64,000 bases of DNA from an uncultured Oscillospiraceae bacterium (GTDB taxonomy: Bacteria; Bacillota; Clostridia; Oscillospirales; Ruminococcaceae): NCBI GenBank assembly GCA_934462925.1, contig CAKSIT010000014.1, forward strand, positions 1 through 64,000, given 5' to 3'. Below are positions 1 through 64,000 of the stretch, in pieces. The position numbers and the translations under genes are program-made. The notes under the pieces are model-generated. The model did not search any database and had not been told where the DNA came from. It worked only from the letters and a program-made list of their open reading frames with translations. Every line of letters starts with the position of its first letter. The first letter of the stretch is position 1.

Positions 1-1
1 C

Positions 2-2755
2 TCAATTTCCTTACTCCCTTTGAGGTGCTCAAAAAATTTTTTCACTGATTTTGTTGCACTTGACTTGACAATCTATCGTGCAAATTTCTCAAAGAGCTAT
101 GACGGAACAACAGCAAGCACAGCAAAGATGCAGATCAAATCAAACGTTGTTGGGATTGATGCTGTTGAGATAAGCGGTACAGCCGTATATAACAGCAAAG
201 ATGTAAAGGACGCTGCAAAGGTGACATTTACACCGACAGCTATCACCGACGGCAATTACACTTTAGCTTCTACCGAAACCGTTGAACATTATGCAGAAAT
301 TACTGCAAAGCCAATAACTCCTACTGTTGAGGTTACAGGGACATACTCATACACAGGAACAGCGATCACACCTACATTTACTGTAAAGGACGGAGATACT
401 CTTCTCGTTAAAGATACAGATTATTCTTATGAGCTTTCCAACAATATAAACGTAGGAACAGATACAGCTAAGATAACTGTTAAGTCGGTAATAAATGGCA
501 ACTATAGTTTTACCGATACTGAAAAGACATTTACGATCGGTAAGGGAACACCGAGTATTTCTGCTCCCACAGCAACAGCAATAACCTATGGTGAAGCACT
601 TTCCAAATCCACTCTTACAGAAGGCTGGACTTGGGCAGATGATACAATCAAGCCCAATGTGAACAACAGCGGATTTACGGCATACAAGACTGTGACAGAC
701 TATGATAACTACGATTACAGTAATCTTACGGGATTTGATTATGATGATACTAATCAAAAGCTCTCCTACACAGTAGCAGTGACCGTAAACAAGGCAAAAC
801 CAACCGTAACACCTCCCACAGCAACGGCAATTACCTATGGTGAAGCACTTTCTCAATCCACTCTTACAGATGATTGGAATTGGGCAGATGGTACGACCAA
901 GCCCAATGTGAACAACAGCGGATTTACGGCATACAAGACTGTTACAGACTATGATAAATACGATTACAGTAATCTTACGGGATTTGATTATGACGAAGCA
1001 GATCACAAACTCTCCTGCACAGTTGCAGTGGCCGTAAACAAGGCAACTCCCAATGTAACAGCCCCCACGGCGAACACAGGACTTGTTTACAAGGGTACGA
1101 CGCAGGAGCTTATCTCGGCAGGCTCAACCGACTTTGGTACGCTGCTTTACAGCCTTGACGGTACTACCTACTCCGAGGACATTCCCACGGCAACAAACGC
1201 AGACAGTTACACCGTATATTATAAGGTACAGGGCAACGCCAATGTGAATGACAGTGCGGCACAAACTGTTTCGTCTTCTATCGGAAAGGCGGCTGTAACT
1301 ATCACCGCAAACAGCTACACGGTCAAGGTCGGCAATACTCTCCCGACATTTGACTACAAGGTATCGGGGCTTGTGAACAACGAAACGCTCCCGATTACCG
1401 TATCTGTTTCCTGCTCCACAACCGACAGCAAAACCGCAGGCGAATACCCGATTACGGTTTCGGGTGCGGCAGATAGCACGAACTATACTTTCAACTATGT
1501 GAACGGCACTCTGACAATCACCGAAAAGGATATTCAGACAATCACAGCGGCTGACGTAACGCTGACCTACGGCGACGCAGGCAAGAAGATAGGTGCAACG
1601 ACAAATGGTGACGGAGCGATTACCTACTCTGTTAAGACAGGCTCTGATATTATCACCATAGCCGAAGACGGTACTATTACCGCTCTGAAAGCAGGCACGG
1701 CAACCGTTGAAATCACAGCGGCAGAAACCTTTGACTACGCAAAGGCAACAAAGACAGTTACAGTTACCGTTAGCAAGGCGGCTGTAACAATCAAGGCAGA
1801 TGATAAAACTGTATATCAGAACGCTGCACTCCCCACATTTACTTATTCCGTAACAGGACTTGCGAACGGCGATAAACTTTCGTTTACTCCCGTTCTAACT
1901 TGTGAAGCAACCACTACAAGCACGGTAGGCACTTATGCGATTACCGTAACTATCGAGATAACCGAAGATGAGTGCTACACATACACCACAACGAACGGCA
2001 CTCTCACCGTAAAGAAGAAGTCCTCCGGCGGCGGTGGAGGTGGCGGCGGATACAGACCCACTACCCCGACAACAACCAACCCCTCAATCGGCGGCTCTGC
2101 AAAGAGCTGGAGCGACGTTGCGGCAGACCTCGGAAAGCTCACAAACGGCTCTGAAGCAACAATCGAGCTGAACGGCAATACCACAGTTCCCATTGAGGTA
2201 ATCAAGGCGATTGCAGATAAGGACAGCAAGGTTACATTCGTAATCAACAGTGTGTCCTCTTGGGTAATTGACGGCGCAGAGATAACAACTCCCGTGGCGA
2301 TTGACCTCACGCTCATAAAGACAGCAAGCACAAAATCCGATACTCTGCGTGGTATTGAGGGAACGCAGTTCAAGATTAACGGCACGAATATCCCGACAGA
2401 CTTAATGATTGCGTTCAATAAAGAACACGAGGGCAAGTTTGCAAACCTCTACAAAGTCGTTGACGGCAAGCTGGTATTCGTAACTTGTGCAAAGCTCGGC
2501 GAGGACGGCAAGGTTATCCTGCCCGATGTCGTTGATAAGGGCGAGTATGTAGTAATGCTCTGCGAATTCAGCGACAGACTCGGCGATATGGATAACGACG
2601 GCATTATGAACGCAAAGGACGCTGCGGCTATCCTTAAGGACATAGTAGAGATTGAACCGGGCAAGAACCCGCTTATGGCGGACTTTAACGGCGACGGACG
2701 CATTAACGCTATGGACGCTGCGGCAATTCTGAAAAGGATTGTTGGTTTAGCGTAA
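2..2755 (+). CDS. MBG-repeat surface protein with C-terminal dockerin, 5' partial
   Basis: The reading frame is open to the window edge, so the N-terminus is missing. The first usable start codon is TTG at 20, but it has no clear ribosome site. The body is a string of MBG/YDG-type beta domains (SKSYDGTT near the start, several ITYG..L motifs). Two neighbouring copies are almost identical, with an 83-codon period (about 550-1050). A bacterial Ig-like segment follows (GTITALKAGTATVEI), then a Gly-rich linker near 2025-2050, a domain of unknown function, and a type I dockerin of two Ca-binding repeats (DMDNDGIMNAKDAAAIL and DFNGDGRINAMDAAAIL). The protein is probably exported and docked to a cohesin, or surface-held. 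The base composition is more AT-rich than the downstream core genes. The first ~85 bases do not look like the rest (see findings). Confidence 0.85.
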   Translation, partial: SISLLPLRCSKNFFTDFVALDLTIYRANFSKSYDGTTASTAKMQIKSNVVGIDAVEISGTAVYNSKDVKDAAKVTFTPTAITDGNYTLASTETVEHYAEITAKPITPTVEVTGTYSYTGTAITPTFTVKDGDTLLVKDTDYSYELSNNINVGTDTAKITVKSVINGNYSFTDTEKTFTIGKGTPSISAPTATAITYGEALSKSTLTEGWTWADDTIKPNVNNSGFTAYKTVTDYDNYDYSNLTGFDYDDTNQKLSYTVAVTVNKAKPTVTPPTATAITYGEALSQSTLTDDWNWADGTTKPNVNNSGFTAYKTVTDYDKYDYSNLTGFDYDEADHKLSCTVAVAVNKATPNVTAPTANTGLVYKGTTQELISAGSTDFGTLLYSLDGTTYSEDIPTATNADSYTVYYKVQGNANVNDSAAQTVSSSIGKAAVTITANSYTVKVGNTLPTFDYKVSGLVNNETLPITVSVSCSTTDSKTAGEYPITVSGAADSTNYTFNYVNGTLTITEKDIQTITAADVTLTYGDAGKKIGATTNGDGAITYSVKTGSDIITIAEDGTITALKAGTATVEITAAETFDYAKATKTVTVTVSKAAVTIKADDKTVYQNAALPTFTYSVTGLANGDKLSFTPVLTCEATTTSTVGTYAITVTIEITEDECYTYTTTNGTLTVKKKSSGGGGGGGGYRPTTPTTTNPSIGGSAKSWSDVAADLGKLTNGSEATIELNGNTTVPIEVIKAIADKDSKVTFVINSVSSWVIDGAEITTPVAIDLTLIKTASTKSDTLRGIEGTQFKINGTNIPTDLMIAFNKEHEGKFANLYKVVDGKLVFVTCAKLGEDGKVILPDVVDKGEYVVMLCEFSDRLGDMDNDGIMNAKDAAAILKDIVEIEPGKNPLMADFNGDGRINAMDAAAILKRIVGLA

Positions 2756-2771
2756 GCACTACTAAATAGCG

Positions 2772-2804
2772 AAATGGGCGTACAGAAATGTGCGCCCATT
2801 TTGT
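2772..2804 (+). terminator. Terminator after the dockerin gene
   Basis: A 9-bp perfect stem, aaatgggcg at 2772-2780 and cgcccattt at 2793-2801, with T residues on the 3' side. It lies 17 bp past the stop codon of the dockerin gene. Confidence 0.7.
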
Positions 2805-2831
2805 GAGTCTGCTGAAAAGAAAACGGATTCC

Positions 2832-2868
2832 GAAAAAAACAAGCCGCACTCAACAGGGTGCGGCTTGT
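2832..2868 (-). terminator. Terminator of the minus-strand XRE gene
   Basis: An 11-bp perfect stem (2839-2849 with 2858-2868). Read on the minus strand, a run of seven T follows it directly, as in an intrinsic terminator for the XRE gene ending at 2885. Confidence 0.8.
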
Positions 2869-2884
2869 TCTATCATAACGCTAA

Positions 2885-3127
2885 TCAGATACCCAGCAGG
2901 TCGTTAATCGTTACATTGAGTACCTTTGAAATGAATATCAGCTCTATGTCGGTGACAAATCGCTGCCCCGACTCAATGCGCTGAACAGCGTTTTTGTCGA
3001 TGTCCAATCCACCGCTTTTAAGTCTGTCTGCAAGCTCACGCTGGCTGATACGCAATTCTTTTCTCAACTTTGCAACTACTGTGCCGCAGATGTTGTTCCG
3101 CCCGTCTGCTGTCCTGTTAGAAAACAT
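2885..3127 (-). CDS. XRE-family helix-turn-helix regulator
   Basis: An 80-residue protein that is nearly all one Cro/C1-type helix-turn-helix domain (LRKELRISQRELADRL, then IDKNAVQRIESGQRFVTDIELIFISKVLNV). It has no effector domain, so it is likely a small DNA-binding repressor of the mobile island. The start is supported by a GGAGGTGC ribosome site just upstream. It lies on the same strand as the second XRE gene, about 190 bp downstream of it, with its own terminator. The target is unknown. Confidence 0.8.
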   Translation of the reverse strand: MFSNRTADGRNNICGTVVAKLRKELRISQRELADRLKSGGLDIDKNAVQRIESGQRFVTDIELIFISKVLNVTINDLLGI

Positions 3128-3316
3128 ATAAGCACCTCCTCCATATAGATATTTGTGTTTCTATTGTATCATGCTCTGTATTGTATGTCAATAGAACAAT
3201 ATTGTAGTCCTCAAAAAATCAAGTTTTGTGAAATAGTTTAAGTTATAATAATATGTATACCCGAATAAAACTGCTTGCTAAGTCGGTCACGATTTCCTAG
3301 CCTCATATTTTCGCTA

Positions 3317-3640
3317 TCACTTATGCAGCAAAAAGTCAATAAATTCCTCGAGCAGGTCAAGTTTTTCCGGTGGAATACTTTGGATTTTTTCTGTTAGAAC
3401 TTCATATCTACCCCCTTTTATTGCCTTTTCTTCCATCATCAGATAATACACACTAACACCAAAGAAACACGATAAGTCAAACAGCGTTTTAGTGGGTATA
3501 TCCCTTGTACCTTCCTCATACCGTGAAATGTTGGATTGCACGGTATTCATTTCCTCGCCGAGCTGTTTTTGCGTAAGTCCTCTTTTCTCACGCAGCTCGC
3601 GAATTCTGTTAGAACCTTGACTTGATTTTAACGAGGACAT
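3317..3640 (-). CDS. XRE-family transcriptional repressor (phage/ICE type)
   Basis: A 107-residue protein with an N-terminal HTH_3 domain (IRELREKRGLTQKQLGEEMNT, SNISRYEEGTRDIPTKTLFDL) and a short C-terminal tail (IQSIPPEKLDLLEEFIDFLL) of the kind seen in element-borne repressors. ATG at 3640 is preferred because GAGGTGATT lies 3-12 bases upstream. A GTG at 3649 would overlap that site. The gene diverges from a broken gene. The spacer holds two 13-bp direct repeats that could be its operator. It probably kept the neighbouring element silent. Confidence 0.8.
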   Translation of the reverse strand: MSSLKSSQGSNRIRELREKRGLTQKQLGEEMNTVQSNISRYEEGTRDIPTKTLFDLSCFFGVSVYYLMMEEKAIKGGRYEVLTEKIQSIPPEKLDLLEEFIDFLLHK

Positions 3641-3697
3641 AACAATCACCTCAAGTCAAAGTATAACATATATTATGACAAAAGAAAACAGATTATT

Positions 3698-3730
3698 CCA
3701 AATAGAGATACTGTATGCCAAATAGAGATA
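3698..3730. promoter_or_regulatory. Direct-repeat operator candidate between divergent genes
   Basis: The 13-mer ccaaatagagata occurs at 3698-3710 and again at 3718-3730. The start-to-start distance is 20 bp, about two helical turns, so both copies face the same side of the DNA. It lies immediately upstream of the XRE repressor, which suggests repressor binding. The ATG at 3715 overlaps the second copy. Confidence 0.5.
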
Positions 3731-4111
3731 AAAATATTTTTTATGGTATATCTTGTGCTATAATAGGGTCAGCAAACAGAATACTATCTGCAAAGACATC
3801 ACGATTCCAAAATGGTTGGGATTATTCGGATATGATTATTTCGAGGTCAGAACAGGGAGGAAAACGTTTGCCGCAGTTCATTGACAATTACATAGCAGAG
3901 CGATAACAAAATCATCAACCGCAGCGCCTGATTGTGCGAAGATGTGCCTGTATTGATTCCGAGGGGTTATTCATTATCCGTGACCACACACTTTATTTTG
4001 CGCGAGAATAACAATAACTCCAAAAGTCTGCCAATATCAACCCGAACCGTAAACGCATACGCAGAGGCAAGGTACGAGCGCGAAAGGAACAACGCTGCCA
4101 AGATGGGATAA
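3715..4111 (+). pseudogene. Broken gene of mobile-element origin
   Basis: Coding sense continues across an in-frame TAA at 3904-3906. After residues reading RLPQFIDNYIAER comes the stop, then QPQRLIVRRCACIDSEG and FIIRDHTLYFARE in the same frame. Around 3997-4003 the frame shifts, and the next frame reads SKSLPISTRTVNAYAEARYE...AAKMG before a TAA at 4109-4111. One nonsense codon plus one frameshift indicates decay of a formerly single protein. The part before residue 30 may be foreign, since its ATG lies in the repeat. I recall this style of sequence from conjugative elements of gut Clostridia but cannot name the family. Confidence 0.6.
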
Positions 4112-4231
4112 TGATACTTCCGTTCAGACGCAAATGCGTAACGGCTGCTCCATAGGAATGGACTGGGGTGAAACTCCCATGTGCAGGTGCGGACTACCTG
4201 CTAATCGCTCTGAGTATCGACCAAAAATAAT

Positions 4232-4269
4232 GCAAACGGCTCTCGCCGAAAATAGCATGAGCCGTTTGC
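4232..4269 (+). terminator. Hairpin before the excisionase-like gene
   Basis: A perfect 11-bp inverted repeat, gcaaacggctc at 4232-4242 and gagccgtttgc at 4259-4269, with a 16-base loop. The 3' flank is T-rich but broken by A. It may be a terminator or leader hairpin 33 bases upstream of the ATG at 4302. Confidence 0.5.
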
Positions 4270-4301
4270 TTATATATTTCTTGAAAAAAAAGGGGGGGAG
4301 A

Positions 4302-4493
4302 ATGATGAGCGTTGAAGAAGAAAGAAAAAAGTTGCTAACGGTCAAAGAGGTTGCAGCTATCCTTAGGGTAAATACCGACTCGGTATACGAATTCATCAAA
4401 GCGAAGAAATTGGCTGCTGTAAGGATAGGCACAATCAAAATCAGACCGGAAGCGCTTGAGGATTTTATAAAAAGCTCCGAGGTTCAGCCTTGA
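4302..4493 (+). CDS. Excisionase-like helix-turn-helix protein
   Basis: A 63-residue protein with a MerR-like winged helix of the HTH_17/excisionase type (LLTVKEVAAILRVNTDSVYEFIKAKKL, then AAVRIGTIKIRPEALEDFI). In integrative elements such proteins usually sit next to a tyrosine recombinase and set the direction of recombination. The ATG at 4302 has a GGGGGGGAG ribosome site. An ATG at 4305 is equally possible. No integrase follows; instead repeats and then core genes. That supports an element remnant, although the integrase could have been lost or could lie elsewhere. Confidence 0.7.
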   Translation: MMSVEEERKKLLTVKEVAAILRVNTDSVYEFIKAKKLAAVRIGTIKIRPEALEDFIKSSEVQP

Positions 4494-4553
4494 AACCGAG
4501 AGAGTGTGCAAGCGGGTGGGGTATTATGTGAAATCATGCAAGTGGTAATAATT

Positions 4554-4614
4554 AGCCCCCTAAAATGATATCATGATTACTTCTATGTAATCAAAATGTA
4601 ATCAAATCAGGGGG
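4554..4614. repeat. Inverted/direct repeats at island-core junction
   Basis: An imperfect inverted repeat brackets this stretch (ccccct near 4555-4560, aggggg at 4609-4614). Inside it are two tandem copies of atgtaatcaaa (4585-4595 and 4596-4606). It lies between the excisionase-like gene and the GGGtGRT gene, where composition changes. It could be an attachment-site region with arm-type repeats, or only a terminator. Confidence 0.35.
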
Positions 4615-4694
4615 TTGTAACTATTTTAGCAATCAAACTAATGTCGGCAGCGCATTTTCCATAAAATGGTCAATGGCTTAACAAAGCCGTTTGA

Positions 4695-5696
4695 TTAGCC
4701 CTTCATAGCTTCCTCAACAGCAACCGCACAAGCAACAGTAGCGCCAACCATGGGATTGTTGCCCATTCCGATAAGACCCATCATCTCAACGTGTGCGGGA
4801 ACGGAGGAAGAACCTGCGAACTGCGCGTCGGAGTGCATACGTCCCATTGTATCGGTCATACCGTAGGAAGCAGGACCTGCTGCCATGTTGTCGGGGTGGA
4901 GGGTACGACCCGTACCGCCGCCGGAAGCTACGGAGAAGTACTTCTTGCCCTTCTCAACGCACTCCTTCTTGTAAGTGCCTGCAACGGGGTGCTGGAAGCG
5001 CGTGGGGTTGGTGGAGTTACCTGTGATGGAAACGTCAACGCCTTCCTTCCACATGATAGCAACGCCCTCGGTAACGTCGTTAGCGCCGTAGCAGTTAACC
5101 TTAGCGCGCAGACCGTTGGAGTATGCCTTGCGGAACTTCTCCTTAACTTCGCCGGTGTAGTAGTCCATCTCGGTTTCAACGTATGTAAAGCCGTTGATAC
5201 GTGCGATTATCTGCGCAGCGTCCTTGCCAAGACCGTTGAGGATAACGCGCAGCGGCTCTTTACGTACCTTGTTAGCCTTTTCTGCGATACCGATAGCGCC
5301 CTCTGCAGCTGCAAAGGACTCGTGACCTGCGAGGAAGCAGAAGCACTTTGTTTCTTCTTCAAGCAGCATCTTGCCGAGGTTGCCGTGGCCGAGACCAACC
5401 TTGCGCTGGTCAGCTACAGAGCCGGGAATGCAGAATGCCTGAAGACCCTCGCCGATAGCTGCCGCAGCGTCAGCGGCTCTTGTGCAGTTCTTCTTGATAG
5501 CGATAGCGCAGCCTACGGTGTAAGCCCACTTAGCGTTCTCAAAGCAGATAGGCTGAATGCCCTCAACGAGCTTGTAAATGTCAAGACCCTTTGCCTTGCA
5601 GATTTCAGCGCACTCCTCGATGGAGTTGATGCCGTACTGCTTGATAGCTGCAAGTATCTGGGGTTCGCGTCTGTCGTAAGATTCAAATAAAGCCAT
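4695..5696 (-). CDS. GGGtGRT protein
   Basis: A 333-residue protein recognised by its name-giving motif (ASGGGTGRTLHPDN near residue 260) and by conserved Cys- and Gly-rich stretches over its length. The family is common in anaerobic Bacillota and has no established reaction. It is repeatedly encoded beside a NifU-like Fe-S scaffold, as here, 15 bp downstream of one. The start has a strong AGGAGGTAAC site. Several conserved Cys (CAEIC, CAIAIKKNC, CFCF) would suit metal or Fe-S binding, which is inference. The length is full for the family. Confidence 0.85.
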   Translation of the reverse strand: MALFESYDRREPQILAAIKQYGINSIEECAEICKAKGLDIYKLVEGIQPICFENAKWAYTVGCAIAIKKNCTRAADAAAAIGEGLQAFCIPGSVADQRKVGLGHGNLGKMLLEEETKCFCFLAGHESFAAAEGAIGIAEKANKVRKEPLRVILNGLGKDAAQIIARINGFTYVETEMDYYTGEVKEKFRKAYSNGLRAKVNCYGANDVTEGVAIMWKEGVDVSITGNSTNPTRFQHPVAGTYKKECVEKGKKYFSVASGGGTGRTLHPDNMAAGPASYGMTDTMGRMHSDAQFAGSSSVPAHVEMMGLIGMGNNPMVGATVACAVAVEEAMKG

Positions 5697-5711
5697 TTTT
5701 GTTACCTCCTA

Positions 5712-6404
5712 TTACTGCTTTCTCGGGTCGATAACCTTAACGGCGTCAGCAACACGGCCGTACTGACCCTGTGCCTTTTCAAATGCCGTATTAGCGTCGT
5801 CGCCGTTCTTGATGAATTCCATCATCTTGCCGAAGTTTACAAACTTGTAGCCGATAATTTCGTCATCTTCGTTGAGTGCAATGCCGGTAACATAGCCGTC
5901 TGTCATCTCAAGGTAACGCGGGCCTTTTGCGAGCGTGCCATACATAGTGCCTACCTGAGAACGAAGCCCCTTGCCGAGGTCCTCAAGACCTGCGCCGATA
6001 GCAAGACCGTCCTCGGAGAAAGCGGACTGGCTTCTGCCGTAAACTATCTGGAGGAACAGCTCTCTCATAGCGGTGTTGATAGCGTCGCATACGAGGTCGG
6101 TGTTGAGAGCCTCGAGAATGGTTCTGCCGGGAAGAATCTCAGCAGCCATAGCCGCAGAGTGGGTCATGCCCGAGCAGCCGATGGTCTCAACGAGAGCCTC
6201 CTGTATAACGCCGTCCTTTACGTTGAGGGAGAGCTTGCAGGTGCCCTGCTGGGGTGCGCACCAGCCGATACCGTGTGTAAAGCCCGAGATGTCGGTGATT
6301 TCCTTTGCCTTCACCCACTTGGCCTCTTCGGGAATCGGGGCAGCGCCGTGAGCTACGCCCTGTGCGACGGGGCACATGTTTGTAACCTCATGAGAATAAG
6401 TCAT
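5712..6404 (-). CDS. NifU-like iron-sulfur cluster scaffold protein
   Basis: A 230-residue protein of the IscU/NifU N-terminal type. It shows Cys residues of the scaffold pattern (GIGWCAPQQGTC near residue 50, ETIGCSGM near 75) and a longer C-terminal part than IscU. These relatives normally assemble or carry Fe-S clusters for delivery. The neighbouring GGGtGRT protein is the likely client or partner. The start has AAAGGAG 12 bases upstream, and a sigma-A promoter lies at 6476-6504. The two genes form one short operon. The exact cluster type cannot be read from sequence. Confidence 0.8.
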   Translation of the reverse strand: MTYSHEVTNMCPVAQGVAHGAAPIPEEAKWVKAKEITDISGFTHGIGWCAPQQGTCKLSLNVKDGVIQEALVETIGCSGMTHSAAMAAEILPGRTILEALNTDLVCDAINTAMRELFLQIVYGRSQSAFSEDGLAIGAGLEDLGKGLRSQVGTMYGTLAKGPRYLEMTDGYVTGIALNEDDEIIGYKFVNFGKMMEFIKNGDDANTAFEKAQGQYGRVADAVKVIDPRKQ

Positions 6405-6475
6405 ACTAGTTATAACTCCTTTCAGAATTTAGTCCCTCCCGCCCGATGCGCAGGCGGTATGAACCATACAACAAT

Positions 6476-6504
6476 ATTATACAATATCCTGTCGATTTTT
6501 TCAA
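6476..6504 (-). promoter_or_regulatory. Sigma-A promoter of the NifU-like/GGGtGRT operon
   Basis: On the minus strand TTGAAA (6499-6504) and TATAAT (6476-6481) are separated by 17 bp. The 5' leader is about 65 bases and contains a GC-rich hairpin. Confidence 0.75.
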
Positions 6505-6531
6505 TAGGTTAGCGAAAATTTTTTGAGCGTG

Positions 6532-8526
6532 TCAGTTGAACTTTTCCACGACATCGTTTATCTGCGCAGCAGTCTGTGCGTTTGAGCGGGTGAGGGTATT
6601 GAGCTTCTGCGCAATCGAATTTGTTACGCTGGCCTTTTCGTCAATGCTGCGTATGTTGTTCTCGTTATTGAGAATAATGCTGTCAAAGCGCATTGCTTCG
6701 GCACTGATGTTTTCAAGCAGACTGAAGATGTTTTCCATCTCGCCGTTGGTGGAGTCCATAGAATTCTTGAGGCTGCCAACAAGCTTGTTCATGTCGCCGA
6801 AGCTGTCGGCAATGTCCGTCCTGATAAAGTCTGTGATGTCCTTGAAACAGTGCTCTATGCCTGCGATGATGTCGTTCATGCTGCCGCACACGTCGAAAAT
6901 CTCCTTGGCGGCGTCTGCGGAGTCCTCCGAAAGCTTTTTGATTTCATCTGCTACAACGGAGAATCCCGCACCGGCTGTGCCTGCTCTCGCCGCTTCGATT
7001 GAAGCATTTATGGCGAGAATGTTCGTCTGCGATGAGATATTCTGTATGCGCTTTACCTTTTCGTTGATACTGTTAAGCTTATTAAGGTTATCAATGGCGG
7101 CGGAGATATCACCCTGGGTAAGCTCGGCCTTGTCTTTCATGGAGTCGGCCAGACTCTGCGCATTCTTTATCATGTCATCGGCAACCGAAATCCTTTCCGC
7201 GTTGGATTTTTTGCTTTCTTGCATGATGTCGTGTATTGAAGAGATGTCTGCGTTGACCTTCTGAATGGTCTGCGATGTCTCGCTAATGCTGTCGGAAAGT
7301 TCCTTGGTAGAGCGCGAGTTATCCTCCGCGCAGGAAACAAGGGAAGTGACCGTTTCGTTCATGACTTCCGCGCCGCTGCTGAGCGACTCGGTGCAGCCCT
7401 TGAGCATTGATACAACACCGCGGAGCGTTTCTGTGAGAATGTGTACAGAAGTGGCGATGTTGCCTACCTCGTTTTTCCTGCCGACGAAGCGTTCAATGTT
7501 CTTGCTGCTCACAAGAGACAGCTCGCCGAGCTCATTTACAGCCTCCTTCACCTTGCGCAGCGGCTTTGTGATGAGATGTGCTGTCGCGAATACCGCAAGC
7601 ACTACTATCACTAGCGTCAGCACGGTAAGCAGCATGTTCGTACGGGAAATGCTGTTGCTTGCCGCCAGTATCTCTGCGGAGGAATCCTGCATGGTAAGTA
7701 TCAGTTTGTATTCGGGCAGTGACTCGAATGCGATGATATTATCGGCGCTGTAAACAACTCCCTTGCTTTCGCCGCTGCTTACGCGATTGATAATTGAAAG
7801 CATGGCTTCGTCCTCAACGGCAGACATTATCAGCGAATTGTCGGTGTTGTAGGTGTAGATAAGGTTTGTAGTGTCAAGTATCGCGTACTTTTCCTGCTCC
7901 ATGCCGGAAATGGTCATCTTCGAGAGCAGGTCATTAAGTCCCGCAAGGAACGGGCCGCCGCCGACAAGTCCTATGGGCGTGCCTGCGTCGTCAGTTATGG
8001 ACATACGCAGATTGAATATGAGCTGACTCGAAGCGGGAGAGACGAATGCGCCGCCGTTGTAGAAGCCGTTCGGCGCGGAAGTCATCGTCGCCTGATAGGG
8101 CGCGAGCGCGTCGCCCTTGCGCGTAACCATGCCCACTGCGGAAGGGGAGGAGTGCGCAAGCACTGTTGTGTCCCACTTGCTGAGGTAAACTCCTTCCCAT
8201 GATTCGAGCTGTGCGAAGAAGCGCTCGGTGTATGCCTGCGCCGCCTGCTGTTTAGCTGCGTTGTCGGGTTCAAGCAGCAGTTCTTTAAGCTCGTCCGCCG
8301 TTGCATACTGCCTCAGCGACCGTTCTGATTCCTGTACGAACAGCTCTATCATGTTTGCCTGACCGTTAAGAGCGGTGTACATATTATCAATAGAGCTCTG
8401 CTTCGATGTCCGTGTAACTGAAGAAGTCATTACAAGGTACAGGCACGAAAGGCACAGAAGCGAGATAACAGCAACGCTGAGGGTAATTATGGTTGCCATT
8501 TTCATGTGTTTGAAACTCTTTATCAT
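6532..8526 (-). CDS. Methyl-accepting chemotaxis protein with extracellular Cache-type sensor
   Basis: A 664-residue chemoreceptor. Transmembrane helix 1 is at about residues 11-34. A ~250-residue extracellular domain of dCache style follows, then helix 2 near 285-312, a HAMP segment ([15 protein letters not shown]), and the long coiled-coil signalling domain. The hairpin tip reads [20 protein letters not shown], the CheW/CheA contact region. It senses a small ligand outside and controls CheA. No CheB/CheR-tethering pentapeptide is visible at the C-terminus. The AAGGAG site fixes the start. No other chemotaxis gene is in the window. The pilT gene upstream raises the possibility of pilus-based motility. 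Confidence 0.93.
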
Positions 8527-8561
8527 GGAAATATCTCCTTTTCGGTATATTTTTTGCTATA

Positions 8562-8592
8562 GCAACACCGCACAAGGATTGTGCGGTGTTGC
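8562..8592. other. Perfect 14-bp hairpin between pilT and the chemoreceptor gene
   Basis: gcaacaccgcacaa (8562-8575) pairs exactly with 8579-8592 around a 3-base loop. Neither side has a clean T-run. It lies 35 bases before the chemoreceptor start on the minus strand. It could end the pilT transcript or shape the chemoreceptor leader. Confidence 0.55.
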
Positions 8593-8743
8593 CATATGTT
8601 TATTTTGTTTTGTCTTTTCAAAGCAGACAACTCGCGAATGTATCGGAGAAGTGCTTTATAGTGACATTAGTCATGCTTCTGACGACATATGAATAAGTCA
8701 CGGCGACAAGTATGCGCCGCCATTTGTAAATACAAAAAATGCT

Positions 8744-9799
8744 TCAGATGCCCGAAAGGAGCTTCTTCTCCATCTCCGTGCGGTCGTTGCTGTACTCAAG
8801 CGCGGTTTCGTAGGATATCTGTCCCGTTTTGTAGAGCTTTGCAAGGCTCTCCGTGAGCGTCTGCATTCCGAGCTGGGTGCTGCCTTGCATAACCGTTTCC
8901 ATCTGCGGTATCTTGTTAGAGCGGATAAGGTTCTTTACCGCGTCCGTGCCGAGCATAACCTCGACTGCCGCAACGCGCCCCTTCTTGTCCGAACGCGGAA
9001 CAAGGCTCTGCGCGATAATGCCCTGAAGCATATTGGAAAGCTGGTTGCGCACCTGGTCCTGCGCGTGAATGGGGCAGGCGTCGATTATACGGTCTATCGT
9101 CTGCGCGGCGGAGGACGTGTGCAGCGTGCCGAATACAAGGTGACCCGTTTCAGCCGCCGTCATGGCAAGGGAGATGGTTTCGTAGTCGCGCATCTCGCCG
9201 ATGAGGATAACGTCGGGGTCTTCACGCAGGGCGCTGCGCAGCGCGTAGCCGAACGTGGGAACATCCCTGCCGATTTCACGCTGGTGGATAGTAGCCTTTT
9301 CCTGCGTGTAGCGGTACTCGATAGGGTCTTCTATGGTGATTACATGGCATGCGCGCGTTTTGTTGATATGCTCTATCATAGCGGCAAGGGTAGTGGACTT
9401 GCCCGCGCCCGTAGGACCTGTTACAAGCACCAGTCCGCGGCGCTTTTTGGCAAGGTCAAGCAGAACGGGGGGCATTTTAAGCTCCTCGAGCGAGGGTATC
9501 TCGGCGTTGAGCAGACGGATACAGCAAGCGAGCCTGCCGCCCTGACGGAACACGTTAACGCGCTGCCTTGCGCCGTTTTTCAGCTCAAAGGAGAAGTCTA
9601 TGTCGTTGCCCTCGGTGAGCTGCTTTTCCTGCTCGGCGGAGAGAATGGAGAGAATGGTGCGGTTTACTACCTGGTCGGAAAGCTCGGTGTACTTGCGCAG
9701 CTCGCCGTTCACGCGCACAACTGTCGGCAGCCCGACGGTAAGATGAATGTCCGAGGCGTTCATTTCGCGCGCCTGCATGATAAATTCTTCAAAAGTCAT
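8744..9799 (-). CDS. pilT: Type IV pilus retraction ATPase PilT
   Basis: A 351-residue hexameric secretion ATPase of the PilT subfamily. It has an N-terminal PAS-like domain (MNASDIHLTVGLPTVVRVNG), Walker A GPTGAGKST near residue 130, an Asp box, Walker B (DVILIGEMRD), a His box (TAAETGHLVFGTLHT) and the PilT-specific C-terminal segment AVKNLIRSNKIPQM. It powers pilus depolymerisation at the inner face of the membrane. The length is normal. The start has a GAAAGGAC site. It lies 17 bp downstream of a CobU-like gene. No pilB, pilC or pilin gene is in the window, so its machinery must be elsewhere. Confidence 0.93.
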   Translation of the reverse strand: MTFEEFIMQAREMNASDIHLTVGLPTVVRVNGELRKYTELSDQVVNRTILSILSAEQEKQLTEGNDIDFSFELKNGARQRVNVFRQGGRLACCIRLLNAEIPSLEELKMPPVLLDLAKKRRGLVLVTGPTGAGKSTTLAAMIEHINKTRACHVITIEDPIEYRYTQEKATIHQREIGRDVPTFGYALRSALREDPDVILIGEMRDYETISLAMTAAETGHLVFGTLHTSSAAQTIDRIIDACPIHAQDQVRNQLSNMLQGIIAQSLVPRSDKKGRVAAVEVMLGTDAVKNLIRSNKIPQMETVMQGSTQLGMQTLTESLAKLYKTGQISYETALEYSNDRTEMEKKLLSGI

Positions 9800-9816
9800 G
9801 ATTTATGTCCTTTCGC

Positions 9817-10362
9817 TTACTTTATTTTGAACTGAATGCCGCTTGCGGAGAAGAACACCTCGTCCGAGGTGTTTGCTATGCGCTGGTTTACGCTGCCGAG
9901 AATCTGGCGGAACAGCGCCTGCGAAGCGTCGTGCGGTGTCACGGAGAAGCCCGTTTCAAGCGTGATGATTATCATGCTGCCGTCAAGCTCCTCGATTCTT
10001 TCGCGCATAGCCATAACGTCGTCTATAATGCGCTTTTCAATTTCCTTTTTAAGCTGCGGGGAGGCCGCCGCGGGGTCGGGACACATCTCCTCCATAATAA
10101 GCTGCGTGTAGCTTTGCAGGCTGTCGAAGATAACGAATTTGTGGTCGGTTATCTTATCCGCGGGAGCGCCCGAAACGCTCGTTACAATGTCCCATTCCAC
10201 AAAATTCTTTTTGTTGTCGAACTCGATTCTGTGGAGGGTGTCCTCGTCAACGCTGCTGCCTGCCCTGAGATACAGAACATAGTCGCACGCTGCGAAATAC
10301 GTTGCAGCCCAGCGGCTTTTTCCGCTGGAAGCGCCGCCCGTAATAAGGATATTTCTGGACAT
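9817..10362 (-). CDS. CobU-like P-loop protein (adenosylcobinamide kinase family), divergent
   Basis: A 181-residue protein aligning end to end with CobU: P-loop ITGGASSGKS at residues 7-16, and the C-terminal signature VNQRIANTSDEVFF..SGIQFKIK. In CobU this enzyme phosphorylates adenosylcobinamide and then transfers GMP through a histidine. The corresponding region here reads HRIEFDNKKNFVEW, so the usual His pair is replaced, and the NEVG motif reads LETG. It may therefore act only as a kinase or do something else. It is co-directional with pilT, and no other cobalamin genes are present. The start follows a weak GGAAGGA site. Confidence 0.7.
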   Translation of the reverse strand: MSRNILITGGASSGKSRWAATYFAACDYVLYLRAGSSVDEDTLHRIEFDNKKNFVEWDIVTSVSGAPADKITDHKFVIFDSLQSYTQLIMEEMCPDPAAASPQLKKEIEKRIIDDVMAMRERIEELDGSMIIITLETGFSVTPHDASQALFRQILGSVNQRIANTSDEVFFSASGIQFKIK

Positions 10363-10640
10363 ATGCGTTCATTCCTTCCTTTCAGATAGTAGCCGCGCCG
10401 TCTGCGGCTCAAGCACCATAAATCAATTTTAACACAGTTTGGAATGATTGTAAATAGATTTGTGAAAATTCATCAATCTAACAAAAAATCGCAGCGCGTT
10501 TTTGGCAGTTTTTTGGGGAGCGCCGCGTGTCGGCTCATGCGCGCGCGGTTCGGGTACGGCTCATAAACGGCGTGGCTGAACGCGCGGACGGCGTTTGTGA
10601 GCAAAATGTGAAAAAATTGTGACAAAAATTGCTTTTCCTA

Positions 10641-10669
10641 TTGAAAAAGCGGAAAATATGTGTTATAAT
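10641..10669 (+). promoter_or_regulatory. Sigma-A promoter of the DHH phosphoesterase gene
   Basis: TTGAAA (10641-10646), 17-bp spacer, TATAAT (10664-10669). The rest of the divergent spacer (10363-10640) is GC-rich with runs of A/T and shows no gene. Confidence 0.8.
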
Positions 10670-10728
10670 ATATTGGACGTGGGTAAATGTCTGACGTTCG
10701 ACCGATATCGTTAAGGAGCTTTTTTGAG

Positions 10729-11751
10729 ATGTACCCTAAGCTAAGTGAGCTTGTGACGCTGCTGAAAGGTCACAGAGTCTTTATCCAGACGCATAATTTC
10801 CCCGACCCCGACGCCATAGCCAGCGCTTTCGGGCTTCAGGTCCTGCTCGAAAAATTCGGCATAAGGACGACGATATGCCACCACGGCATGGTTGAGCGCA
10901 CCACCACGATGAACATGGTAACGGAGTTCGGCATTAAAATGACGTCCGACCTTGACATTAAGGACATGACGAACGAGGACTACATTATTACTGTAGATTC
11001 GCAAAAGGGCAACGCCAACATTCTCGACCTTATCGGCGACGAGGTTGCGTGTATAGACCACCACCCGACGTTCTGCCCAGCGGACTACAAATATAAGGAC
11101 ATACGCATAGTGGGCAGCTGCGCCACAATAATCGCGGACTACTACCGCCAGTACAAGATAGATATGCCCGAAAGCGTTGCGACGGCGTTGCTTTACGGGC
11201 TTAAAATGGACACGCGCGACTTTACGCGCGGCGTTACGGAGCTTGACGTGCAGATATTCGGCTACCTGTTCCCGAAGGCGAACAGCGTGCTTATCCGCCG
11301 ATTCCAGTCGGGCGTTATACAGTACGACGAGCTTGAGGCGTTTGTCGATTCCATGCGCGACATTCAGATATTCGGGGGCGTGGCGTTCGCGTTCCTTAAT
11401 TTCGAGTGCGCGGACGCGTTTGTGGCTACCGTATGCGACTTTATACAGAACCTTGACGTGGTGAATTTTGCGGTGGTATATTCCCGCCGCGAAAACGGCT
11501 TCAAGTTCTCCGTGCGTTCAGAGCTTGACGAGCTTAACGCCGGCAAGATAGCCGAGGAGGCTCTGCACGACGTCGGCAGCGGCGGCGGGCATAAGTCCAT
11601 GGCGGGCGGCTTTGCCGCAGAGGACAAGCTGCTCGGCATGAGCGTGGATTTCAACAAGACGATACAGAACCTTTTCCTTTCCGTTATCCGCAGGATAAAG
11701 GGCGACCCTATCGAGGGGGAAGCGCAGGAGGAAAAGCAGGAGGTCAAATAA
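10729..11751 (+). CDS. DHH/DHHA1 phosphoesterase (NrnA-like)
   Basis: A 340-residue protein with the DHH active-site motifs: FPDPDAIASAFGL (motif I), IITVDSQ (motif II), CIDHHPT (motif III) and a C-terminal DHHA1 GSGGGHKSMAGG loop that binds substrate. NrnA-type relatives degrade nanoRNA or pAp and some cleave cyclic dinucleotide products; which applies here cannot be told. The start at 10729 is chosen for AAGGAG ten bases upstream, although an in-frame ATG exists at 10687. It is a single gene between its own promoter and a terminator at 11755-11785. Confidence 0.88.
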   Translation: MYPKLSELVTLLKGHRVFIQTHNFPDPDAIASAFGLQVLLEKFGIRTTICHHGMVERTTTMNMVTEFGIKMTSDLDIKDMTNEDYIITVDSQKGNANILDLIGDEVACIDHHPTFCPADYKYKDIRIVGSCATIIADYYRQYKIDMPESVATALLYGLKMDTRDFTRGVTELDVQIFGYLFPKANSVLIRRFQSGVIQYDELEAFVDSMRDIQIFGGVAFAFLNFECADAFVATVCDFIQNLDVVNFAVVYSRRENGFKFSVRSELDELNAGKIAEEALHDVGSGGGHKSMAGGFAAEDKLLGMSVDFNKTIQNLFLSVIRRIKGDPIEGEAQEEKQEVK

Positions 11752-11754
11752 AGC

Positions 11755-11785
11755 AAATGCTCCCTGTTTTCGGGGGGCATTTTTT
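11755..11785 (+). terminator. Terminator after the DHH gene
   Basis: Stem aaatgctccc (11755-11764) with ggggggcattt (from 11772), followed by a T-run at 11780-11785. Confidence 0.75.
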
Positions 11786-11839
11786 GCGCGCGGATTTTCC
11801 CGACGCCCGTCGATTTTGCAAAAAAATGTGAATATTATA

Positions 11840-11868
11840 TTGAAATCTGTAGAGAAATGTGTTATACT
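11840..11868 (+). promoter_or_regulatory. Sigma-A promoter of carB
   Basis: TTGAAA (11840-11845), 17-bp spacer, TATACT (11863-11868). An ~86-base leader contains a small gggctt/aagccc hairpin. No PyrR-box-like sequence was recognised. Confidence 0.75.
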
Positions 11869-11954
11869 TAATTGAATAGGGCTTACAAAGCCCGAGCCGC
11901 CGAAAGCGGTATATAATAAATGTCGTGTCAAAGGCACGGGACGGGAGAAACGGA

Positions 11955-14900
11955 ATGCCAAAGAAGCAGGATATCAAAAAAATCCTTATAATCGGTTCAG
12001 GTCCTATTATAATAGGGCAGGCGTGCGAGTTCGACTATTCGGGAACTCAGGCGTGTAAGGCGCTTAAGAAGCTGGGCTACGAGATAGTTCTTGTAAACTC
12101 AAACCCCGCAACGATAATGACCGACCCCGACGTTGCGGACATCACCTACATAGAGCCGCTAAACGTTGAAAGGCTCACGCAGATAATCGACAAGGAGCGC
12201 CCCGACGCGCTTTTGCCCAACCTCGGCGGGCAGTCGGGTCTTAACCTTTGCTCCGAGCTTAATCAGGCGGGAGTGCTTGAAAAGTACGGCGTAAAGGTAA
12301 TCGGCGTGCAGGTGGACGCTATCGAGCGCGGCGAGGACCGCATAGAGTTCAAGCACACCATGCAGAAGCTTGGCATTGAAATGCCCCGCAGCGAGGTTGC
12401 GTATTCCGTTGAGGAGGCGCTTGCAATCGCTGAAAAGCTGCATTACCCCGTGGTGCTGCGCCCCGCGTACACAATGGGCGGCGCAGGCGGCGGCCTTGTT
12501 TATAATGTAGACGAGCTTAAGGTGGTATGCGCGCGCGGCTTGCAGGCGTCAATCGTTCATCAGGTGCTGGTTGAGGAATCCATCAGCGGCTGGGAGGAGC
12601 TTGAGCTTGAGGTTGTACGCGACGCGGACGACAACGTTATCACCGTTTGCTTTATAGAGAATATCGACCCCATAGGCGTACACACGGGCGACAGCTTCTG
12701 CTCCGCGCCCATGCTCACCATAAGCGAGGACGTGCAGAAGAGGCTTCAGGAGTACTCCTACAGCATTGTAAGAGCCATTGAGGTAATAGGCGGCTGCAAC
12801 TGCCAGTTCGCGCACGACCCCGTTTCGGGCAGAATCGTCGTAATCGAGATTAACCCGCGCACCTCGCGCTCGTCCGCGCTCGCTTCAAAGGCTACGGGCT
12901 TCCCGATAGCGCTTGTTTCCGCAATGCTCGCGTGCGGGCTTACGCTCAGCGAGATACCCTGCGGCAAGTACGGCACGCTCGACAAGTACGTTCCCGACGG
13001 CGACTATGTAGTTATCAAGTTCGCAAGGTGGGCGTTTGAGAAGTTCAAGGGCGCGCAGGACAAGCTCGGCACGCAGATGAAGGCGGTAGGCGAGGTAATG
13101 TCCATAGGCAAGACCTATAAAGAGGCGTTCCAGAAGGCTATCCGCTCGCTTGAAACGGGCAGGTACGGCTTAGGCTTCGCAAAGGACTTTCACGACCTTT
13201 CCAAGGACGAGCTGCTCGCAAAGCTGCGCTATCCCACGAGCGAGCGCCAGTTCGTTATATACGAGGCGCTGCGCAAGGGCGCGACTATCGACGAGATATA
13301 CGAGCTTACCAAGATAAAGCACTGGTTCTTACAGCAGATGAAGGAGCTTGTTGACGAGGAAAACGCGCTTATCGCGAACAAGGGCGCAGTTCCCGCGGAG
13401 GGCGCGCTCCGTCAGGCAAAGCTCGACGGCTTCAGCGACCGTTACCTTTCGCAGATACTCGGCGTTACCGAGGAGCAGATACGCGACGCGCGGCTGTCCT
13501 ACGGCATACGCGAGGCGTGGGAGGGCGTACACGTAAGCGGCACGGAGAACGCGGCGTATTACTACTCGTCCTATAACATTCCCGAGGACGAGAGTCCCGT
13601 TTCCGACAAACCGAAAATCATGATACTCGGCGGCGGTCCAAACAGAATAGGGCAGGGTATCGAGTTCGACTATTGCTGCGTTCATGCGGCGCTCGCGCTC
13701 AGAAAGCTCGGGTTCGAGTCGATAATCGTAAACTGCAACCCCGAGACCGTTTCCACCGACTACGACACCTCGGACAAGCTTTATTTCGAGCCGCTCACGC
13801 TCGAGGACGTGCTTGCTATCCACGACAAGGAGAAGCCCGTCGGCGTTATCGCGCAGTTTGGCGGGCAGACTCCGCTCAACCTCGCAAACGACCTTAAAAA
13901 GTACGGCGTGAACATTCTCGGCACGACCCCCGAGACCATAGACCTTGCAGAGGACAGAGACCGGTTCCGCGCAATGATGGAGAAGCTCGGCATACCCATG
14001 CCCGAGAGCGGAATGGCTGTAAACGTGGACGAAGCGCTTGAAATCGCCAACAGGATAGGCTACCCCGTAATGGTACGCCCGTCGTACGTTCTTGGCGGCA
14101 GGGGAATGGAGATTGTTCACGACGACGACATGATGCGCGTTTACATGGCGGCAGCCGTTGGCGTTACCCCCGACAGACCCATACTTATCGACCGCTTCCT
14201 GCACCACGCTACGGAGTGCGAGGCGGACGCGATTTCCGACGGAAAGCACTGCTTCGTGCCTGCCGTTATGGAGCATATCGAGCTTGCGGGCGTTCATTCG
14301 GGCGACTCCGCGTGCATTCTCCCCGCAAAGAACCTTACCGAAAAGCAGATAGCGACCATAAAGGACTACACAAAGCGCATTGCCGTTGAGATGAACGTTT
14401 GCGGCCTTATGAATATGCAGTACGCAATCGAGGACGACACCGTTTACGTGCTTGAAGCGAACCCGCGCGCGTCGCGCACCGTTCCGCTTGTATCAAAGGT
14501 ATGCGGCATAAACATGGTGCAGATAGCGACCGAGATAATCACTTCTTCCATCACGGGCAAGGCTTCTCCCGTACCCGAGCTTCACGACAGGAAGATACTC
14601 CACTACGGCGTTAAGGAAGCTGTTTTCCCGTTCAATATGTTCCAGGAGGTAGACCCCGTACTCGGCCCTGAGATGCGCTCCACGGGCGAGGTGCTTGGCA
14701 TTTCCCGCTCGTTCGGCGAGGCGTACTACAAGGCGCAGGAGGCTACGCAGACAAGGCTTCCCGTCGAGGGTACGGTGCTTCTTAGCGTATGCGACCGCGA
14801 CAAGCCCGAGCTTCTTGAGATAGCAAAGGCGTTCAGCGACATCGGTTTCAGCATAATTGCAACGGGCAAGACCTACGAAATGATACAGCAGGCGGGCATA

Positions 14901-15173
14901 CCCGCAAAGCACGTCCTCAAGCTTTACGAGGGCAGACCCAACATTGCCGACCTCATAGCAAACGGCGATATCCAGCTTATAATCAACACCCCCGCGGGCA
15001 AGGACAGCGTTACGGACGACAGTTATATCCGCAAGGCAGCGATAAAGCACAGGATTCCCTACATCACGACAATGGCAGCCGCAAAGGCAAGCGCAGAGGG
15101 CATCAAGGCGATAAAGGAGAACACGCACCTCGGCGTAAGGTCGCTCCAGTCCCACCACGCCGACATAATCTGA
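11955..15173 (+). CDS. carB: Carbamoyl-phosphate synthase large subunit
   Basis: A 1072-residue CarB. It makes carbamoyl phosphate from ammonia (delivered by CarA), bicarbonate and two ATP. It has two homologous ATP-grasp halves, beginning KKILIIGSGPIIIGQACEFDYSG near residue 7 and KIMILGGGPNRIGQGIEFDYC near 550. Conserved ATP-site and carboxylate residues are visible (EINPRTSRSSALASKATG, LEANPRASRTVPLVSK). A C-terminal MGS-like regulatory domain ends in NTPAGKDSVTDD. The start at 11955 fits MPKK and a GGGAG site; an earlier TTG-type start at 11925 is unlikely. carA is not adjacent. The product feeds both ArgF and PyrB, which are in this window. Confidence 0.97.
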   Translation: MPKKQDIKKILIIGSGPIIIGQACEFDYSGTQACKALKKLGYEIVLVNSNPATIMTDPDVADITYIEPLNVERLTQIIDKERPDALLPNLGGQSGLNLCSELNQAGVLEKYGVKVIGVQVDAIERGEDRIEFKHTMQKLGIEMPRSEVAYSVEEALAIAEKLHYPVVLRPAYTMGGAGGGLVYNVDELKVVCARGLQASIVHQVLVEESISGWEELELEVVRDADDNVITVCFIENIDPIGVHTGDSFCSAPMLTISEDVQKRLQEYSYSIVRAIEVIGGCNCQFAHDPVSGRIVVIEINPRTSRSSALASKATGFPIALVSAMLACGLTLSEIPCGKYGTLDKYVPDGDYVVIKFARWAFEKFKGAQDKLGTQMKAVGEVMSIGKTYKEAFQKAIRSLETGRYGLGFAKDFHDLSKDELLAKLRYPTSERQFVIYEALRKGATIDEIYELTKIKHWFLQQMKELVDEENALIANKGAVPAEGALRQAKLDGFSDRYLSQILGVTEEQIRDARLSYGIREAWEGVHVSGTENAAYYYSSYNIPEDESPVSDKPKIMILGGGPNRIGQGIEFDYCCVHAALALRKLGFESIIVNCNPETVSTDYDTSDKLYFEPLTLEDVLAIHDKEKPVGVIAQFGGQTPLNLANDLKKYGVNILGTTPETIDLAEDRDRFRAMMEKLGIPMPESGMAVNVDEALEIANRIGYPVMVRPSYVLGGRGMEIVHDDDMMRVYMAAAVGVTPDRPILIDRFLHHATECEADAISDGKHCFVPAVMEHIELAGVHSGDSACILPAKNLTEKQIATIKDYTKRIAVEMNVCGLMNMQYAIEDDTVYVLEANPRASRTVPLVSKVCGINMVQIATEIITSSITGKASPVPELHDRKILHYGVKEAVFPFNMFQEVDPVLGPEMRSTGEVLGISRSFGEAYYKAQEATQTRLPVEGTVLLSVCDRDKPELLEIAKAFSDIGFSIIATGKTYEMIQQAGIPAKHVLKLYEGRPNIADLIANGDIQLIINTPAGKDSVTDDSYIRKAAIKHRIPYITTMAAAKASAEGIKAIKENTHLGVRSLQSHHADII

Positions 15174-15178
15174 GCAGA

Positions 15179-15352
15179 GCCGGTAGCCCGGCGGGCAGCC
15201 GGTAGCCCGGCGGGCAATTCCGGCTGAATGGGCGTGTTGGCGTGCGCTGTCACACGCAGGCATACGCGCTGGCTAGCGCGGCGGTCGGCTTAGCGCATAA
15301 CGCCGCCCGCGTGTGACAGCCGCCGCTGTCGCGGCTCATTCAGCCGGAATTG
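15179..15352. repeat. Tandem 19-mers and large nested inverted repeat after carB
   Basis: Two back-to-back copies of gccggtagcccggcgggca (15179-15197, 15198-15216) lead into a nested palindrome. A 16-bp outer perfect arm (15215-15230 with 15337-15352) encloses an 11-bp inner arm (15247-15257 with 15309-15319) and a small central stem near 15266-15279. There is no coding sense. The layout resembles a palindromic intergenic repeat or small non-autonomous element in a convergent spacer. Confidence 0.65.
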
Positions 15353-15378
15353 GCAGCGGGGACTCCCCGCCGACCGAC

Positions 15379-15415
15379 AAAATGCCGCAGAACGGAGCGC
15401 TCTGCGGCATTTTTT
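15379..15415. terminator. Bidirectional terminator between carB and pduL
   Basis: aaaatgccgcag (15379-15390) pairs with ctgcggcattt (from 15402). There is a T-run on the plus side and TTTT on the minus side, serving the convergent carB and pduL genes. Confidence 0.8.
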
Positions 15416-15434
15416 ATGTAGTTTGCGCGCTTTG

Positions 15435-16013
15435 TTAAAGCGACTTGATTATCTCGCCCATGAGGCCGGGGACTGCGCCTATAGCGTTGGATTCGTCGGT
15501 GTCGATGTGCATTGCGTCTGCGAACTTGTCGCTTACTCTTACTACAACGTCGCCGAGGATAGCGGTTCTGCCGTTGGTTACGCACTTAACCCAAACAACG
15601 TCCTTGTTCTTTATGCCGAGCTTTTCAGCGGTCTCGGGAATCATGTGGATATGGCGCTTTGCAACGATAACGCCCTCCTTGATGGTGACCTCGCCCGCAG
15701 GACCGCGCAGCGTGCAGCCGGGAGTGCCTGCAACGTCGCCGCTCTCGCGGATATCTATGCCAAGACCGATGGAGCGCGCGTCAGTCGCGGAAAGCTCTAC
15801 CTGGTCTGCGGGACGGCACGGACCGAGAATGCTTACGTTTGCAAGCTCCTTCTTAGGGCCTACTACCGTTACGCGCTCCTCACAGGCGTACTGCCCGGGC
15901 TGGGAGAGGTCCTTCTTCTTTGTAAGCTCGTGACCCTTGCCGAAAAGAATCTCGAGCGTTTCCTTTGTAACGTGAACGTGACGCGCCGATGTTTCAATGA
16001 GAATTTCTGCCAT
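15435..16013 (-). CDS. PduL-type phosphate propanoyltransferase/phosphotransacetylase
   Basis: A 192-residue PduL-family enzyme. It interconverts acyl-CoA and acyl phosphate, unrelated in fold to Pta. Two repeated beta-barrel halves are visible, each with metal-ligand histidines: ETSARHVHVTKE at about residues 7-18 and VIVAKRHIHMIPETAEKLG near 115. LGPCRPADQVELSATDARSIG is the family core. No microcompartment targeting extension and no shell genes are seen, so it probably serves general acetyl- or propionyl-phosphate metabolism. The start has CTGGAGGAAAA upstream. Confidence 0.9.
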   Translation of the reverse strand: MAEILIETSARHVHVTKETLEILFGKGHELTKKKDLSQPGQYACEERVTVVGPKKELANVSILGPCRPADQVELSATDARSIGLGIDIRESGDVAGTPGCTLRGPAGEVTIKEGVIVAKRHIHMIPETAEKLGIKNKDVVWVKCVTNGRTAILGDVVVRVSDKFADAMHIDTDESNAIGAVPGLMGEIIKSL

Positions 16014-16123
16014 TTTATTTTCCTCCAGTAAAATATATACCCGCTAATGCGGAGGGCATAGCCCTGCATAGCATAATTATACAACTTTCCGCAAAAAAAA
16101 TCAATAGGAATGCAAAAAAACTA

Positions 16124-16180
16124 TTGCATTTTCGGTGAAAGTGTGGTATGATATGAAATTGAAAGTGAAAATCAAAATCA
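16124..16180 (+). promoter_or_regulatory. Promoter and Fur/Zur-box-like operator of the zinc uptake operon
   Basis: TTGCAT (16124-16129), 17-bp spacer, TATGAT (16147-16152), followed by TGAAAATCAAAATCA (16166-16180). This matches the 7-1-7 Fur-family box TGATAATnATTATCA at 12 of the 14 specified positions or the free centre. It lies at or just past the expected transcription start, where a metal-loaded repressor would block its own operon. Confidence 0.65.
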
Positions 16181-16202
16181 AATTTAGCGAGGGGGAATCA
16201 CC

Positions 16203-16640
16203 GTGAGCGGCTATAACACAAAACAGCGCGACGAGATACTGGGATTTTTCAACAGGCACGCGGGCGGGTGCTTCACCGCTAAGGATATTATAAGAAGCGG
16301 CGAGGTTTCCGTGGGCGAGGCTACGGTGTACCGCACGCTGTCGCGGCTTGCGGGGCAGGGCGTTCTCAGGCGGTTTACGGACGGCGAGGACGGCGCTTCC
16401 TATAAGCTGGGCGGGGAGGAGTGCAGCTGCCACTTTCACCTTAAATGCGAGAGCTGCGGGCGCGTTATACACATGGACTGCGGCTTTATGGCGGACATGA
16501 AGCGCCACATAGAAAGCAGCCACGGCTTTATGGTGGACATAGGCAAAACGGTGATTTACGGCCTGTGCGCAGACTGCTCCGACGGGAAAACGCATACCGA
16601 GTGCGACTGCTGCGCGCACGACGGGGGAGGGGACTTATGA
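16203..16640 (+). CDS. Fur-family regulator, Zur-like
   Basis: A 145-residue Fur-family repressor. The N-terminal winged helix (TAKDIIRSGEVSVGEATVYRTLSRLAGQGVLRR) is followed by the dimerisation/metal domain with HFHLKCESCGRVIH and a C-terminal Cys cluster (CADCS, CDCC) for the structural zinc. The first gene of a metal ABC operon overlaps it (ATGA), which argues for zinc sensing (Zur) rather than iron. The start is GTG after GAGGGGGAA. Manganese sensing remains possible. Confidence 0.85.
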   Translation: MSGYNTKQRDEILGFFNRHAGGCFTAKDIIRSGEVSVGEATVYRTLSRLAGQGVLRRFTDGEDGASYKLGGEECSCHFHLKCESCGRVIHMDCGFMADMKRHIESSHGFMVDIGKTVIYGLCADCSDGKTHTECDCCAHDGGGDL

Positions 16641-17602
16641 AAAAGCTTATAGCGGCGGCGCTGGTCGGGGCGCTGCTTTTGGTGAGCGGCTGCGCCGTAA
16701 AGCCCGCCGACGACGACGGAAAGCCCGTTGTCGTTACGACTATATTCCCCGCCTACGACATGGCGCGCGCCGTTTTCGGCGAGAGCGCAGACATTGTGCT
16801 GCTGCTGAAGCCCGGAATGGAGAGCCACAGCTACGACCCGTCCGCGCGGGATATCGTGAAGATAAGCCTGTGCGACCTGTTTGTGTACAACGGCGGCGAA
16901 AGCGACCAATGGGTGGAGAACATTCTGTCCTCAACGGACGGCGTGGAAACGTTCCGCATGACGGCGTGCGTTGACGAGCTTTACGAGGAACACGTTGACG
17001 GAATGCAGGAGGACGAGCATTCGCACGACCACGAGGAGCATGACGACCACGACGACCACGACCACGAGGAATACGACGAACACGTGTGGACGTCCCCGAA
17101 AAACGCGCTTTTGATTTTGCAGGGGCTGTGTGCGAAAGCGGCGGAGCTGTTCCCCGAGAACGCCGCGGATTACGAGCGCCGCGCGGCGGCGTACGCCGAG
17201 CGGATAACCGCGCTTGACGAGAGCTTTGCGCAGCTGCTTGACGGCGAGGAGCGCCCGTTCATCTTTGGCGACCGCTTTCCGCTGCTCTACTTTTTCAAGG
17301 AATACGGACTGTCGTATTACGCGGCGTTCCCGGGGTGCGGCAGCGAGGTAGAGCCGTCCGCGCAGACGGTGACGTTTTTGCTTGAAAAGCTGCGCGGCGG
17401 CGACGTTCTGCCTGCGGTGTTCTGCATTGAGCTTTCAAACAGAAAGCTTGCGCAGACGCTCGCGGACGAGGCGGGGCTGCCCGTGGTGGAGTTCCACACC
17501 TGCCATAACATTACAGCGGAAGATTTTGCCGCGGGCGAAACATGGGTTACGCTTATGCAGAGAAACTATGACGCGCTTTGTGCGTTTGAAAAGAAGGAAT
17601 AG
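16637..17602 (+). CDS. znuA: Zinc ABC transporter substrate-binding lipoprotein
   Basis: A 321-residue ZnuA/AdcA-type lipoprotein. The signal peptide ends in a lipobox (LLVSGCA, Cys near residue 20). The body is a cluster 9 binding protein with metal His ligands (KPGMESHSYDPS and EEYDEHVWTSPKNA). Between them lies a long His/Asp/Glu-rich loop, roughly residues 124-150, typical of zinc rather than manganese binders. It captures metal outside the membrane and hands it to ZnuB. The start overlaps the regulator's stop codon. Its length is usual. Confidence 0.92.
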   Translation: MKKLIAAALVGALLLVSGCAVKPADDDGKPVVVTTIFPAYDMARAVFGESADIVLLLKPGMESHSYDPSARDIVKISLCDLFVYNGGESDQWVENILSSTDGVETFRMTACVDELYEEHVDGMQEDEHSHDHEEHDDHDDHDHEEYDEHVWTSPKNALLILQGLCAKAAELFPENAADYERRAAAYAERITALDESFAQLLDGEERPFIFGDRFPLLYFFKEYGLSYYAAFPGCGSEVEPSAQTVTFLLEKLRGGDVLPAVFCIELSNRKLAQTLADEAGLPVVEFHTCHNITAEDFAAGETWVTLMQRNYDALCAFEKKE

Positions 17603-17604
17603 GC

Positions 17605-18312
17605 ATGGCACTTATAAATGTGGAGGGGCTGACGCTCTCCTATGAAAGCATGACGGTAATAAAAGGGCTGTCCTTTACGGTGAACGCGGGCGACTACCTA
17701 TGCGTTATCGGCGAGAACGGCTCGGGCAAAAGCACGCTTATAAAGTCGCTGCTTTCGCTTAAAAAGCCCGTGGGCGGTACGATAGAGTTTGGGGACGGGC
17801 TTAAGGCGCGCGAGATAGGCTACCTGCCGCAGCAGACGGGCGCGCAGCGCGACTTCCCCGCAAGCGTGTGGGAGGTTGTGCTGTCGGGCTGTCTTAACTC
17901 GCGCGGGATAAAGCCGTTTTACACCGCAAAGGAGCGCCGCACGGCGCTTGACAACATGGAGCGCCTTGGCATAGCGAACCTGCGCCGCCGCAGCTACCGC
18001 GAGCTTTCAGGCGGGCAGCAGCAGCGCGTGCTTCTTGCGAGAGCGCTCTGCGCCACGCACAAGCTGCTTTTGCTCGACGAACCCGTATCGGGGCTTGACC
18101 CGATGGTAACGGCGGAAATGTACGAGCTTATAGAGAGCATAAACAAAAGCGGCGTTACCGTTATAATGGTAACGCACGACATATCCGCCGCGCTAAGGTA
18201 CGCAAACACGATTCTGTGCCTGCGCAGCGGCGAGTGCTTTTTCGGCACGCGCAACGAGTTTTTGCAGAGCGGCGCGTCGGATTTTCTGAAAGGCGGTGTG
18301 CGCGGTGAGTGA
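17605..18312 (+). CDS. znuC: Zinc ABC transporter ATPase
   Basis: A 235-residue ABC ATPase with Walker A GENGSGKST near residue 36, signature LSGGQQQRVLLARAL, Walker B LLLLDEPVSG and a switch His (VTHD). It energises the ZnuB permease. It starts two bases after the znuA stop and overlaps the permease gene at its 3' end, so it is co-translated in the operon. Confidence 0.93.
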   Translation: MALINVEGLTLSYESMTVIKGLSFTVNAGDYLCVIGENGSGKSTLIKSLLSLKKPVGGTIEFGDGLKAREIGYLPQQTGAQRDFPASVWEVVLSGCLNSRGIKPFYTAKERRTALDNMERLGIANLRRRSYRELSGGQQQRVLLARALCATHKLLLLDEPVSGLDPMVTAEMYELIESINKSGVTVIMVTHDISAALRYANTILCLRSGECFFGTRNEFLQSGASDFLKGGVRGE

Positions 18313-19132
18313 GATTTTTTCTGAAATGCTGTCCGCGCCCGTGCTGTTAAGGGCGCTTGTGGTGGGCGTGCTGGTGTCGCTCTGCGCGGCGCTTCTGGGC
18401 GTGAGCCTTGTGCTTAAGCGCTACTCGATGATAGGCGACGGGCTGTCGCACGTGGGCTTTGGCGCGCTTGCTGTTGCAACGGTGCTTAACTGGTCGCCTA
18501 TGGCTGTAGCTGTACCCGTTGTTATTGCGGCGGCGTTCGTGCTGCTGCGGCTGTCCTCAGACGGGCGTATAAAGGGGGACGCCGCTATAGCGCTCATTTC
18601 AACGGGCGCGCTTGCGATAGGCGTAATGGCGGTGTCGGTGTCGCCGGGCATGAACATAGACCTTAACAGCTATCTTTTCGGCAGCATAATCTCCGTAAGC
18701 AGGGGGGACGTTGCGTTAAGCGTGATACTCGCCGCGGCGGTTATCGTGATGTTCGTGCTGTTTTACACAAAGATTTTTGCGATAACCTTTGACGAGAGCT
18801 TTGCGCGCGCCACAGGCACAAAGGCTGACCTCTACAACCTTATGATAGCGCTGCTTACGGCGGTGACAATCGTTGTGGGAATGCGCCTTATGGGCAGTAT
18901 GCTCATTTCAAGCCTTATCATATTTCCCGCGCTCAGCGCAATGCGCGTGTTCAAAAGCTTCCGCTCGGTAACGGTCTGCGCGGCGGTGATTTCCGTTGCG
19001 GCGTTCCTCACGGGCATGGTTATATCCTACGCGTTCGACACGCCGTGCGGCGCAAGCATTGTCTGCGTGAATATCGTGATGTTCGCGGCGTTCTTTGCGG
19101 CGGGCGCTATTGCCCGCAGGAACAGGGCGTAG
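18296..19132 (+). CDS. znuB: Zinc ABC transporter permease
   Basis: A 278-residue cluster 9 metal permease of the ZnuB/AdcB type with about eight hydrophobic helices and the conserved early motif KRYSMIGDGLSHVGFGALA. It forms the membrane channel. GTG at 18296 or GTG at 18305 may start it; both overlap the znuC end. A terminator-like stem with ATTTTTT follows at about 19155-19188. Confidence 0.92.
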   Translation: MCAVSEIFSEMLSAPVLLRALVVGVLVSLCAALLGVSLVLKRYSMIGDGLSHVGFGALAVATVLNWSPMAVAVPVVIAAAFVLLRLSSDGRIKGDAAIALISTGALAIGVMAVSVSPGMNIDLNSYLFGSIISVSRGDVALSVILAAAVIVMFVLFYTKIFAITFDESFARATGTKADLYNLMIALLTAVTIVVGMRLMGSMLISSLIIFPALSAMRVFKSFRSVTVCAAVISVAAFLTGMVISYAFDTPCGASIVCVNIVMFAAFFAAGAIARRNRA

Positions 19133-19185
19133 GGCGTTTAGGGCAAATAAAAAGCGGGGACTGAACAATCAGCCCCCATTTTTTG

Positions 19186-19590
19186 TTACGCATTTTTATC
19201 TGCGCGATTTTTGCGCACCCTTAATACAAGGAACACCGTATTCACAACCACCGACAACGCAAGCAGCGGCACTACTGTCAACAGGGCGATAGCGCCGCCA
19301 AGCCCCGCAAAAAACATTGCGTCGGAGTTGAGGTCGTCAACGATATAGAACGCGAGCGGCACGCCGCACAGAACGTCCGCGATATATACCGCTATGACGT
19401 CCGCATATGTTTTGTGCGCCTTTGCGTTGATTATCCTGCCGATAAGCTCCGCGACAAGCGGCGGCAGAATAAACACGGACGCCAACAGGAACAAATAGAC
19501 AAGGCCCGTGCCGGAAATTGCAGAGAGCAGTATTGCAAGAAGATACGGGGTGAGCGTGATAAGCGAGCAGAACGGTATGTATTTTTTCAT
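19186..19590 (-). CDS. Small four-helix membrane protein, copy A
   Basis: A 134-residue protein with about four hydrophobic helices (5-25, 28-50, 70-90, 95-120) and a basic C-terminal tail (RVRKNRADKNA). I do not recognise the family. The start follows GAAAGGAG. It is the downstream member of a tandem gene duplication: copy B at 19645-20046 is highly similar apart from one lost codon near residue 93. It is convergent with znuB. Confidence 0.7.
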   Translation of the reverse strand: MKKYIPFCSLITLTPYLLAILLSAISGTGLVYLFLLASVFILPPLVAELIGRIINAKAHKTYADVIAVYIADVLCGVPLAFYIVDDLNSDAMFFAGLGGAIALLTVVPLLALSVVVNTVFLVLRVRKNRADKNA

Positions 19591-19644
19591 GTCGTACTCC
19601 TTTCAATGGGCTGTGGAAACTGAACAATCAGCACCCATTTTTTG

Positions 19645-20046
19645 TTACGCATTTTTATTTGCGCGATTTTTGCGCACCCTTAATACAAGAAACACCGTGT
19701 TTACAACGACCGACGCCGCAAGCAGCGGCACGACCGTCATCAGGGCGATAGCGGCGCCAAGCCCCGAAAACATTGCGTCGGAGTTGAGGTCGTCGATGAT
19801 ATAGAACGCGAGCGGCACGCCGCACAGAACGTCCGCGATATATACCGCTATGACGTCGGCGTATGTTTTGTGCGCCTTTGCGTTGATTATCCTGCCGATA
19901 ACCTCCGCGACAAGCGGCGGCAGAATAAACACGGACGCCATCAGGAACAAAACGACAAGGTCCTCGCCGGAAATTGCAAAGAACAGTATTGCAAGAAGAT
20001 ACAGGGCGAGCGTGATAAGCGAGCTGAACGGTATGTATTTTTTCAT
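19645..20046 (-). CDS. Small four-helix membrane protein, copy B
   Basis: A 133-residue paralogue of copy A with the same start context (GAAAGGAG), the same helices and the same tail RVRKNRANKNA. Function is unknown. The central stretch KAHKTYADVIAVYIADVLCG is identical in both copies, so purifying pressure or very recent duplication is likely. Confidence 0.7.
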   Translation of the reverse strand: MKKYIPFSSLITLALYLLAILFFAISGEDLVVLFLMASVFILPPLVAEVIGRIINAKAHKTYADVIAVYIADVLCGVPLAFYIIDDLNSDAMFSGLGAAIALMTVVPLLAASVVVNTVFLVLRVRKNRANKNA

Positions 20047-20203
20047 GGCGCACTCCTTTCAATGCACGGTATTTGCCTTTGCTTATTATGTCACAAAATT
20101 CCTTAAAAGGTCGCAGCTTTTACAAATTTTTTCGGAAAAGGCTTCCTGCCCGAACCCTGCAAGAAACGCGCGCGGCGGGGTACAATAAGCGCGAGGTGAT
20201 GTT

Positions 20204-20545
20204 ATGAAGCATTTTTTCGAGGGGTCGCTCTGCGGGTTTCTCAACGGATTTTTCGGCTCGGGCGGCGGCGTGCTTGCCGTACCCGTGCTTGAGCGCGAGG
20301 GCTGCGCCGTAAAGGAGGCGCACGCTACGTCCGTGGCGCTTATTTTTGTGCTGAGCCTTGTCACGGCGCTCTTTTACGGCTTTTCGGGCGGGCTTGACTT
20401 CGGCGCGGCGTGGAAGTACATTCCGTGGGGCGCGGGCGGAGCGCTCGCGGGGAGCGTGTTCCTCAAAAAAATACGCGCGCGGTGGCTTCGCAGAGCGTTC
20501 GGCGCGCTTATAACCGCCGCAGCGCTGAGGACGCTTTTCTCATGA
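20204..20545 (+). CDS. TauE/SafE-family permease, N-terminal half protein
   Basis: A 113-residue protein equal to one half of a TauE/SafE (DUF81) transporter: the repeat motif GFLNGFFGSGGGVLAVPVL at residues 7-25 and four hydrophobic helices. Family members export sulfite, sulfoacetate or other organic anions. Its TGA overlaps the ATG of the second half gene, so the two are likely co-translated and pair in the membrane. Confidence 0.8.
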   Translation: MKHFFEGSLCGFLNGFFGSGGGVLAVPVLEREGCAVKEAHATSVALIFVLSLVTALFYGFSGGLDFGAAWKYIPWGAGGALAGSVFLKKIRARWLRRAFGALITAAALRTLFS

Positions 20546-20949
20546 TGAACGCGATAGTAGGATTCCTGACGGGCGTACTCGCTTCAATGGGACTGGGCGG
20601 CGGGTTTATACTGGTGGTGTGGCTCACCCTTGTGCAGAACGTTCCGCAGCGTACCGCGCAGGGGATAAACGTGCTGTTTTTCCTGCCGATAGCGTTTATC
20701 GCGCTCATAATGCACCTTAAAAGCGGGCTTGTGAACAAGGCGCTCGTAAAGCGGCTTATTTTCGGCGGGATTGCGGGCGCGGTGCTTGGCACGCTCGGCG
20801 CGCAGATTCTGCCAAACGACCTGCTGCGGCGGCTGTATGCGCTGTTTTTGCTGGCGTTCGGCGTGCGCGAGCTTTTCGCGAAAATCCCCGAAAGCGACGA
20901 AGCAAAGCCCCCCGAGGAGCGCGCTGAGAGCGGAAACGGCGGCGCTTGA
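20542..20949 (+). CDS. TauE/SafE-family permease, C-terminal half protein
   Basis: A 135-residue second half with the equivalent motif GFLTGVLASMGLGGGFILVVWL and four helices, ending in a charged tail (FAKIPESDEAKPPEE). Full-length relatives of about 250 residues are internally duplicated. Here the two repeats are separate genes with a 4-base overlap (ATGA), so this is a split transporter rather than a frameshift. The anion carried is unknown. Confidence 0.8.
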   Translation: MMNAIVGFLTGVLASMGLGGGFILVVWLTLVQNVPQRTAQGINVLFFLPIAFIALIMHLKSGLVNKALVKRLIFGGIAGAVLGTLGAQILPNDLLRRLYALFLLAFGVRELFAKIPESDEAKPPEERAESGNGGA

Positions 20950-20994
20950 CAAACTCCCACCCGCGCTGTATAATATGGCAAAGGGGGCGATATC

Positions 20995-21495
20995 ATGCGC
21001 GAAGTATGCGAAATGATAGAGCGGCAGGTGCTGCCGAATTTCATCAACCTTGAAACCGCGATAAGAACCTACGACCGAAACGCGCCCGTATGCGGCGCGC
21101 CTGCGTGGCGGTATGTTTACCACACGATACATTCCGCCGACAAGTGGTTCGTGAACCCCGCGGAATATACCGAGCCGCCGTTCCACGCCGATGGGCTCAA
21201 CGACCCCGACGCGCCATGCAGCGCCGTTCTCACGGACGCGCAGCTGCTGGAGTACCTTGCCGCCGTGCGCGAAAAGACGCTGCGCTATCTCGGCGGGCTT
21301 ACGGACGAGGCGCTTTCAGAGCGCCCGCGCGGCTGCGAATACACGCGGCTGGAGCTTGTGCTGATGCAGTTCCGTCACATAAGCGTTCACACGGGAATGC
21401 TTAACGGGCAGACAATTGAGCGCACGGGGAGATTCCCGCTGTACGTAGGCCCTACCGACCCGCCGCCCGCGGACGGCAGGCTGTTCGCGGAGTAA
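20995..21495 (+). CDS. DinB-like metal-dependent protein
   Basis: A 166-residue four-helix-bundle protein of DinB type. The expected His ligands are visible in VYHTIHSADKWF near residue 42 and FRHISVHTGML near residue 127. Relatives include thiol-dependent S-transferases and stress proteins; no specific reaction can be assigned. The start follows AAAGGGGG. Confidence 0.7.
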   Translation: MREVCEMIERQVLPNFINLETAIRTYDRNAPVCGAPAWRYVYHTIHSADKWFVNPAEYTEPPFHADGLNDPDAPCSAVLTDAQLLEYLAAVREKTLRYLGGLTDEALSERPRGCEYTRLELVLMQFRHISVHTGMLNGQTIERTGRFPLYVGPTDPPPADGRLFAE

Positions 21496-21499
21496 ACGC

Positions 21500-21531
21500 A
21501 AAACAAAAATGGGCTGCTCGAAAGCAGCCCA
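21500..21531 (-). terminator. Terminator of rplJL
   Basis: A perfect 9-bp stem (tgggctgct 21510-21518, agcagccca 21523-21531) with a cgaa loop. On the minus strand it is followed by TTTTTGTTTT, so it ends the L10-L12 transcript. Confidence 0.85.
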
Positions 21532-21556
21532 TCTGTCTTTGTCTGTTAAAGCTAAA

Positions 21557-21934
21557 TTACTTGAGCTCAACCTTAGCGCCGGCTTCTTCAAGCTTAGCCT
21601 TGAGTTCCTCAGCCTCTGCCTTAGCAACGCCTTCCTTAATAGCCTTAGGAGCAGCCTCAACCAGCTCCTTAGCCTCCTTAAGGCCAAGACCGCAGATGTC
21701 CTTAACAGCCTTGATAACAGCCATCTTAGCGTCACCGAAGGAAGCGAGAACTACGTCGAACTCAGTCTTCTCCTCAGCAGCAGCAGCAGCGCCTGCGCCT
21801 GCAGCGGGAGCAGCAGCAACAGCAGCAGCGGATACGCCAAATTCCTCCTCAAGAGCCTTAACGAGTTCGTTCAGTTCGAGAACGGACAGACCCTTAACTT
21901 CTTCAATCATAGCGAGAATCTTCTCAGAAGCCAT
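21557..21934 (-). CDS. rplL: Ribosomal protein L7/L12
   Basis: A 125-residue L7/L12 with an N-terminal dimerisation helix ([27 protein letters not shown]), an Ala-rich hinge near residues 35-52 and the C-terminal factor-binding domain ([21 protein letters not shown]). It recruits translation GTPases to the ribosome stalk. The start at 21934 is set by GGAGGAAAAC. It follows rplJ and ends at a strong terminator; rpoB does not follow. Confidence 0.97.
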
Positions 21935-22014
21935 TTTGTTTTCCTCCATAAATATGTTTAATTTGTTCCTGCATTAAGCAGATGTGTCATGCGGCTATGC
22001 CGCTAAAGCGCCGT

Positions 22015-22530
22015 TCAGGCAGTAGCTTCGCCTTCGGACTGCTTCTTCTCGATTTCGCTGATGGCGATAGCCAAGCGCTGAATCGGGGACTGAAGCATGA
22101 AAACGAGCTGAGAGAGCAGGGTCTCCTTGGAAGGCAGCTTAGCGTAAGCCTCAACTTCCTCCTTGGTGATAGCCTTGCCGTCAAGGAAGCCGAGCTTGAT
22201 GGCAAACTTGCCGTCAGAGCTTTCAGCCTTCTTGTGAAGCAGCTTCGGTGCGATGATGATGTCCTCTGCGGAAAGTGCTATAGCAGTAGCGCCGGACAGA
22301 GCGGGCTCAAGACCCTCAATGCCTGCTATCTCTGCTGCGCGTCTTAACAGGGTGTTCTTGACTACAAAGTAGTCAACGCCGTTTTCACGAAGCTCCTTAC
22401 GGAGTTTTGTATCGTCCTCAACGGAGATACCCTCGTAATCAACGATAACGCCTGCTGCCGCGTTCTTCAGCTTTTCTGCGAGGTCAGCAACGAACTGCTG
22501 CTTCTGCGCGAGTATGCTTTCACTGGGCAT
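22015..22530 (-). CDS. rplJ: Ribosomal protein L10
   Basis: A 171-residue L10, the stalk base that anchors L7/L12 dimers through its C-terminal helix (VFMLQSPIQRLAIAISEIEKK). The N-terminal globular domain has GVIVDYEGISVEDDTKLRKELRENGV. The start at 22530 follows AAGGAGTGA; the upstream in-frame extension lies inside the leader. Expression is probably controlled by the L10 leader RNA at 22571-22700. Confidence 0.96.
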   Translation of the reverse strand: MPSESILAQKQQFVADLAEKLKNAAAGVIVDYEGISVEDDTKLRKELRENGVDYFVVKNTLLRRAAEIAGIEGLEPALSGATAIALSAEDIIIAPKLLHKKAESSDGKFAIKLGFLDGKAITKEEVEAYAKLPSKETLLSQLVFMLQSPIQRLAIAISEIEKKQSEGEATA

Positions 22531-22570
22531 TTGATTCACTCCTTGTTCAGAATTAGCTGTCACAAAGAAG

Positions 22571-22700
22571 GGAAAATAAAAAAATCCTTTTCGTACAAAG
22601 ACAGAAAAGGACCGTAAAATCTTATCGATTCCATTCCTCGGCAGGCGCGATAACGCATTAACGCCTTTCGGCGACCCGCTGTCTTTGGAGCAGCATATGT
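22571..22700 (-). ncRNA. Ribosomal protein L10 leader (autoregulatory mRNA element)
   Basis: On the minus strand the leader carries the conserved CCAAAGACAGCGGGT entry and a GCCTGCCGAGG segment, as known for the L10 leader family bound by L10(L12). It ends in an attenuator stem: TCCTTTTC pairs with GAAAAGGA (plus-strand 22585-22592 with 22604-22611), followed by a U-rich run (22575-22584). Excess L10-L12 would favour termination before rplJ. Confidence 0.85.
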
Positions 22701-22729
22701 ATTATATCATATCCATTCATATTTGTCAA
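22701..22729 (-). promoter_or_regulatory. Sigma-A promoter of the rplJL operon
   Basis: On the minus strand TTGACA (22724-22729), 17-bp spacer, TATAAT (22701-22706): consensus at both hexamers, as expected for a ribosomal operon. The remaining spacer to the hydrolase gene (22730-22916) is AT-rich, with an attataat -10-like site near 22875. Confidence 0.9.
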
Positions 22730-22916
22730 GTGGTTTTACAAAAAAAATATTCCGCGCGCTAAAAATCCGTGCTGAATTGTGTAAACATACAGCCTGCAAA
22801 GTCAGTTGCAGGGAGAATTTAGCAATATTCAACAAAACTACCCGCGCGACCTTGAAAAACGCGCGCTTTAGTATTATAATAGTGTAGAAAAAATGCAAAA
22901 CGTCGGGGGAGAAGAC

Positions 22917-24044
22917 ATGGAAAACAAGCACTGGGCAAGCGTTTGGGGCAACGCTATTTCGATAGCGGAGAACCGTCCCGAAAGCTACAACAAGAATCTT
23001 ACGATACGCTATCCTATATACACGCAGTTCGGGGGGAGCGCGCTGCGGCTCACCTACGACAACTTCTGCGGGACTGAGCCTGTAACGCTCGACAAGACGA
23101 CCGTTTTTGTGAACGGGCGGTTTATCCCCGTAACGTTCGGCGGGCAGCGCGCGGCGACTATACCTGCGGGCAAAAAGGCGGTATCCGACGAGCTTTCGTG
23201 CGACATCGAGCCGCAGAGCCTTATCACGGTAAGCTTTTATTTCAGCGACTTTACGCAGCTGCGCTCGGCGGTATACACAAGCGGCCCGCTTACCGAGGGC
23301 ATTTACGCCATAGGCGACATGACCGAGTGCGAGCTTATCCCAAAGGAAATAGAGCGCGGCACGAACATTATCTACTTCTTAAGCAACATTTCGCTTTATA
23401 CCGCGGCGGAGAACCGCACGGTGATATGCTACGGCGACTCGATAACCGCGCAGGACTGGCCCGAATACCTCACCCTGCGCTGCAACCGCGAGGAGAAGCT
23501 GCGCACTGCGATAATCCGCCGCGCCGCAAGCGGAACGCGAATGCTGCGCGAGTACAGCTGCATAACCTACGAGAGCTACGGTTTATGCGGCGCGAAGCGC
23601 TTTGAGCATGAGATTCCGACCGACGGTGCGGACGCGGTTATAATTCAGCACGGAATAAACGACATAATCCACCCCGTAGGCACGGAGGTGAACCCGTTCC
23701 GCCCGATGAGCGATATGCCCACGGCGGGCGACCTTATCGAATGTATGCGCTTTTATATAGAGAAAGCGCGCGAGTTCGGGCTGCGCGTTTACGTTGGAAC
23801 GCTGCTGCCGATAAAGGGCTGGCGCACGTACGCGCCGTTCCGCGAGGAGGTGCGCGGCGCGTTCAACGAGTGGATACGCGGCACGGAGCTTATAGACGGC
23901 TGCATAGATTTCGACGCCGCCGTGCGCGACCCCGCAGACCCGCTGCGCTTTCTGCCCGAATACGACAGCGGCGACCACCTGCACCCCAGCAAGGCGGGCT
24001 ACAAGCGCATGGCGGACATAGTTCCCGAGGAGCTGCTGAAATAA
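22917..24044 (+). CDS. SGNH/GDSL-family hydrolase
   Basis: A 375-residue esterase-type hydrolase without a signal peptide. The N-terminal ~165 residues look like a beta-sandwich accessory domain. The SGNH blocks follow: ICYGDSITAQDW (nucleophile Ser near 185), RRAASGTRM, IIQHGINDI and DSGDHLHPS (catalytic Asp and His). Likely substrates are acylated sugars or other esters, which is inference. The start at 22917 has GGGGGAG upstream. It stands alone, with a terminator at 24059-24099. Confidence 0.87.
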   Translation: MENKHWASVWGNAISIAENRPESYNKNLTIRYPIYTQFGGSALRLTYDNFCGTEPVTLDKTTVFVNGRFIPVTFGGQRAATIPAGKKAVSDELSCDIEPQSLITVSFYFSDFTQLRSAVYTSGPLTEGIYAIGDMTECELIPKEIERGTNIIYFLSNISLYTAAENRTVICYGDSITAQDWPEYLTLRCNREEKLRTAIIRRAASGTRMLREYSCITYESYGLCGAKRFEHEIPTDGADAVIIQHGINDIIHPVGTEVNPFRPMSDMPTAGDLIECMRFYIEKAREFGLRVYVGTLLPIKGWRTYAPFREEVRGAFNEWIRGTELIDGCIDFDAAVRDPADPLRFLPEYDSGDHLHPSKAGYKRMADIVPEELLK

Positions 24045-24058
24045 AATAAAGCCTTATT

Positions 24059-24099
24059 AAGCGGCGCGGGATATGGACTGTTCCATGCCTGCGCCGCTT
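24059..24099. terminator. Terminator between hydrolase gene and feoB
   Basis: aagcggcgc (24059-24067) pairs with gcgccgctt (24091-24099) around an inner atgga/tccat stem. It sits in the convergent spacer, so it may act in both directions. Confidence 0.65.
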
Positions 24100-24104
24100 T
24101 GTAT

Positions 24105-26237
24105 TCAGATATGCCGCGAGATGAACGCTATGACCGCGCAAAGCGCAACGCCGAACGCCGTTGGCAGCGCCGCCGCGAGCGCTGTCCAGCGCCGGCTGCC
24201 GGTTTCTTTTTTAACGGTAAGCAGCGAGGTGGAGCAGGGCCAGTGCAGCAGCGTGAACAGCACCACGCATATTGCCGTCCACCCGGTCCAGCCGTTTGCG
24301 GTAAACAGCCCGAACGCGTCCGAGGCGGTGATTTCCGCGATACTGCCCTGTTCCATGTACATCATCACGGCAAGGGGTATCACAATTTCGTTTGCGGGAA
24401 GCCCGAGAATAAACGCTGCGAGAATAACGCCGTCAAGCCCTATAAACCGCGCGAACGGGTCGAGGAACTCCGTAGCGTAGCTAAGCAGCGGCGCGCCGCC
24501 AACCGTGACGTTCGCGAGAACCCATATAAGCACGCCTGCGGGCGCTGCGACAGCGGCGGCTCTGCCAAGAACGGCGAGCGTTCTGTCGAGCAGCGAGCGC
24601 ACAATGACCTCTCCGAAGCGCGGGCAGCGGTAGGGGGGCAGCTCGAGCGTGAACGAGGACGGCTCGCCCTTAAGAATGGTGACGGACAGCAGCTTTGACG
24701 CCGCGAACGTTAGCGCTATTCCGAGAATAATAACCCCCGTAAGCATTGCCGCGGACAGCAGGCTGCCCGTAAACCCGCCCGCAGACCCGAGAAAGAACAG
24801 CCCCAGCACCGTTACAATCATCGGGAAGCGCCCGTTGCACGGCACAAACGCGTTCGTTAGTATAGCTATCAGCCGCTCGCGGCGGCTGTCAATTATGCGG
24901 CAGCCGACTATGCCCGCGGCGTTGCAGCCGAAGCCCATGCACATACAAAGCGCTTGTTTCCCGCACGCGCTGCACCTGCTGAACGGCTTGTCGAGGTTAT
25001 ATGCCACGCGCGGCAGGTAGCCCGAATCCTCAAGCAGCGTAAACAGCGGGAAGAAGATAGCCATGGGCGGCAGCATTACCGACACCACCCACGCCGTCAC
25101 GCGGTAAGCGCCGTCGCATATCACGCCCTCAAGCCACGGCGGCGCGCCGAGCGCGCACAGCAGCTCCGAGAGCCTGTCGCCGAGCCAGAAAAGCCCCACG
25201 CTCAGCCATTCGGACGGGTAGTTTGCGCCGACAAGCGTCAGCCAGAACACGCACATAAGCAGCAGTATCATCACGGGGTAGCCGAGCATTTTCCCCGTAA
25301 GAAGCCTGTCGGCGCGGCGCTCGGCCCTGCGGCGCGTGGGGTCTGCCGTGACCGCCCCCGCGCACAGCTCCTCGGCGCGCAGCATAAGCCCCGACACTAT
25401 CATGTCCCTTAGCTTGTCGGCGGTTATGCCTTCCTCCGCGAGAAGCGTGCGCGCGTTCTCCACCGCATGCGCTACGGCTTCGTCGCGGGCGATGTCCCAC
25501 CCCAAGTACCTGCAAAGCGATTCCTCAAGCGAGCGGTCGCCCTCTATCAGCCGCAGCGTAGTCCACCGCGCGTTCAGCCGTCCGCCGAGCGCCTGCGCTA
25601 CAACGGGCTGCGCGGTGCAAAGGACGCGTTCAAGCTCGGGCGCGCAGTTTATTTTGCAGGGGGAAGGCTCGGCGTTGTCCGCGCAAAGCTCGTCAAGCGC
25701 CGCCGTAAGCACCTTAAGCGAGCGCTTGCTGTGGCCTATAGTCCCTACGACAGGCACGCCGAGCCGCTGTGAAAGCAGCTGCGTGTCAACCGTTATACCG
25801 TTACGGTGCGCTTCGTCCATGAGATTTACGCACACGAGAGTTCGCGGGCAAATCTCCATAACCTGCAGCGCAAGGTTAAGGCTGCGCTCAAGGCAGCCCG
25901 CGTCGCACACCACTACGGCCGCGTCAGCCCCGCCGAAGCACACGAAATCACGCGCGACCTCCTCCTCTGCGGAATGCGCCATAAGCGAGTATGTACCGGG
26001 AATATCGACAAGGAGATAGCCCCGCTTTTCGCTTGAAAAGCTGCCGCAGGCGTTTGTCACGGTTTTGCCGGTCCAGTTGCCCGTGTGCTGGTTAAGCCCC
26101 GTAAGGCCGTTGAATATCGTGCTTTTCCCGACGTTTGGATTCCCCGCGAGCGCCACGACAAGGTCGCTTTCGCGGCGCTTTTTTATAGTCATAGGGGATT
26201 CCGCCGCCGCCCCTGTCGCTCTTGAGGTCAGACCCAT
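24105..26237 (-). CDS. feoB: Ferrous iron transport protein B
   Basis: A 710-residue FeoB. The N-terminal G domain has G1 GNPNVGKST, G3 DIPGTYSL and G4 NLMDE. A helical GDP-dissociation-inhibitor-like domain follows, then about ten membrane helices with two Gate repeats. The conserved Cys-rich and nucleobase-like membrane segments (KQALCMCMGFGCNAAGIVGCRI, FVPCNGRFP) are present. It imports Fe2+ under anaerobic conditions. The start at 26237 follows AAAGGAG; an in-frame start at 26252 is weaker. feoA precedes it by 53 bp. Confidence 0.95.
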   Translation of the reverse strand: MGLTSRATGAAAESPMTIKKRRESDLVVALAGNPNVGKSTIFNGLTGLNQHTGNWTGKTVTNACGSFSSEKRGYLLVDIPGTYSLMAHSAEEEVARDFVCFGGADAAVVVCDAGCLERSLNLALQVMEICPRTLVCVNLMDEAHRNGITVDTQLLSQRLGVPVVGTIGHSKRSLKVLTAALDELCADNAEPSPCKINCAPELERVLCTAQPVVAQALGGRLNARWTTLRLIEGDRSLEESLCRYLGWDIARDEAVAHAVENARTLLAEEGITADKLRDMIVSGLMLRAEELCAGAVTADPTRRRAERRADRLLTGKMLGYPVMILLLMCVFWLTLVGANYPSEWLSVGLFWLGDRLSELLCALGAPPWLEGVICDGAYRVTAWVVSVMLPPMAIFFPLFTLLEDSGYLPRVAYNLDKPFSRCSACGKQALCMCMGFGCNAAGIVGCRIIDSRRERLIAILTNAFVPCNGRFPMIVTVLGLFFLGSAGGFTGSLLSAAMLTGVIILGIALTFAASKLLSVTILKGEPSSFTLELPPYRCPRFGEVIVRSLLDRTLAVLGRAAAVAAPAGVLIWVLANVTVGGAPLLSYATEFLDPFARFIGLDGVILAAFILGLPANEIVIPLAVMMYMEQGSIAEITASDAFGLFTANGWTGWTAICVVLFTLLHWPCSTSLLTVKKETGSRRWTALAAALPTAFGVALCAVIAFISRHI

Positions 26238-26290
26238 GATTGCTCCTTTCAACGTGCGGCGGCAGGCATTCTACCCGCCGCCATGTGTAG

Positions 26291-26527
26291 CTAGATTCTT
26301 TGCGCTGTTATATTTGCGGCGTCCCTGCGGCGAATAGCCACTACCGCGCCGCGTATGAGATAGGCGCGTGGGTCGCCGTGAGGGCTTTCACCCACGCACT
26401 CGACCGCCGTGCCGCTCACAAGGCCTAAGTCAAGCAGCCGCCTGCGCATTGCGCCGTGCGTTGTAAGCTGCTTTACAACGGCCCGTTCACCCGGCTTTAT
26501 ATCGTTAAGGTTGAATGCTCTTATCAT
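26291..26527 (-). CDS. feoA: Ferrous iron transport protein A
   Basis: A 78-residue SH3-like FeoA (LNDIKPGERAVVKQL, MRRRLLDLGLVSGTAVECV, PRAYLIRGAVVAIRRRDAANI). It assists FeoB on the cytoplasmic side. It is the first gene of the feoAB unit. No clear Fur box was seen upstream. Confidence 0.92.
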   Translation of the reverse strand: MIRAFNLNDIKPGERAVVKQLTTHGAMRRRLLDLGLVSGTAVECVGESPHGDPRAYLIRGAVVAIRRRDAANITAQRI

Positions 26528-26652
26528 ATCGTCACCCTTTTCTGCAAGGTGGAGCGCCGCCCCACCCGTTTTTGCTCTGCCTTTTTCAGTATATGCGAAA
26601 CTTCCGTTCTTGTGAGAATTTTGCCGCAGAGTGATTTTTTTTCAAAAAGCAC

Positions 26653-26681
26653 TTGACAATTACCGCTTTTTCTGCTATAAT
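26653..26681 (+). promoter_or_regulatory. Promoter of tRNA-Lys
   Basis: TTGACA (26653-26658), 17-bp spacer, TATAAT (26676-26681), placed 24 bases before the mature tRNA 5' end. Confidence 0.88.
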
Positions 26682-26705
26682 ACTAATGTTGTATTTTTAC
26701 AGCAT

Positions 26706-26781
26706 GAATCATTAGCTCAGGCGGTAGAGCACCTGACTTTTAATCAGGGTGTCCCGGGTTCGATTCCCGGATGGTTCACCA
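26706..26781 (+). tRNA. tRNA-Lys (anticodon TTT)
   Basis: 76 bases with encoded CCA. The acceptor stem GAATCAT/ATGGTTC has seven pairs. The D loop contains TAGCTCAGG.GGTAGAGC. The anticodon stem CCTGA/TCAGG closes loop CTTTTAA (anticodon TTT). The T arm is CCCGG GTTCGAT CCCGG-like. It has its own promoter and terminator. tRNA 3' ends are common integration sites, but no second copy of its 3' end was noticed nearby. Confidence 0.97.
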
Positions 26782-26787
26782 CGAAAC

Positions 26788-26836
26788 AAAGCGCGCTGTT
26801 AAGCCATTTATGGCTAGCAGGGCGCTTTATTTTTTG
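26788..26836 (+). terminator. Terminator after tRNA-Lys
   Basis: aaagcgc (26788-26794) pairs with gcgcttt (26822-26828) around an inner agcca/tggct stem, followed by ATTTTTT. Confidence 0.75.
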
Positions 26837-26961
26837 AGACACCCTAACAAAAATAATCGTCATTTTGCAACAAATCCAAATGTGAGTTATGCTGCAAGCG
26901 CTGCAAAAAAAGAATGTTATAGTAAAAACAAACAAATACACATAAACCGAAAAATTGAGTC

Positions 26962-27204
26962 TTGACATAATCTTAAGCGTATGCTAAAATAGAATTACCG
27001 TGCTGAACGAGGTTGTTAAGTGGATTGATTTTTACTTCCGCGATGAATACCCGTTCCCCGTTGAGGTTGACAAAAAAGCAATGTGATAAATGCCCCGCGT
27101 AAAGCGGGGTTTTCTGGTGGAAACAAAAGTTTATCACCGTAAGGCGAATTACAGAACGCCGAATAAGGATTCCTGCCGTTTGAGGACTCAGGCGTTACTT
27201 TTTT
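26962..27204 (+). ncRNA. Candidate structured small RNA or tiny ORF with its own promoter
   Basis: TTGACA (26962-26967), 17-bp spacer and TAAAAT (26985-26990) predict a transcript from about 26997. It holds an 8-bp outer stem gtgataaa/tttatcac (27083-27090 with 27130-27137) around a 6-bp GC stem (27093-27098 with 27104-27109, then TTTT), and later stems up to a T-run at 27199-27204. A 28-codon GTG frame (27000-27086, containing WIDFYFRDEYPFPVEVD) starts almost at the predicted +1 and lacks a ribosome site. The remainder, to 27404, has further stems (tttgcgc/gcgcaaa at 27251-27270) and no gene. Confidence 0.4.
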
Positions 27205-27404
27205 GCTGAAATAAACGCCGCTTTGTGTCGTTTGCGCTGTTTTACGGAAGTTTGCGCTTTTTGGCGCAAAGCCGCTTGCAGAGATGGGCGGCGTATTGTA
27301 TAATAAACGCAAAGCATACCATAACCATACGATTAGGTTATAATATAATGTAGGTGAAATTTTCTGCGCGCATTATCACACTTACTTTACAGGGAGGGCG
27401 ACAG

Positions 27405-29039
27405 ATGAAGCGGGTTGCTTGTATTTTTGCGCTGGCTGTTGTCGGCGGGCTGCTGCTGTGGTTTCTCAAAAGCTTTACCGCGGCTGACAGCTCTATAAAA
27501 TATGTTGCGTGGACTTCCGCTGAGAAGATAGCGCCCGACGGCACGGCTGAGGACTACTCGCTCGGCGAGGACGCGGACTTCCCGAGCGTGGGCGAGCTGT
27601 ACCGTTTTACGGGCGAGGTCGCCGAGGGGCATACGGGCGAGCTTCTCCTTGAGCTTTCGGGAATGGAGGCTACGGTAGAGCTTGACGGCGAAAAGTACCT
27701 TGAAGCCGCTTCCGTGTTGCCGCAGGACAGCTGGATAATGCCGAGCGCCGCTATACCGCTTCCCGAGGACTGGAGCGGCACGCTTACCGTTACCTGCCGC
27801 ATTCTTGACGAGCAGGGGCTGTCTTTCCCGCCGTTTGCGCGGTTCGCTTCTGTCGGTCTGGACGAAAGGGCAACGCTCGCCTATGCTAACCATTATTCGC
27901 TTATAACGGGCGCTTCGGCGCTCGCGGCGCTGCTTGTAGCGGGGCTTTTCGTTTTCGGTATTGCGCGCGGCAGGACAGAGCCTAAGCTTATAGCGCTCTT
28001 TGCGGCTGCCGTGCTTACGTCCGTCCATTGGATAACCATTGGTATGGGCAACGACTTTCTGCCCGAAAGCGCCGTGCGGCTGCTGTGCTGGGACGGCCTT
28101 GAAATTGCCACGCTGCTTTTAATGGCGGCTTACATTGCAATGAATCGCCGCAGGTCGTTTTTGAAGCCGTTTTTCCTGCTTGCGGGCGTGAGCGCGGCGG
28201 CGCTTGGCGTGTGGTACGTTATTTCCGCGCTTACGGGCGGGAGAATGTCGGGCTACGTTAATTCGCAGGTGGAGGGGCTGTTCGGCAGCGGGTACTTCAG
28301 CGGTATACTTTACTACGCAACGTTTAGCGTTATGCTGATTTGCACCGCCGCTTCCGCGTATGAAACTATATCCGACTTCGCCGCGCAAAAGGCGGAAAAG
28401 CAGGCGCTTATGCTTAAAAACGAGCTTATAATGGAGGGCTATCACGCAATCGAGCAAAAGCTCCGCGCGGACGCCGAGGCGCGCCACGAGTTCAGCCATA
28501 ACGTAACGGCTATTTACTCGCTGTGGCAAAGCGGCGACAGCGAGGCGCTCGGGCGCATGATAAAGGATTTGCAGCGGCAGAACGCCGCGCTCAGTCAAAC
28601 GCAGTTCACCAAAAATTTTACGATAAACGTAATTTTGCAGGACGCCGCTTCGCGCGCGGCAAAGGCCGGGGTGAGCTTCGACGCGCAGGTTCGCGCAGCG
28701 GAGCTTGCCATACCTGAGGCGGACCTTTGCAGGCTGCTTATGAATATGCTTGACAACGCGCTTGAAGCCGCCGCAGGCGCAGAGGGCGAGCGCTTCGTGC
28801 GGTTCAGGGCGGCGGAACGAAACGGATTTTTGGCTATCAAGTGCGAGAACTCCTTTTCGCACGAGCTTAAGCGCGACGAAAAGGGCGGGCTGGTTTCCAC
28901 AAAGTCCGGCGGGCAGCACGGGCTTGGCGTTCGGTTGATGTCCGAAACGGCGGAGCGCTACGGGAGCATACCGGACATTTCCGCCGCCGACGGCGTTTTT
29001 ACGGTGCAGACTGCGCTTAAGCTCCCCGAAAATAAGTAA
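27405..29039 (+). CDS. GHKL-type sensor histidine kinase
   Basis: A 544-residue membrane kinase. There is one N-terminal helix (about 4-22), an extracytoplasmic domain of ~150 residues with a beta-sandwich feel, then about six or seven helices (about 165-330), a coiled segment, and a GHKL catalytic region. It has RHEFSHNVTAIYSL (phospho-His), LLMNMLDNALEAA (N box) and GGQHGLGVRLM (G box). This architecture pairs with LytTR regulators; one is encoded convergently next to it. The start at 27405 follows GGGAGGGCG. No peptide-signal gene was spotted. Confidence 0.87.
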   Translation: MKRVACIFALAVVGGLLLWFLKSFTAADSSIKYVAWTSAEKIAPDGTAEDYSLGEDADFPSVGELYRFTGEVAEGHTGELLLELSGMEATVELDGEKYLEAASVLPQDSWIMPSAAIPLPEDWSGTLTVTCRILDEQGLSFPPFARFASVGLDERATLAYANHYSLITGASALAALLVAGLFVFGIARGRTEPKLIALFAAAVLTSVHWITIGMGNDFLPESAVRLLCWDGLEIATLLLMAAYIAMNRRRSFLKPFFLLAGVSAAALGVWYVISALTGGRMSGYVNSQVEGLFGSGYFSGILYYATFSVMLICTAASAYETISDFAAQKAEKQALMLKNELIMEGYHAIEQKLRADAEARHEFSHNVTAIYSLWQSGDSEALGRMIKDLQRQNAALSQTQFTKNFTINVILQDAASRAAKAGVSFDAQVRAAELAIPEADLCRLLMNMLDNALEAAAGAEGERFVRFRAAERNGFLAIKCENSFSHELKRDEKGGLVSTKSGGQHGLGVRLMSETAERYGSIPDISAADGVFTVQTALKLPENK

Positions 29040-29041
29040 AT

Positions 29042-29084
29042 AAAACAGCCTGTCGAGCGGGAATCCCGTTTGGCAGGCTGTTTT
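29042..29084. terminator. Bidirectional terminator between kinase and regulator
   Basis: A perfect 11-bp stem aaaacagcctg (29042-29052) with caggctgtttt (29074-29084) and an inner cggg/cccg stem. A/T tracts lie on both sides. Confidence 0.85.
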
Positions 29085-29098
29085 GTTATTCGCTGCGA

Positions 29099-29806
29099 TT
29101 AACCGTTGATAAATGTGATAAACGCGCTCTGAAAACTTTTGTAGTAAGTCCTCCCGACGGGAAGCGAAGCGCCGTTTTTCAGCGAAATTTCCGTGCGGCG
29201 TATCTCGCGCACATTGTCGAGGTTTATGAGAAAGCTGTTGTGGCAGCGCGCGAACGCGCCCGCGGGAAGCTGCTTTTCAAGCTTTGAAAGCGAGGAGTAG
29301 TATTCCGCGCTGCCGCCGCTTGTGTGAATGATAACGCGGTGGTTCAGGCTTTCCATGTAGATAACGTCCGAGAGGATAAGGTTTACGCTTTTGCCGCCAA
29401 TGCTGAGCGACACCGCCTTTGGCGTGTGGTTGAGCCGCCAGTCGATAAGCAGCGCGTTTGAAAGCGCGGCGCGGTCAACGGGCTTAAGCAGGAAATGCAC
29501 GGGCTGCACCTCGTAACCCTCGCGCAGGTATTCGTCGCACGCGGAAACGAAGATAACGCTCACGCGGTCGTTGTTTTTGCGAAGCTCCCGCGCAAGCTCC
29601 ATTCCCGTCATGCCTTTCATCTGTATATCGAGTATCAGCAGGTCGAAGCGGCTGTCCGCCATTTTGGCGCGCAGCCTTTCCGCCGAGTCAAAGGCTTCTA
29701 TTCGGTTTTCTATGTTAAGCTCCGCAAGCGCGCTCTCGCACATCTCGGAAAGCTCCCTGCGGGTCTGCTCGTCGTCGTCGCAGACGGCTATGCTGTATAT
29801 GTGCAA
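29099..29806 (-). CDS. LytTR-family response regulator
   Basis: A 235-residue regulator. The receiver domain (residues 1-120) has acidic pocket CDDDEQ, phospho-Asp in LLILDIQMKGMTGMEL and switch Lys in FLLKPVD. A C-terminal LytTR DNA-binding domain follows (SDVIYMESLNHRVIIHT, FARCHNSFLINLDNVREI). Its partner is almost certainly the convergent GHKL kinase. The start codon is TTG at 29806, with GGAGGTC eight bases upstream. Confidence 0.9.
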   Translation of the reverse strand: MHIYSIAVCDDDEQTRRELSEMCESALAELNIENRIEAFDSAERLRAKMADSRFDLLILDIQMKGMTGMELARELRKNNDRVSVIFVSACDEYLREGYEVQPVHFLLKPVDRAALSNALLIDWRLNHTPKAVSLSIGGKSVNLILSDVIYMESLNHRVIIHTSGGSAEYYSSLSKLEKQLPAGAFARCHNSFLINLDNVREIRRTEISLKNGASLPVGRTYYKSFQSAFITFING

Positions 29807-29980
29807 AGTGGGTTGACCTCCGTAAAATCAATTACTGTTATTGTATCACAATTCCGCTGAAAATGCAAGGGCTTTTGCGCGATTGTTTCGGCGCGTGTGC
29901 GCGGACTTTTCTTTTCGCGCGTTTATTTGAGCCATTGCCGAAACATTTTCAGCAAAAACAGAAAAAAGGCGCAAAACCAT

Positions 29981-30009
29981 TTGACAAAACGCGTGTTCGG
30001 TGGTATAAT
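29981..30009 (+). promoter_or_regulatory. Sigma-A promoter of the rSAM-ruv gene run
   Basis: TTGACA (29981-29986), 17-bp spacer, TATAAT (30004-30009). It heads a plus-strand run of closely spaced genes. Confidence 0.85.
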
Positions 30010-30044
30010 AAACTGATTAAGTATTTCCCGAGGAGGACTGTACA

Positions 30045-30662
30045 ATGACTATATTTTATAAATTTGAAGGCAAGATGTATATAAATCTCACGAACAAGTG
30101 TCCCTGCGCGTGCGTATTCTGCCTGCGCGGCAACGCCGACAGCATAAAGGACAACGACTCGCTGTGGCTTGAGCATGAACCCGATTTTGACGAGATAACC
30201 GCCGCGTTCGAGGCGTTCGACAAGACGGGGATAACGGACGCTGTTTTCTGCGGATACGGCGAGCCTACCGAGCGCGCGGACATGGTGGTGCGCACCGCCG
30301 AGTACATCAAGCAGCAGGGCAATATGAAAATCAGGCTCAACACAAACGGTCTTGTAAAGCTCATTCATCCCGAGTTTGACATAACGCGCTTCAAGGGTGT
30401 TATAGACGCGGTTTCGATAAGCCTTAACGCGCCCGACGCAAAGCGCTACAACGAGGTTACGCGCCCCGCTTACGGCGAGCGCGCGTTCGACGCCATGATA
30501 GATTTCGCCATTGCGATGAAAAGCCTTTGCGGCTATGTCGGCTTTACGGTGGTGGACGTCATCTCCGAGCAGGAGATTGAGCGCTGCCGCCGGATTTCCG
30601 AGGAGCTGCAGATACCGCTGCGCGTGAGGGCGTACATCACCGACAACGAAAGCTACACATGA
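30045..30662 (+). CDS. TatD-associated-type radical SAM protein
   Basis: A 205-residue compact radical SAM protein. The cluster motif CPCACVFC (CX3CX2C) sits near residue 19 in LTNKCPCACVFCLRG; a GE motif is in CGYGEPT, and IRLNTNG and VSISLNAP mark the SAM barrel. It resembles the small radical SAM family often fused to or beside TatD nucleases in Clostridia. No tatD gene is adjacent here. The substrate is unknown. The start follows GAGGAGG. Its stop overlaps the ruvC start. Confidence 0.8.
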   Translation: MTIFYKFEGKMYINLTNKCPCACVFCLRGNADSIKDNDSLWLEHEPDFDEITAAFEAFDKTGITDAVFCGYGEPTERADMVVRTAEYIKQQGNMKIRLNTNGLVKLIHPEFDITRFKGVIDAVSISLNAPDAKRYNEVTRPAYGERAFDAMIDFAIAMKSLCGYVGFTVVDVISEQEIERCRRISEELQIPLRVRAYITDNESYT

Positions 30663-31159
30663 GGATACTCGGTATCGACCCGGGCTACGGGATAGTCGGC
30701 TGGGGCGTTCTCGACTACGACAACGTGACGTTCCGCCCCGTGAAATACGGCGCGGTGACTACCGACAGCAAAACGCCGTTCGACAGGCGGCTTGCGGAGA
30801 TATATGAGGACATGAACAGCATTCTCGATATGTTCCGCCCCGACTGCGTGAGCATTGAGAAGCTCTATTTCAATACAAACATCACAACGGGCATTGCCGT
30901 TGCCGAGGCGCGCGGCGTTATCCGCCTTGCGGTGTCGCTGCGCGGCATTCCCGTGTACGAGTACACGCCGCTGCAGGTAAAGGTGGCGGTAACGGGCTAC
31001 GGCAGGGCGGAAAAGCGGCAGATGCAGGAAATGACGCGCACTATACTTCACCTGCCTGCAATACCCAAGCCCGACGACACCGCGGACGCGCTTGCAATAG
31101 CGATATGCCACGGACACACGGGCGGCTCGCGGCTGTCGCAGATAGCGCAGGGCAGGTAA
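30659..31159 (+). CDS. ruvC: Holliday junction endonuclease RuvC
   Basis: A 166-residue RuvC. It resolves Holliday junctions as a dimer. Acidic catalytic residues are visible: ILGIDPGYGIVGWG (first Asp), CVSIEKLYFNTN (Glu) and PDDTADALAIAICH (last Asp pair). Its ATG overlaps the upstream TGA. ruvA follows 23 bp later. Confidence 0.96.
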   Translation: MRILGIDPGYGIVGWGVLDYDNVTFRPVKYGAVTTDSKTPFDRRLAEIYEDMNSILDMFRPDCVSIEKLYFNTNITTGIAVAEARGVIRLAVSLRGIPVYEYTPLQVKVAVTGYGRAEKRQMQEMTRTILHLPAIPKPDDTADALAIAICHGHTGGSRLSQIAQGR

Positions 31160-31182
31160 CATTATATTAAGGAGATAAGCAC

Positions 31183-31773
31183 ATGATATACAGTGTAAGG
31201 GGAGAGCTTGTACATACCGAGATGGGACTTGCGGTGGTGGAGTGCGCGGGCGTCGGCTATGCGTGCCGCACGACCGCGAACACGCTCGCCAAGATACGCA
31301 GCGGCGGCGAGGTGCGGCTTTACACGTATCTTCACATAACCGAAAACGCCGTTGACCTTTTCGGCTTTGCGGATACGGCGGAGCTTGCCTGCTTTAAGCA
31401 GCTCATTTCCGTGTCGGGCGTAGGACCTAAGGCGGCGCTGTCCATTCTGTCGGACATCACGCCATCGAAGCTTGCGCTGTGCATTTCAACGGGGGACAGC
31501 AAGACTCTTACCCGCTCGCCCGGAATAGGCGCGAAGATAGCTTCTAGAATCGTGCTTGAGCTTAAGGACAAGGTAGCAAAGGAGCAGCATTTCACCTCTG
31601 CGGAGCTTTCAGCGCCCGCTGCTCCCGCGGAAAGCGCGCTCGGCGAGGCGCTCACGGCGCTTGCGGTGCTGGGCTTTGCGCCCGCGCAGGCACAGGCGGC
31701 GCTTGCCGGCGCAGACCCGTCCATGAGCGTTGAGGAGCTGATAAAGCTCGGGCTTAAGAACCTTGCGAATTAA
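31183..31773 (+). CDS. ruvA: Holliday junction branch migration protein RuvA
   Basis: A 196-residue RuvA. It has an N-terminal OB fold (MIYSVRGELVHTE), helix-hairpin-helix motifs (LISVSGVGPKAALSIL, LTRSPGIGAKIASRIVLELKDK) and a C-terminal RuvB-contacting domain (EALTALAVLGF). It binds the four-way junction and loads RuvB. The start follows AAGGAGAT. Confidence 0.96.
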   Translation: MIYSVRGELVHTEMGLAVVECAGVGYACRTTANTLAKIRSGGEVRLYTYLHITENAVDLFGFADTAELACFKQLISVSGVGPKAALSILSDITPSKLALCISTGDSKTLTRSPGIGAKIASRIVLELKDKVAKEQHFTSAELSAPAAPAESALGEALTALAVLGFAPAQAQAALAGADPSMSVEELIKLGLKNLAN

Positions 31774-31809
31774 CGCGCGGCATGGCGCGATTCATGGGAG
31801 GCGCTGCAA

Positions 31810-32715
31810 ATGAAAGAAAGTAAGGGCAGAATGCTTGTAAGCGTTTTCGGCTTTATAGGCGGGCTTGCGGTAACGCTCGGAATGCTGTATTCCAACGCCG
31901 CCGAGGGCGAGGAGCGCATTAAGCTCTACCTTGCGCTTTTTGTGATAACCACCGCGCTTATAACGGTTTTCTCAACGCAGGCGGTGTATCTTATGCAGCC
32001 GTATTTCACAAGGAGAGCGGCGGCGCGGCGCGCTCTGGGCAAGCACAGCATAGCAAAGATAATGCGCGACAAAACCGCGCGCATGGCGTACAAGGGCATA
32101 CTCGCGCTTTTCAGCGAAAACACCGCAAAGGCGGAGGAGTACCTGAACGCCGCGCTAAACCGCGCGGATATGCGCGAGAACCAGCTTTTCTGCGTGCAAT
32201 GGCTGCTGCACGTTTACGAAGCGCGCGAGGACGATGAAAAGCAGCTGTGGTGTATGCGCAGGGCGGTGGAGCTTGTCCCCGAGAACCCCGAGGTGCAGGC
32301 GCAGCTCGGGCGCGCGTACTTTGTGAGAGGGCAGCTTGACAAGGCGCGCTACTGCTTTGAGCAGGCGATACGCTACGACCCGAACAACGGCTACTGCTAC
32401 TACAGCATAGCGAGGATACATATGCTGCGCGAGGAATACGCCGAGGCTGAGCAGGTGCTGCAAACGCTGCTTAAGATAAACGAGAACCACCCGCTTGTCT
32501 ATGCGGAGTACTCCGAGCTTCGCGCGATACAGGGCGACAGGCAGGGCGCGGAGGAATATTACCGGAAGGCGCTTCTTTGCGGCTTTAAGGAGGCAAAGGA
32601 GCTTAACGAGCGGATAACGCAGACGCTGTGCTTCGGCGCAGAGCCGTCCTCTGAAGAGGGCGAAAATACCGAAAAGGACAGCGAGGGAGGTGCGGACAAT
32701 GCTGGAAATGAATGA
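31810..32715 (+). CDS. Membrane-anchored TPR protein in the ruv cluster
   Basis: A 301-residue protein with two N-terminal helices (about 9-27 and 38-62), then a soluble tail with at least three tetratricopeptide repeats ([66 protein letters not shown]). The C-terminus is acidic. TPRs mediate protein contacts; the partner is unknown. It sits between ruvA and ruvB and overlaps the ruvB start, so it is co-expressed with the repair genes. Confidence 0.8.
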
Positions 32716-33748
32716 CGGCGACCTTGACTTTAATGTAGGTGACAGAATCGTAGAACCCGCATATAATGAAAGCGACAGCGACGTTGAGCTGACCCTGCGC
32801 CCGAAGCTGCTTGAGGAATACATAGGGCAGGAAAAGGTAAAGGAGAACATGGCAGTTTACATAGAAGCTGCCAAAAAGCGCGGCGAATGCCTTGACCATG
32901 TGCTTCTCTACGGCCCGCCCGGGCTTGGAAAGACCACGCTTTCCTGCATAATTGCAAACGAAATGGGCGTTAATATCCGCGTGACCTCCGGCCCTGCGAT
33001 AGAAAAGGCGGGCGACCTCGCCGCGCTTCTCACGAACCTGCAGCCGAACGACGTGCTGTTTATCGACGAGATACACCGTCTGTCGCGGCAGGTGGAGGAG
33101 GTGCTTTACCCCGCGATGGAGGACTACGTTCTCGACATTGTTATGGGCAACGGTCCTGCGGCGCGCTCTATCCGCATAGACCTGCCGAAATTCACGCTTA
33201 TAGGCGCTACCACGCGCTCGGGGCAGCTTTCCGCGCCGCTGCGCGACCGCTTCGGCGTGGTACAAAGGCTCGAGCTTTACAGCCATGCGGAGCTTTGCGA
33301 TATCGTGCAGCGTTCGGCAATGATACTGGGCATACCGTGCGAGCGCGGGGGCGCTATGGAGCTTGCCCGCCGTTCAAGGGGAACGCCGCGTATTGCAAAC
33401 CGCCTGCTAAAGCGCGTAAGGGACTTCGCGGAGGTTCTGGGCGACGGCAGGATAACGCAGAAAACGGCGGACATGGCTCTTCAGCGGCTCGAAATAGACG
33501 AGCTTGGGCTGGATTCGCTCGACAGGCGCTTTCTTGAGATGATGATAAAGGGCTACAACGGCGGCCCTGTGGGGCTGTCTACGCTCGCTTCCGCGCTCAA
33601 CGAGGAGGCGGTAACGCTCGAGGACGTGTGCGAGCCGTACCTCATGCAGCTCGGCTTTGTGGCGAAAACGCCGCGCGGGCGCATTGCGACTTCTCTTGCA
33701 TACAAGCACCTTGGCATTTTGCAAAACGGGCAGCAGACGTTTGACTGA
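32699..33748 (+). CDS. ruvB: Holliday junction branch migration helicase RuvB
   Basis: A 349-residue AAA+ motor: Walker [11 protein letters not shown], Walker [11 protein letters not shown], sensor 1 LIGATTRSG, Arg finger region [14 protein letters not shown] and a C-terminal winged helix ([14 protein letters not shown]). It drives branch migration with RuvA. ATG at 32699 is preferred, with GGGAGG eight bases upstream. The gene overlaps the end of the TPR gene. Confidence 0.96.
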
Positions 33749-33793
33749 AACAGACCGCGTAACGCGGAATAATTACTTTGGGGGAACATCGGT

Positions 33794-35155
33794 ATGGGAC
33801 GGATATTCGGGACTGACGGAGCGCGCGGCGTTGCAATAACGGAGCTTACCTGCGAGCGCGCAATGGAGATAGGCAGGGCGGCGGCGTACGTTCTGACAAG
33901 GGAGAGCGGCAAGGCGCACCCTAACATAATTGTCGGCATGGACACGAGGATTTCCTCAAAGATACTTGAAGCGGCGCTTTCAGCGGGGCTCGCCTCCGTC
34001 GGCGCTAACGCCCTGCAGCTTGGCGTTGTGCCTACCCCTGCGGTGGCGTACCTTGTTAGGGCGTACAACGCGGACGCGGGCGTGATGATATCCGCCTCGC
34101 ACAACACCGTGGAGTACAACGGCATTAAGCTGTTCTCCGCGGAGGGCTTTAAGCTGCCCGACAGCGTGGAGGAGGAGATAGAGTCGCTTATCCTTGACGG
34201 AAGCGCGCAGATACCGCTTTGCAGCGGCACGGACGTCGGCAGGATAACAAGGCTCGCCAACGCCTGCACCGACTACATACAGCACATACGCGAGTGCGCG
34301 GGTACGGGCGACTACGCAGGGCTTGACAGGCGCTTTTGCTTTGACTGCGCCAACGGCAGCTCTGCGGCGACGGCGCGCAGGCTGTTCGCGTACCTTGGCA
34401 GCGGCTGCGAGTTCATAGCCGACGAACCCGACGGCACGAACATAAACGACAACTGCGGCTCTACCCACATAGGGCAGCTTTGCGAGTACGTCAAAAAGGG
34501 CGGCATGGCTGCGGGCTTCGCGTTTGACGGCGACGCGGACAGGTGTCTTGCGGTGGACGAAAACGGCAATGTAGTAGACGGCGACAGGATAATCGCTATC
34601 CTTGCAAAGCGCATGAAGGAAAAGGGCATTCTTAAGGGCAACGCCGCTGTCGTAACGGTTATGAGCAACCTCGGCTTCCACGACTTTATGCGCGAAAACG
34701 GCATGAACACCGTCTGCGCAAAGGTGGGCGACAGGTATGTACTGGAAGAAATGCAGCGCGGCGGGTATAATATAGGCGGCGAGCAGTCGGGTCACATAAT
34801 AATGCTCGACCACGCGACGACGGGCGACGGGCAGCTTACGGCTGCAATGCTCATAAAGGTAATGCAGGAAACGGGCAAGACCCTTTCGCAGCTCTGCGGG
34901 GACATTACGGACTACCCGCAGCTGCTTGTAAACGTAAAGATAGGCGCGCACGCAAAGGGCAGGTGGGATAAGACCCCCGCCATAACCGAGCGCATAGCGC
35001 TAGCGCAGGCGCAGCTCGGCACGCAGGGCAGGGTACTCGTGCGGGAGAGCGGCACAGAGCCGCTTGTGCGCGTTATGGTAGAGGGCAAGGACATGGCGCT
35101 TGTAAAGAGCCTTGCGGATTCCATTGCGGACGAGGTAAGGAACAGCCTTTCTTAA
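33794..35155 (+). CDS. glmM: Phosphoglucosamine mutase
   Basis: A 453-residue GlmM. It converts glucosamine-6-P to glucosamine-1-P for cell wall precursor synthesis. It has FGTDGARG at the N-terminus, the phosphoserine loop GVMISASHNTVEYNGIK (Ser near 100), the metal loop FDGDADRC and the sugar loop GGEQSGHII, and the C-terminal RESGTEPLVRVMVEG binds phosphate. The length is normal. It follows ruvB by 45 bp. Confidence 0.96.
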   Translation: MGRIFGTDGARGVAITELTCERAMEIGRAAAYVLTRESGKAHPNIIVGMDTRISSKILEAALSAGLASVGANALQLGVVPTPAVAYLVRAYNADAGVMISASHNTVEYNGIKLFSAEGFKLPDSVEEEIESLILDGSAQIPLCSGTDVGRITRLANACTDYIQHIRECAGTGDYAGLDRRFCFDCANGSSAATARRLFAYLGSGCEFIADEPDGTNINDNCGSTHIGQLCEYVKKGGMAAGFAFDGDADRCLAVDENGNVVDGDRIIAILAKRMKEKGILKGNAAVVTVMSNLGFHDFMRENGMNTVCAKVGDRYVLEEMQRGGYNIGGEQSGHIIMLDHATTGDGQLTAAMLIKVMQETGKTLSQLCGDITDYPQLLVNVKIGAHAKGRWDKTPAITERIALAQAQLGTQGRVLVRESGTEPLVRVMVEGKDMALVKSLADSIADEVRNSLS

Positions 35156-35164
35156 GGAGAAAAT

Positions 35165-35524
35165 ATGCTTGTATGTGCAAATAACGGGAGCTTTCCCGCG
35201 GACGATACAGAACAGCTCAAAGCGGCGCTCAACGCCGCGTGCGGCGAGATATGGCTTGGCGAGGGTACGGACACCTACCCGTGCATAGCCATACTCTGCT
35301 GCGAGGACGGCGCTTCGGTAAACTATTTTGAGAGCGAGGGCGGCACGGCGTATGTTTCCGTGGGCGACAGGGCAAAGCGCGGCGCGCTTGACGTAAACAT
35401 TGACGGCGAGATGTATCAGATAGAATGCGCGCAGATAATTCCGCAGGAGAAGATTTTGCAGCTTGCGGAGGAGTTTATGCACGAGATGAAGCTGCCGGCG
35501 TGCGTTGAGTGGCAGAAGCTGTAA
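35165..35524 (+). CDS. Imm1-like small protein
   Basis: A 119-residue soluble protein. A central beta-rich part (YFESEGGTAYVSVGD) and a C-terminal pattern of a helix then a PACVEW end resemble the Imm1 immunity family. It starts 9 bp after glmM with AAGGAG. No toxin gene is nearby, and orphan members are common in Clostridia. The family call is tentative. Confidence 0.45.
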   Translation: MLVCANNGSFPADDTEQLKAALNAACGEIWLGEGTDTYPCIAILCCEDGASVNYFESEGGTAYVSVGDRAKRGALDVNIDGEMYQIECAQIIPQEKILQLAEEFMHEMKLPACVEWQKL

Positions 35525-35540
35525 AGCGCGGGAGGATAAA

Positions 35541-36173
35541 ATGCCGTTCGATTACAAAAAAGAGTACAGGGAGTTCTATCTCCCGCCGAAAAAGCCGACT
35601 ATAGTTACCGTACCGCAGATGAATTACCTTGCGGTGCGCGGCAGCGGCGACCCGAACGCCGAGGGCGGCGAGTACAAGAAGTCGCTCGAGCTGCTGTACC
35701 CGATAGCGTTCACGATAAAAATGAGCAAAAAGGGCAGCCGCGCTATAGAGGGCTACTTTGATTATGTCGTGCCGCCGCTTGAGGGCTTCTGGTGGCAGGA
35801 CGGCGTGAGCGGCGTGGATTTTTCGCATAAAGAGGCGTTCAGCTTTATTTCTGTGATTCGCCTGCCCGATTTTGTAACGCGCAGCGACTTTGAGTGGGCG
35901 ATAGCCGAGGCTGAGCTAAAGAAAAAGGCGGACTTTTCAAGGGTGGAGTTCTTTGCATACAGCGAGGGGCTGTGCGTGCAGTGTATGCACACGGGCCGCT
36001 ACGACGACGAGCCTGCGACGATTGCCGCAATGCACGATTTCGCCGCGCAGAACGGCTATGCTATAGACATAACGCCAAGCCGTATGCACCACGAAATATA
36101 TCTTTCAGACCCGCGCAGATGCGCGCCCGAAAACCTTAAAACAGTCGTTCGTCACCCGATAAAGCCCGTGTGA
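35541..36173 (+). CDS. GyrI-like small-molecule-binding protein
   Basis: A 210-residue GyrI-like domain protein (YREFYLPPKKPTIVTVPQMNYLAVRG, VPPLEGFWW, CVQCMHTGRYDDEPATIAAM, RMHHEIYLSDPRR). Such proteins bind hydrophobic or drug-like ligands and some hydrolyse cyclopropanes. There is no DNA-binding domain attached. The start at 35541 follows GGGAGGATAAA; the upstream extension is unlikely. Confidence 0.82.
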   Translation: MPFDYKKEYREFYLPPKKPTIVTVPQMNYLAVRGSGDPNAEGGEYKKSLELLYPIAFTIKMSKKGSRAIEGYFDYVVPPLEGFWWQDGVSGVDFSHKEAFSFISVIRLPDFVTRSDFEWAIAEAELKKKADFSRVEFFAYSEGLCVQCMHTGRYDDEPATIAAMHDFAAQNGYAIDITPSRMHHEIYLSDPRRCAPENLKTVVRHPIKPV

Positions 36174-36198
36174 GCGGCAAAGAACAGAGGACAGAGAA

Positions 36199-37065
36199 AT
36201 GAGATTATCCGACAAGTGGCAGGACTACTGCCTTATCGACACATCAGACGGGGAGCGCCTTGAGCGCTGGGGGGACGTTACGCTTATACGCCCCGACCCG
36301 CAGATAATATGGAAATGCAGCGGCACAGCGCCCGAGTGGGGCAGCGCGCACGCGCGGTATATCCGCTCGTCCTCGGGCGGGGGCGCGTGGGACTACCGCA
36401 GGAAGCTCCCCGAAAGCTGGCAGATAAAGTACGGCGAGCTTACGTTCATGGTAAAGCCAACGGGCTTCAAGCACACGGGGCTTTTCCCCGAGCAGGCGGT
36501 GAACTGGGACTACTGCGCGGAGCTTATACGCGGCGCGGGGCGTCCCGTAAACGTACTTAACCTGTTTGCGTACACGGGGGGAGCAACCCTTGCGTGCGCG
36601 GCTGCGGGCGCTTCGGTGTGCCATTGCGACGCCGTTAAGGGCATGGTGGACTGGGCGCGCACCAACGCCAAGCTCTCCGGTCTTTCAGACCGCCCCATAC
36701 GCTGGATAGTGGACGACGCGGTGAAGTTTATCGGGCGGGAGATACGCCGCGGCACGCGCTACGACGGCATAATCCTCGACCCGCCGAGCTACGGGCGCGG
36801 CACTAACGGCGAGATGTGGAAGCTTGAGGACAGCATTTACGGGCTAATGACGTCCGTAACGCAGCTGCTCTCGGACAAGCCGCTATTCGTGCTGCTTAAC
36901 AGCTACACCACGGGGCTTTCGGCGTCGGTTATGGAGTACCTGCTGCGCATGACTGTCGGCGCGCGCTTCGACATCACGGTGGATTCGCAGGAAATAGGGC
37001 TGCCCGTAAAGCAGACAGGGCTTGCGCTGCCCTGCGGAAGCACGGCTATAGTGCGCTTTAAGTGA
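36199..37065 (+). CDS. Class I SAM-dependent methyltransferase (RlmI/RlmK-like)
   Basis: A 288-residue methyltransferase. It has an N-terminal substrate part ending in GFKHTGLFPEQAVNWDY, a SAM site VLNLFAYTGGATLACAAAGA and a catalytic-type loop YDGIILDPPSYGRG. It is close to rRNA methyltransferases of the RlmI/RlmK branch, with no PUA domain. The target base is unknown. It begins 25 bp after the GyrI-like gene. Confidence 0.85.
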   Translation: MRLSDKWQDYCLIDTSDGERLERWGDVTLIRPDPQIIWKCSGTAPEWGSAHARYIRSSSGGGAWDYRRKLPESWQIKYGELTFMVKPTGFKHTGLFPEQAVNWDYCAELIRGAGRPVNVLNLFAYTGGATLACAAAGASVCHCDAVKGMVDWARTNAKLSGLSDRPIRWIVDDAVKFIGREIRRGTRYDGIILDPPSYGRGTNGEMWKLEDSIYGLMTSVTQLLSDKPLFVLLNSYTTGLSASVMEYLLRMTVGARFDITVDSQEIGLPVKQTGLALPCGSTAIVRFK

Positions 37066-37092
37066 TATGCAATTGTGTGAGGATAAAAGAAC

Positions 37093-38853
37093 TTGAACAT
37101 AATAGAAGTAGAAAACCTGTCGTTTGATTATATAAGCTACGACGACGATGGCAGCGAGAGCGGCAGGACGCGCGTTCTGGACAACGTGTCGCTAAGCGTT
37201 CCCGAGGGGCAGTTTGTGGCGGTGCTTGGGCATAACGGCTGCGGAAAATCGACCCTTGCAAAGCACCTTAACGCCATACTTACCCCCACGTCGGGCAGGG
37301 TGACGGTATGCGGCATGGACACCGCGGACGAGGACAGGCTGTACGACATCAGAAGCAACGTCGGCATGGTGTTCCAGAACCCAGACAACCAGCTTGTCGC
37401 GACTATCGTCGAGGAGGACGTGGCGTTCGCGCCGGAAAACCTTGGCGTGCCGCCCGAGGAGATACGAAAGCGAGTTGACGAAGCGCTGCGGCAGGTGGAT
37501 ATGTACGAGTTTCGCGAACACGCGCCGCACCAGCTTTCGGGCGGGCAGAAGCAGCGCGTGGCAATCGCGGGCGTTATAGCCATGCAGCCGCGCTGTATCG
37601 TAATGGACGAGCCTACCGCCATGCTTGACCCGCGCGGCAGGCGCGAAGTCATGAAGACCGTAAAGCACCTTAACCGCGACAAGGGCATAACCGTTGTGTT
37701 CATCACGCATTACATGGACGAAGCCGCGCAGGCGGACCGCGTTGTTGTAATGGACGGCGGCGGTATAATCATGGACGACGTGCCTAAAAAGGTTTTTTCG
37801 CAGGTGGAGCGCCTGCGCGCCGTAGGGCTTGACGTGCCGCAGGTGACGGAGCTGTGTTCAATGCTCCGCCGCGACGGCATAGACATTTCGCAGGAGATAA
37901 TAGGCGAGGAGGAGTGCGCGCAGGCGCTGTGCGCCCTTACCAAGGGAAAGAGCCTGCCGCCCGAGCCGCAGGGCGCTCCCGCAGAAAAAAAGCCTGACGA
38001 GGGTACGCCCGCAGTTGAGGTAAAGGACCTTGTGTACAAATACAGCATAGGCACGCCGTTTGAAAAGGCGGCGGTGGACGGCGTTTCACTCAGCGTTGCA
38101 AAGGGCGAGCTTGTCGGCATAATCGGCCACACGGGCAGCGGCAAGTCAACGCTTATACAGCACCTTAACGGGCTTATAAAGCCAACCTCGGGCGAGGTTT
38201 TCGCGGACGGCGTAAACATCTGGGACAAGGGCGTAAACATACGCGAGGTGCGCTTTAAGGTGGGCATGGTGTTCCAGTATTCAGAACACCAGCTGTTTGA
38301 GGAGACCGTTGCAAAGGACATAGCCTACGGCCCGCGCAACATGGGGCTGTCTGAGGACGAAATAAACGAGCGCGTGCGCAGCGCCGCAAGGAGCATGGAC
38401 ATAACGCACCTGCTCGAGCGCTCCCCGTTTGAGCTTTCGGGCGGGCAGCAGCGCAGGGTAGCGCTCGCGGGGGTGCTTGCAATGAACCCCGCAGTGCTTA
38501 TTCTCGACGAGCCTGCCGCAGGCCTCGACCCGCGCGGCAGAGAAAAGATACTCGCGCAGATACAGCAGTATCACCGCGAATCGGGTAAGACGGTGCTGCT
38601 GGTGTCGCACTCTATGGAGGACATAGTGCGCTTTGCCACAAAGGTGCTTGTAATGAACAAGGGGCGGGTGTTCTGCTACGACACGCCCGACAGGGTGTTT
38701 GCACGCACGCAGGAGCTTGCAGACATAGGGCTTGACGTGCCGCAGATAACGCGCATGGCTCACATAATGAAGCGCATGGGTACGGATATCGGCGACGACA
38801 TATATACAACGGCAAGAGCCGCGCAGAGGCTTGAACGGCTGATAAACGGGTAG
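37093..38853 (+). CDS. Energy-coupling factor ATPase, fused EcfA1-EcfA2
   Basis: A 586-residue protein with two complete ABC ATPase domains in tandem. Half 1 has Walker A GHNGCGKST, signature LSGGQKQRVAIAG and Walker B CIVMDEPTAM. Half 2 has GHTGSGKST, LSGGQQRRVALAG and LILDEPAAG. In most Bacillota the two are separate genes between ribosomal genes and ecfT-truA; here they are joined, with a ~45-residue linker near 290. It powers vitamin and metal uptake with EcfT and various S components. The start codon is TTG. Confidence 0.92.
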   Translation: MNIIEVENLSFDYISYDDDGSESGRTRVLDNVSLSVPEGQFVAVLGHNGCGKSTLAKHLNAILTPTSGRVTVCGMDTADEDRLYDIRSNVGMVFQNPDNQLVATIVEEDVAFAPENLGVPPEEIRKRVDEALRQVDMYEFREHAPHQLSGGQKQRVAIAGVIAMQPRCIVMDEPTAMLDPRGRREVMKTVKHLNRDKGITVVFITHYMDEAAQADRVVVMDGGGIIMDDVPKKVFSQVERLRAVGLDVPQVTELCSMLRRDGIDISQEIIGEEECAQALCALTKGKSLPPEPQGAPAEKKPDEGTPAVEVKDLVYKYSIGTPFEKAAVDGVSLSVAKGELVGIIGHTGSGKSTLIQHLNGLIKPTSGEVFADGVNIWDKGVNIREVRFKVGMVFQYSEHQLFEETVAKDIAYGPRNMGLSEDEINERVRSAARSMDITHLLERSPFELSGGQQRRVALAGVLAMNPAVLILDEPAAGLDPRGREKILAQIQQYHRESGKTVLLVSHSMEDIVRFATKVLVMNKGRVFCYDTPDRVFARTQELADIGLDVPQITRMAHIMKRMGTDIGDDIYTTARAAQRLERLING

Positions 38854-38871
38854 AACGACAAAGGGACAGAA

Positions 38872-39684
38872 ATGATAAAGGATATAACCATAGGACAGTA
38901 TTTCCCCGGAAATTCTGTTATTCACAAGCTGGACAGCCGCGTTAAGCTGCTGCTGGATATCGTGTACCTTGTGGCGCTTTTCACCGCGCAGAGCTACACG
39001 GGGCTGCTTGCAGGGCTGCTTTTCATGTTGGTTTGCTATATCCTCGCGGGGATAAAGCTTATAATGATACTAAAGAGCATAAAGCCCATAGTGCCGCTTA
39101 TGGTGTTTACGGGCGTGCTTAACGTGCTGTTTATCAAGGGTGAAACGCCGCTTTTCGAGTGGTGGATAATCTCGGTTTACCCCGAGGGCATTAAAATGGC
39201 GGTATTTATGCTGGTGAGGGTAATGGCGCTTATCATAGGTATGTCGCTGCTTACTTACACCACCTCGCCCATTATGCTGACAGACGCTATAGAGCGGCTG
39301 CTGAGTCCGCTTAAAAAACTGCGCTTTCCCGTGCATGAGCTGTCGATGATGATGACGATAGCGCTGCGCTTTATCCCGACGCTCGTTGAGGAAACGGACA
39401 AGATAATGTCCGCGCAGAAAGCGCGCGGCGCGGAGCTTGACAGCGGGGGACTGCTTAAAAAGGCAAAGTCGCTTGTGCCTGTGCTGATACCGCTTTTCGT
39501 GTCGGCGTTCAAGCGCGCAAACGAGCTTGCAACGGCTATGGAATGCCGCTGCTATCACGGCGGCGAGGGCAGAACGCGCCTGCGGCAGCTGCACACAGCG
39601 CCGCGCGACTGGGTTGCGTGCGCTGTAATGCTGGGGCTTTTAGGCGCGGTAATAGCGATAAACTGCCTGCCCATGCTGCCATAG
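38872..39684 (+). CDS. ecfT: Energy-coupling factor transmembrane protein EcfT
   Basis: A 270-residue EcfT with about six helices and the coupling motifs near the C-terminal half (AQKARGAEL, then AMECRCYHGG), which grip the ATPases. GQYFPGNSVIHKLDSRVKLLL at the N-terminus is typical. It links the fused ATPase to substrate-binding S components, none of which are in this window. Confidence 0.94.
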   Translation: MIKDITIGQYFPGNSVIHKLDSRVKLLLDIVYLVALFTAQSYTGLLAGLLFMLVCYILAGIKLIMILKSIKPIVPLMVFTGVLNVLFIKGETPLFEWWIISVYPEGIKMAVFMLVRVMALIIGMSLLTYTTSPIMLTDAIERLLSPLKKLRFPVHELSMMMTIALRFIPTLVEETDKIMSAQKARGAELDSGGLLKKAKSLVPVLIPLFVSAFKRANELATAMECRCYHGGEGRTRLRQLHTAPRDWVACAVMLGLLGAVIAINCLPMLP

Positions 39685-39694
39685 GAGCGCTGAC

Positions 39695-40438
39695 ATGAGG
39701 AATCTCAAGGTATTCATAGCGTATAACGGCGCTGCGTACCACGGCTTTCAGCGGCAGGGGAACGCCGTTACCGTGCAGGAAACGGTAGAGCGCGCGATAG
39801 GGAAGCTCCTTAAAACGCCGCCGCCCGTTATTTACGGCTGCTCGCGCACGGACGCGGGCGTACACGCGCGGCGCTTCTGCTTTAACGTGCGGGTGGAAAG
39901 CCGCATTCCCTGCGAGGGCTTTGTGCGCGGCATGAACACGCTTTTGCCGCCTGACGTTGCCGTGCTTTCCTGCGAGGACGCGCCCGAGGACTTCCACGCG
40001 CGCTACGACACGCAGGGCAAGGAGTACGTTTACGTGATAAACAACAAGCCGCAGCGCGACGTGTTCATGCAGCAGCTTGCGTACCACTACCCGTACCCGC
40101 TTGACATTGAGAAAATGCGCGCGGCGGCGGCGCTTTTAACGGGCGAACACGACTTCGCCGCGTTCTGCCGCGCGGAGGGCAGGGCGCGCGTAAGCACGAC
40201 GGTACGCACGGTGTACGGCATTACCGTAACGGAGCGCGACGGGCTGTGCGAGATAAGGGTGAGCGGCAGCGGATTCCTCTACAACATGGTGAGGATAATC
40301 GCGGGAACGCTCATTTATATAAGCGAGGGGAAGCTCTCGCAGGAGGATATCCTGCGGGCGCTTGAAACAGGGGACAGGTCGTTTGCGGGGGTAACGCTCC
40401 CGCCCGAGGGACTTTACCTGAGCGAGGTGCGCTATTAA
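39695..40438 (+). CDS. truA: tRNA pseudouridine(38-40) synthase
   Basis: A 247-residue TruA with catalytic Asp in GCSRTDAGVHARRFC. It also shows the N-terminal AYNGAAYHGFQRQGNAVTVQE and C-terminal RVSGSGFLYNMVRIIAGTL. It modifies positions 38-40 of tRNA anticodon stems. Its position directly after ecfT is the classic Bacillota order. Confidence 0.95.
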   Translation: MRNLKVFIAYNGAAYHGFQRQGNAVTVQETVERAIGKLLKTPPPVIYGCSRTDAGVHARRFCFNVRVESRIPCEGFVRGMNTLLPPDVAVLSCEDAPEDFHARYDTQGKEYVYVINNKPQRDVFMQQLAYHYPYPLDIEKMRAAAALLTGEHDFAAFCRAEGRARVSTTVRTVYGITVTERDGLCEIRVSGSGFLYNMVRIIAGTLIYISEGKLSQEDILRALETGDRSFAGVTLPPEGLYLSEVRY

Positions 40439-40487
40439 GCAGGTAATTGCCGCTGCGGGCTTGACTTGAAAGGAGTATGGTGCTATA

Positions 40488-41612
40488 ATGGATAATAGTC
40501 CGAAAAAAGATACGGGCAGGGGCAGGGACTTTCGGCTCGGCGCGGCGCTTGTAATACTGCTGGCGCTGGCGCTTATTCTTGTGGCTTTGAACTGGGGCAA
40601 GATATTAGCGCCGCTGAAGGACGCCGCGCTTGAAACGGACAGCGGCACGTTCCCTGTGGAGCTGCCCGGCAGCGCGGGCTACGGGCTGTACGAGCTTGGC
40701 GAGAACATCTGCCTGCTTACGGACACCTACATCTACACCTATAACTCCGAGGGCGCTAATATCGCGGGGATACAGCACGGGCTTCAGAACCCTGCGGCGT
40801 CCTCAAACGCAAAGCGCGTTATGGTCTACGACAGGAGCGGCAAGGGAATAAAGATGTTTTCGCGCTCGGCGGAGGTATATTCTGCCACGGCTGACGATAC
40901 GATAGTTTTCGGGCAGATAGGAACGAATGAGCGCTGCGCGTTCGTTACGACCTCTGCGCGCTATTCCAACTGCCTGTACGTGCTTAACGGCGAGGGCAGG
41001 CAGATATTCCGCTACTATTCGCCCGACAAGAAGATAATGCAGGTGCGCTTTACCGACGACGAGGCGGGCGTGTTCCTGACGCTTATGGACGAGCGCGACG
41101 GCGAGCTTATTTTCAGCGCGGCAAGGCTTGACATAAACGCTGCGACCGAGAGCTTTCTGTGGGAAACGCCGCTTGCTGCGGGCGTGCCGTATTCGGCGCA
41201 GCTCTGCGGCGACGGGCTGTACATAGTCGGCGCTGACGGCCACGCGCTGCTCGACCCGCTTACGGGCGAGATAAAGGCGTCGGGCGGCTTTACGGGCGGC
41301 ATTGCGGACATTCCGCCTGCGGATAAGCTGCGGGTGCTGGTGTTCAACGATTCCGCATCTAACGCGTTTGCGGCGGTAGCCTACAACGAGCTGCTCGAAG
41401 CGCAGTACACGCTGGGCGTTGACAGCGCCTCAACGTATGCGGTGAGCGGCAGCGCGCTCTACGTACTGTCCGAAAACACGCTGAGAGCGTATAGCGATAC
41501 GCTTGAGCTTACAAAGGAGTACGAGCTTGACGACGTGTATTCCGACATGATGATAGAGGGCGGCAGCGCATACCTGCTGGGCTACAACACCGTGCAGAAG
41601 CTGGTGCTGTAA
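40488..41612 (+). CDS. Single-pass membrane beta-propeller-like protein (DUF5711-like)
   Basis: A 374-residue protein. A short basic N-terminus is followed by one helix (about 19-38) and an extracytoplasmic domain of repeating beta segments (YTYNSEGANIAGIQHG, VYDRSGKGIKMFSRS, YVLNGEGRQIFRYY, ALLDPLTGEIKASGGF), as in a propeller. I believe it is the DUF5711 family of Clostridia. No function is known. The start follows GAAAGGAG. It lies between truA and the CvpA-like gene. Confidence 0.65.
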   Translation: MDNSPKKDTGRGRDFRLGAALVILLALALILVALNWGKILAPLKDAALETDSGTFPVELPGSAGYGLYELGENICLLTDTYIYTYNSEGANIAGIQHGLQNPAASSNAKRVMVYDRSGKGIKMFSRSAEVYSATADDTIVFGQIGTNERCAFVTTSARYSNCLYVLNGEGRQIFRYYSPDKKIMQVRFTDDEAGVFLTLMDERDGELIFSAARLDINAATESFLWETPLAAGVPYSAQLCGDGLYIVGADGHALLDPLTGEIKASGGFTGGIADIPPADKLRVLVFNDSASNAFAAVAYNELLEAQYTLGVDSASTYAVSGSALYVLSENTLRAYSDTLELTKEYELDDVYSDMMIEGGSAYLLGYNTVQKLVL

Positions 41613-41634
41613 CGGCGTTTCCGAAAGGAGAATT

Positions 41635-42666
41635 ATGGAGAATTATGCCTTTATATACGATATAGTCGCTGCGGCGTTTATTATAGGAATGCTGTTCGCG
41701 GGGCTTAAAAAGGGCTTTGCAAGCGCTGTTGTGAGCGCGGTCGCGGTAGTGGCGGCGTTTATATGCGCAATGACGTTCAGCGAGCCTGTAACGCGCTCGC
41801 TCTATCAGTCGCTTGTCGAGGAAAAGCTCGAGCAGGCGGTAGACAAGCAGCTTGGCGAGGCTATGTCGGAGATTTCTCTCGGCGGCGTAGAATCGCTCGA
41901 TTACGACGCGGTGCTTATCTCGGGTACGCCCGCGCGCGAGGTTGCGCTCGATTACGGCGGCACGGGCAAGGCTATAGTAGACCTGTCCTCGCTTGACCTT
42001 AGCGCTACGGGCATAGCGCAGGCGGACCTGTCGCGCTTTGGCATAGCGCAGGACGCCGACTTTTCGGACGTTAGCGCAAAGACCGCGGAGTTTACGCGCG
42101 CGGACATTGAAAAGTACGGGCTTGGCAAAATGGCGTTCGCGCAGTATCTTGTTGTAAACGCGCAGGGGTCAGACGTTCTCGCGCCGTTTACGCAGTTTAC
42201 AACGCAGGTGGGCGAGGCGCTGCCCGTCATATTCGGCGGCACGGCTGAGGACATCTCAAACGGCAGGGCGGACGCTATACGCGCGGTGGTGCTTGTAATG
42301 CTAAACACCTCGGCTTCTGCAAGGGACGCCGTGATAGACGGCATAATCGAGCCGTGCTTTGTGATGATAATGCGAAACGTGGCGTTTGTGGTGATTTTTG
42401 CGGCAGTATGCACGGTGCTTGCTATTGTGGCTTCGCTGCTGAAATTCGTCAACAAGATACCCGTGCTTGGCGGGTTCAACTCCGCGGCGGGCGCTGTACT
42501 TGGCGCGCTTGAGGGCGCTGTGGCGGTATTTGTGGCGTGCCTGCTTGTGAGAATGCTTATCACGCTTACGGGCGGGAACGTTGTGTTCCTGAACGAGGCG
42601 ACCATAGATGAAACGTATCTGTTCAGGCTGTTTTATCATCTTGATTTCCTGAACTTTGTGAAATAA
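41635..42666 (+). CDS. CvpA-like membrane protein
   Basis: A 343-residue protein with an N-terminal CvpA part (YDIVAAAFIIGMLFAGLKKGFASAVVSAV). A long extracytoplasmic insert (about 60-205) follows, then C-terminal helices with SLLKFVNKIPVLGGFNSAAGAVLGALEG, the conserved CvpA core. CvpA proteins are needed for envelope or secretion functions of unclear mechanism. The insert makes it longer than the ~160-180-residue norm. The start follows AAAGGAG. Confidence 0.75.
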   Translation: MENYAFIYDIVAAAFIIGMLFAGLKKGFASAVVSAVAVVAAFICAMTFSEPVTRSLYQSLVEEKLEQAVDKQLGEAMSEISLGGVESLDYDAVLISGTPAREVALDYGGTGKAIVDLSSLDLSATGIAQADLSRFGIAQDADFSDVSAKTAEFTRADIEKYGLGKMAFAQYLVVNAQGSDVLAPFTQFTTQVGEALPVIFGGTAEDISNGRADAIRAVVLVMLNTSASARDAVIDGIIEPCFVMIMRNVAFVVIFAAVCTVLAIVASLLKFVNKIPVLGGFNSAAGAVLGALEGAVAVFVACLLVRMLITLTGGNVVFLNEATIDETYLFRLFYHLDFLNFVK

Positions 42667-42687
42667 ACAAGAAAAGAGGTAGACGAC

Positions 42688-45099
42688 ATGAAAATGATGA
42701 TGTGTTCGAGATGTAAAAAGCGTCCCGCTGTGATATTCATTTCTACAATGAACGGTTCTGAGCGCAAGGACGAGGGCCTGTGCCTGCCCTGCGCAAAGGA
42801 GCTTGGCATTCCGCAGGTGAGCGATTATCTCAAGCAGATGGGCATATCCGAGGACGACTTCAACAACGCATGCGAGAGCGTTCTCGACGAAAACGGCGAG
42901 CTTGACCCGAGCGCCCTTGAGGGCATGGAGGGGCTTTTCGGCCTTGGCGACCACGGCGCGGACAACGACGATGACGTCGAGGAATCGGGCGACGAGGAGG
43001 AAAGCTCCGAAAAGGAGGGCGAGGGGCTGTTTGAGCGCGGCGGCGCAGGCACAGTGCCGAGCTTTCTGCGCAATCTTTTCGGCAGCATGAGCGGCTCTGA
43101 CGACAAGCACGAAAAGCAGGGCGAGGAGAGCGCCGACGAGCCGTCCGAGCGCAAGCCGCGCAAAAAGTCCGAAAAGACCGACAAAAAGCGCCGCTGTCTT
43201 GAAACCTACTGCACTAACCTTACCCGCCGCGCCGCGGAGGGCAAGATAGACCGCATAGTCGGCAGGGAAAAGGAGATATACCGCGTTTTGCAGATACTTT
43301 CCCGCCGCTCAAAGAACAACCCCTGCCTTATAGGCGAACCGGGCGTAGGCAAAACCGCTATCGCGGAGGGGCTTGCGCTTAAGCTTGCAAGCGGCGACGT
43401 GCCGTTCAGGCTTCAGGACAAGGAGCTTTATATGCTCGACCTTACCGCGCTTATCGCGGGTACGCAGTTCAGGGGGCAGTTTGAGAGCCGCGTGAAGTCC
43501 CTGCTGGAGGAGATAAAGAACGCGGGCAACGTTATGCTTTTTGTGGACGAGGTACACAACCTCGTCGGCACGGGCGGCGACAGCGAGGGTACGATGAACG
43601 CCGCGAATATGTTTAAGCCCGCCCTGTCGCGCGGAGAGCTGCAGGTGATAGGCGCTACCACGTTCGAGGAGTACAGAAAGCACATTGAAAAGGACAGCGC
43701 GCTCGAGCGCCGCTTCCAGCCCGTTACCGTAAACGAGCCGACGATAGACGAAACCGTCGAGCTTCTGGGCGGCATAAAGGAGTACTACGAGAATCACCAC
43801 AAGGTAAAGGTGGACGACGAGGTTACGAGAATGTGCGCGGTTCTTTCCGAGCGCTACATCAACGACCGCTTCCTGCCCGACAAGGCCATTGACCTGCTTG
43901 ACGAGGCATGCGCGTGCGCAAGCCTTGAAAACACTAGCATAACCGAGTACGAAAAGACCAAAAAGGCGCTTGAAAAGCTTCGCGAGGAGGAGAACGCGCT
44001 CTCCGAGGAAACCCCGCCGAACTACGAGCGCATGGCGCAGGTAAAGACCGAGATAGCAAAGGCGGAAGAGAAGAACGCCGAGCTTAAGGACAAGGCGGAG
44101 AACGTTTCCGTTACGCTTGACGACTTGTCAAAGGTAATTGAGATGTGGACGGGTATCCCCGCGAACAGGATACAGGAAACCGAGTACAAGCGTATAGGAA
44201 AGCTCGAGGAGAACCTTAAGGCAAAGGTAATCGGGCAGGACGAGGCGTGCGAGCTTGTGGCAAAGGCGATAAAGCGCACGCGCGTTCAGCTCACGTCCCG
44301 CCGCAGGCCCGCGTCGTTCATTTTCGTAGGGCCTACCGGCGTTGGCAAAACCGAGCTTGTTAAGGTGCTTGCAGCCGAGATGTTCGACACGGTAGAGCCG
44401 CTTATAAGGCTTGATATGTCGGAGTATATGGAAAAGCACAGCGTGTCAAAGATAATCGGTTCGCCCCCGGGCTATGTCGGCTACGACGAGGCGGGGCAGC
44501 TCACCGAGCGCGTGCGCAGGAAGCCTTATTCCGTAATACTTTTCGACGAGATAGAAAAGGCGCACCCCGACGTTATGAACATTCTGCTTCAGATTCTCGA
44601 CGAGGGCAAGATAAACGACTCGCACGGCAGGTCTGTAAGCTTTGAGAACACCGTTATCTGCATGACGTCCAACGCGGGTTCTAGCACGGGCATGAACGGC
44701 ATAGGCTTCAGCAAGAGCGAGGGCGACATGACAAAGGAACGCGCGATGAAGGGTCTGCGGGAGTTCCTGCGCCCAGAGTTTCTTGGAAGAATAGACGAGA
44801 TAGTGACGTTCTCGCCGCTCAGCGAGGAGGCGTACGCGAAAATCGCGCGCCTTATGCTCGAGGAGATACGCTCGCCGCTTAAGGAGAAGAGGCTTAAGCT
44901 TGACATTGCCGAGAACGTATACCCCGCAGTCGCTAAAAAGGCGTTCGGCGGCAAGTTCGGCGGCAGAGATATCCGCAGGGTTATCCGCTCGGACATTGAG
45001 GACAGCCTTGCAAACCAGCTCATAGAAAACGCCGACAGGAAGCTCACGCGCGTTACGGTGAACGCTGACGGCGGCGAAATAAAGGTGAGCGTGGAATGA
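42688..45099 (+). CDS. ClpE-like AAA+ unfoldase with N-terminal zinc finger
   Basis: An 803-residue Hsp100 protein. It has an N-terminal McsA/ClpE-type zinc finger ([23 protein letters not shown]), a very acidic linker (about 75-115) and a first AAA domain (Walker [22 protein letters not shown]). A short middle coil follows, then a second AAA domain ([14 protein letters not shown], sensor region MTSNAGSS) and a C-terminal D2 small domain. It unfolds proteins for ClpP or disaggregates them. The canonical double Clp N-domain of ClpC is absent, which fits ClpE. clpP and ctsR are not adjacent. Confidence 0.88.
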
Positions 45100-45800
45100 C
45101 CGTCCTGATAACGGGCGGCACGGGCGCAATCGGCGCGGCAATCGCCGAAAACTACGCGTCGACGGACGACGTGGTGTTCACCTACAATACGCGCGCGGAG
45201 CAGGCGCAGACCCTTTGCGAGCGCCTGCATTGCGCGGCGGTGCAGATGGACGCTGCGGACAGGGAAAGCGTTGAACGCGCGGTTGCGCAGGTGCTGCGGG
45301 ACTACGGGCATATCGACGTGCTTGTGAACAACGCGGGCATATCGCAGATAAAGCTTTTCGGCGACATAACGCCGCAGGACTGGGACAGAATGCTTGCGGT
45401 GAACCTCACGGGGTGCTTCAACACCTGTCACGCCGTGCTGCGGCATATGATAGCGCGAAAAAGCGGCGCTATTGTCAACGTGTCATCTGTGTGGGGAGTG
45501 CACGGCGCTTCGTGCGAGGTGCATTATTCCGCCGCAAAGGCGGGCGTTATAGGGCTTACAAAGGCGCTTGCAAAGGAAGTGGGCGCATCGGGCGTTACCG
45601 TAAACTGCGTAGCGCCGGGCGTTATCGACAGCCCGATGAACAGCGCGCACCTCACCGAGGACGACCTGCGCGAGCTGTCCGAGCAGACGCCCGTGGGCAG
45701 GCTCGGCAGGGCGGACGAGGTAGCGCAGGCTGTGCGCTTTCTTGCGGAAAACCGTTTTGTAACAGGGCAGGTGCTGGGCGTTGACGGCGGGTTCTACTAA
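45096..45800 (+). CDS. Short-chain dehydrogenase/reductase (FabG-like)
   Basis: A 234-residue SDR: cofactor motif TGGTGAIGAAIA at residues 6-17, NNAGIS, catalytic Ser in VNVSSVWG, YSAAK (Tyr and Lys) and VNCVAPGVIDSPM. It is close to 3-oxoacyl-ACP reductases in sequence, but it is not in a fatty-acid operon, so its substrate is unsure. Its ATG overlaps the stop of the ClpE-like gene. Confidence 0.85.
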   Translation: MTVLITGGTGAIGAAIAENYASTDDVVFTYNTRAEQAQTLCERLHCAAVQMDAADRESVERAVAQVLRDYGHIDVLVNNAGISQIKLFGDITPQDWDRMLAVNLTGCFNTCHAVLRHMIARKSGAIVNVSSVWGVHGASCEVHYSAAKAGVIGLTKALAKEVGASGVTVNCVAPGVIDSPMNSAHLTEDDLRELSEQTPVGRLGRADEVAQAVRFLAENRFVTGQVLGVDGGFY

Positions 45801-45927
45801 CGCAAAAAATGCTCACAGGGGCATATTTTGTCGAAAAAGGACAGAATAATATACCCCATATTGTGTTTTTGTATAAATTGACCGTTTTTCCCCGAAAAAC
45901 TTTGTCAAAAAAATCTCAAATAAGCGG

Positions 45928-45956
45928 TTGAAATTCGGCGCAAAATATAGTATAAT
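45928..45956 (+). promoter_or_regulatory. Sigma-A promoter of the decarboxylase subunit genes
   Basis: TTGAAA (45928-45933), 17-bp spacer, TATAAT (45951-45956). A small ccccc/ggggg hairpin lies in the leader near 45980-45993. Confidence 0.85.
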
Positions 45957-46010
45957 AGTTTTGATTGATAGACCATACCCCCGTAAGGGGGAAGAAAAAG
46001 GAGACATCAT

Positions 46011-46508
46011 ATGAACACTGCGTTTTCCCTTCTATCGGCTGCGGCAGCTTCCGAGGAAGCTCAGGGAGTCATCGACAGAATGAACTCCTACGTTGCCACG
46101 GCGGATAAGACGATAGCCCAGCAGCAGATTGCCGACCCGGATTACTGGGGTTCTGTAGGAATACTTACCCTTACGGGTCTGCTGGTCGTTTTCGTTATCC
46201 TTGGATTGCTTATACTTCTTTTCTGGCTCATGGGCGCATTCTTCAGGTCCATGGATAAGAAGAAGGCGGAGAAGGCACAGGCCGCAAAGGCTGCCGAGCC
46301 TGCACCTGCGCCCGCCCCTGTTGAGGAGGCTGCGGAGGACGAGGCAGAGGACGACGATGAGATAATGGCTGTAATAAGCGCCGCTATCGCCGCGTATTCC
46401 GAGCAGGACGGCAAGAATTACACCATAAGAAACGTTCGCCGCAAGGACGGCAGGGCGCGCTCTGCATGGAGTCTTGCGGGCATAGGCGACAACACGCGCC
46501 CGTTCTGA
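46011..46508 (+). CDS. OadG-family gamma subunit of Na+-pumping decarboxylase
   Basis: A 165-residue protein: one helix near residues 48-72 (GILTLTGLLVVFVILGLLILLFW), then an Ala/Pro/Glu-rich hinge, then a conserved tail (IMAVISAAIAAYSEQDGKNY..RNVRR, SAWSLAGI). It is thought to hold the alpha and beta subunits together. The beta gene follows 28 bp later. The start follows AAAAAGGAGA. Confidence 0.85.
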   Translation: MNTAFSLLSAAAASEEAQGVIDRMNSYVATADKTIAQQQIADPDYWGSVGILTLTGLLVVFVILGLLILLFWLMGAFFRSMDKKKAEKAQAAKAAEPAPAPAPVEEAAEDEAEDDDEIMAVISAAIAAYSEQDGKNYTIRNVRRKDGRARSAWSLAGIGDNTRPF

Positions 46509-46536
46509 AAAACCGACAGAAAGGATAATACAACGC

Positions 46537-47796
46537 ATGGAAATATTTTCTGATACCCTTGTCGGACTGGTTGTAAAGTCAGGCTTCGCCGGAATGACGA
46601 TACAGTCCGTAATAATGATACTGCTGTCCTTTGTACTGTTCTACCTTGCAATCGTCAAGCAGTACGAGCCGCTGCTGATGCTTCCTATAGCATTCGGTAT
46701 GCTTCTTACAAACCTGCCCTTTTCGGGACTTTACCACGCAGAGCTGTGGAATCCCGCGACCAACCCCTATTTCTCGCCAGAATACATTGAGAACATGGGG
46801 CAAATAACGGTAAGTTACGTGAAAGAAACGAGCCTTGACTATGGCAGGGCGCTGCATGAGGGCGGTCTGCTCGATATGCTCTACCTTGGCGTTAAGCTCG
46901 GTATCTATCCTCCCGTTATCTTCCTCGGTATCGGCTCTATGACTGACTTTGGTCCGCTTATCGCGAACCCCAAGAGCTTCCTGCTCGGCGCTGCGGCACA
47001 GGGCGGTATCTTCTTCACGTTCCTCGGCGCGTGCCTGCTCAACCTCACGGGCGTTGCAGATTTCACCCTTAAGGAAGCGGCTTCCATCGCTATCATCGGC
47101 GGTGCGGACGGTCCTACGGCAATATTCCTCACGTCTAAGCTTGCTCCCCAGCTTCTCGGCTCTATCGCGGTTGCGGCGTACTCCTACATGGCGCTTGTGC
47201 CTGTAATACAGCCGCCTATAATGAAGCTGCTCACCACCAAGAAGGAGCGCGAGGTCAAGATGGGTCAGCTCCGTCAGGTATCCAAGGTGGAGAAGGTCGT
47301 ATTCCCGATTGCGGTTACGGTTATCGTATCGCTTATCGTTCCCGACGCGGCTTCGCTTGTCGGAATGCTCATGCTCGGCAACCTTATGAAGGAAAGCGGC
47401 GTTTGCGACAGACTTGTTAAGACTGCGCAGAACGAGCTGATGAACATCATCACGATATTCCTCGGCGTAACTGTCGGCGCGACTGCGGTTGCAGAGAACT
47501 TCTTAAGCGTAAAGACGCTCTTTATTATCGCGCTTGGTCTTATCGCATTCTGCGTTGGTACGGCGTGCGGCGTTCTTCTCGGCAAGCTTATGTACCTGCT
47601 TTCGGGCGGCAAGATAAATCCGCTTATCGGCTCTGCGGGCGTTTCCGCTGTTCCTATGGCGGCGCGTGTTTCGCAGAAGGTAGGTCAGGAAACCAACCCA
47701 TCCAACTTCCTGCTCATGCACGCTATGGGTCCGAACGTTGCGGGCGTTATCGGTTCTGCCGTTGCGGCGGGCGTTCTGCTCTCCGTTCTCGGGTGA
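46537..47796 (+). CDS. Sodium-translocating decarboxylase beta subunit
   Basis: A 419-residue OadB/GcdB/MmdB-type membrane carrier with about nine helices and the hallmark ATP-grasp-free motif IIGGADGPTAIFLTSKL. NPKSFLLGAAAQ and the VGATAVAENFLS segment carry Na+-linked acidic residues. It decarboxylates carboxybiotin and exports Na+. No carboxyltransferase alpha subunit or biotin carrier gene is within the window, so the substrate (oxaloacetate, methylmalonyl-CoA or glutaconyl-CoA) cannot be told. Confidence 0.92.
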   Translation: MEIFSDTLVGLVVKSGFAGMTIQSVIMILLSFVLFYLAIVKQYEPLLMLPIAFGMLLTNLPFSGLYHAELWNPATNPYFSPEYIENMGQITVSYVKETSLDYGRALHEGGLLDMLYLGVKLGIYPPVIFLGIGSMTDFGPLIANPKSFLLGAAAQGGIFFTFLGACLLNLTGVADFTLKEAASIAIIGGADGPTAIFLTSKLAPQLLGSIAVAAYSYMALVPVIQPPIMKLLTTKKEREVKMGQLRQVSKVEKVVFPIAVTVIVSLIVPDAASLVGMLMLGNLMKESGVCDRLVKTAQNELMNIITIFLGVTVGATAVAENFLSVKTLFIIALGLIAFCVGTACGVLLGKLMYLLSGGKINPLIGSAGVSAVPMAARVSQKVGQETNPSNFLLMHAMGPNVAGVIGSAVAAGVLLSVLG

Positions 47797-47825
47797 TTGA
47801 ACAGAGGCTTCAGACACAACAAATG

Positions 47826-47853
47826 GCGGCTCGGCGAAAACCGAGCCGCTTTG
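47826..47853 (+). terminator. Terminator after the beta subunit gene
   Basis: A 9-bp perfect stem gcggctcgg (47826-47834) with ccgagccgc (47841-47849), followed by TTT. Confidence 0.75.
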
Positions 47854-48112
47854 GGCTGTCGATAAAGGCACATCTGCACGCGTAAGCTTGGCTGCGCGGC
47901 ATCCGTGCCGCGCTTTTGGCTTACGCTTAACAGCGTCCTGCTGTGTCGTCAAAGCCTTGCCGAAATGACGTTTCCTAGCAGCTGTACCTTTCTCACCAGC
48001 CCAGAAAAGTTTTTTGAAAAGCTGTACTTGCTTGTCGAAAAATATTCACTAGCGAAAAACGGCAGCCGTAATGCCGCCGTTTTATGTGTTACGTTACGCC
48101 GCGTTTTGAACG
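47854..48112. other. Structured convergent intergenic region with pyrB terminator
   Basis: A nested palindrome (gcgtaagc 47880-47887 with gcttacgc 47919-47926, around gcgcggc 47894-47900 with gccgcgc 47907-47913). About 130 bp without clear signals follows, then the minus-strand terminator of pyrB: aaaacggc (48056-48063) with gccgtttt (48076-48083), which on the minus strand ends in TTTTT. A 73-codon plus frame crosses this region but runs through both hairpins and into pyrB, so I do not call it a gene. Confidence 0.6.
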
Positions 48113-49204
48113 TTAATTCTCGTTAAGGGTGCGCTCGTCGCAGTACTCGCAGATAAGCATATCGCCGTATTTTTTGAAGCTGTGCGGGAGGTAAAGCTCG
48201 GTCTGCGTAATGCACTTGGGGTTCGGGCAGGAAACCTTGCTGTGAACCACGCCCTTAAGCAGCGGGCGCTTCGGCGGCTGGCTTTCAAGAGTTGTCAGTA
48301 TAAGCGCCATGCGCACGAACATACCGTTGTTCGCCTGTCTGAAATACGCCGCCCTCGGGTCGTCGTCAACCGCGACTTCTATCTCGTTTACGCGGGGCAG
48401 GGGGTGCATTACTATCATGTCCTTGCGCGCGAACTGCATTTTATCGGTTGTAAGGCGATAGATGTTCTTCTGGCGCTCGTACTCGTCCGCGTCGGTGAAG
48501 CGCTCGCGCTGAATACGCGTCATGTAGAGCATATCGAGCTGTGGCAGCACCTCGTCTATCGTCTTTACCTCGCGGAACTCGCAGCCGCGCGCGGTCAGAA
48601 TTTCCTTGACATAGGACGGCAGCGCAAGGCTTTCGGTCGAGATGAGGATAAACCTGTTGTTCGGGTAGCAAGAAAGCGCTTTAAGAAGCGAATGCACGGT
48701 GCGCCCGTACTTAAGGTCGCCGCAAAGCCCCACGGTAAGCCCCTCGAGCCTGCCAAGCTCGGTTTTCAGCGTAAGCAGGTCGGTAAGCGTTTGGGTCGGG
48801 TGGAGGTGTCCGCCGTCGCCCGCGTTTATCACGGGGCAGTCCGCGCAGAGCGAAGCGGCTTTTGCCGCGCCCTCCTGCGAATGGCGCATAACCAGCACGT
48901 CGGAGTAGGTGCTGACTATCTTTACGGTGTCCTTAAGGTTCTCGCCCTTTGACACAGAGGAGTTGCCGGGGTTGTCAAACCCGATTATGCTTCCGCCAAG
49001 ACGCAGCATTGCGGCTTGAAAGCTCATCTGCGTGCGTGTGGACGGCTCGTAGAAAAGGGTCGCCATTATCTTGCCCTTGCACTTGTCCGCGTAGCTTTCG
49101 GGGCGGCGCTTTATGTCCTCCGCGAGAGTTATTATGGAGTTCCAGCGTGACACGGAGTAGTCGTCCATGTCAATGAGATGGTTGTAATACATACTTGCTG
49201 TCAC
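48113..49204 (-). CDS. pyrB: Aspartate carbamoyltransferase fused to a PyrI-type zinc domain
   Basis: A 363-residue protein. Residues 1-310 are a complete catalytic chain: FYEPSTRTQMSFQ (carbamoyl-phosphate loop), GDGGHLHPTQTLTDL, GDLKYGRTVHSL and MHPLPRVNEI. It condenses carbamoyl phosphate and aspartate in pyrimidine synthesis. The last ~45 residues add four Cys (SCPNPKC near 323-328, ICEYC near 352-356) in the spacing of the PyrI zinc domain, but the PyrI allosteric nucleotide domain is absent. No pyrI or other pyr gene is adjacent. The start has AAGGTGACAG. Confidence 0.92.
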   Translation of the reverse strand: MTASMYYNHLIDMDDYSVSRWNSIITLAEDIKRRPESYADKCKGKIMATLFYEPSTRTQMSFQAAMLRLGGSIIGFDNPGNSSVSKGENLKDTVKIVSTYSDVLVMRHSQEGAAKAASLCADCPVINAGDGGHLHPTQTLTDLLTLKTELGRLEGLTVGLCGDLKYGRTVHSLLKALSCYPNNRFILISTESLALPSYVKEILTARGCEFREVKTIDEVLPQLDMLYMTRIQRERFTDADEYERQKNIYRLTTDKMQFARKDMIVMHPLPRVNEIEVAVDDDPRAAYFRQANNGMFVRMALILTTLESQPPKRPLLKGVVHSKVSCPNPKCITQTELYLPHSFKKYGDMLICEYCDERTLNEN

Positions 49205-49309
49205 CTTTCCTTGCGGTCAGAATCATCTCTGACCTTCCGAAATTATTATAGCAAAAAACTCGTCTGATTTCAACAGCTTTTGCGAATTTTTTTCATATAG
49301 GAGAAAAAC

Positions 49310-50389
49310 ATGATAGACCGACACACAGCCTTTGAGAGATTCCGCGCAGAGCGCAGCGCAGAGCTTGCCGCCGCGGTTGACATAACCCCGTGCGGCATAA
49401 CGATTACATATTACGACCTGCGCCTGTCACGAAGCGTATCCCGCGCCATATTTCAGGGCGAGGCTGTAAGCGCGCAGAACGTCGCGCAGCTTCTTGGCAG
49501 GGCGTTTTCCGCGGCGGGGCGGGAGCTTGGCGTAAACGCCGCCGCAATAAAGTCGGTGGGATTTGCAGCGCCCGTGCATATTTCCGCGTTCATTGAGGAC
49601 GCGCTTTCGGCGCAGGAGCTGTTTTTGCGCCCCGAAACGCACCTGTTCGTTATGCCGTACATAAGCGCGGGAATCAGCGGGCGCTTTACGGCGGCGCTGC
49701 TCACCCTGCCCGAGGGCGAGTGCTGCGCGGCGGAGCTTGCCGACTCGCTGTGCGTGGCTCACGTTGGCGGGGGAGAGGTGCGCTGCGCTTCGTTCGGGCT
49801 GTGCGGCGCATTCTCCGCAAGCGGGCTTGAAAGCGGAATGCTCCACGCGGCGGGCGCTGTGGATTCGGTAACGCGCGAGCATGACGGCACGCTTTGCTAC
49901 AGCGTGTCGGGCGATACGGACGGCGTGGGGCTTTCGGCGGCGGGGGCGGCAATGGCGCTCAGGGTAATGCTTGACGAGGGAATAATCGACGCGGACGGCA
50001 TAATGACGGACCGCGATATGCTCTATATTGGCGAGGACATATTCGTGTCGCAGCGCGATGTAAGAGCGTTCCAGTCGGACAGGGCGCGCTGCGCGGCGGC
50101 GCTCGAGGTGTTTTCGCGGCGCTATGGCGGGCGGTTCTATTTTTCGGGCGAGCCGTTCACGCGGGAGGGCTTTGCGGCGCTGCTTGCAACGGGCGTTATA
50201 CCGGAGGAGCTGCGCGGTGCGGGCTTCGCGCAGGGCGCTGTAACGTCGGGAATAATCCGCTGCTTTGACCCCGCCGAGTACGAACGCGCCGAAAGGCTCG
50301 CCGCAGGGGCGCTCGACGTCACCGAGGAGCTTGCGCGCGAGGTTGGGGAGCTGTATTACGAGCGGTTGGCGTTTCCCGAAAAGGGTTGA
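49310..50389 (+). CDS. RACo-like ASKHA-fold protein (DUF4445-like), no ferredoxin domain
   Basis: A 359-residue protein resembling the C-terminal ATPase part of corrinoid-protein reductive activators: VDITPCGITITYYDL, GFAAPVHISAFIEDALS, FVMPYISAGISGRFTAALL, GLCGAFSASGLESG, and VSQRDVRAFQSDRARCAAAL. The N-terminal [2Fe-2S] domain of RACo is missing. No corrinoid or methyltransferase gene is nearby. It could be an orphan activator or have another ATP-dependent role. The start follows TAGGAGAAAA. A terminator lies at 50428-50456. Confidence 0.65.
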   Translation: MIDRHTAFERFRAERSAELAAAVDITPCGITITYYDLRLSRSVSRAIFQGEAVSAQNVAQLLGRAFSAAGRELGVNAAAIKSVGFAAPVHISAFIEDALSAQELFLRPETHLFVMPYISAGISGRFTAALLTLPEGECCAAELADSLCVAHVGGGEVRCASFGLCGAFSASGLESGMLHAAGAVDSVTREHDGTLCYSVSGDTDGVGLSAAGAAMALRVMLDEGIIDADGIMTDRDMLYIGEDIFVSQRDVRAFQSDRARCAAALEVFSRRYGGRFYFSGEPFTREGFAALLATGVIPEELRGAGFAQGAVTSGIIRCFDPAEYERAERLAAGALDVTEELAREVGELYYERLAFPEKG

Positions 50390-50427
50390 CGGCGTTGCAT
50401 TCCCCAAAAAGGGGTTGATGACATAAG

Positions 50428-50456
50428 GCACGCAGAATATTCCGCGTGCTTTTTTG
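50428..50456 (+). terminator. Terminator after the RACo-like gene
   Basis: gcacgc (50428-50433) pairs with gcgtgc (50444-50449), followed directly by TTTTTT. Confidence 0.8.
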
Positions 50457-50565
50457 TGTAAAAATTTCTGCGGCAATGTCAGAAATCCGTTTTTTGAGTT
50501 GTCTTATTATACAGAAACGGCAAAGAGGCGCGGGGCGCTTCAAAAAAAGGAAAGGTCGTGATTTC

Positions 50566-51054
50566 TTGATTTATATTACGCCGCAGGCGCTGGAGGAGCT
50601 GTTCAGCGCGCACGCAGACATGGTGTTCAGGATAGCGCTGAACATCGTAAAGAACCGCGAGGAAGCGCAGGACATTGTTATGGACGTGTTCTCCGCGCTG
50701 CTTAAGGGCGGCAGCTTTAAAGACGCGGAGCATATAAAGGCGTGGCTTATACGCACAGCGGAGAACAAGTCGCTTAACGTGCTTAAATCGTCGCGGATAA
50801 GGCGGAGCATTCCCCTTGACGAAATGTTGGCGGGAACGCTTCGCTCGCCGCTTACGGGCGGAGAGTTTGAGGTGCTGGACATTGTAATGCGCCTGCCCGA
50901 AAAGCTGCGAACAACGGTTTATATGTTCTACTTTGAGGATATGCCCGCCGCGCAGATAGCGCAGACGCTCGGCATAAGTGAAAACACGGTATACAAGCGC
51001 CTTGAACGCGGGCGCACGGTGCTGAAAATAAGTCTGGAGGGTGACGCGATATGA
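50566..51054 (+). CDS. ECF-type RNA polymerase sigma factor
   Basis: A 162-residue sigma-70 family ECF factor. Region 2 is HADMVFRIALNIVKNREEAQDIVMDVFSALL and WLIRTAENKSLNVLKS. Region 4 is MRLPEKLRTTVYMFYFEDMPAAQIAQTLGISENTVYKRLERGR. It redirects RNA polymerase to a regulon, probably under control of the overlapping membrane protein. TTG at 50566 with AAGGAAAGG upstream is the best start; the longer frame has an unlikely N-terminus. The stop overlaps the next ATG. Confidence 0.88.
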   Translation: MIYITPQALEELFSAHADMVFRIALNIVKNREEAQDIVMDVFSALLKGGSFKDAEHIKAWLIRTAENKSLNVLKSSRIRRSIPLDEMLAGTLRSPLTGGEFEVLDIVMRLPEKLRTTVYMFYFEDMPAAQIAQTLGISENTVYKRLERGRTVLKISLEGDAI

Positions 51055-54000
51055 ATAAGGCAGAATTTAAGTCGGCATACGGTAAAATTGCGCTCTCCGA
51101 CGAGTTCAAGTCGGCGGCGCTTGAAAAGCTCCGCGCAATGGCGCAGGGCGAGCAGACAGGGCAGGGCGAACAGGAACACGCGGATATCCCCGAGGTACGT
51201 CCCAAGGAGATAACCGTTCCCAAAACGCGCCGTGCGCCGTGGAAGATAGCGGCGGGCGCAGGTGCGGCAGCCGCAGCGGTGGCGCTTGCGGTGTGGGGCG
51301 GAACGTATCTCGCGCGCAACGCCGACATTATAGACCCGAACGAGGTGCAGACCGAGGAAAATCTCCCCGAACCCGAAAGCCCGGAGTATTACCGCGCGAT
51401 ATCGGGCGCTGTGGGAACGCTCTTTTTCACAAGCGACGGTAAGACCACGGAGTACCCCGAGCATACGGCGGAAGCGACGCATACGCTTTCTGAAGTAAGC
51501 TGCATTCTGAACATTACCGCCACGCTTGATTTTGTGACGGGCGAGGGCGACCTGATGACGCGCGGCGGCACGCTGTGGACGGAGTATTCCACCGCGAACG
51601 GGCGTTTTATCGTGAACAGCGGCGAATGCGGCGAGGGCGAGGTTGAGTATATTGCCCTGCCCGACGGCAAGGTGATTGCGCCATATTCCTGCACGCCGTC
51701 CGAAATTATAAGCTCGCAGGACTACTTTGTGCAGAACTGCCTGTCGCCCGCATATACGAGCGTGTCGCTCTGCGAGGAGCGCGTTGACGGCAGGGCGTAC
51801 TACAGCGCGGCGTGGACGGCTGAGAGCGGCGCGAATAATATAATAACCGCCGAGGGGCTTACCGAGGACGAAATGGCGGGCGTTATAAGCTATTTCATGT
51901 ACGGCGCGGCGGCGCTCCCCGAGAGCTTCGGCGAGGGCGGCACGGGCGTTCACGCGGAGGAAATAAAAACGGGCTACGGCACGCTTACCGTAAACGAGCT
52001 TGCAGCCCGCCCCGCAGACCTTGTTTCCTACAGGGGCGAGGTGAAGTACGCTAACGAGGAGGACAACGAGAACTATCTTGCGCTTTCGAGCGACGAAAAG
52101 CTCGACTTCTATATTGAGAATTACAATATACCGATAACAGGTTCAAATAGCCTTGAATGCTACGTCCGTGAGAGCGACGACACCGAGATATACAAGATTC
52201 AGTTCGAGGGCGCAGGCGCTGACGCGGGCAAGGCTGTCGAGATAAGCGTGCTTCGCGGGGACTACCGCGAGAGCCGCCGCGGATATTGCGCGGCAACAAG
52301 CGAAATGAGCGTTTTCCGCGGGACTGAGGTGCTGTTCTCGGGCAGCGAAGCGGCTGAAACGTACCTTGCGGAATGGCGCGACAACTGGGGGAATTACATG
52401 AACCTCACCGCAAAGGGGCTTACGGCTGAGCAGATGTCGTACCTGCTGGCGCAGCTTGTGGAAGAAAAGGCTGAAGTTTACCCCGACGCGGCGGAGAGCG
52501 TTCAGACGCCCTATGGTACGGTGAACCTCTACGACTTCTCGCCGAGCTATAACGCGGGCGTTCCCGTTGTGTACAACCGCGAATACGTGCCGTGGCAGGC
52601 TGCGGAGTTCATCGGCAGCGATGTGCTGAACGGGTTTGAAGTGCCGTTTGAAACGGTCGGCTATTCGCTTGAATATGCGGCTGTATACTACAATTTCGAC
52701 TTTGACAAGCTGCGAAGTCAGGGGCTTGACGAAGTTTCGGCGATGTACTATGACGAGAATCTTGGCGTATTCATCTCTGATAAATGCCCCGCGTTCAGCG
52801 GCAAGTCTGGTACGCGCGAGGTTGCGGCGTTCTACAACGAAGATTCGGGCGACAAGAGCGTTGCGGTTTACGCTATTTCGGGTTCGGCGGACAACAGCAT
52901 TTACGGCGGGCTGCCGCAGTCGCGTGAGCTTGAAATGGCTGACACGCGCTTCGACACAGCGAACGATTGCAGCTGCATTTATTTCGGCAGGAACGAGGGC
53001 GACTACTACGCGATATTCAAGAATAACACGCTCGGAATAATCTTTGTCGCGCACTCGCAGAACCTTGACCTTGACGAGTTCGCGGGCGTGGTTAATAAGC
53101 TGTACAACGCTGAGCCGTACTACTATTCCGACGAAAACGGCGATATCAGCTACAGCTATAACACGCAGCGCGCGCAGATAGAATACGGCGTGAAGCTTGA
53201 CGGGCAGGAGTATTCCCCCCGCAGCGAATACGCGGCGTTTGGCGGCACAGCCGCAGAAGCAGCCGAGCGCGCAGCGGAGCTTACGGGCTTTGAGGGCGTA
53301 ACGTACCTTGGCGATGTAAACGAAATGGACGTGCGCGCCGCAAAGGGAATGTCGCTTGACGCTAATACAAGCGTGCTGCTGGACGACGGCTCGTTCATAA
53401 GCCTGCACTACACGGGCGTTGGCAGGGAGCTTTACATTAACTTTGCAGACGACCCGCACCTGTACGATTCGCGGCGCGTTACCGACATGAGCGGCAAAAG
53501 CTGGCTTATTGAGGGCGGCGACAGCGGCGCGTGCGTGATACCGTCAAAGGCTCAGGCGGAGGGGCTTGACTTTACGAGCGGCGCAGAACCAACAAACAAT
53601 ACGTGGCTTGGCGGTAAGGCGGCGGACGGCACGGCGTATTACGAGGCCTTCCGCAGAACGAGCGGCGACCCGTCGGCGGCGCTGTTCATCACGGTAAGCG
53701 CAAAGGGCATGACACCGCGCGAGTTCGCGGACGTAATGACGGTGCTTATACAGGCGTTCCCGCTTGACGACAGCGAGGTTTACACGGTAAGCGAAACGGC
53801 GGACACCGCGCACGGCGCGCTTGTGATAAACAGCGGCAGCTACTACGGCACGGGCGGCGGCTACATGGCGGACGTTATGGGATACGAACCCGGCGAGTAT
53901 GACAAGAGCGGCAGGGTCATGATGTACACAGAGGACGACATGAAAGCGTTCAGCGGCGTTGACGTAAGCGCGCTTGAAGTACCGTTCAACGCGCAGCTCA

Positions 54001-54530
54001 GGGCGCTTTCCTACTACGCTAACTATGCGGAGTTTCACGACGGCTACAACATACAGCTGTTCCACACGGGGAAGCCGCTTGAGGGCGAGGCGGACGACGA
54101 GGCGTTCCGCGAGGCGCAGAAGTATTTCACGGGAAGCGTGTACTGCTACGACAAAACGGCGTATTTCGACAATAAAACCGCAACAATGAGAAGCTACACG
54201 CTGAATCTCTGCGACGCGGACAATTACGTTGACTGCACGCAGACCGTAAGCATAAACGTGCTTGAGGGCGACTTCTCCGAGCGGTACTTTGGCTCGTGCT
54301 TCGCGGAGCTTGACCCGCAGGCGAGCGAGGGCTTCTGCGCAGATTACCTTGAAGCAAACCGCGAGGCGTTTGAAACGGGCAGCTTAAGCCGCGTGTACGT
54401 CTGCTATGACAAGGAAACGCAGACAATGTATGGCGGCTTCATAAAGAACGGGCTGCACTTCACCCTGCAAACAAGCGGTCTTACAACAGAGCAATTCGCC
54501 GACATAATGGCGCAGCTTTATACGGCATAA
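51051..54530 (+). CDS. Giant membrane-anchored repeat protein, putative anti-sigma sensor
   Basis: A 1159-residue protein. Residues 1-60 are cytoplasmic and could hold the sigma factor, one helix lies at about 63-83, and ~1075 residues are outside. The outer part has about five degenerate units, each ending in G(L/M)T..(E/Q)(M/F)...(M/L)..L (near residues 268, 455, 671, 885, 1143). Several open with (Y/H)GTL-V-like strands (YGTLTVNEL, YGTVNLYDF, HGALVINSG). It overlaps the ECF sigma gene by 4 bp. Anti-sigma function is inferred from this coupling and topology; no zinc anti-sigma motif is seen. Ligand unknown. Confidence 0.75.
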   Translation: MNKAEFKSAYGKIALSDEFKSAALEKLRAMAQGEQTGQGEQEHADIPEVRPKEITVPKTRRAPWKIAAGAGAAAAAVALAVWGGTYLARNADIIDPNEVQTEENLPEPESPEYYRAISGAVGTLFFTSDGKTTEYPEHTAEATHTLSEVSCILNITATLDFVTGEGDLMTRGGTLWTEYSTANGRFIVNSGECGEGEVEYIALPDGKVIAPYSCTPSEIISSQDYFVQNCLSPAYTSVSLCEERVDGRAYYSAAWTAESGANNIITAEGLTEDEMAGVISYFMYGAAALPESFGEGGTGVHAEEIKTGYGTLTVNELAARPADLVSYRGEVKYANEEDNENYLALSSDEKLDFYIENYNIPITGSNSLECYVRESDDTEIYKIQFEGAGADAGKAVEISVLRGDYRESRRGYCAATSEMSVFRGTEVLFSGSEAAETYLAEWRDNWGNYMNLTAKGLTAEQMSYLLAQLVEEKAEVYPDAAESVQTPYGTVNLYDFSPSYNAGVPVVYNREYVPWQAAEFIGSDVLNGFEVPFETVGYSLEYAAVYYNFDFDKLRSQGLDEVSAMYYDENLGVFISDKCPAFSGKSGTREVAAFYNEDSGDKSVAVYAISGSADNSIYGGLPQSRELEMADTRFDTANDCSCIYFGRNEGDYYAIFKNNTLGIIFVAHSQNLDLDEFAGVVNKLYNAEPYYYSDENGDISYSYNTQRAQIEYGVKLDGQEYSPRSEYAAFGGTAAEAAERAAELTGFEGVTYLGDVNEMDVRAAKGMSLDANTSVLLDDGSFISLHYTGVGRELYINFADDPHLYDSRRVTDMSGKSWLIEGGDSGACVIPSKAQAEGLDFTSGAEPTNNTWLGGKAADGTAYYEAFRRTSGDPSAALFITVSAKGMTPREFADVMTVLIQAFPLDDSEVYTVSETADTAHGALVINSGSYYGTGGGYMADVMGYEPGEYDKSGRVMMYTEDDMKAFSGVDVSALEVPFNAQLRALSYYANYAEFHDGYNIQLFHTGKPLEGEADDEAFREAQKYFTGSVYCYDKTAYFDNKTATMRSYTLNLCDADNYVDCTQTVSINVLEGDFSERYFGSCFAELDPQASEGFCADYLEANREAFETGSLSRVYVCYDKETQTMYGGFIKNGLHFTLQTSGLTTEQFADIMAQLYTA

Positions 54531-54535
54531 AAACA

Positions 54536-54560
54536 GGCTCTCCCATAACGCGGGAGAGCC
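54536..54560 (+). terminator. Hairpin after the giant sensor gene
   Basis: A perfect 9-bp stem ggctctccc (54536-54544) with gggagagcc (54552-54560), starting 6 bases past the stop. The T-tract is weak (ttagtctgtt). Confidence 0.65.
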
Positions 54561-54585
54561 TTAGTCTGTTGTGATTATTACACAA

Positions 54586-54616
54586 AATATACCCCGCCGC
54601 TATATTGCGGCGGGGT
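54586..54616 (-). terminator. Terminator of the arginine operon
   Basis: A 10-bp perfect stem accccgccgc (54591-54600) with gcggcggggt (54607-54616). On the minus strand it is followed by ATATTTTGTG. It lies just past the argF stop. Confidence 0.8.
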
Positions 54617-54632
54617 AGCGGTTTTTATGCAA

Positions 54633-55547
54633 TTACTTTTCGGGGGACATAAGGCGAACCATAACCGCCTTCTGCGCGTGGAGTCTGTTCTCAGCCTCGT
54701 CGAAAATCTCGACGGCGTGCTGCTCGAACACCTTTGCGGTGATTTCCTCCTCGCGGTGAGCGGGCAGGCAATGCAGCACGATAGCGTCGCTCTTTGCAGA
54801 AGCCATAACGGCGTCGTTTATCTGGTAGCTTGTGAATACCGCCTTGCGCTTTTCCGCTTCGCCCTCCTGTCCCATGGAAGCCCACACGTCGGTGTAAACC
54901 GCGTCAGCGTCAGCCGCCGCTTCAACAGGGTTCTGCACAATGCTGAACTTGCCGGGGTACTGCGCGGCAAAGTCAAGCACCTGCTTGTCGGGGTAGTAGC
55001 CCTCGGGGCAGGCAAGCGAAACGCTCATGCCGACTTTAAGCGCGCCTACGGTGAGGGAGTTCGCCATGTTGTTGCCGTCGCCGATATAGCAGAACTTAAG
55101 CCCCTCGAGCTTGTTCTTGTACTCGCGAATGGTCTGCAGGTCTGCAAGCACCTGGCAGGGGTGGCAGAAGTCCGTAAGGCCGTTGATTATCGGGATAGTG
55201 CCGTACTCGGCGAGGTTCTCGACTTCCTTCTGCTCAAAGGTACGTATCATTATACCGTTGAGGTAGCGCGAGAGAACGCGCGCGGTGTCCTGCACAGGCT
55301 CGCCGCGGCCTATCTGCAGGTCGCGCGAGGAGAGGAACAGCGCCTGTCCGCCGAGCTGGTACATACCCGTTTCAAAGGAAACGCGCGTTCTTGTCGAGGA
55401 CTTCTGGAATATCATGCCGAGGGTCATTCCGCGCAGAATATTGTGGGGAATGCCGTGCTTCTGCTCGTATTTGAGCTGGTCGGCAAGGTTGAGAATGTCG
55501 ATAATCTCCTCGGTGCTGAGGTCGAGAAGCTTAAGCAGATGTTTCAT
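54633..55547 (-). CDS. argF: Ornithine carbamoyltransferase
   Basis: A 304-residue OTC with the carbamoyl-phosphate loop SSTRTRVSFETG, NGLTDFCHPCQVLADL, ornithine loop and catalytic HCLPAHR. It makes citrulline from ornithine and carbamoyl phosphate. It is the last gene of the minus-strand arginine cluster. The start follows GAAAGGAA. Anabolic rather than catabolic use is inferred from the neighbours. Confidence 0.96.
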   Translation of the reverse strand: MKHLLKLLDLSTEEIIDILNLADQLKYEQKHGIPHNILRGMTLGMIFQKSSTRTRVSFETGMYQLGGQALFLSSRDLQIGRGEPVQDTARVLSRYLNGIMIRTFEQKEVENLAEYGTIPIINGLTDFCHPCQVLADLQTIREYKNKLEGLKFCYIGDGNNMANSLTVGALKVGMSVSLACPEGYYPDKQVLDFAAQYPGKFSIVQNPVEAAADADAVYTDVWASMGQEGEAEKRKAVFTSYQINDAVMASAKSDAIVLHCLPAHREEEITAKVFEQHAVEIFDEAENRLHAQKAVMVRLMSPEK

Positions 55548-55580
55548 AGCTATTGATTCCTTTCGTTACGTAATTATTCC

Positions 55581-55982
55581 TTAAACCTTTGTGGACTGAA
55601 CAACAAAGTAAGTATACACAGCGGGAAAGAGGATAATGAGAATATCGCCGATGTTGAAGTTATGCTTAAAGCTGAAAAAGAGCGATATTACAGCGAGCAG
55701 GGTAACGCATATGCCCGAAATGAACGCGGGCTTGCGCGCGCTTTCCTTGTTCATGACGGTAAGCTGGATACCGAACCACCCCATTGCCGCGAACGCGAGC
55801 GCCGTGACAATAAGCGCGAGAATGTTGCCGATAAAGCCCATAAAGCTGCCGCTTGTGATTGTTGAAAATATAGCGAAGCCTATGAAATAGCCGCGTCCGA
55901 AAAGCACCCTGAAATTAAGTATTACCATTATTGCCGCAATAAGCAGGCTGATAACGGAGATTATCTGCGTGATTTTCTTCAT
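55581..55982 (-). CDS. Small membrane protein between argD and argF
   Basis: A 133-residue protein with four hydrophobic helices (about 4-22, 25-42, 50-72, 85-125 in two parts). The family is not recognised. The start at 55982 follows AAAGGCGG; an upstream extension into argD is unlikely. It lies 13 bp after argD and 33 bp before argF, so it is co-transcribed with arginine genes. A link to transport is possible but unsupported. Confidence 0.7.
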   Translation of the reverse strand: MKKITQIISVISLLIAAIMVILNFRVLFGRGYFIGFAIFSTITSGSFMGFIGNILALIVTALAFAAMGWFGIQLTVMNKESARKPAFISGICVTLLAVISLFFSFKHNFNIGDILIILFPAVYTYFVVQSTKV

Positions 55983-55995
55983 GATACCGCCTTTC

Positions 55996-57165
55996 TCAGC
56001 CGTTGAGCAGGTCAAGCAATATTGCAAGTCCCTTGTCAATTTCCTCGTAGGTTATGGTAAGCGGCGGCAGAAGCCTTACGCGCGTTTTGGCTGTAAGCAG
56101 CAGCAGCCCCTTGTCGAGAGCCGCCTTTACAATATCGCCCGCTTTTTTCGTCTTAAGCTCAATGCCTATCATAAGCCCAAGACCGCTTACTTCCGATACC
56201 TCGGGGCTTGTAAGCAGCTTTTCGCGGATATAAGCGCCCTTTTTCGCAGCCTCGTCAAGGAAGCCCTCTGCAAGCACCGTGTCAAGCACAGCAAGTCCGC
56301 CCGCGCAGGAAATAGGGTTGCCGCCGAACGTAGAGCCGTGCGTTCCCGCGGTGAGAACGCGTGCGCATTTCTCGCCCGAAAGGCACACGCCAATAGGCAC
56401 GCCGCCCGCCAGTCCCTTTGCAAGGGTGGTGAGGTCCGCCTTTTTTCCGTAGTGGTCGCCCGCAAGCAGCCTGCCCGTCCTGCCGACGCCCGTCTGTACC
56501 TCGTCGGCAATGGTAAGCACGTCCTTTTCAGCGCACAGGCGGAATATCTCGTCAACAAACGCGGGGTCGAGCGCCATTACGCCGCCCTCGCCCTGCACGT
56601 ACTCAAACATTACCGCGCAGACCGTGTCGTCGAGCTTTGCGCGCAGGTCGTCGATGTTGTTGGCTTCAACGTTGATAAAGCCCTCTACGAACGGGAAGAA
56701 GTAGTTGTGGAAAACGTCCTGACCCGTTGCGGAAAGCGTGCAGAGCGTTCTGCCGTGGAATGAGTTTACAAGGGTAATTATGTTGTGCCTGCCCTTGCCG
56801 TATTTGTCAAAGCTGTACTTGCGCGCTATCTTTATCGCGCACTCGTTGGCTTCCGCGCCGCTGTTGCCAAAGAACATATCGGTGTAGCCCGCAGCCTCGC
56901 AAAGGCGCTTTGCAAAGTCTGCCTGTACCTTTGTGTAGTAGTAGTTTGAGGTGTGCTGGATTTTGTGCGCCTGCTCGCATACGGCGTTCACCCACGCTTC
57001 GTTGCAGTAGCCAAGCGAGTTTGTGCCGATGCCCGAGCCGAAGTCGATGTACTCCCTGCCGTCCTCGTCGTGCGCGGTGCGGCCGCTGCCGCTTTCAAGC
57101 ACAAGGTCGTACCTGCCGTAGGACGGCATAACGTATTCGTTGAACTGTTCTATAGTCTTGCTCAT
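55996..57165 (-). CDS. argD: Acetylornithine aminotransferase
   Basis: A 389-residue class III PLP aminotransferase with the cofactor-binding FFGNSGAEANECAIK, the Asp in TIADEVQTGVGRTG and Schiff-base Lys in TTLAKGLAGGVPIG. It converts N-acetylglutamate semialdehyde to N-acetylornithine using glutamate. The start follows AAAGGAGG. argB lies upstream by 12 bp. Confidence 0.95.
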   Translation of the reverse strand: MSKTIEQFNEYVMPSYGRYDLVLESGSGRTAHDEDGREYIDFGSGIGTNSLGYCNEAWVNAVCEQAHKIQHTSNYYYTKVQADFAKRLCEAAGYTDMFFGNSGAEANECAIKIARKYSFDKYGKGRHNIITLVNSFHGRTLCTLSATGQDVFHNYFFPFVEGFINVEANNIDDLRAKLDDTVCAVMFEYVQGEGGVMALDPAFVDEIFRLCAEKDVLTIADEVQTGVGRTGRLLAGDHYGKKADLTTLAKGLAGGVPIGVCLSGEKCARVLTAGTHGSTFGGNPISCAGGLAVLDTVLAEGFLDEAAKKGAYIREKLLTSPEVSEVSGLGLMIGIELKTKKAGDIVKAALDKGLLLLTAKTRVRLLPPLTITYEEIDKGLAILLDLLNG

Positions 57166-57177
57166 GCCGCGCCTCCT

Positions 57178-58032
57178 TTACGGTACTATCATCGTGCCTG
57201 CGCCGACGTTCGTCAGCAGCTCTATAAGTATTGAATGCGGTATCCTGCCGTCTATTATGCTTGTATGCGGAACGCCGCGCCTTACCGCTTCAACGCAGCA
57301 CTCAATCTTCGGAATCATGCCGCCCGAGATTATGCCTTGTTTTTTGAGGTAGGGAACATAGCTTACGCCCACCTCGCGGATAAGCGTGGAATCGTCGTCC
57401 TTGTTTTCAAGCAGGCCGCGTATGTCGGTAAGCAGAATGAGGTTCGCGGCTTTCATCTCCGCTGCGATACGCGCCGCTGCGGTGTCGGCGTTAATGTTGA
57501 ACACTGTGCCGTCCTTTCCGCGCGCCACTGTTGAGATAACAGGAATATAGCCGTTGCTGAGCGAATCGAAGATGATTTTGGGGTTCACCTGCGTTATGTC
57601 GCCCACAAAGCCAAGGTCGGGGTTGAGCATCTGCGCCTCGATAAGATTGCCGTCAAGTCCGCATAAGCCCACGGCCTTGCCGCCGCGGCTTTCCAACAGG
57701 GAAACAAGGTCCTTGTTGACCTTACCCGCAAGCACCATCTGCACAATGTCGATAGTTTCCTCGTCGGTATAGCGCAGGCCGTTCACAAACTTGCTTTCCT
57801 TGCCCGTTTTCTTAAGCATGGCGTTTATCTCAGGGCCGCCGCCGTGAACCAGTACCACCTTGATACCGACAAGCGACAAAAGCACTATGTCCTCCATGAC
57901 GGCCTGCTTTAGTTCCTCGTTCGTCATGGCGTTGCCGCCGTATTTCACGACCACTACCTTGCCGTTGTATTCCTGCAGGTAGGGCAGAGCCTCTATCATA
58001 ACGTGGGCTCTTACATCGTAATCTATATTCAT
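57178..58032 (-). CDS. argB: Acetylglutamate kinase
   Basis: A 284-residue amino acid kinase: VVVKYGGNAM (phosphate-binding Lys), VLVHGGGPEINAML, GLCGLDGNLIEA and NINADTAAARIA. It phosphorylates N-acetylglutamate. An N-terminal extension before the catalytic core (about 20 residues) suggests the arginine-inhibited hexameric type, which is inference. The start follows GGAAAGAGGAAG. Confidence 0.95.
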   Translation of the reverse strand: MNIDYDVRAHVMIEALPYLQEYNGKVVVVKYGGNAMTNEELKQAVMEDIVLLSLVGIKVVLVHGGGPEINAMLKKTGKESKFVNGLRYTDEETIDIVQMVLAGKVNKDLVSLLESRGGKAVGLCGLDGNLIEAQMLNPDLGFVGDITQVNPKIIFDSLSNGYIPVISTVARGKDGTVFNINADTAAARIAAEMKAANLILLTDIRGLLENKDDDSTLIREVGVSYVPYLKKQGIISGGMIPKIECCVEAVRRGVPHTSIIDGRIPHSILIELLTNVGAGTMIVP

Positions 58033-58057
58033 CTGCTTCCTCTTTCCTTTTTGCCCC

Positions 58058-59293
58058 TTAGGTGCGGTACTCCGCGTTTATCTTTACATACTCGAACGTA
58101 AGGTCGCAGCCCCATGCGATAGCGCCGCCCTCGCCGTCGTGCAGGTCTATAAGTATCTTTATCTCGTCCTCGGAGAGTATCTCCTTTGCGGCGTCCTCGG
58201 AGAACTTTATTCCCGCGCCGTCGGTGCATACCGTAAGCTTGCCCTTAACGCTTGCAAGCTCTACGGAAACCTTGTTGATGTCGAAATCCGCCTTCGCATA
58301 GCCGATAGCGCAGAGAATGCGTCCCCAGTTTGCGTCTGCGGCGAACATTGCCGCCTTAAGCAGGCTGGACGAAATAACGCTCTTTGCAACGATTTTTGCG
58401 GTTTCCTCGGTGGGCGCGCCCTTTACAATGCACTCGAGGAGCTTTGTCGCACCCTCGCCGTCGCGCGCAGTTTCGCGCGCAAGGTTCATCATAACCGCGT
58501 AAAGCGCGTTCTCAAATATCTCGTAGTTCTTGTCCTCGCAGGTTATCTCGGGGTTCTTTGCAAGACCCGACGACATAAGCACCAGCGTGTCGTTGGTGGA
58601 GGTGTCGCCGTCCACACTTACCATGTTATAGGTAACGTCGTTTACTTTCCTTAGCGCCTTTTCGAGCATAACGCCGCTAATTGCGGTATCGGTGGTGATG
58701 AACGCGAGCATTGTCGCCATGTTCGGGTTAATCATGCCGCTGCCCTTGGAAATGCCGCCGATGTGGCACTTCCTGCCGTCTATCTCGAACTCCACGGCAA
58801 TTTCCTTTTTGCGCGTGTCGGTCGTCATTATCGCCTCGCACGCCTCAGAGCTTTTCTTGGGCGACAGCGACTGCACAAGCGTAGGAATGCGCTGCTTGAT
58901 GGGTTTTATGCTGAGCTTCTGCCCGATAACGCCCGTTGAACCCACGATTACGTCCTCGGGGTCGATGTCGAGCGCCTGCGCGGTAAGCTCGCACATTTCC
59001 TCGGCTATTTCAATGCCGTTGTCGTTGCAGGTGTTGGCGTTTCCGCTGTTTACGATAATCGCCTGCGCGTAGCCGTCGGCAAGGTGTTTTTTCGTTACGA
59101 TAATGGGCGCGCCCTTTACCTTGTTGGTGGTGTAAAGAGCCGCCGCGCGGCAGCGCTCCGCACAATAAATGAGCGCAAGGTCGCGCTTGGTGGTGTTGCC
59201 CGCCTTAATTCCGGCGATAACGCCCGCCGCGGCAAATCCCGCCGCAGCGCATACGCCGCCCTCTACAAAATCAAATCCTTCAAACTTAACCAT
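58058..59293 (-). CDS. argJ: Glutamate N-acetyltransferase/ornithine acetyltransferase
   Basis: A 411-residue ArgJ precursor that self-cleaves before Thr in MINPNMATMLAF (near residue 190) into two chains. KGSGM just before the site and AANWGRILCAIGYA in the second half are typical. It recycles the acetyl group from acetylornithine to glutamate; bifunctionality would explain the absence of argA and argE here. The start follows AAGGAGTC. Confidence 0.95.
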   Translation of the reverse strand: MVKFEGFDFVEGGVCAAAGFAAAGVIAGIKAGNTTKRDLALIYCAERCRAAALYTTNKVKGAPIIVTKKHLADGYAQAIIVNSGNANTCNDNGIEIAEEMCELTAQALDIDPEDVIVGSTGVIGQKLSIKPIKQRIPTLVQSLSPKKSSEACEAIMTTDTRKKEIAVEFEIDGRKCHIGGISKGSGMINPNMATMLAFITTDTAISGVMLEKALRKVNDVTYNMVSVDGDTSTNDTLVLMSSGLAKNPEITCEDKNYEIFENALYAVMMNLARETARDGEGATKLLECIVKGAPTEETAKIVAKSVISSSLLKAAMFAADANWGRILCAIGYAKADFDINKVSVELASVKGKLTVCTDGAGIKFSEDAAKEILSEDEIKILIDLHDGEGGAIAWGCDLTFEYVKINAEYRT

Positions 59294-59304
59294 TGCCGAC
59301 TCCT

Positions 59305-60246
59305 TTATATAAGACCTGTTTTTTCATCAATGCCCATCATAATGTTCAGGCATTGTACTGCCGCGCCGCTTGCGCCCTTGCCAAGGTTGTCAAGGCGCGA
59401 GCAGATAACCATGCGCTCGTCGTTGCCGTTTACAAACAGCTCCATGCGGTTAGTGCCGCTAAGGTCGTTTGCGCCTATAAAGCCGTCGAGCGGCTCGCCC
59501 TCGGGCATTACCGTTACAAAATACGAGTTGTTCGCGGCGTAATACTCCGCAAGCGCCTTTCTCACGTCGGCGGGGGAGTACTTCTTTGCAAGCAGGCGGG
59601 TGTGTATCGGAAGGGTAACCACCATTCCGCTGAAATAGTCGCACACCTGCGGGTTGAACGCGGGCGCGTAGTCAAGCCCGCATATCTTCTGCATTTCTGG
59701 CAGGTGCTTGTGCTGCTGCGAAAGCGCGTACTGGCGGGGGCTGTCGAACGACGCGGGTCTGTCCGTGCCCTCGTACACGGCGATAGCCTTTTTGCCCGCG
59801 CCGCTGTAGCCCGACACCGCGTGAACGCTCACGGGGTAATCCGCAGGCATAATGCCAAGCTTTACAAGCGGGTACACCATAGAGCAAAAGCCGCTCGCAT
59901 AGCACCCGGGGACTGCAACGCGGTCGCCCGAAGCTATTTTTTCGCGGAACTGCGCGCCAAGCTCGGGGAAGCCGTAAGCCCACGCGGGGTTTGTGCGGTG
60001 CGCGGTGGAAGCGTCGATAATGCGCGCGCTGCCGCCCTCTGCAAGCGCTACCGCTTCGATAGCGGCGGCGTCGGGCAGGCACAGAAACGTGAAGTCTGAG
60101 GCGTGGATAAGGCGTCTGCGCTCGTCCGCGTCCTTGCGCTTTTCCTCGGCAATGCGAAGCAGCTCAATATCGGTGCGGTTTTTGAAGCGCTCGAGTATCT
60201 TAAGACCTGTTGTGCCTTCCTGACCGTCGATATATACCTTAACCAT
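59305..60246 (-). CDS. argC: N-acetyl-gamma-glutamyl-phosphate reductase (type 2)
   Basis: A 313-residue ArgC of the shorter type 2 form. It has N-terminal VKVYIDGQEGTTGLKI (NADP site), the catalytic Cys in VAVPGCYASGF, and GYSGAGKKAIA. It reduces acetylglutamyl phosphate. The ATG at 60246 overlaps the last 8 bases of argH and follows GGAGGAGC, so translation is probably coupled. Confidence 0.94.
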   Translation of the reverse strand: MVKVYIDGQEGTTGLKILERFKNRTDIELLRIAEEKRKDADERRRLIHASDFTFLCLPDAAAIEAVALAEGGSARIIDASTAHRTNPAWAYGFPELGAQFREKIASGDRVAVPGCYASGFCSMVYPLVKLGIMPADYPVSVHAVSGYSGAGKKAIAVYEGTDRPASFDSPRQYALSQQHKHLPEMQKICGLDYAPAFNPQVCDYFSGMVVTLPIHTRLLAKKYSPADVRKALAEYYAANNSYFVTVMPEGEPLDGFIGANDLSGTNRMELFVNGNDERMVICSRLDNLGKGASGAAVQCLNIMMGIDEKTGLI

Positions 60247-61630
60247 TGCAAAGCTCCTCCAGACGTTTTTTAGTGAGCGCCACCTGCTCCTTAACGCACT
60301 CGGGCGCAGGTCCGCCAAACGACTTTCTCTCGCGCACGCAGGTGTCAAGGCTTATTGCCTCGTACACGTCCTCGCCGAAAAGCTCGCTCTGCGCGCGGTA
60401 GTCGGCAAGGGGCAGCTCCTCGAGCGTTGTGCCGAGGTCTATGCAGTGCGCGACAAGTCCGCCCGTAATTTTGTACGCGGTGCGGAACGGCATACCCTTT
60501 TTTACAAGGTAGTCCGCGCAGTCCGTAGCGTTTATGAAGCCCTTTGCAGCCGCGCGGCGCATATTGTCCTTGTAGAGCGTCATTGTTTCAAGCATGGGAA
60601 TGAACGTTGTAAGGCAAAGCTTCAGGTTGTCCACTGCGTCGAATATCGCTTCCTTGTCCTCCTGCATATCCTTGTTGTACGCAAGGGGAAGCCCCTTCAT
60701 CATTGCAAGAAGCGTTACGTTGTCGCCGATAACGCGCGCGGTCTTTCCGCGGATAAGCTCGGTAACGTCGGGGTTCTTCTTCTGCGGCATAATGCTGGAG
60801 CCTGTGGAGAAGCGGTCGGAAAGCTCGATAAACTTGAACTCCCAGCTGCACCACATGATTATTTCCTCGGAGAAGCGCGACAGGTGCATCATACAGATAG
60901 AAACAGCGCTTGCAAGCTCAATGCAGAAATCGCGGTCGGAAACGCCGTCGAGCGAGTTTACCATAGGCGCGCTCATGCCGAGAAGCGAAGCGGTGCGCGC
61001 GCGGTCTATGTGATATGTAGTGCCTGCGAGCGCGCAGCTGCCGAGCGGGGACGCGTTCATTCTGCGAAGCGTATCGTCAAAGCGCTCTATATCGCGCAGA
61101 AGCATCTGCGCATACGCCATCATGTGGTGACCGAACGTTATCGGCTGGGCGCGCTGGAGATGTGTGTAGCCCGGCATGATAGTATCCGCGTTCTCGTCTG
61201 CGATGCCGCAAAGCACCTTGACAAGAGATACCACAAGCTCGCGCAGTCCCTTGATTTCGTCGCGCAGGTAGAGCCTTATGTCAAGCGCCACCTGGTCGTT
61301 TCTCGAGCGGGAGGTGTGCAGGCGCTTACCCACATCTCCAAGGCGGTTTGTAAGCTCCGCCTCGATAAACATATGGATATCCTCAGCGGTCATGTCGAAC
61401 TGCAGCTTGCCGCTTTCTATGTCGGCGAGTATTTCTTTCAGCCCGCCGATAAGCTCCAAGCTGTCGCTCATGCTTATTATGCCCTGTTCTCCGAGCATGG
61501 TCGCGTGAGCAATGCTGCCCTCGATGTCCTGCCTGTACATTCTTCCGTCAAACGCTATCGAAGAATTGAACGCGTTCACCCTGCTGTCAACGCCCTGCGA
61601 GGAACGTCCAGCCCACATCATCTGTGCCAT
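60239..61630 (-). CDS. argH: Argininosuccinate lyase
   Basis: A 463-residue fumarase/aspartase-superfamily enzyme with signature GSSIMPQKKNPDV, TSRSRNDQVALD and MPGYTHLQRAQPITFGH. It releases arginine and fumarate. The start at 61630 (MAQMMW) follows AAAGAGGTTAG; a longer frame upstream lacks support. It is separated from argG by a 289-bp hairpin-rich spacer. Confidence 0.96.
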   Translation of the reverse strand: MAQMMWAGRSSQGVDSRVNAFNSSIAFDGRMYRQDIEGSIAHATMLGEQGIISMSDSLELIGGLKEILADIESGKLQFDMTAEDIHMFIEAELTNRLGDVGKRLHTSRSRNDQVALDIRLYLRDEIKGLRELVVSLVKVLCGIADENADTIMPGYTHLQRAQPITFGHHMMAYAQMLLRDIERFDDTLRRMNASPLGSCALAGTTYHIDRARTASLLGMSAPMVNSLDGVSDRDFCIELASAVSICMMHLSRFSEEIIMWCSWEFKFIELSDRFSTGSSIMPQKKNPDVTELIRGKTARVIGDNVTLLAMMKGLPLAYNKDMQEDKEAIFDAVDNLKLCLTTFIPMLETMTLYKDNMRRAAAKGFINATDCADYLVKKGMPFRTAYKITGGLVAHCIDLGTTLEELPLADYRAQSELFGEDVYEAISLDTCVRERKSFGGPAPECVKEQVALTKKRLEELCNG

Positions 61631-61683
61631 ATCTAACCTCTTTATTACTGCTTTATTCTGCCAAAACGGCAGTAAAACCAATT

Positions 61684-61903
61684 TTGCCCGCATACGCGGG
61701 CTTTGAAATTACTTTTTTGCCTCGGGCTAAAGGCGACTGCGTCGGCCTGGCTGAGGCAAAAAACACTTCTATCCGCACAAGTGTGTACGCGACGCTGCGC
61801 TTACGCAACCGTGCGCGCAGGGCGGATGTTTCGTCGGAAAACCCCCGTCTGGGGGTTTTCCGACGGTTTAAGAGCGGGAAACGCTGCGAGCTTTTCCCGC
61901 TCT
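61684..61903 (-). other. Cluster of hairpins between argG and argH
   Basis: Four exact stems lie in a row: gcccgc/gcgggc (61686-61701), ttttttgcctc/gaggcaaaaaa (61713-61723 with 61753-61763), a 15-bp stem with a gtct loop (61832-61846 with 61851-61865), and agagcgggaaa/tttcccgctct (61871-61881 with 61893-61903). The second has T-runs on both sides and can terminate either strand. No coding sense. It may separate or attenuate argH expression after argG. Confidence 0.65.
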
Positions 61904-61919
61904 GAAAAAATCTACCCGA

Positions 61920-63146
<1,227 letters not shown>

Positions 63147-63188
63147 GATAGTTCTCCTTTCCTTTATGGAAAAAATATTTACATTCAT

Positions 63189-63216
63189 ATTATACACCCT
63201 TTTTCGCAAATGTCAA
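63189..63216 (-). promoter_or_regulatory. Promoter of argG, with a weak ARG-box-like site
   Basis: On the minus strand TTGACA (63211-63216), 16-bp spacer, TATAAT (63189-63194). Just downstream, ATGAATGTAAAT resembles half of an ArgR box, which would fit arginine repression, but the match is weak. Confidence 0.75.
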
Positions 63217-63342
63217 GCGCTTATATGCGTAAAAACGAATAATATGCAGATTTTATTAAATTTTTTTATGATTTTTGTTATTCGCACGGAAAACCTAAAT
63301 ATACAGCTGTCTAAGCTGCAGCGCCGTTTTCTTTCGTAAAGC

Positions 63343-63362
63343 GAATATTTTGAATAATATTC
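63343..63362. repeat. AT-rich inverted repeat in the argG-XRE spacer
   Basis: gaatatt (63343-63349) and aatattc (63356-63362) form a perfect 7-bp inverted repeat with a 6-base centre. It lies between the divergent promoters and could be a regulator site. Nothing else was recognised in 63217-63415. Confidence 0.35.
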
Positions 63363-63415
63363 TGTGAATTGAATAAATATTTTTATCAAAAATGAAAAAT
63401 GTCCGCAAAATCCCC

Positions 63416-63482
63416 TTGACAGAATCCGCGTTCACGGGTATAATTTACTTATGAACGTTCATTGACGAATAAGCCGTGAACG
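63416..63482 (+). promoter_or_regulatory. Promoter and palindromic operators of the terminal XRE gene
   Basis: TTGACA (63416-63421), 17-bp spacer, TATAAT (63439-63444). Three related sites overlap or follow: cgttcacgg inside the spacer (63429-63437), the perfect palindrome atgaacgttcat (63451-63462) and ccgtgaacg (63474-63482). All share a gttca/tgaac core, so self-repression by the encoded XRE protein is likely. Confidence 0.7.
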
Positions 63483-63498
63483 AATGGAGGACAATATT

Positions 63499-63906
63499 AT
63501 GAAGATGAACGAAAAGCTCGAGATAATGCTCAACCGCAGGCGCATAAAGAAAACGGACTTTGCGGATTCCGTGGGGATAACCTACCGCGCGTTTGCAAAC
63601 TATATGAACGGCAGCAGACGTCCGCGCAAGGAGATACTCGCGCGAATGGCGAACAAGCTTGAAGTACCCGTGGAGTTTCTTGCCAACGACGAAAAGGAGC
63701 TTGAGCTTACCATAGAGGAGCGCTTTATCAAAAGAATGTGGGCTGCGGGCAGGGACGGCACGGACGCTGCAAAGTTCCTTGCGCAGAGCAGGGGGCTTTT
63801 CGCGGGCAACAGCCTGTCCGACGAGGACAAGTCCTGCCTTATGGAGTGCCTGACTGAAATATACATGGATTCTCTTTCCGAAAGCGAACAGACGGTGAAG
63901 AAATAA
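63499..63906 (+). CDS. XRE-family regulator with C-terminal extension
   Basis: A 135-residue protein: HTH domain (LEIMLNRRRIKKTDFADSVGITYRAFANYMNGSRRPRKEILARMANKLEV, cited in parts: KTDFADSVGI, YMNGSRRP) and a helical C-terminal half. It starts at 63499 after GGAGG. The stop codon's last base is the first base of the next ATG, which ties it to the following gene. Confidence 0.85.
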   Translation: MKMNEKLEIMLNRRRIKKTDFADSVGITYRAFANYMNGSRRPRKEILARMANKLEVPVEFLANDEKELELTIEERFIKRMWAAGRDGTDAAKFLAQSRGLFAGNSLSDEDKSCLMECLTEIYMDSLSESEQTVKK

Positions 63907-64000
63907 TGCGCAGAATCATCGAAGCCGCCGCGCGGACCGAAAAGCTCTACGGCGGCAGGGATATTTTTGAAACCTCCGAAAACAGCGGCGCTAAGGTGTG
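63906..64000 (+). CDS. Start of a probable ImmA/IrrE-type peptidase gene, 3' partial
   Basis: Only 31 codons are in the window. TEKLYGGRDIFETSENSGAKV fits the N-terminal helix of ImmA/IrrE metallopeptidases, where an aromatic residue, a Gly and a (D/N)xFE run are common. The one-base overlap with an XRE gene is the usual arrangement for such pairs, in which the peptidase cleaves the repressor. The catalytic HExxH lies beyond the edge, so this is a prediction. Confidence 0.4.
   Translation, partial: MRRIIEAAARTEKLYGGRDIFETSENSGAKV

Follow-up and report, generated by a model that had tools for sequence, protein, structure and literature searches.

Bacteria monitor their own surface to a large extent through ECF switches, yet few of the signals to which these respond are known. 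RseB/MucB with RseA/MucA (sigma-E/AlgU) are among the closest known systems to the one described here. RsiV, according to the available text of PMC5014341, undergoes regulated proteolysis after lysozyme binding and binds the active-site pocket of lysozyme, and RsgI, in the available text of PMC12203970, keeps a common plan but varies in its sensor domains. In this report, we analysed a stretch of 64,000 nucleotides from an uncultured Oscillospiraceae bacterium (hereafter the window), in which an ECF sigma factor gene overlaps a gene for a giant putative membrane protein, P0001.

The gene pair, its putative promoter and its counterparts

The core of the locus consists of the following features.

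50477..50505, + strand: putative ECF-type autoregulatory promoter, TGTCAGA (-35, 50477-50483), 15-base spacer, TTGTCTT (-10, 50499-50505)
50566..51054, + strand: ECF sigma factor gene, 162 aa, TTG start, with Pfam and NCBIfam matches
51051..51054, + strand: ATGA overlap of sigma stop (frame end 51054) and partner start (ATG 51051)
51051..54530, + strand: giant one-helix putative anti-sigma factor gene (P0001), 1159 aa, 12 database relatives
51051..51146, + strand: putative cytoplasmic sigma-binding (anti-sigma) domain, residues 1-32, N-terminal profile E 9e-10
51246..51302, + strand: single transmembrane segment, residues 66-84, RRAPWK before it, hydropathy maximum 1.69

As expected of an ECF sigma factor, the sigma protein is short (162 residues) and contains sigma-70 regions 2 and 4 (Pfam Sigma70_r4_2 4.9e-14 and Sigma70_r2 7.6e-10, above cut-off). 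It scores 72.6 bits against NCBIfam TIGR02937 (cut-off 42.9), and the sigma C and SigV models are among its better NCBIfam matches, below their cut-offs. Its TTG start at 50566 fits the orthologue at L002, likewise of 162 residues, which has ATG there. The 4-bp overlap with the partner, an open frame of 1159 codons from the ATG at 51051, is exactly as originally predicted, and the prediction of an ECF sigma factor with a very large one-helix partner is supported by Pfam, hydropathy and the locus surveys. The gene before the operon (49310-50389) has a weak RACo_C_ter (ASKHA domain) match just under the cut-off, and the flanks (48113-49204 and 54633-58032) carry opposite-strand aspartate carbamoyltransferase- and arginine-biosynthesis-like genes, judged by eye only.

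P0001 is without any Pfam family match, including class I/II anti-sigma domains, and matches no ligand-binding family in Pfam or NCBIfam; in NCBIfam it comes closest to a generic anti-sigma model, at a score well under the cut-off. The original prediction proposed comparing its N-terminus with anti-sigma domains, and here a profile was built from the first 75 residues of 29 sigma partners (L018, which is L002, left out). It retrieved P0001 (E 9e-10) as well as L018 and the 12 relatives (8e-8 to 2e-12), against 0.028 for the best of 500 shuffled N-termini. Two helices are predicted in this N-terminus (residues 3-11 and 17-31), with low model confidence there. A single helix follows the shared domain, with a Kyte-Doolittle value of 1.69 at residues 66-84 and 1.12 for the next-best stretch elsewhere. 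Because there is both a profile match and one hydrophobic segment, these data support a cytoplasmic sigma-binding N-terminus with about 1070 residues outside the cell.

A putative promoter motif, of the kind that the original prediction had suggested looking for, lies upstream of the sigma gene in the window and in seven of the eight orthologues, the eighth (L087) having a one-base variant, AGTCAGA, at the same spacing. On either strand of the window, TGTCAGA-15-TTGTCTT alone fits the pattern common to this locus and L002. An exact scan of eight related genomes with TGTCAGRW-N14-WYGTNWT gave 22 matches versus 2 for the reversed pattern, 7 of them directly upstream of an orthologous sigma gene, 10 inside other ORFs and 5 elsewhere; the pattern was drawn from several of the scanned loci, which therefore are not independent tests, and the element at L091 was found by the scan itself. 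At L092, the longest frame called by the script runs across the element. A similar element with a 15-base spacer is present in 10 of 28 wider relatives (shuffle mean 0.005), and the other spacings between 12 and 18 gave no such element; in these ten (L024, L027-L029, L031-L033, L039, L040 and L046) it reads TG(C/A)A(A/T)(T/A)A-15-(T/C)(T/C)GTAT(T/A) upstream of the sigma gene. The conserved element suggests that the sigma operon is autoregulated, but does not define a regulon.

Matches were found directly in two genome contigs, L001, which is cut by the contig end, and L002, from an Oscillospiraceae metagenome-assembled genome of water-deer caecum, where a sigma gene with 65% identity to that of the window overlaps a 1387-codon frame by 4 bases; the match of this partner to P0001 covers residues 1-95 only. 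The sigma protein was searched in 297 genomes from the family to which L002 belongs. A match at E 1e-12 or better was present in 198, and all 30 loci taken from among the best matches, L002 included, have a frame of at least 195 codons starting 35 bases before to 3 after the sigma stop (starts were sought from 40 bases before to 90 after and set by rule, which makes the gaps approximate). Of these frames, 26 are complete, with 195-481 codons, and the other four extend beyond the locus; 27 of the 30 partners have a hydrophobic segment above threshold. In 2 of 10 other sigma partners scanned (L029 and L040), the ectodomain has an Ig-like Big_14 domain. A search of 43 genomes in the genus of L001 and L002 gave matches in 14. 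Of 23 loci examined (20 of the listed matches plus L002, L012 and L013), 20 have a sigma gene and an adjacent partner; no sigma gene was found at L102 and L103, and none adjacent at L105. Related partners thus stand repeatedly beside sigma genes (30 of 30 and 20 of 23 loci), as the original prediction required. Neither result named there as a refutation, a lack of internal repeats in predicted structures or homologues never beside a sigma gene, was obtained.

Eight of the 23 loci carry an orthologous sigma factor (64.8-68.5% identity, for L086 over 124 residues only). The L086 gene, near 983-1357, reads as 124 codons only in its assembly. At all eight, as in the window, the partner overlaps the sigma gene by 4 bases, the adjoining arrangement expected of a cognate anti-sigma gene, and matches the N-terminal profile (E 2e-5 to 2e-11); the partners are 1209, 1218, 1033, 1034, 612, 851 and 1387 residues long, and the eighth, at a contig end, at least 557. 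Giant partners (938-1365 residues) also accompany other sigma classes (L093-L098, L104 and L012), where partners are not always giant (424-705 residues at L099, L100, L101 and L013). At L096, L097, L098 and L012, with another sigma class and partners of 1291-1365 residues, the N-terminus looks different. The size contrast originally drawn with usual anti-sigma factors of 150-450 residues stands for the family survey (26 complete partners, 195-481), but among the 20 sigma/partner pairs, which come mostly from the genus of the nearest relatives, 14 partners are longer than 850 residues.

Five ectodomain units and their number among relatives

The second finding concerns the architecture of the ectodomain, which comprises five related units.

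51348..51926, + strand: unit 1, residues 100-292, from profile comparison and unit-end profile, boundaries approximate
51936..52490, + strand: unit 2, residues 296-480, from profile comparison and unit-end profile, with fold matches
52491..53126, + strand: unit 3, residues 481-692, from profile comparison and unit-end profile, with fold matches
53127..53768, + strand: unit 4, residues 693-906, from profile comparison and unit-end profile
53769..54527, + strand: unit 5, residues 907-1159, from profile comparison and unit-end profile, with fold matches

About five degenerate units had been predicted, and five were found by profile comparison and motif counts. Every one of the 10 pairs of units outscored the reversed profile, and 9 also outscored all 15 shuffled profiles; for U2-U4, 1 of 15 shuffles reached the real score. 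The internal repeat is clearest at the unit ends, because half of the pairs (U1-U2, U1-U3, U1-U5, U3-U4 and U4-U5) align over the final 30-44 residues only. Units 2 and 5, predicted to share a segment, form the strongest pair, with 30% identity over 81 columns (hhalign 96%), and U3-U5 align over 199 columns (80%). Identity between units is 16-32% over the aligned parts. The motif [GN][LM][TD]..[EQ][MF] has five copies in P0001 (269, 456, 671, 886 and 1143), where 2000 shuffles averaged 0.0115 and never had more than 1, and the narrower G[LM]T..[EQ][MF] has four (shuffle mean 0.0035), both motifs having been picked after the sequence was seen. The unit-end motif first proposed recurs five times in a broadened form, unit 3 reading NLDLDEF, but its literal wording, with L three residues on, fits only the unit at 456. 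A structure model of residues 908-1159 (pLDDT 81.4, pTM 0.82) was obtained, and units 2, 3 and 5 each have matches within a single fold set; the five units may have a fold of the RseB/MucB C-terminal or Mog1/PsbP-like type, a tentative assignment.

Searches with the whole protein found 8 of the 12 database relatives, the alignment added none (P0010 dropped out), and residues 840-1159 gave 4 more (P0010 again absent). Of the 12, seven span the full length (1156-1164 aa, 45-94% identity) and five are shorter (922-1031 aa). A profile of the final 45 residues of units, trained on P0001 and P0006-P0010, found five copies in P0001 and in each of the four further long relatives covered (three near-identical ones were set aside); P0010 has four, P0011 three and P0012-P0014 two each. 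Outside the training set, which excluded P0011-P0014 and the genome loci, it found three copies each at L088 and L089, one weak copy each at L096 and L097, and none in the remaining 16 of 30 proteins, among them L092, though BLAST relates L092 to the U4-U5 part; shuffled proteins gave 2 matches in 600. Unit number therefore changes among relatives. U4-U5, farthest from the membrane, is the most widely conserved part of the ectodomain and common to all 12 relatives, the membrane-proximal part being lost or replaced in P0010-P0014.

Ectodomain exchange, proposed mechanism and possible signals

At the orthologous loci, the ectodomains fall into different sequence sets. Those of L088, L089 and L092 are related in sequence to the U4-U5 part, a U5-like stretch lying mid-protein in L088 (419-628) and L089 (422-618); those of L002, L086, L087 and L091 share a second set, in which no sequence relation to the P0001 units was found; and that of L090 shares parts with L087 and L100. 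Different outer parts on one switch in related bacteria suggest that the signal sensed was swapped during evolution. The orthologous loci, alike in core and promoter but unlike in ectodomain, amount to a natural domain-swap experiment separating the transmitting from the sensing part, and the conserved promoter is a ready reporter with which to seek the signal.

We consider it likely that the locus is an autoregulated ECF sigma/anti-sigma operon in which the five-domain ectodomain acts as sensor, ligand-triggered proteolysis relays the signal and ectodomain exchange refits the switch. The short N-terminal helices of P0001, strongly supported by its sequence and context as an anti-sigma factor, would hold sigma at the membrane, and the five related extracellular domains would sense. 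A surface or cell-wall ligand, either on binding or on release, might make the segment adjoining the membrane on its outer side accessible to proteolysis; P0001 would then be degraded, and the freed sigma would first raise its own operon from the promoter at 50477-50505. Proteolysis triggered by ligand is the most likely route by analogy, because the RsiV ectodomain is a direct receptor in which ligand binding triggers proteolysis. Evolution would keep sigma, N-terminal domain and promoter while replacing, adding or removing ectodomain units, so that the same switch could be fitted to different signals. A more specific version, which we put forward tentatively, is that the ectodomain is a tandem sensor array of five fused domains of RseB-C-terminal kind within a Clostridia-type anti-sigma factor, whose gain, loss and exchange re-target a fixed sigma/anti-sigma/promoter core; if true, one genus would hold a repertoire of giant ECF receptors.

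The repeats of an anti-sigma factor could instead mainly give length through a thick wall, with only the end unit or units sensing, which is compatible with the anti-sigma core. The retention of membrane-distal U4-U5 in all 12 relatives and the variation of unit number with protein length would fit; however, the mid-protein position of the U5-like region in L088 and L089, and units that have diverged strongly, unlike typical spacer repeats, make this possible at best and, in our view, doubtful. Equally compatible with the main explanation is that what P0001 senses is not polymers or nutrients but cell-wall hydrolases or the integrity of the wall, just as RsiV senses lysozyme, whose active-site pocket it binds (PMC5014341, available text). 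At L012, a 1365-residue partner, residues 1212-1361 match the IseA DL-endopeptidase inhibitor (E 1.7e-6, 28.5 bits versus a cut-off of 29.9), a possible clue that some such receptors sense wall hydrolases, and L014 has a very weak match (E 0.065). L012 belongs to a different sigma class, however, and no IseA match was found in P0001 or the relatives scanned. The one Pfam match in hmmscan up to E 10 of all nine aligned relatives (HMMER filters drop most matches above 0.1) was the mannose-binding module PAW in one member; at E 0.053 it is too weak to count, and its direction agrees with the originally proposed polymer or multi-ligand sensing. These two weak hints point different ways, and we think hydrolase sensing rather unlikely. 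That the partner is a co-expressed surface protein or positive sigma co-factor is very improbable: Pfam scans of P0001 and nine aligned members found no named anti-sigma domain, but across the survey the partners have a common N-terminal motif, then a single helix and then unrelated ectodomains, as would be expected of a sigma-binding domain.

Comparison with known systems

Read as an ECF sigma/anti-sigma operon with an exchangeable sensor, the locus invites comparison with described groups. CnrY-type class II anti-sigma domains have a short two-helix sigma-binding domain (PMC7406223, available text), and in P0001 two short N-terminal helices are predicted with low confidence. RsiV/DUF4179 anti-sigma factors of ECF30 are alike in having a Firmicutes ECF partner, a cytoplasmic N-terminus, one helix and a receptor ectodomain (PMC5014341 and PMC6066255, available text). 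However, RsiV has about 285 residues, unlike the 1159 of P0001, and carries DUF4163 and DUF3298; neither these two domains nor DUF4179 matched P0001 (Pfam scan) or the nine aligned members (hmmscan up to E 10).

RsgI anti-sigma-I factors of cellulolytic clostridia share an N-terminal sigma-binding domain, one helix and divergent C-terminal sensors, and also several paralogues per genome and a usually autoregulated sigma operon, as far as the available text of PMC12203970 and PMC6056542 describes them. Unlike the SigI type, which is without region 4, the sigma factor of P0001 is an ECF protein with region 4, and in Pfam scans of P0001 and nine aligned members neither an RsgI domain nor a carbohydrate-binding module passed the threshold. 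By analogy, the logic of P0001 is that of RsgI, a sigma-binding part joined to exchangeable sensors.
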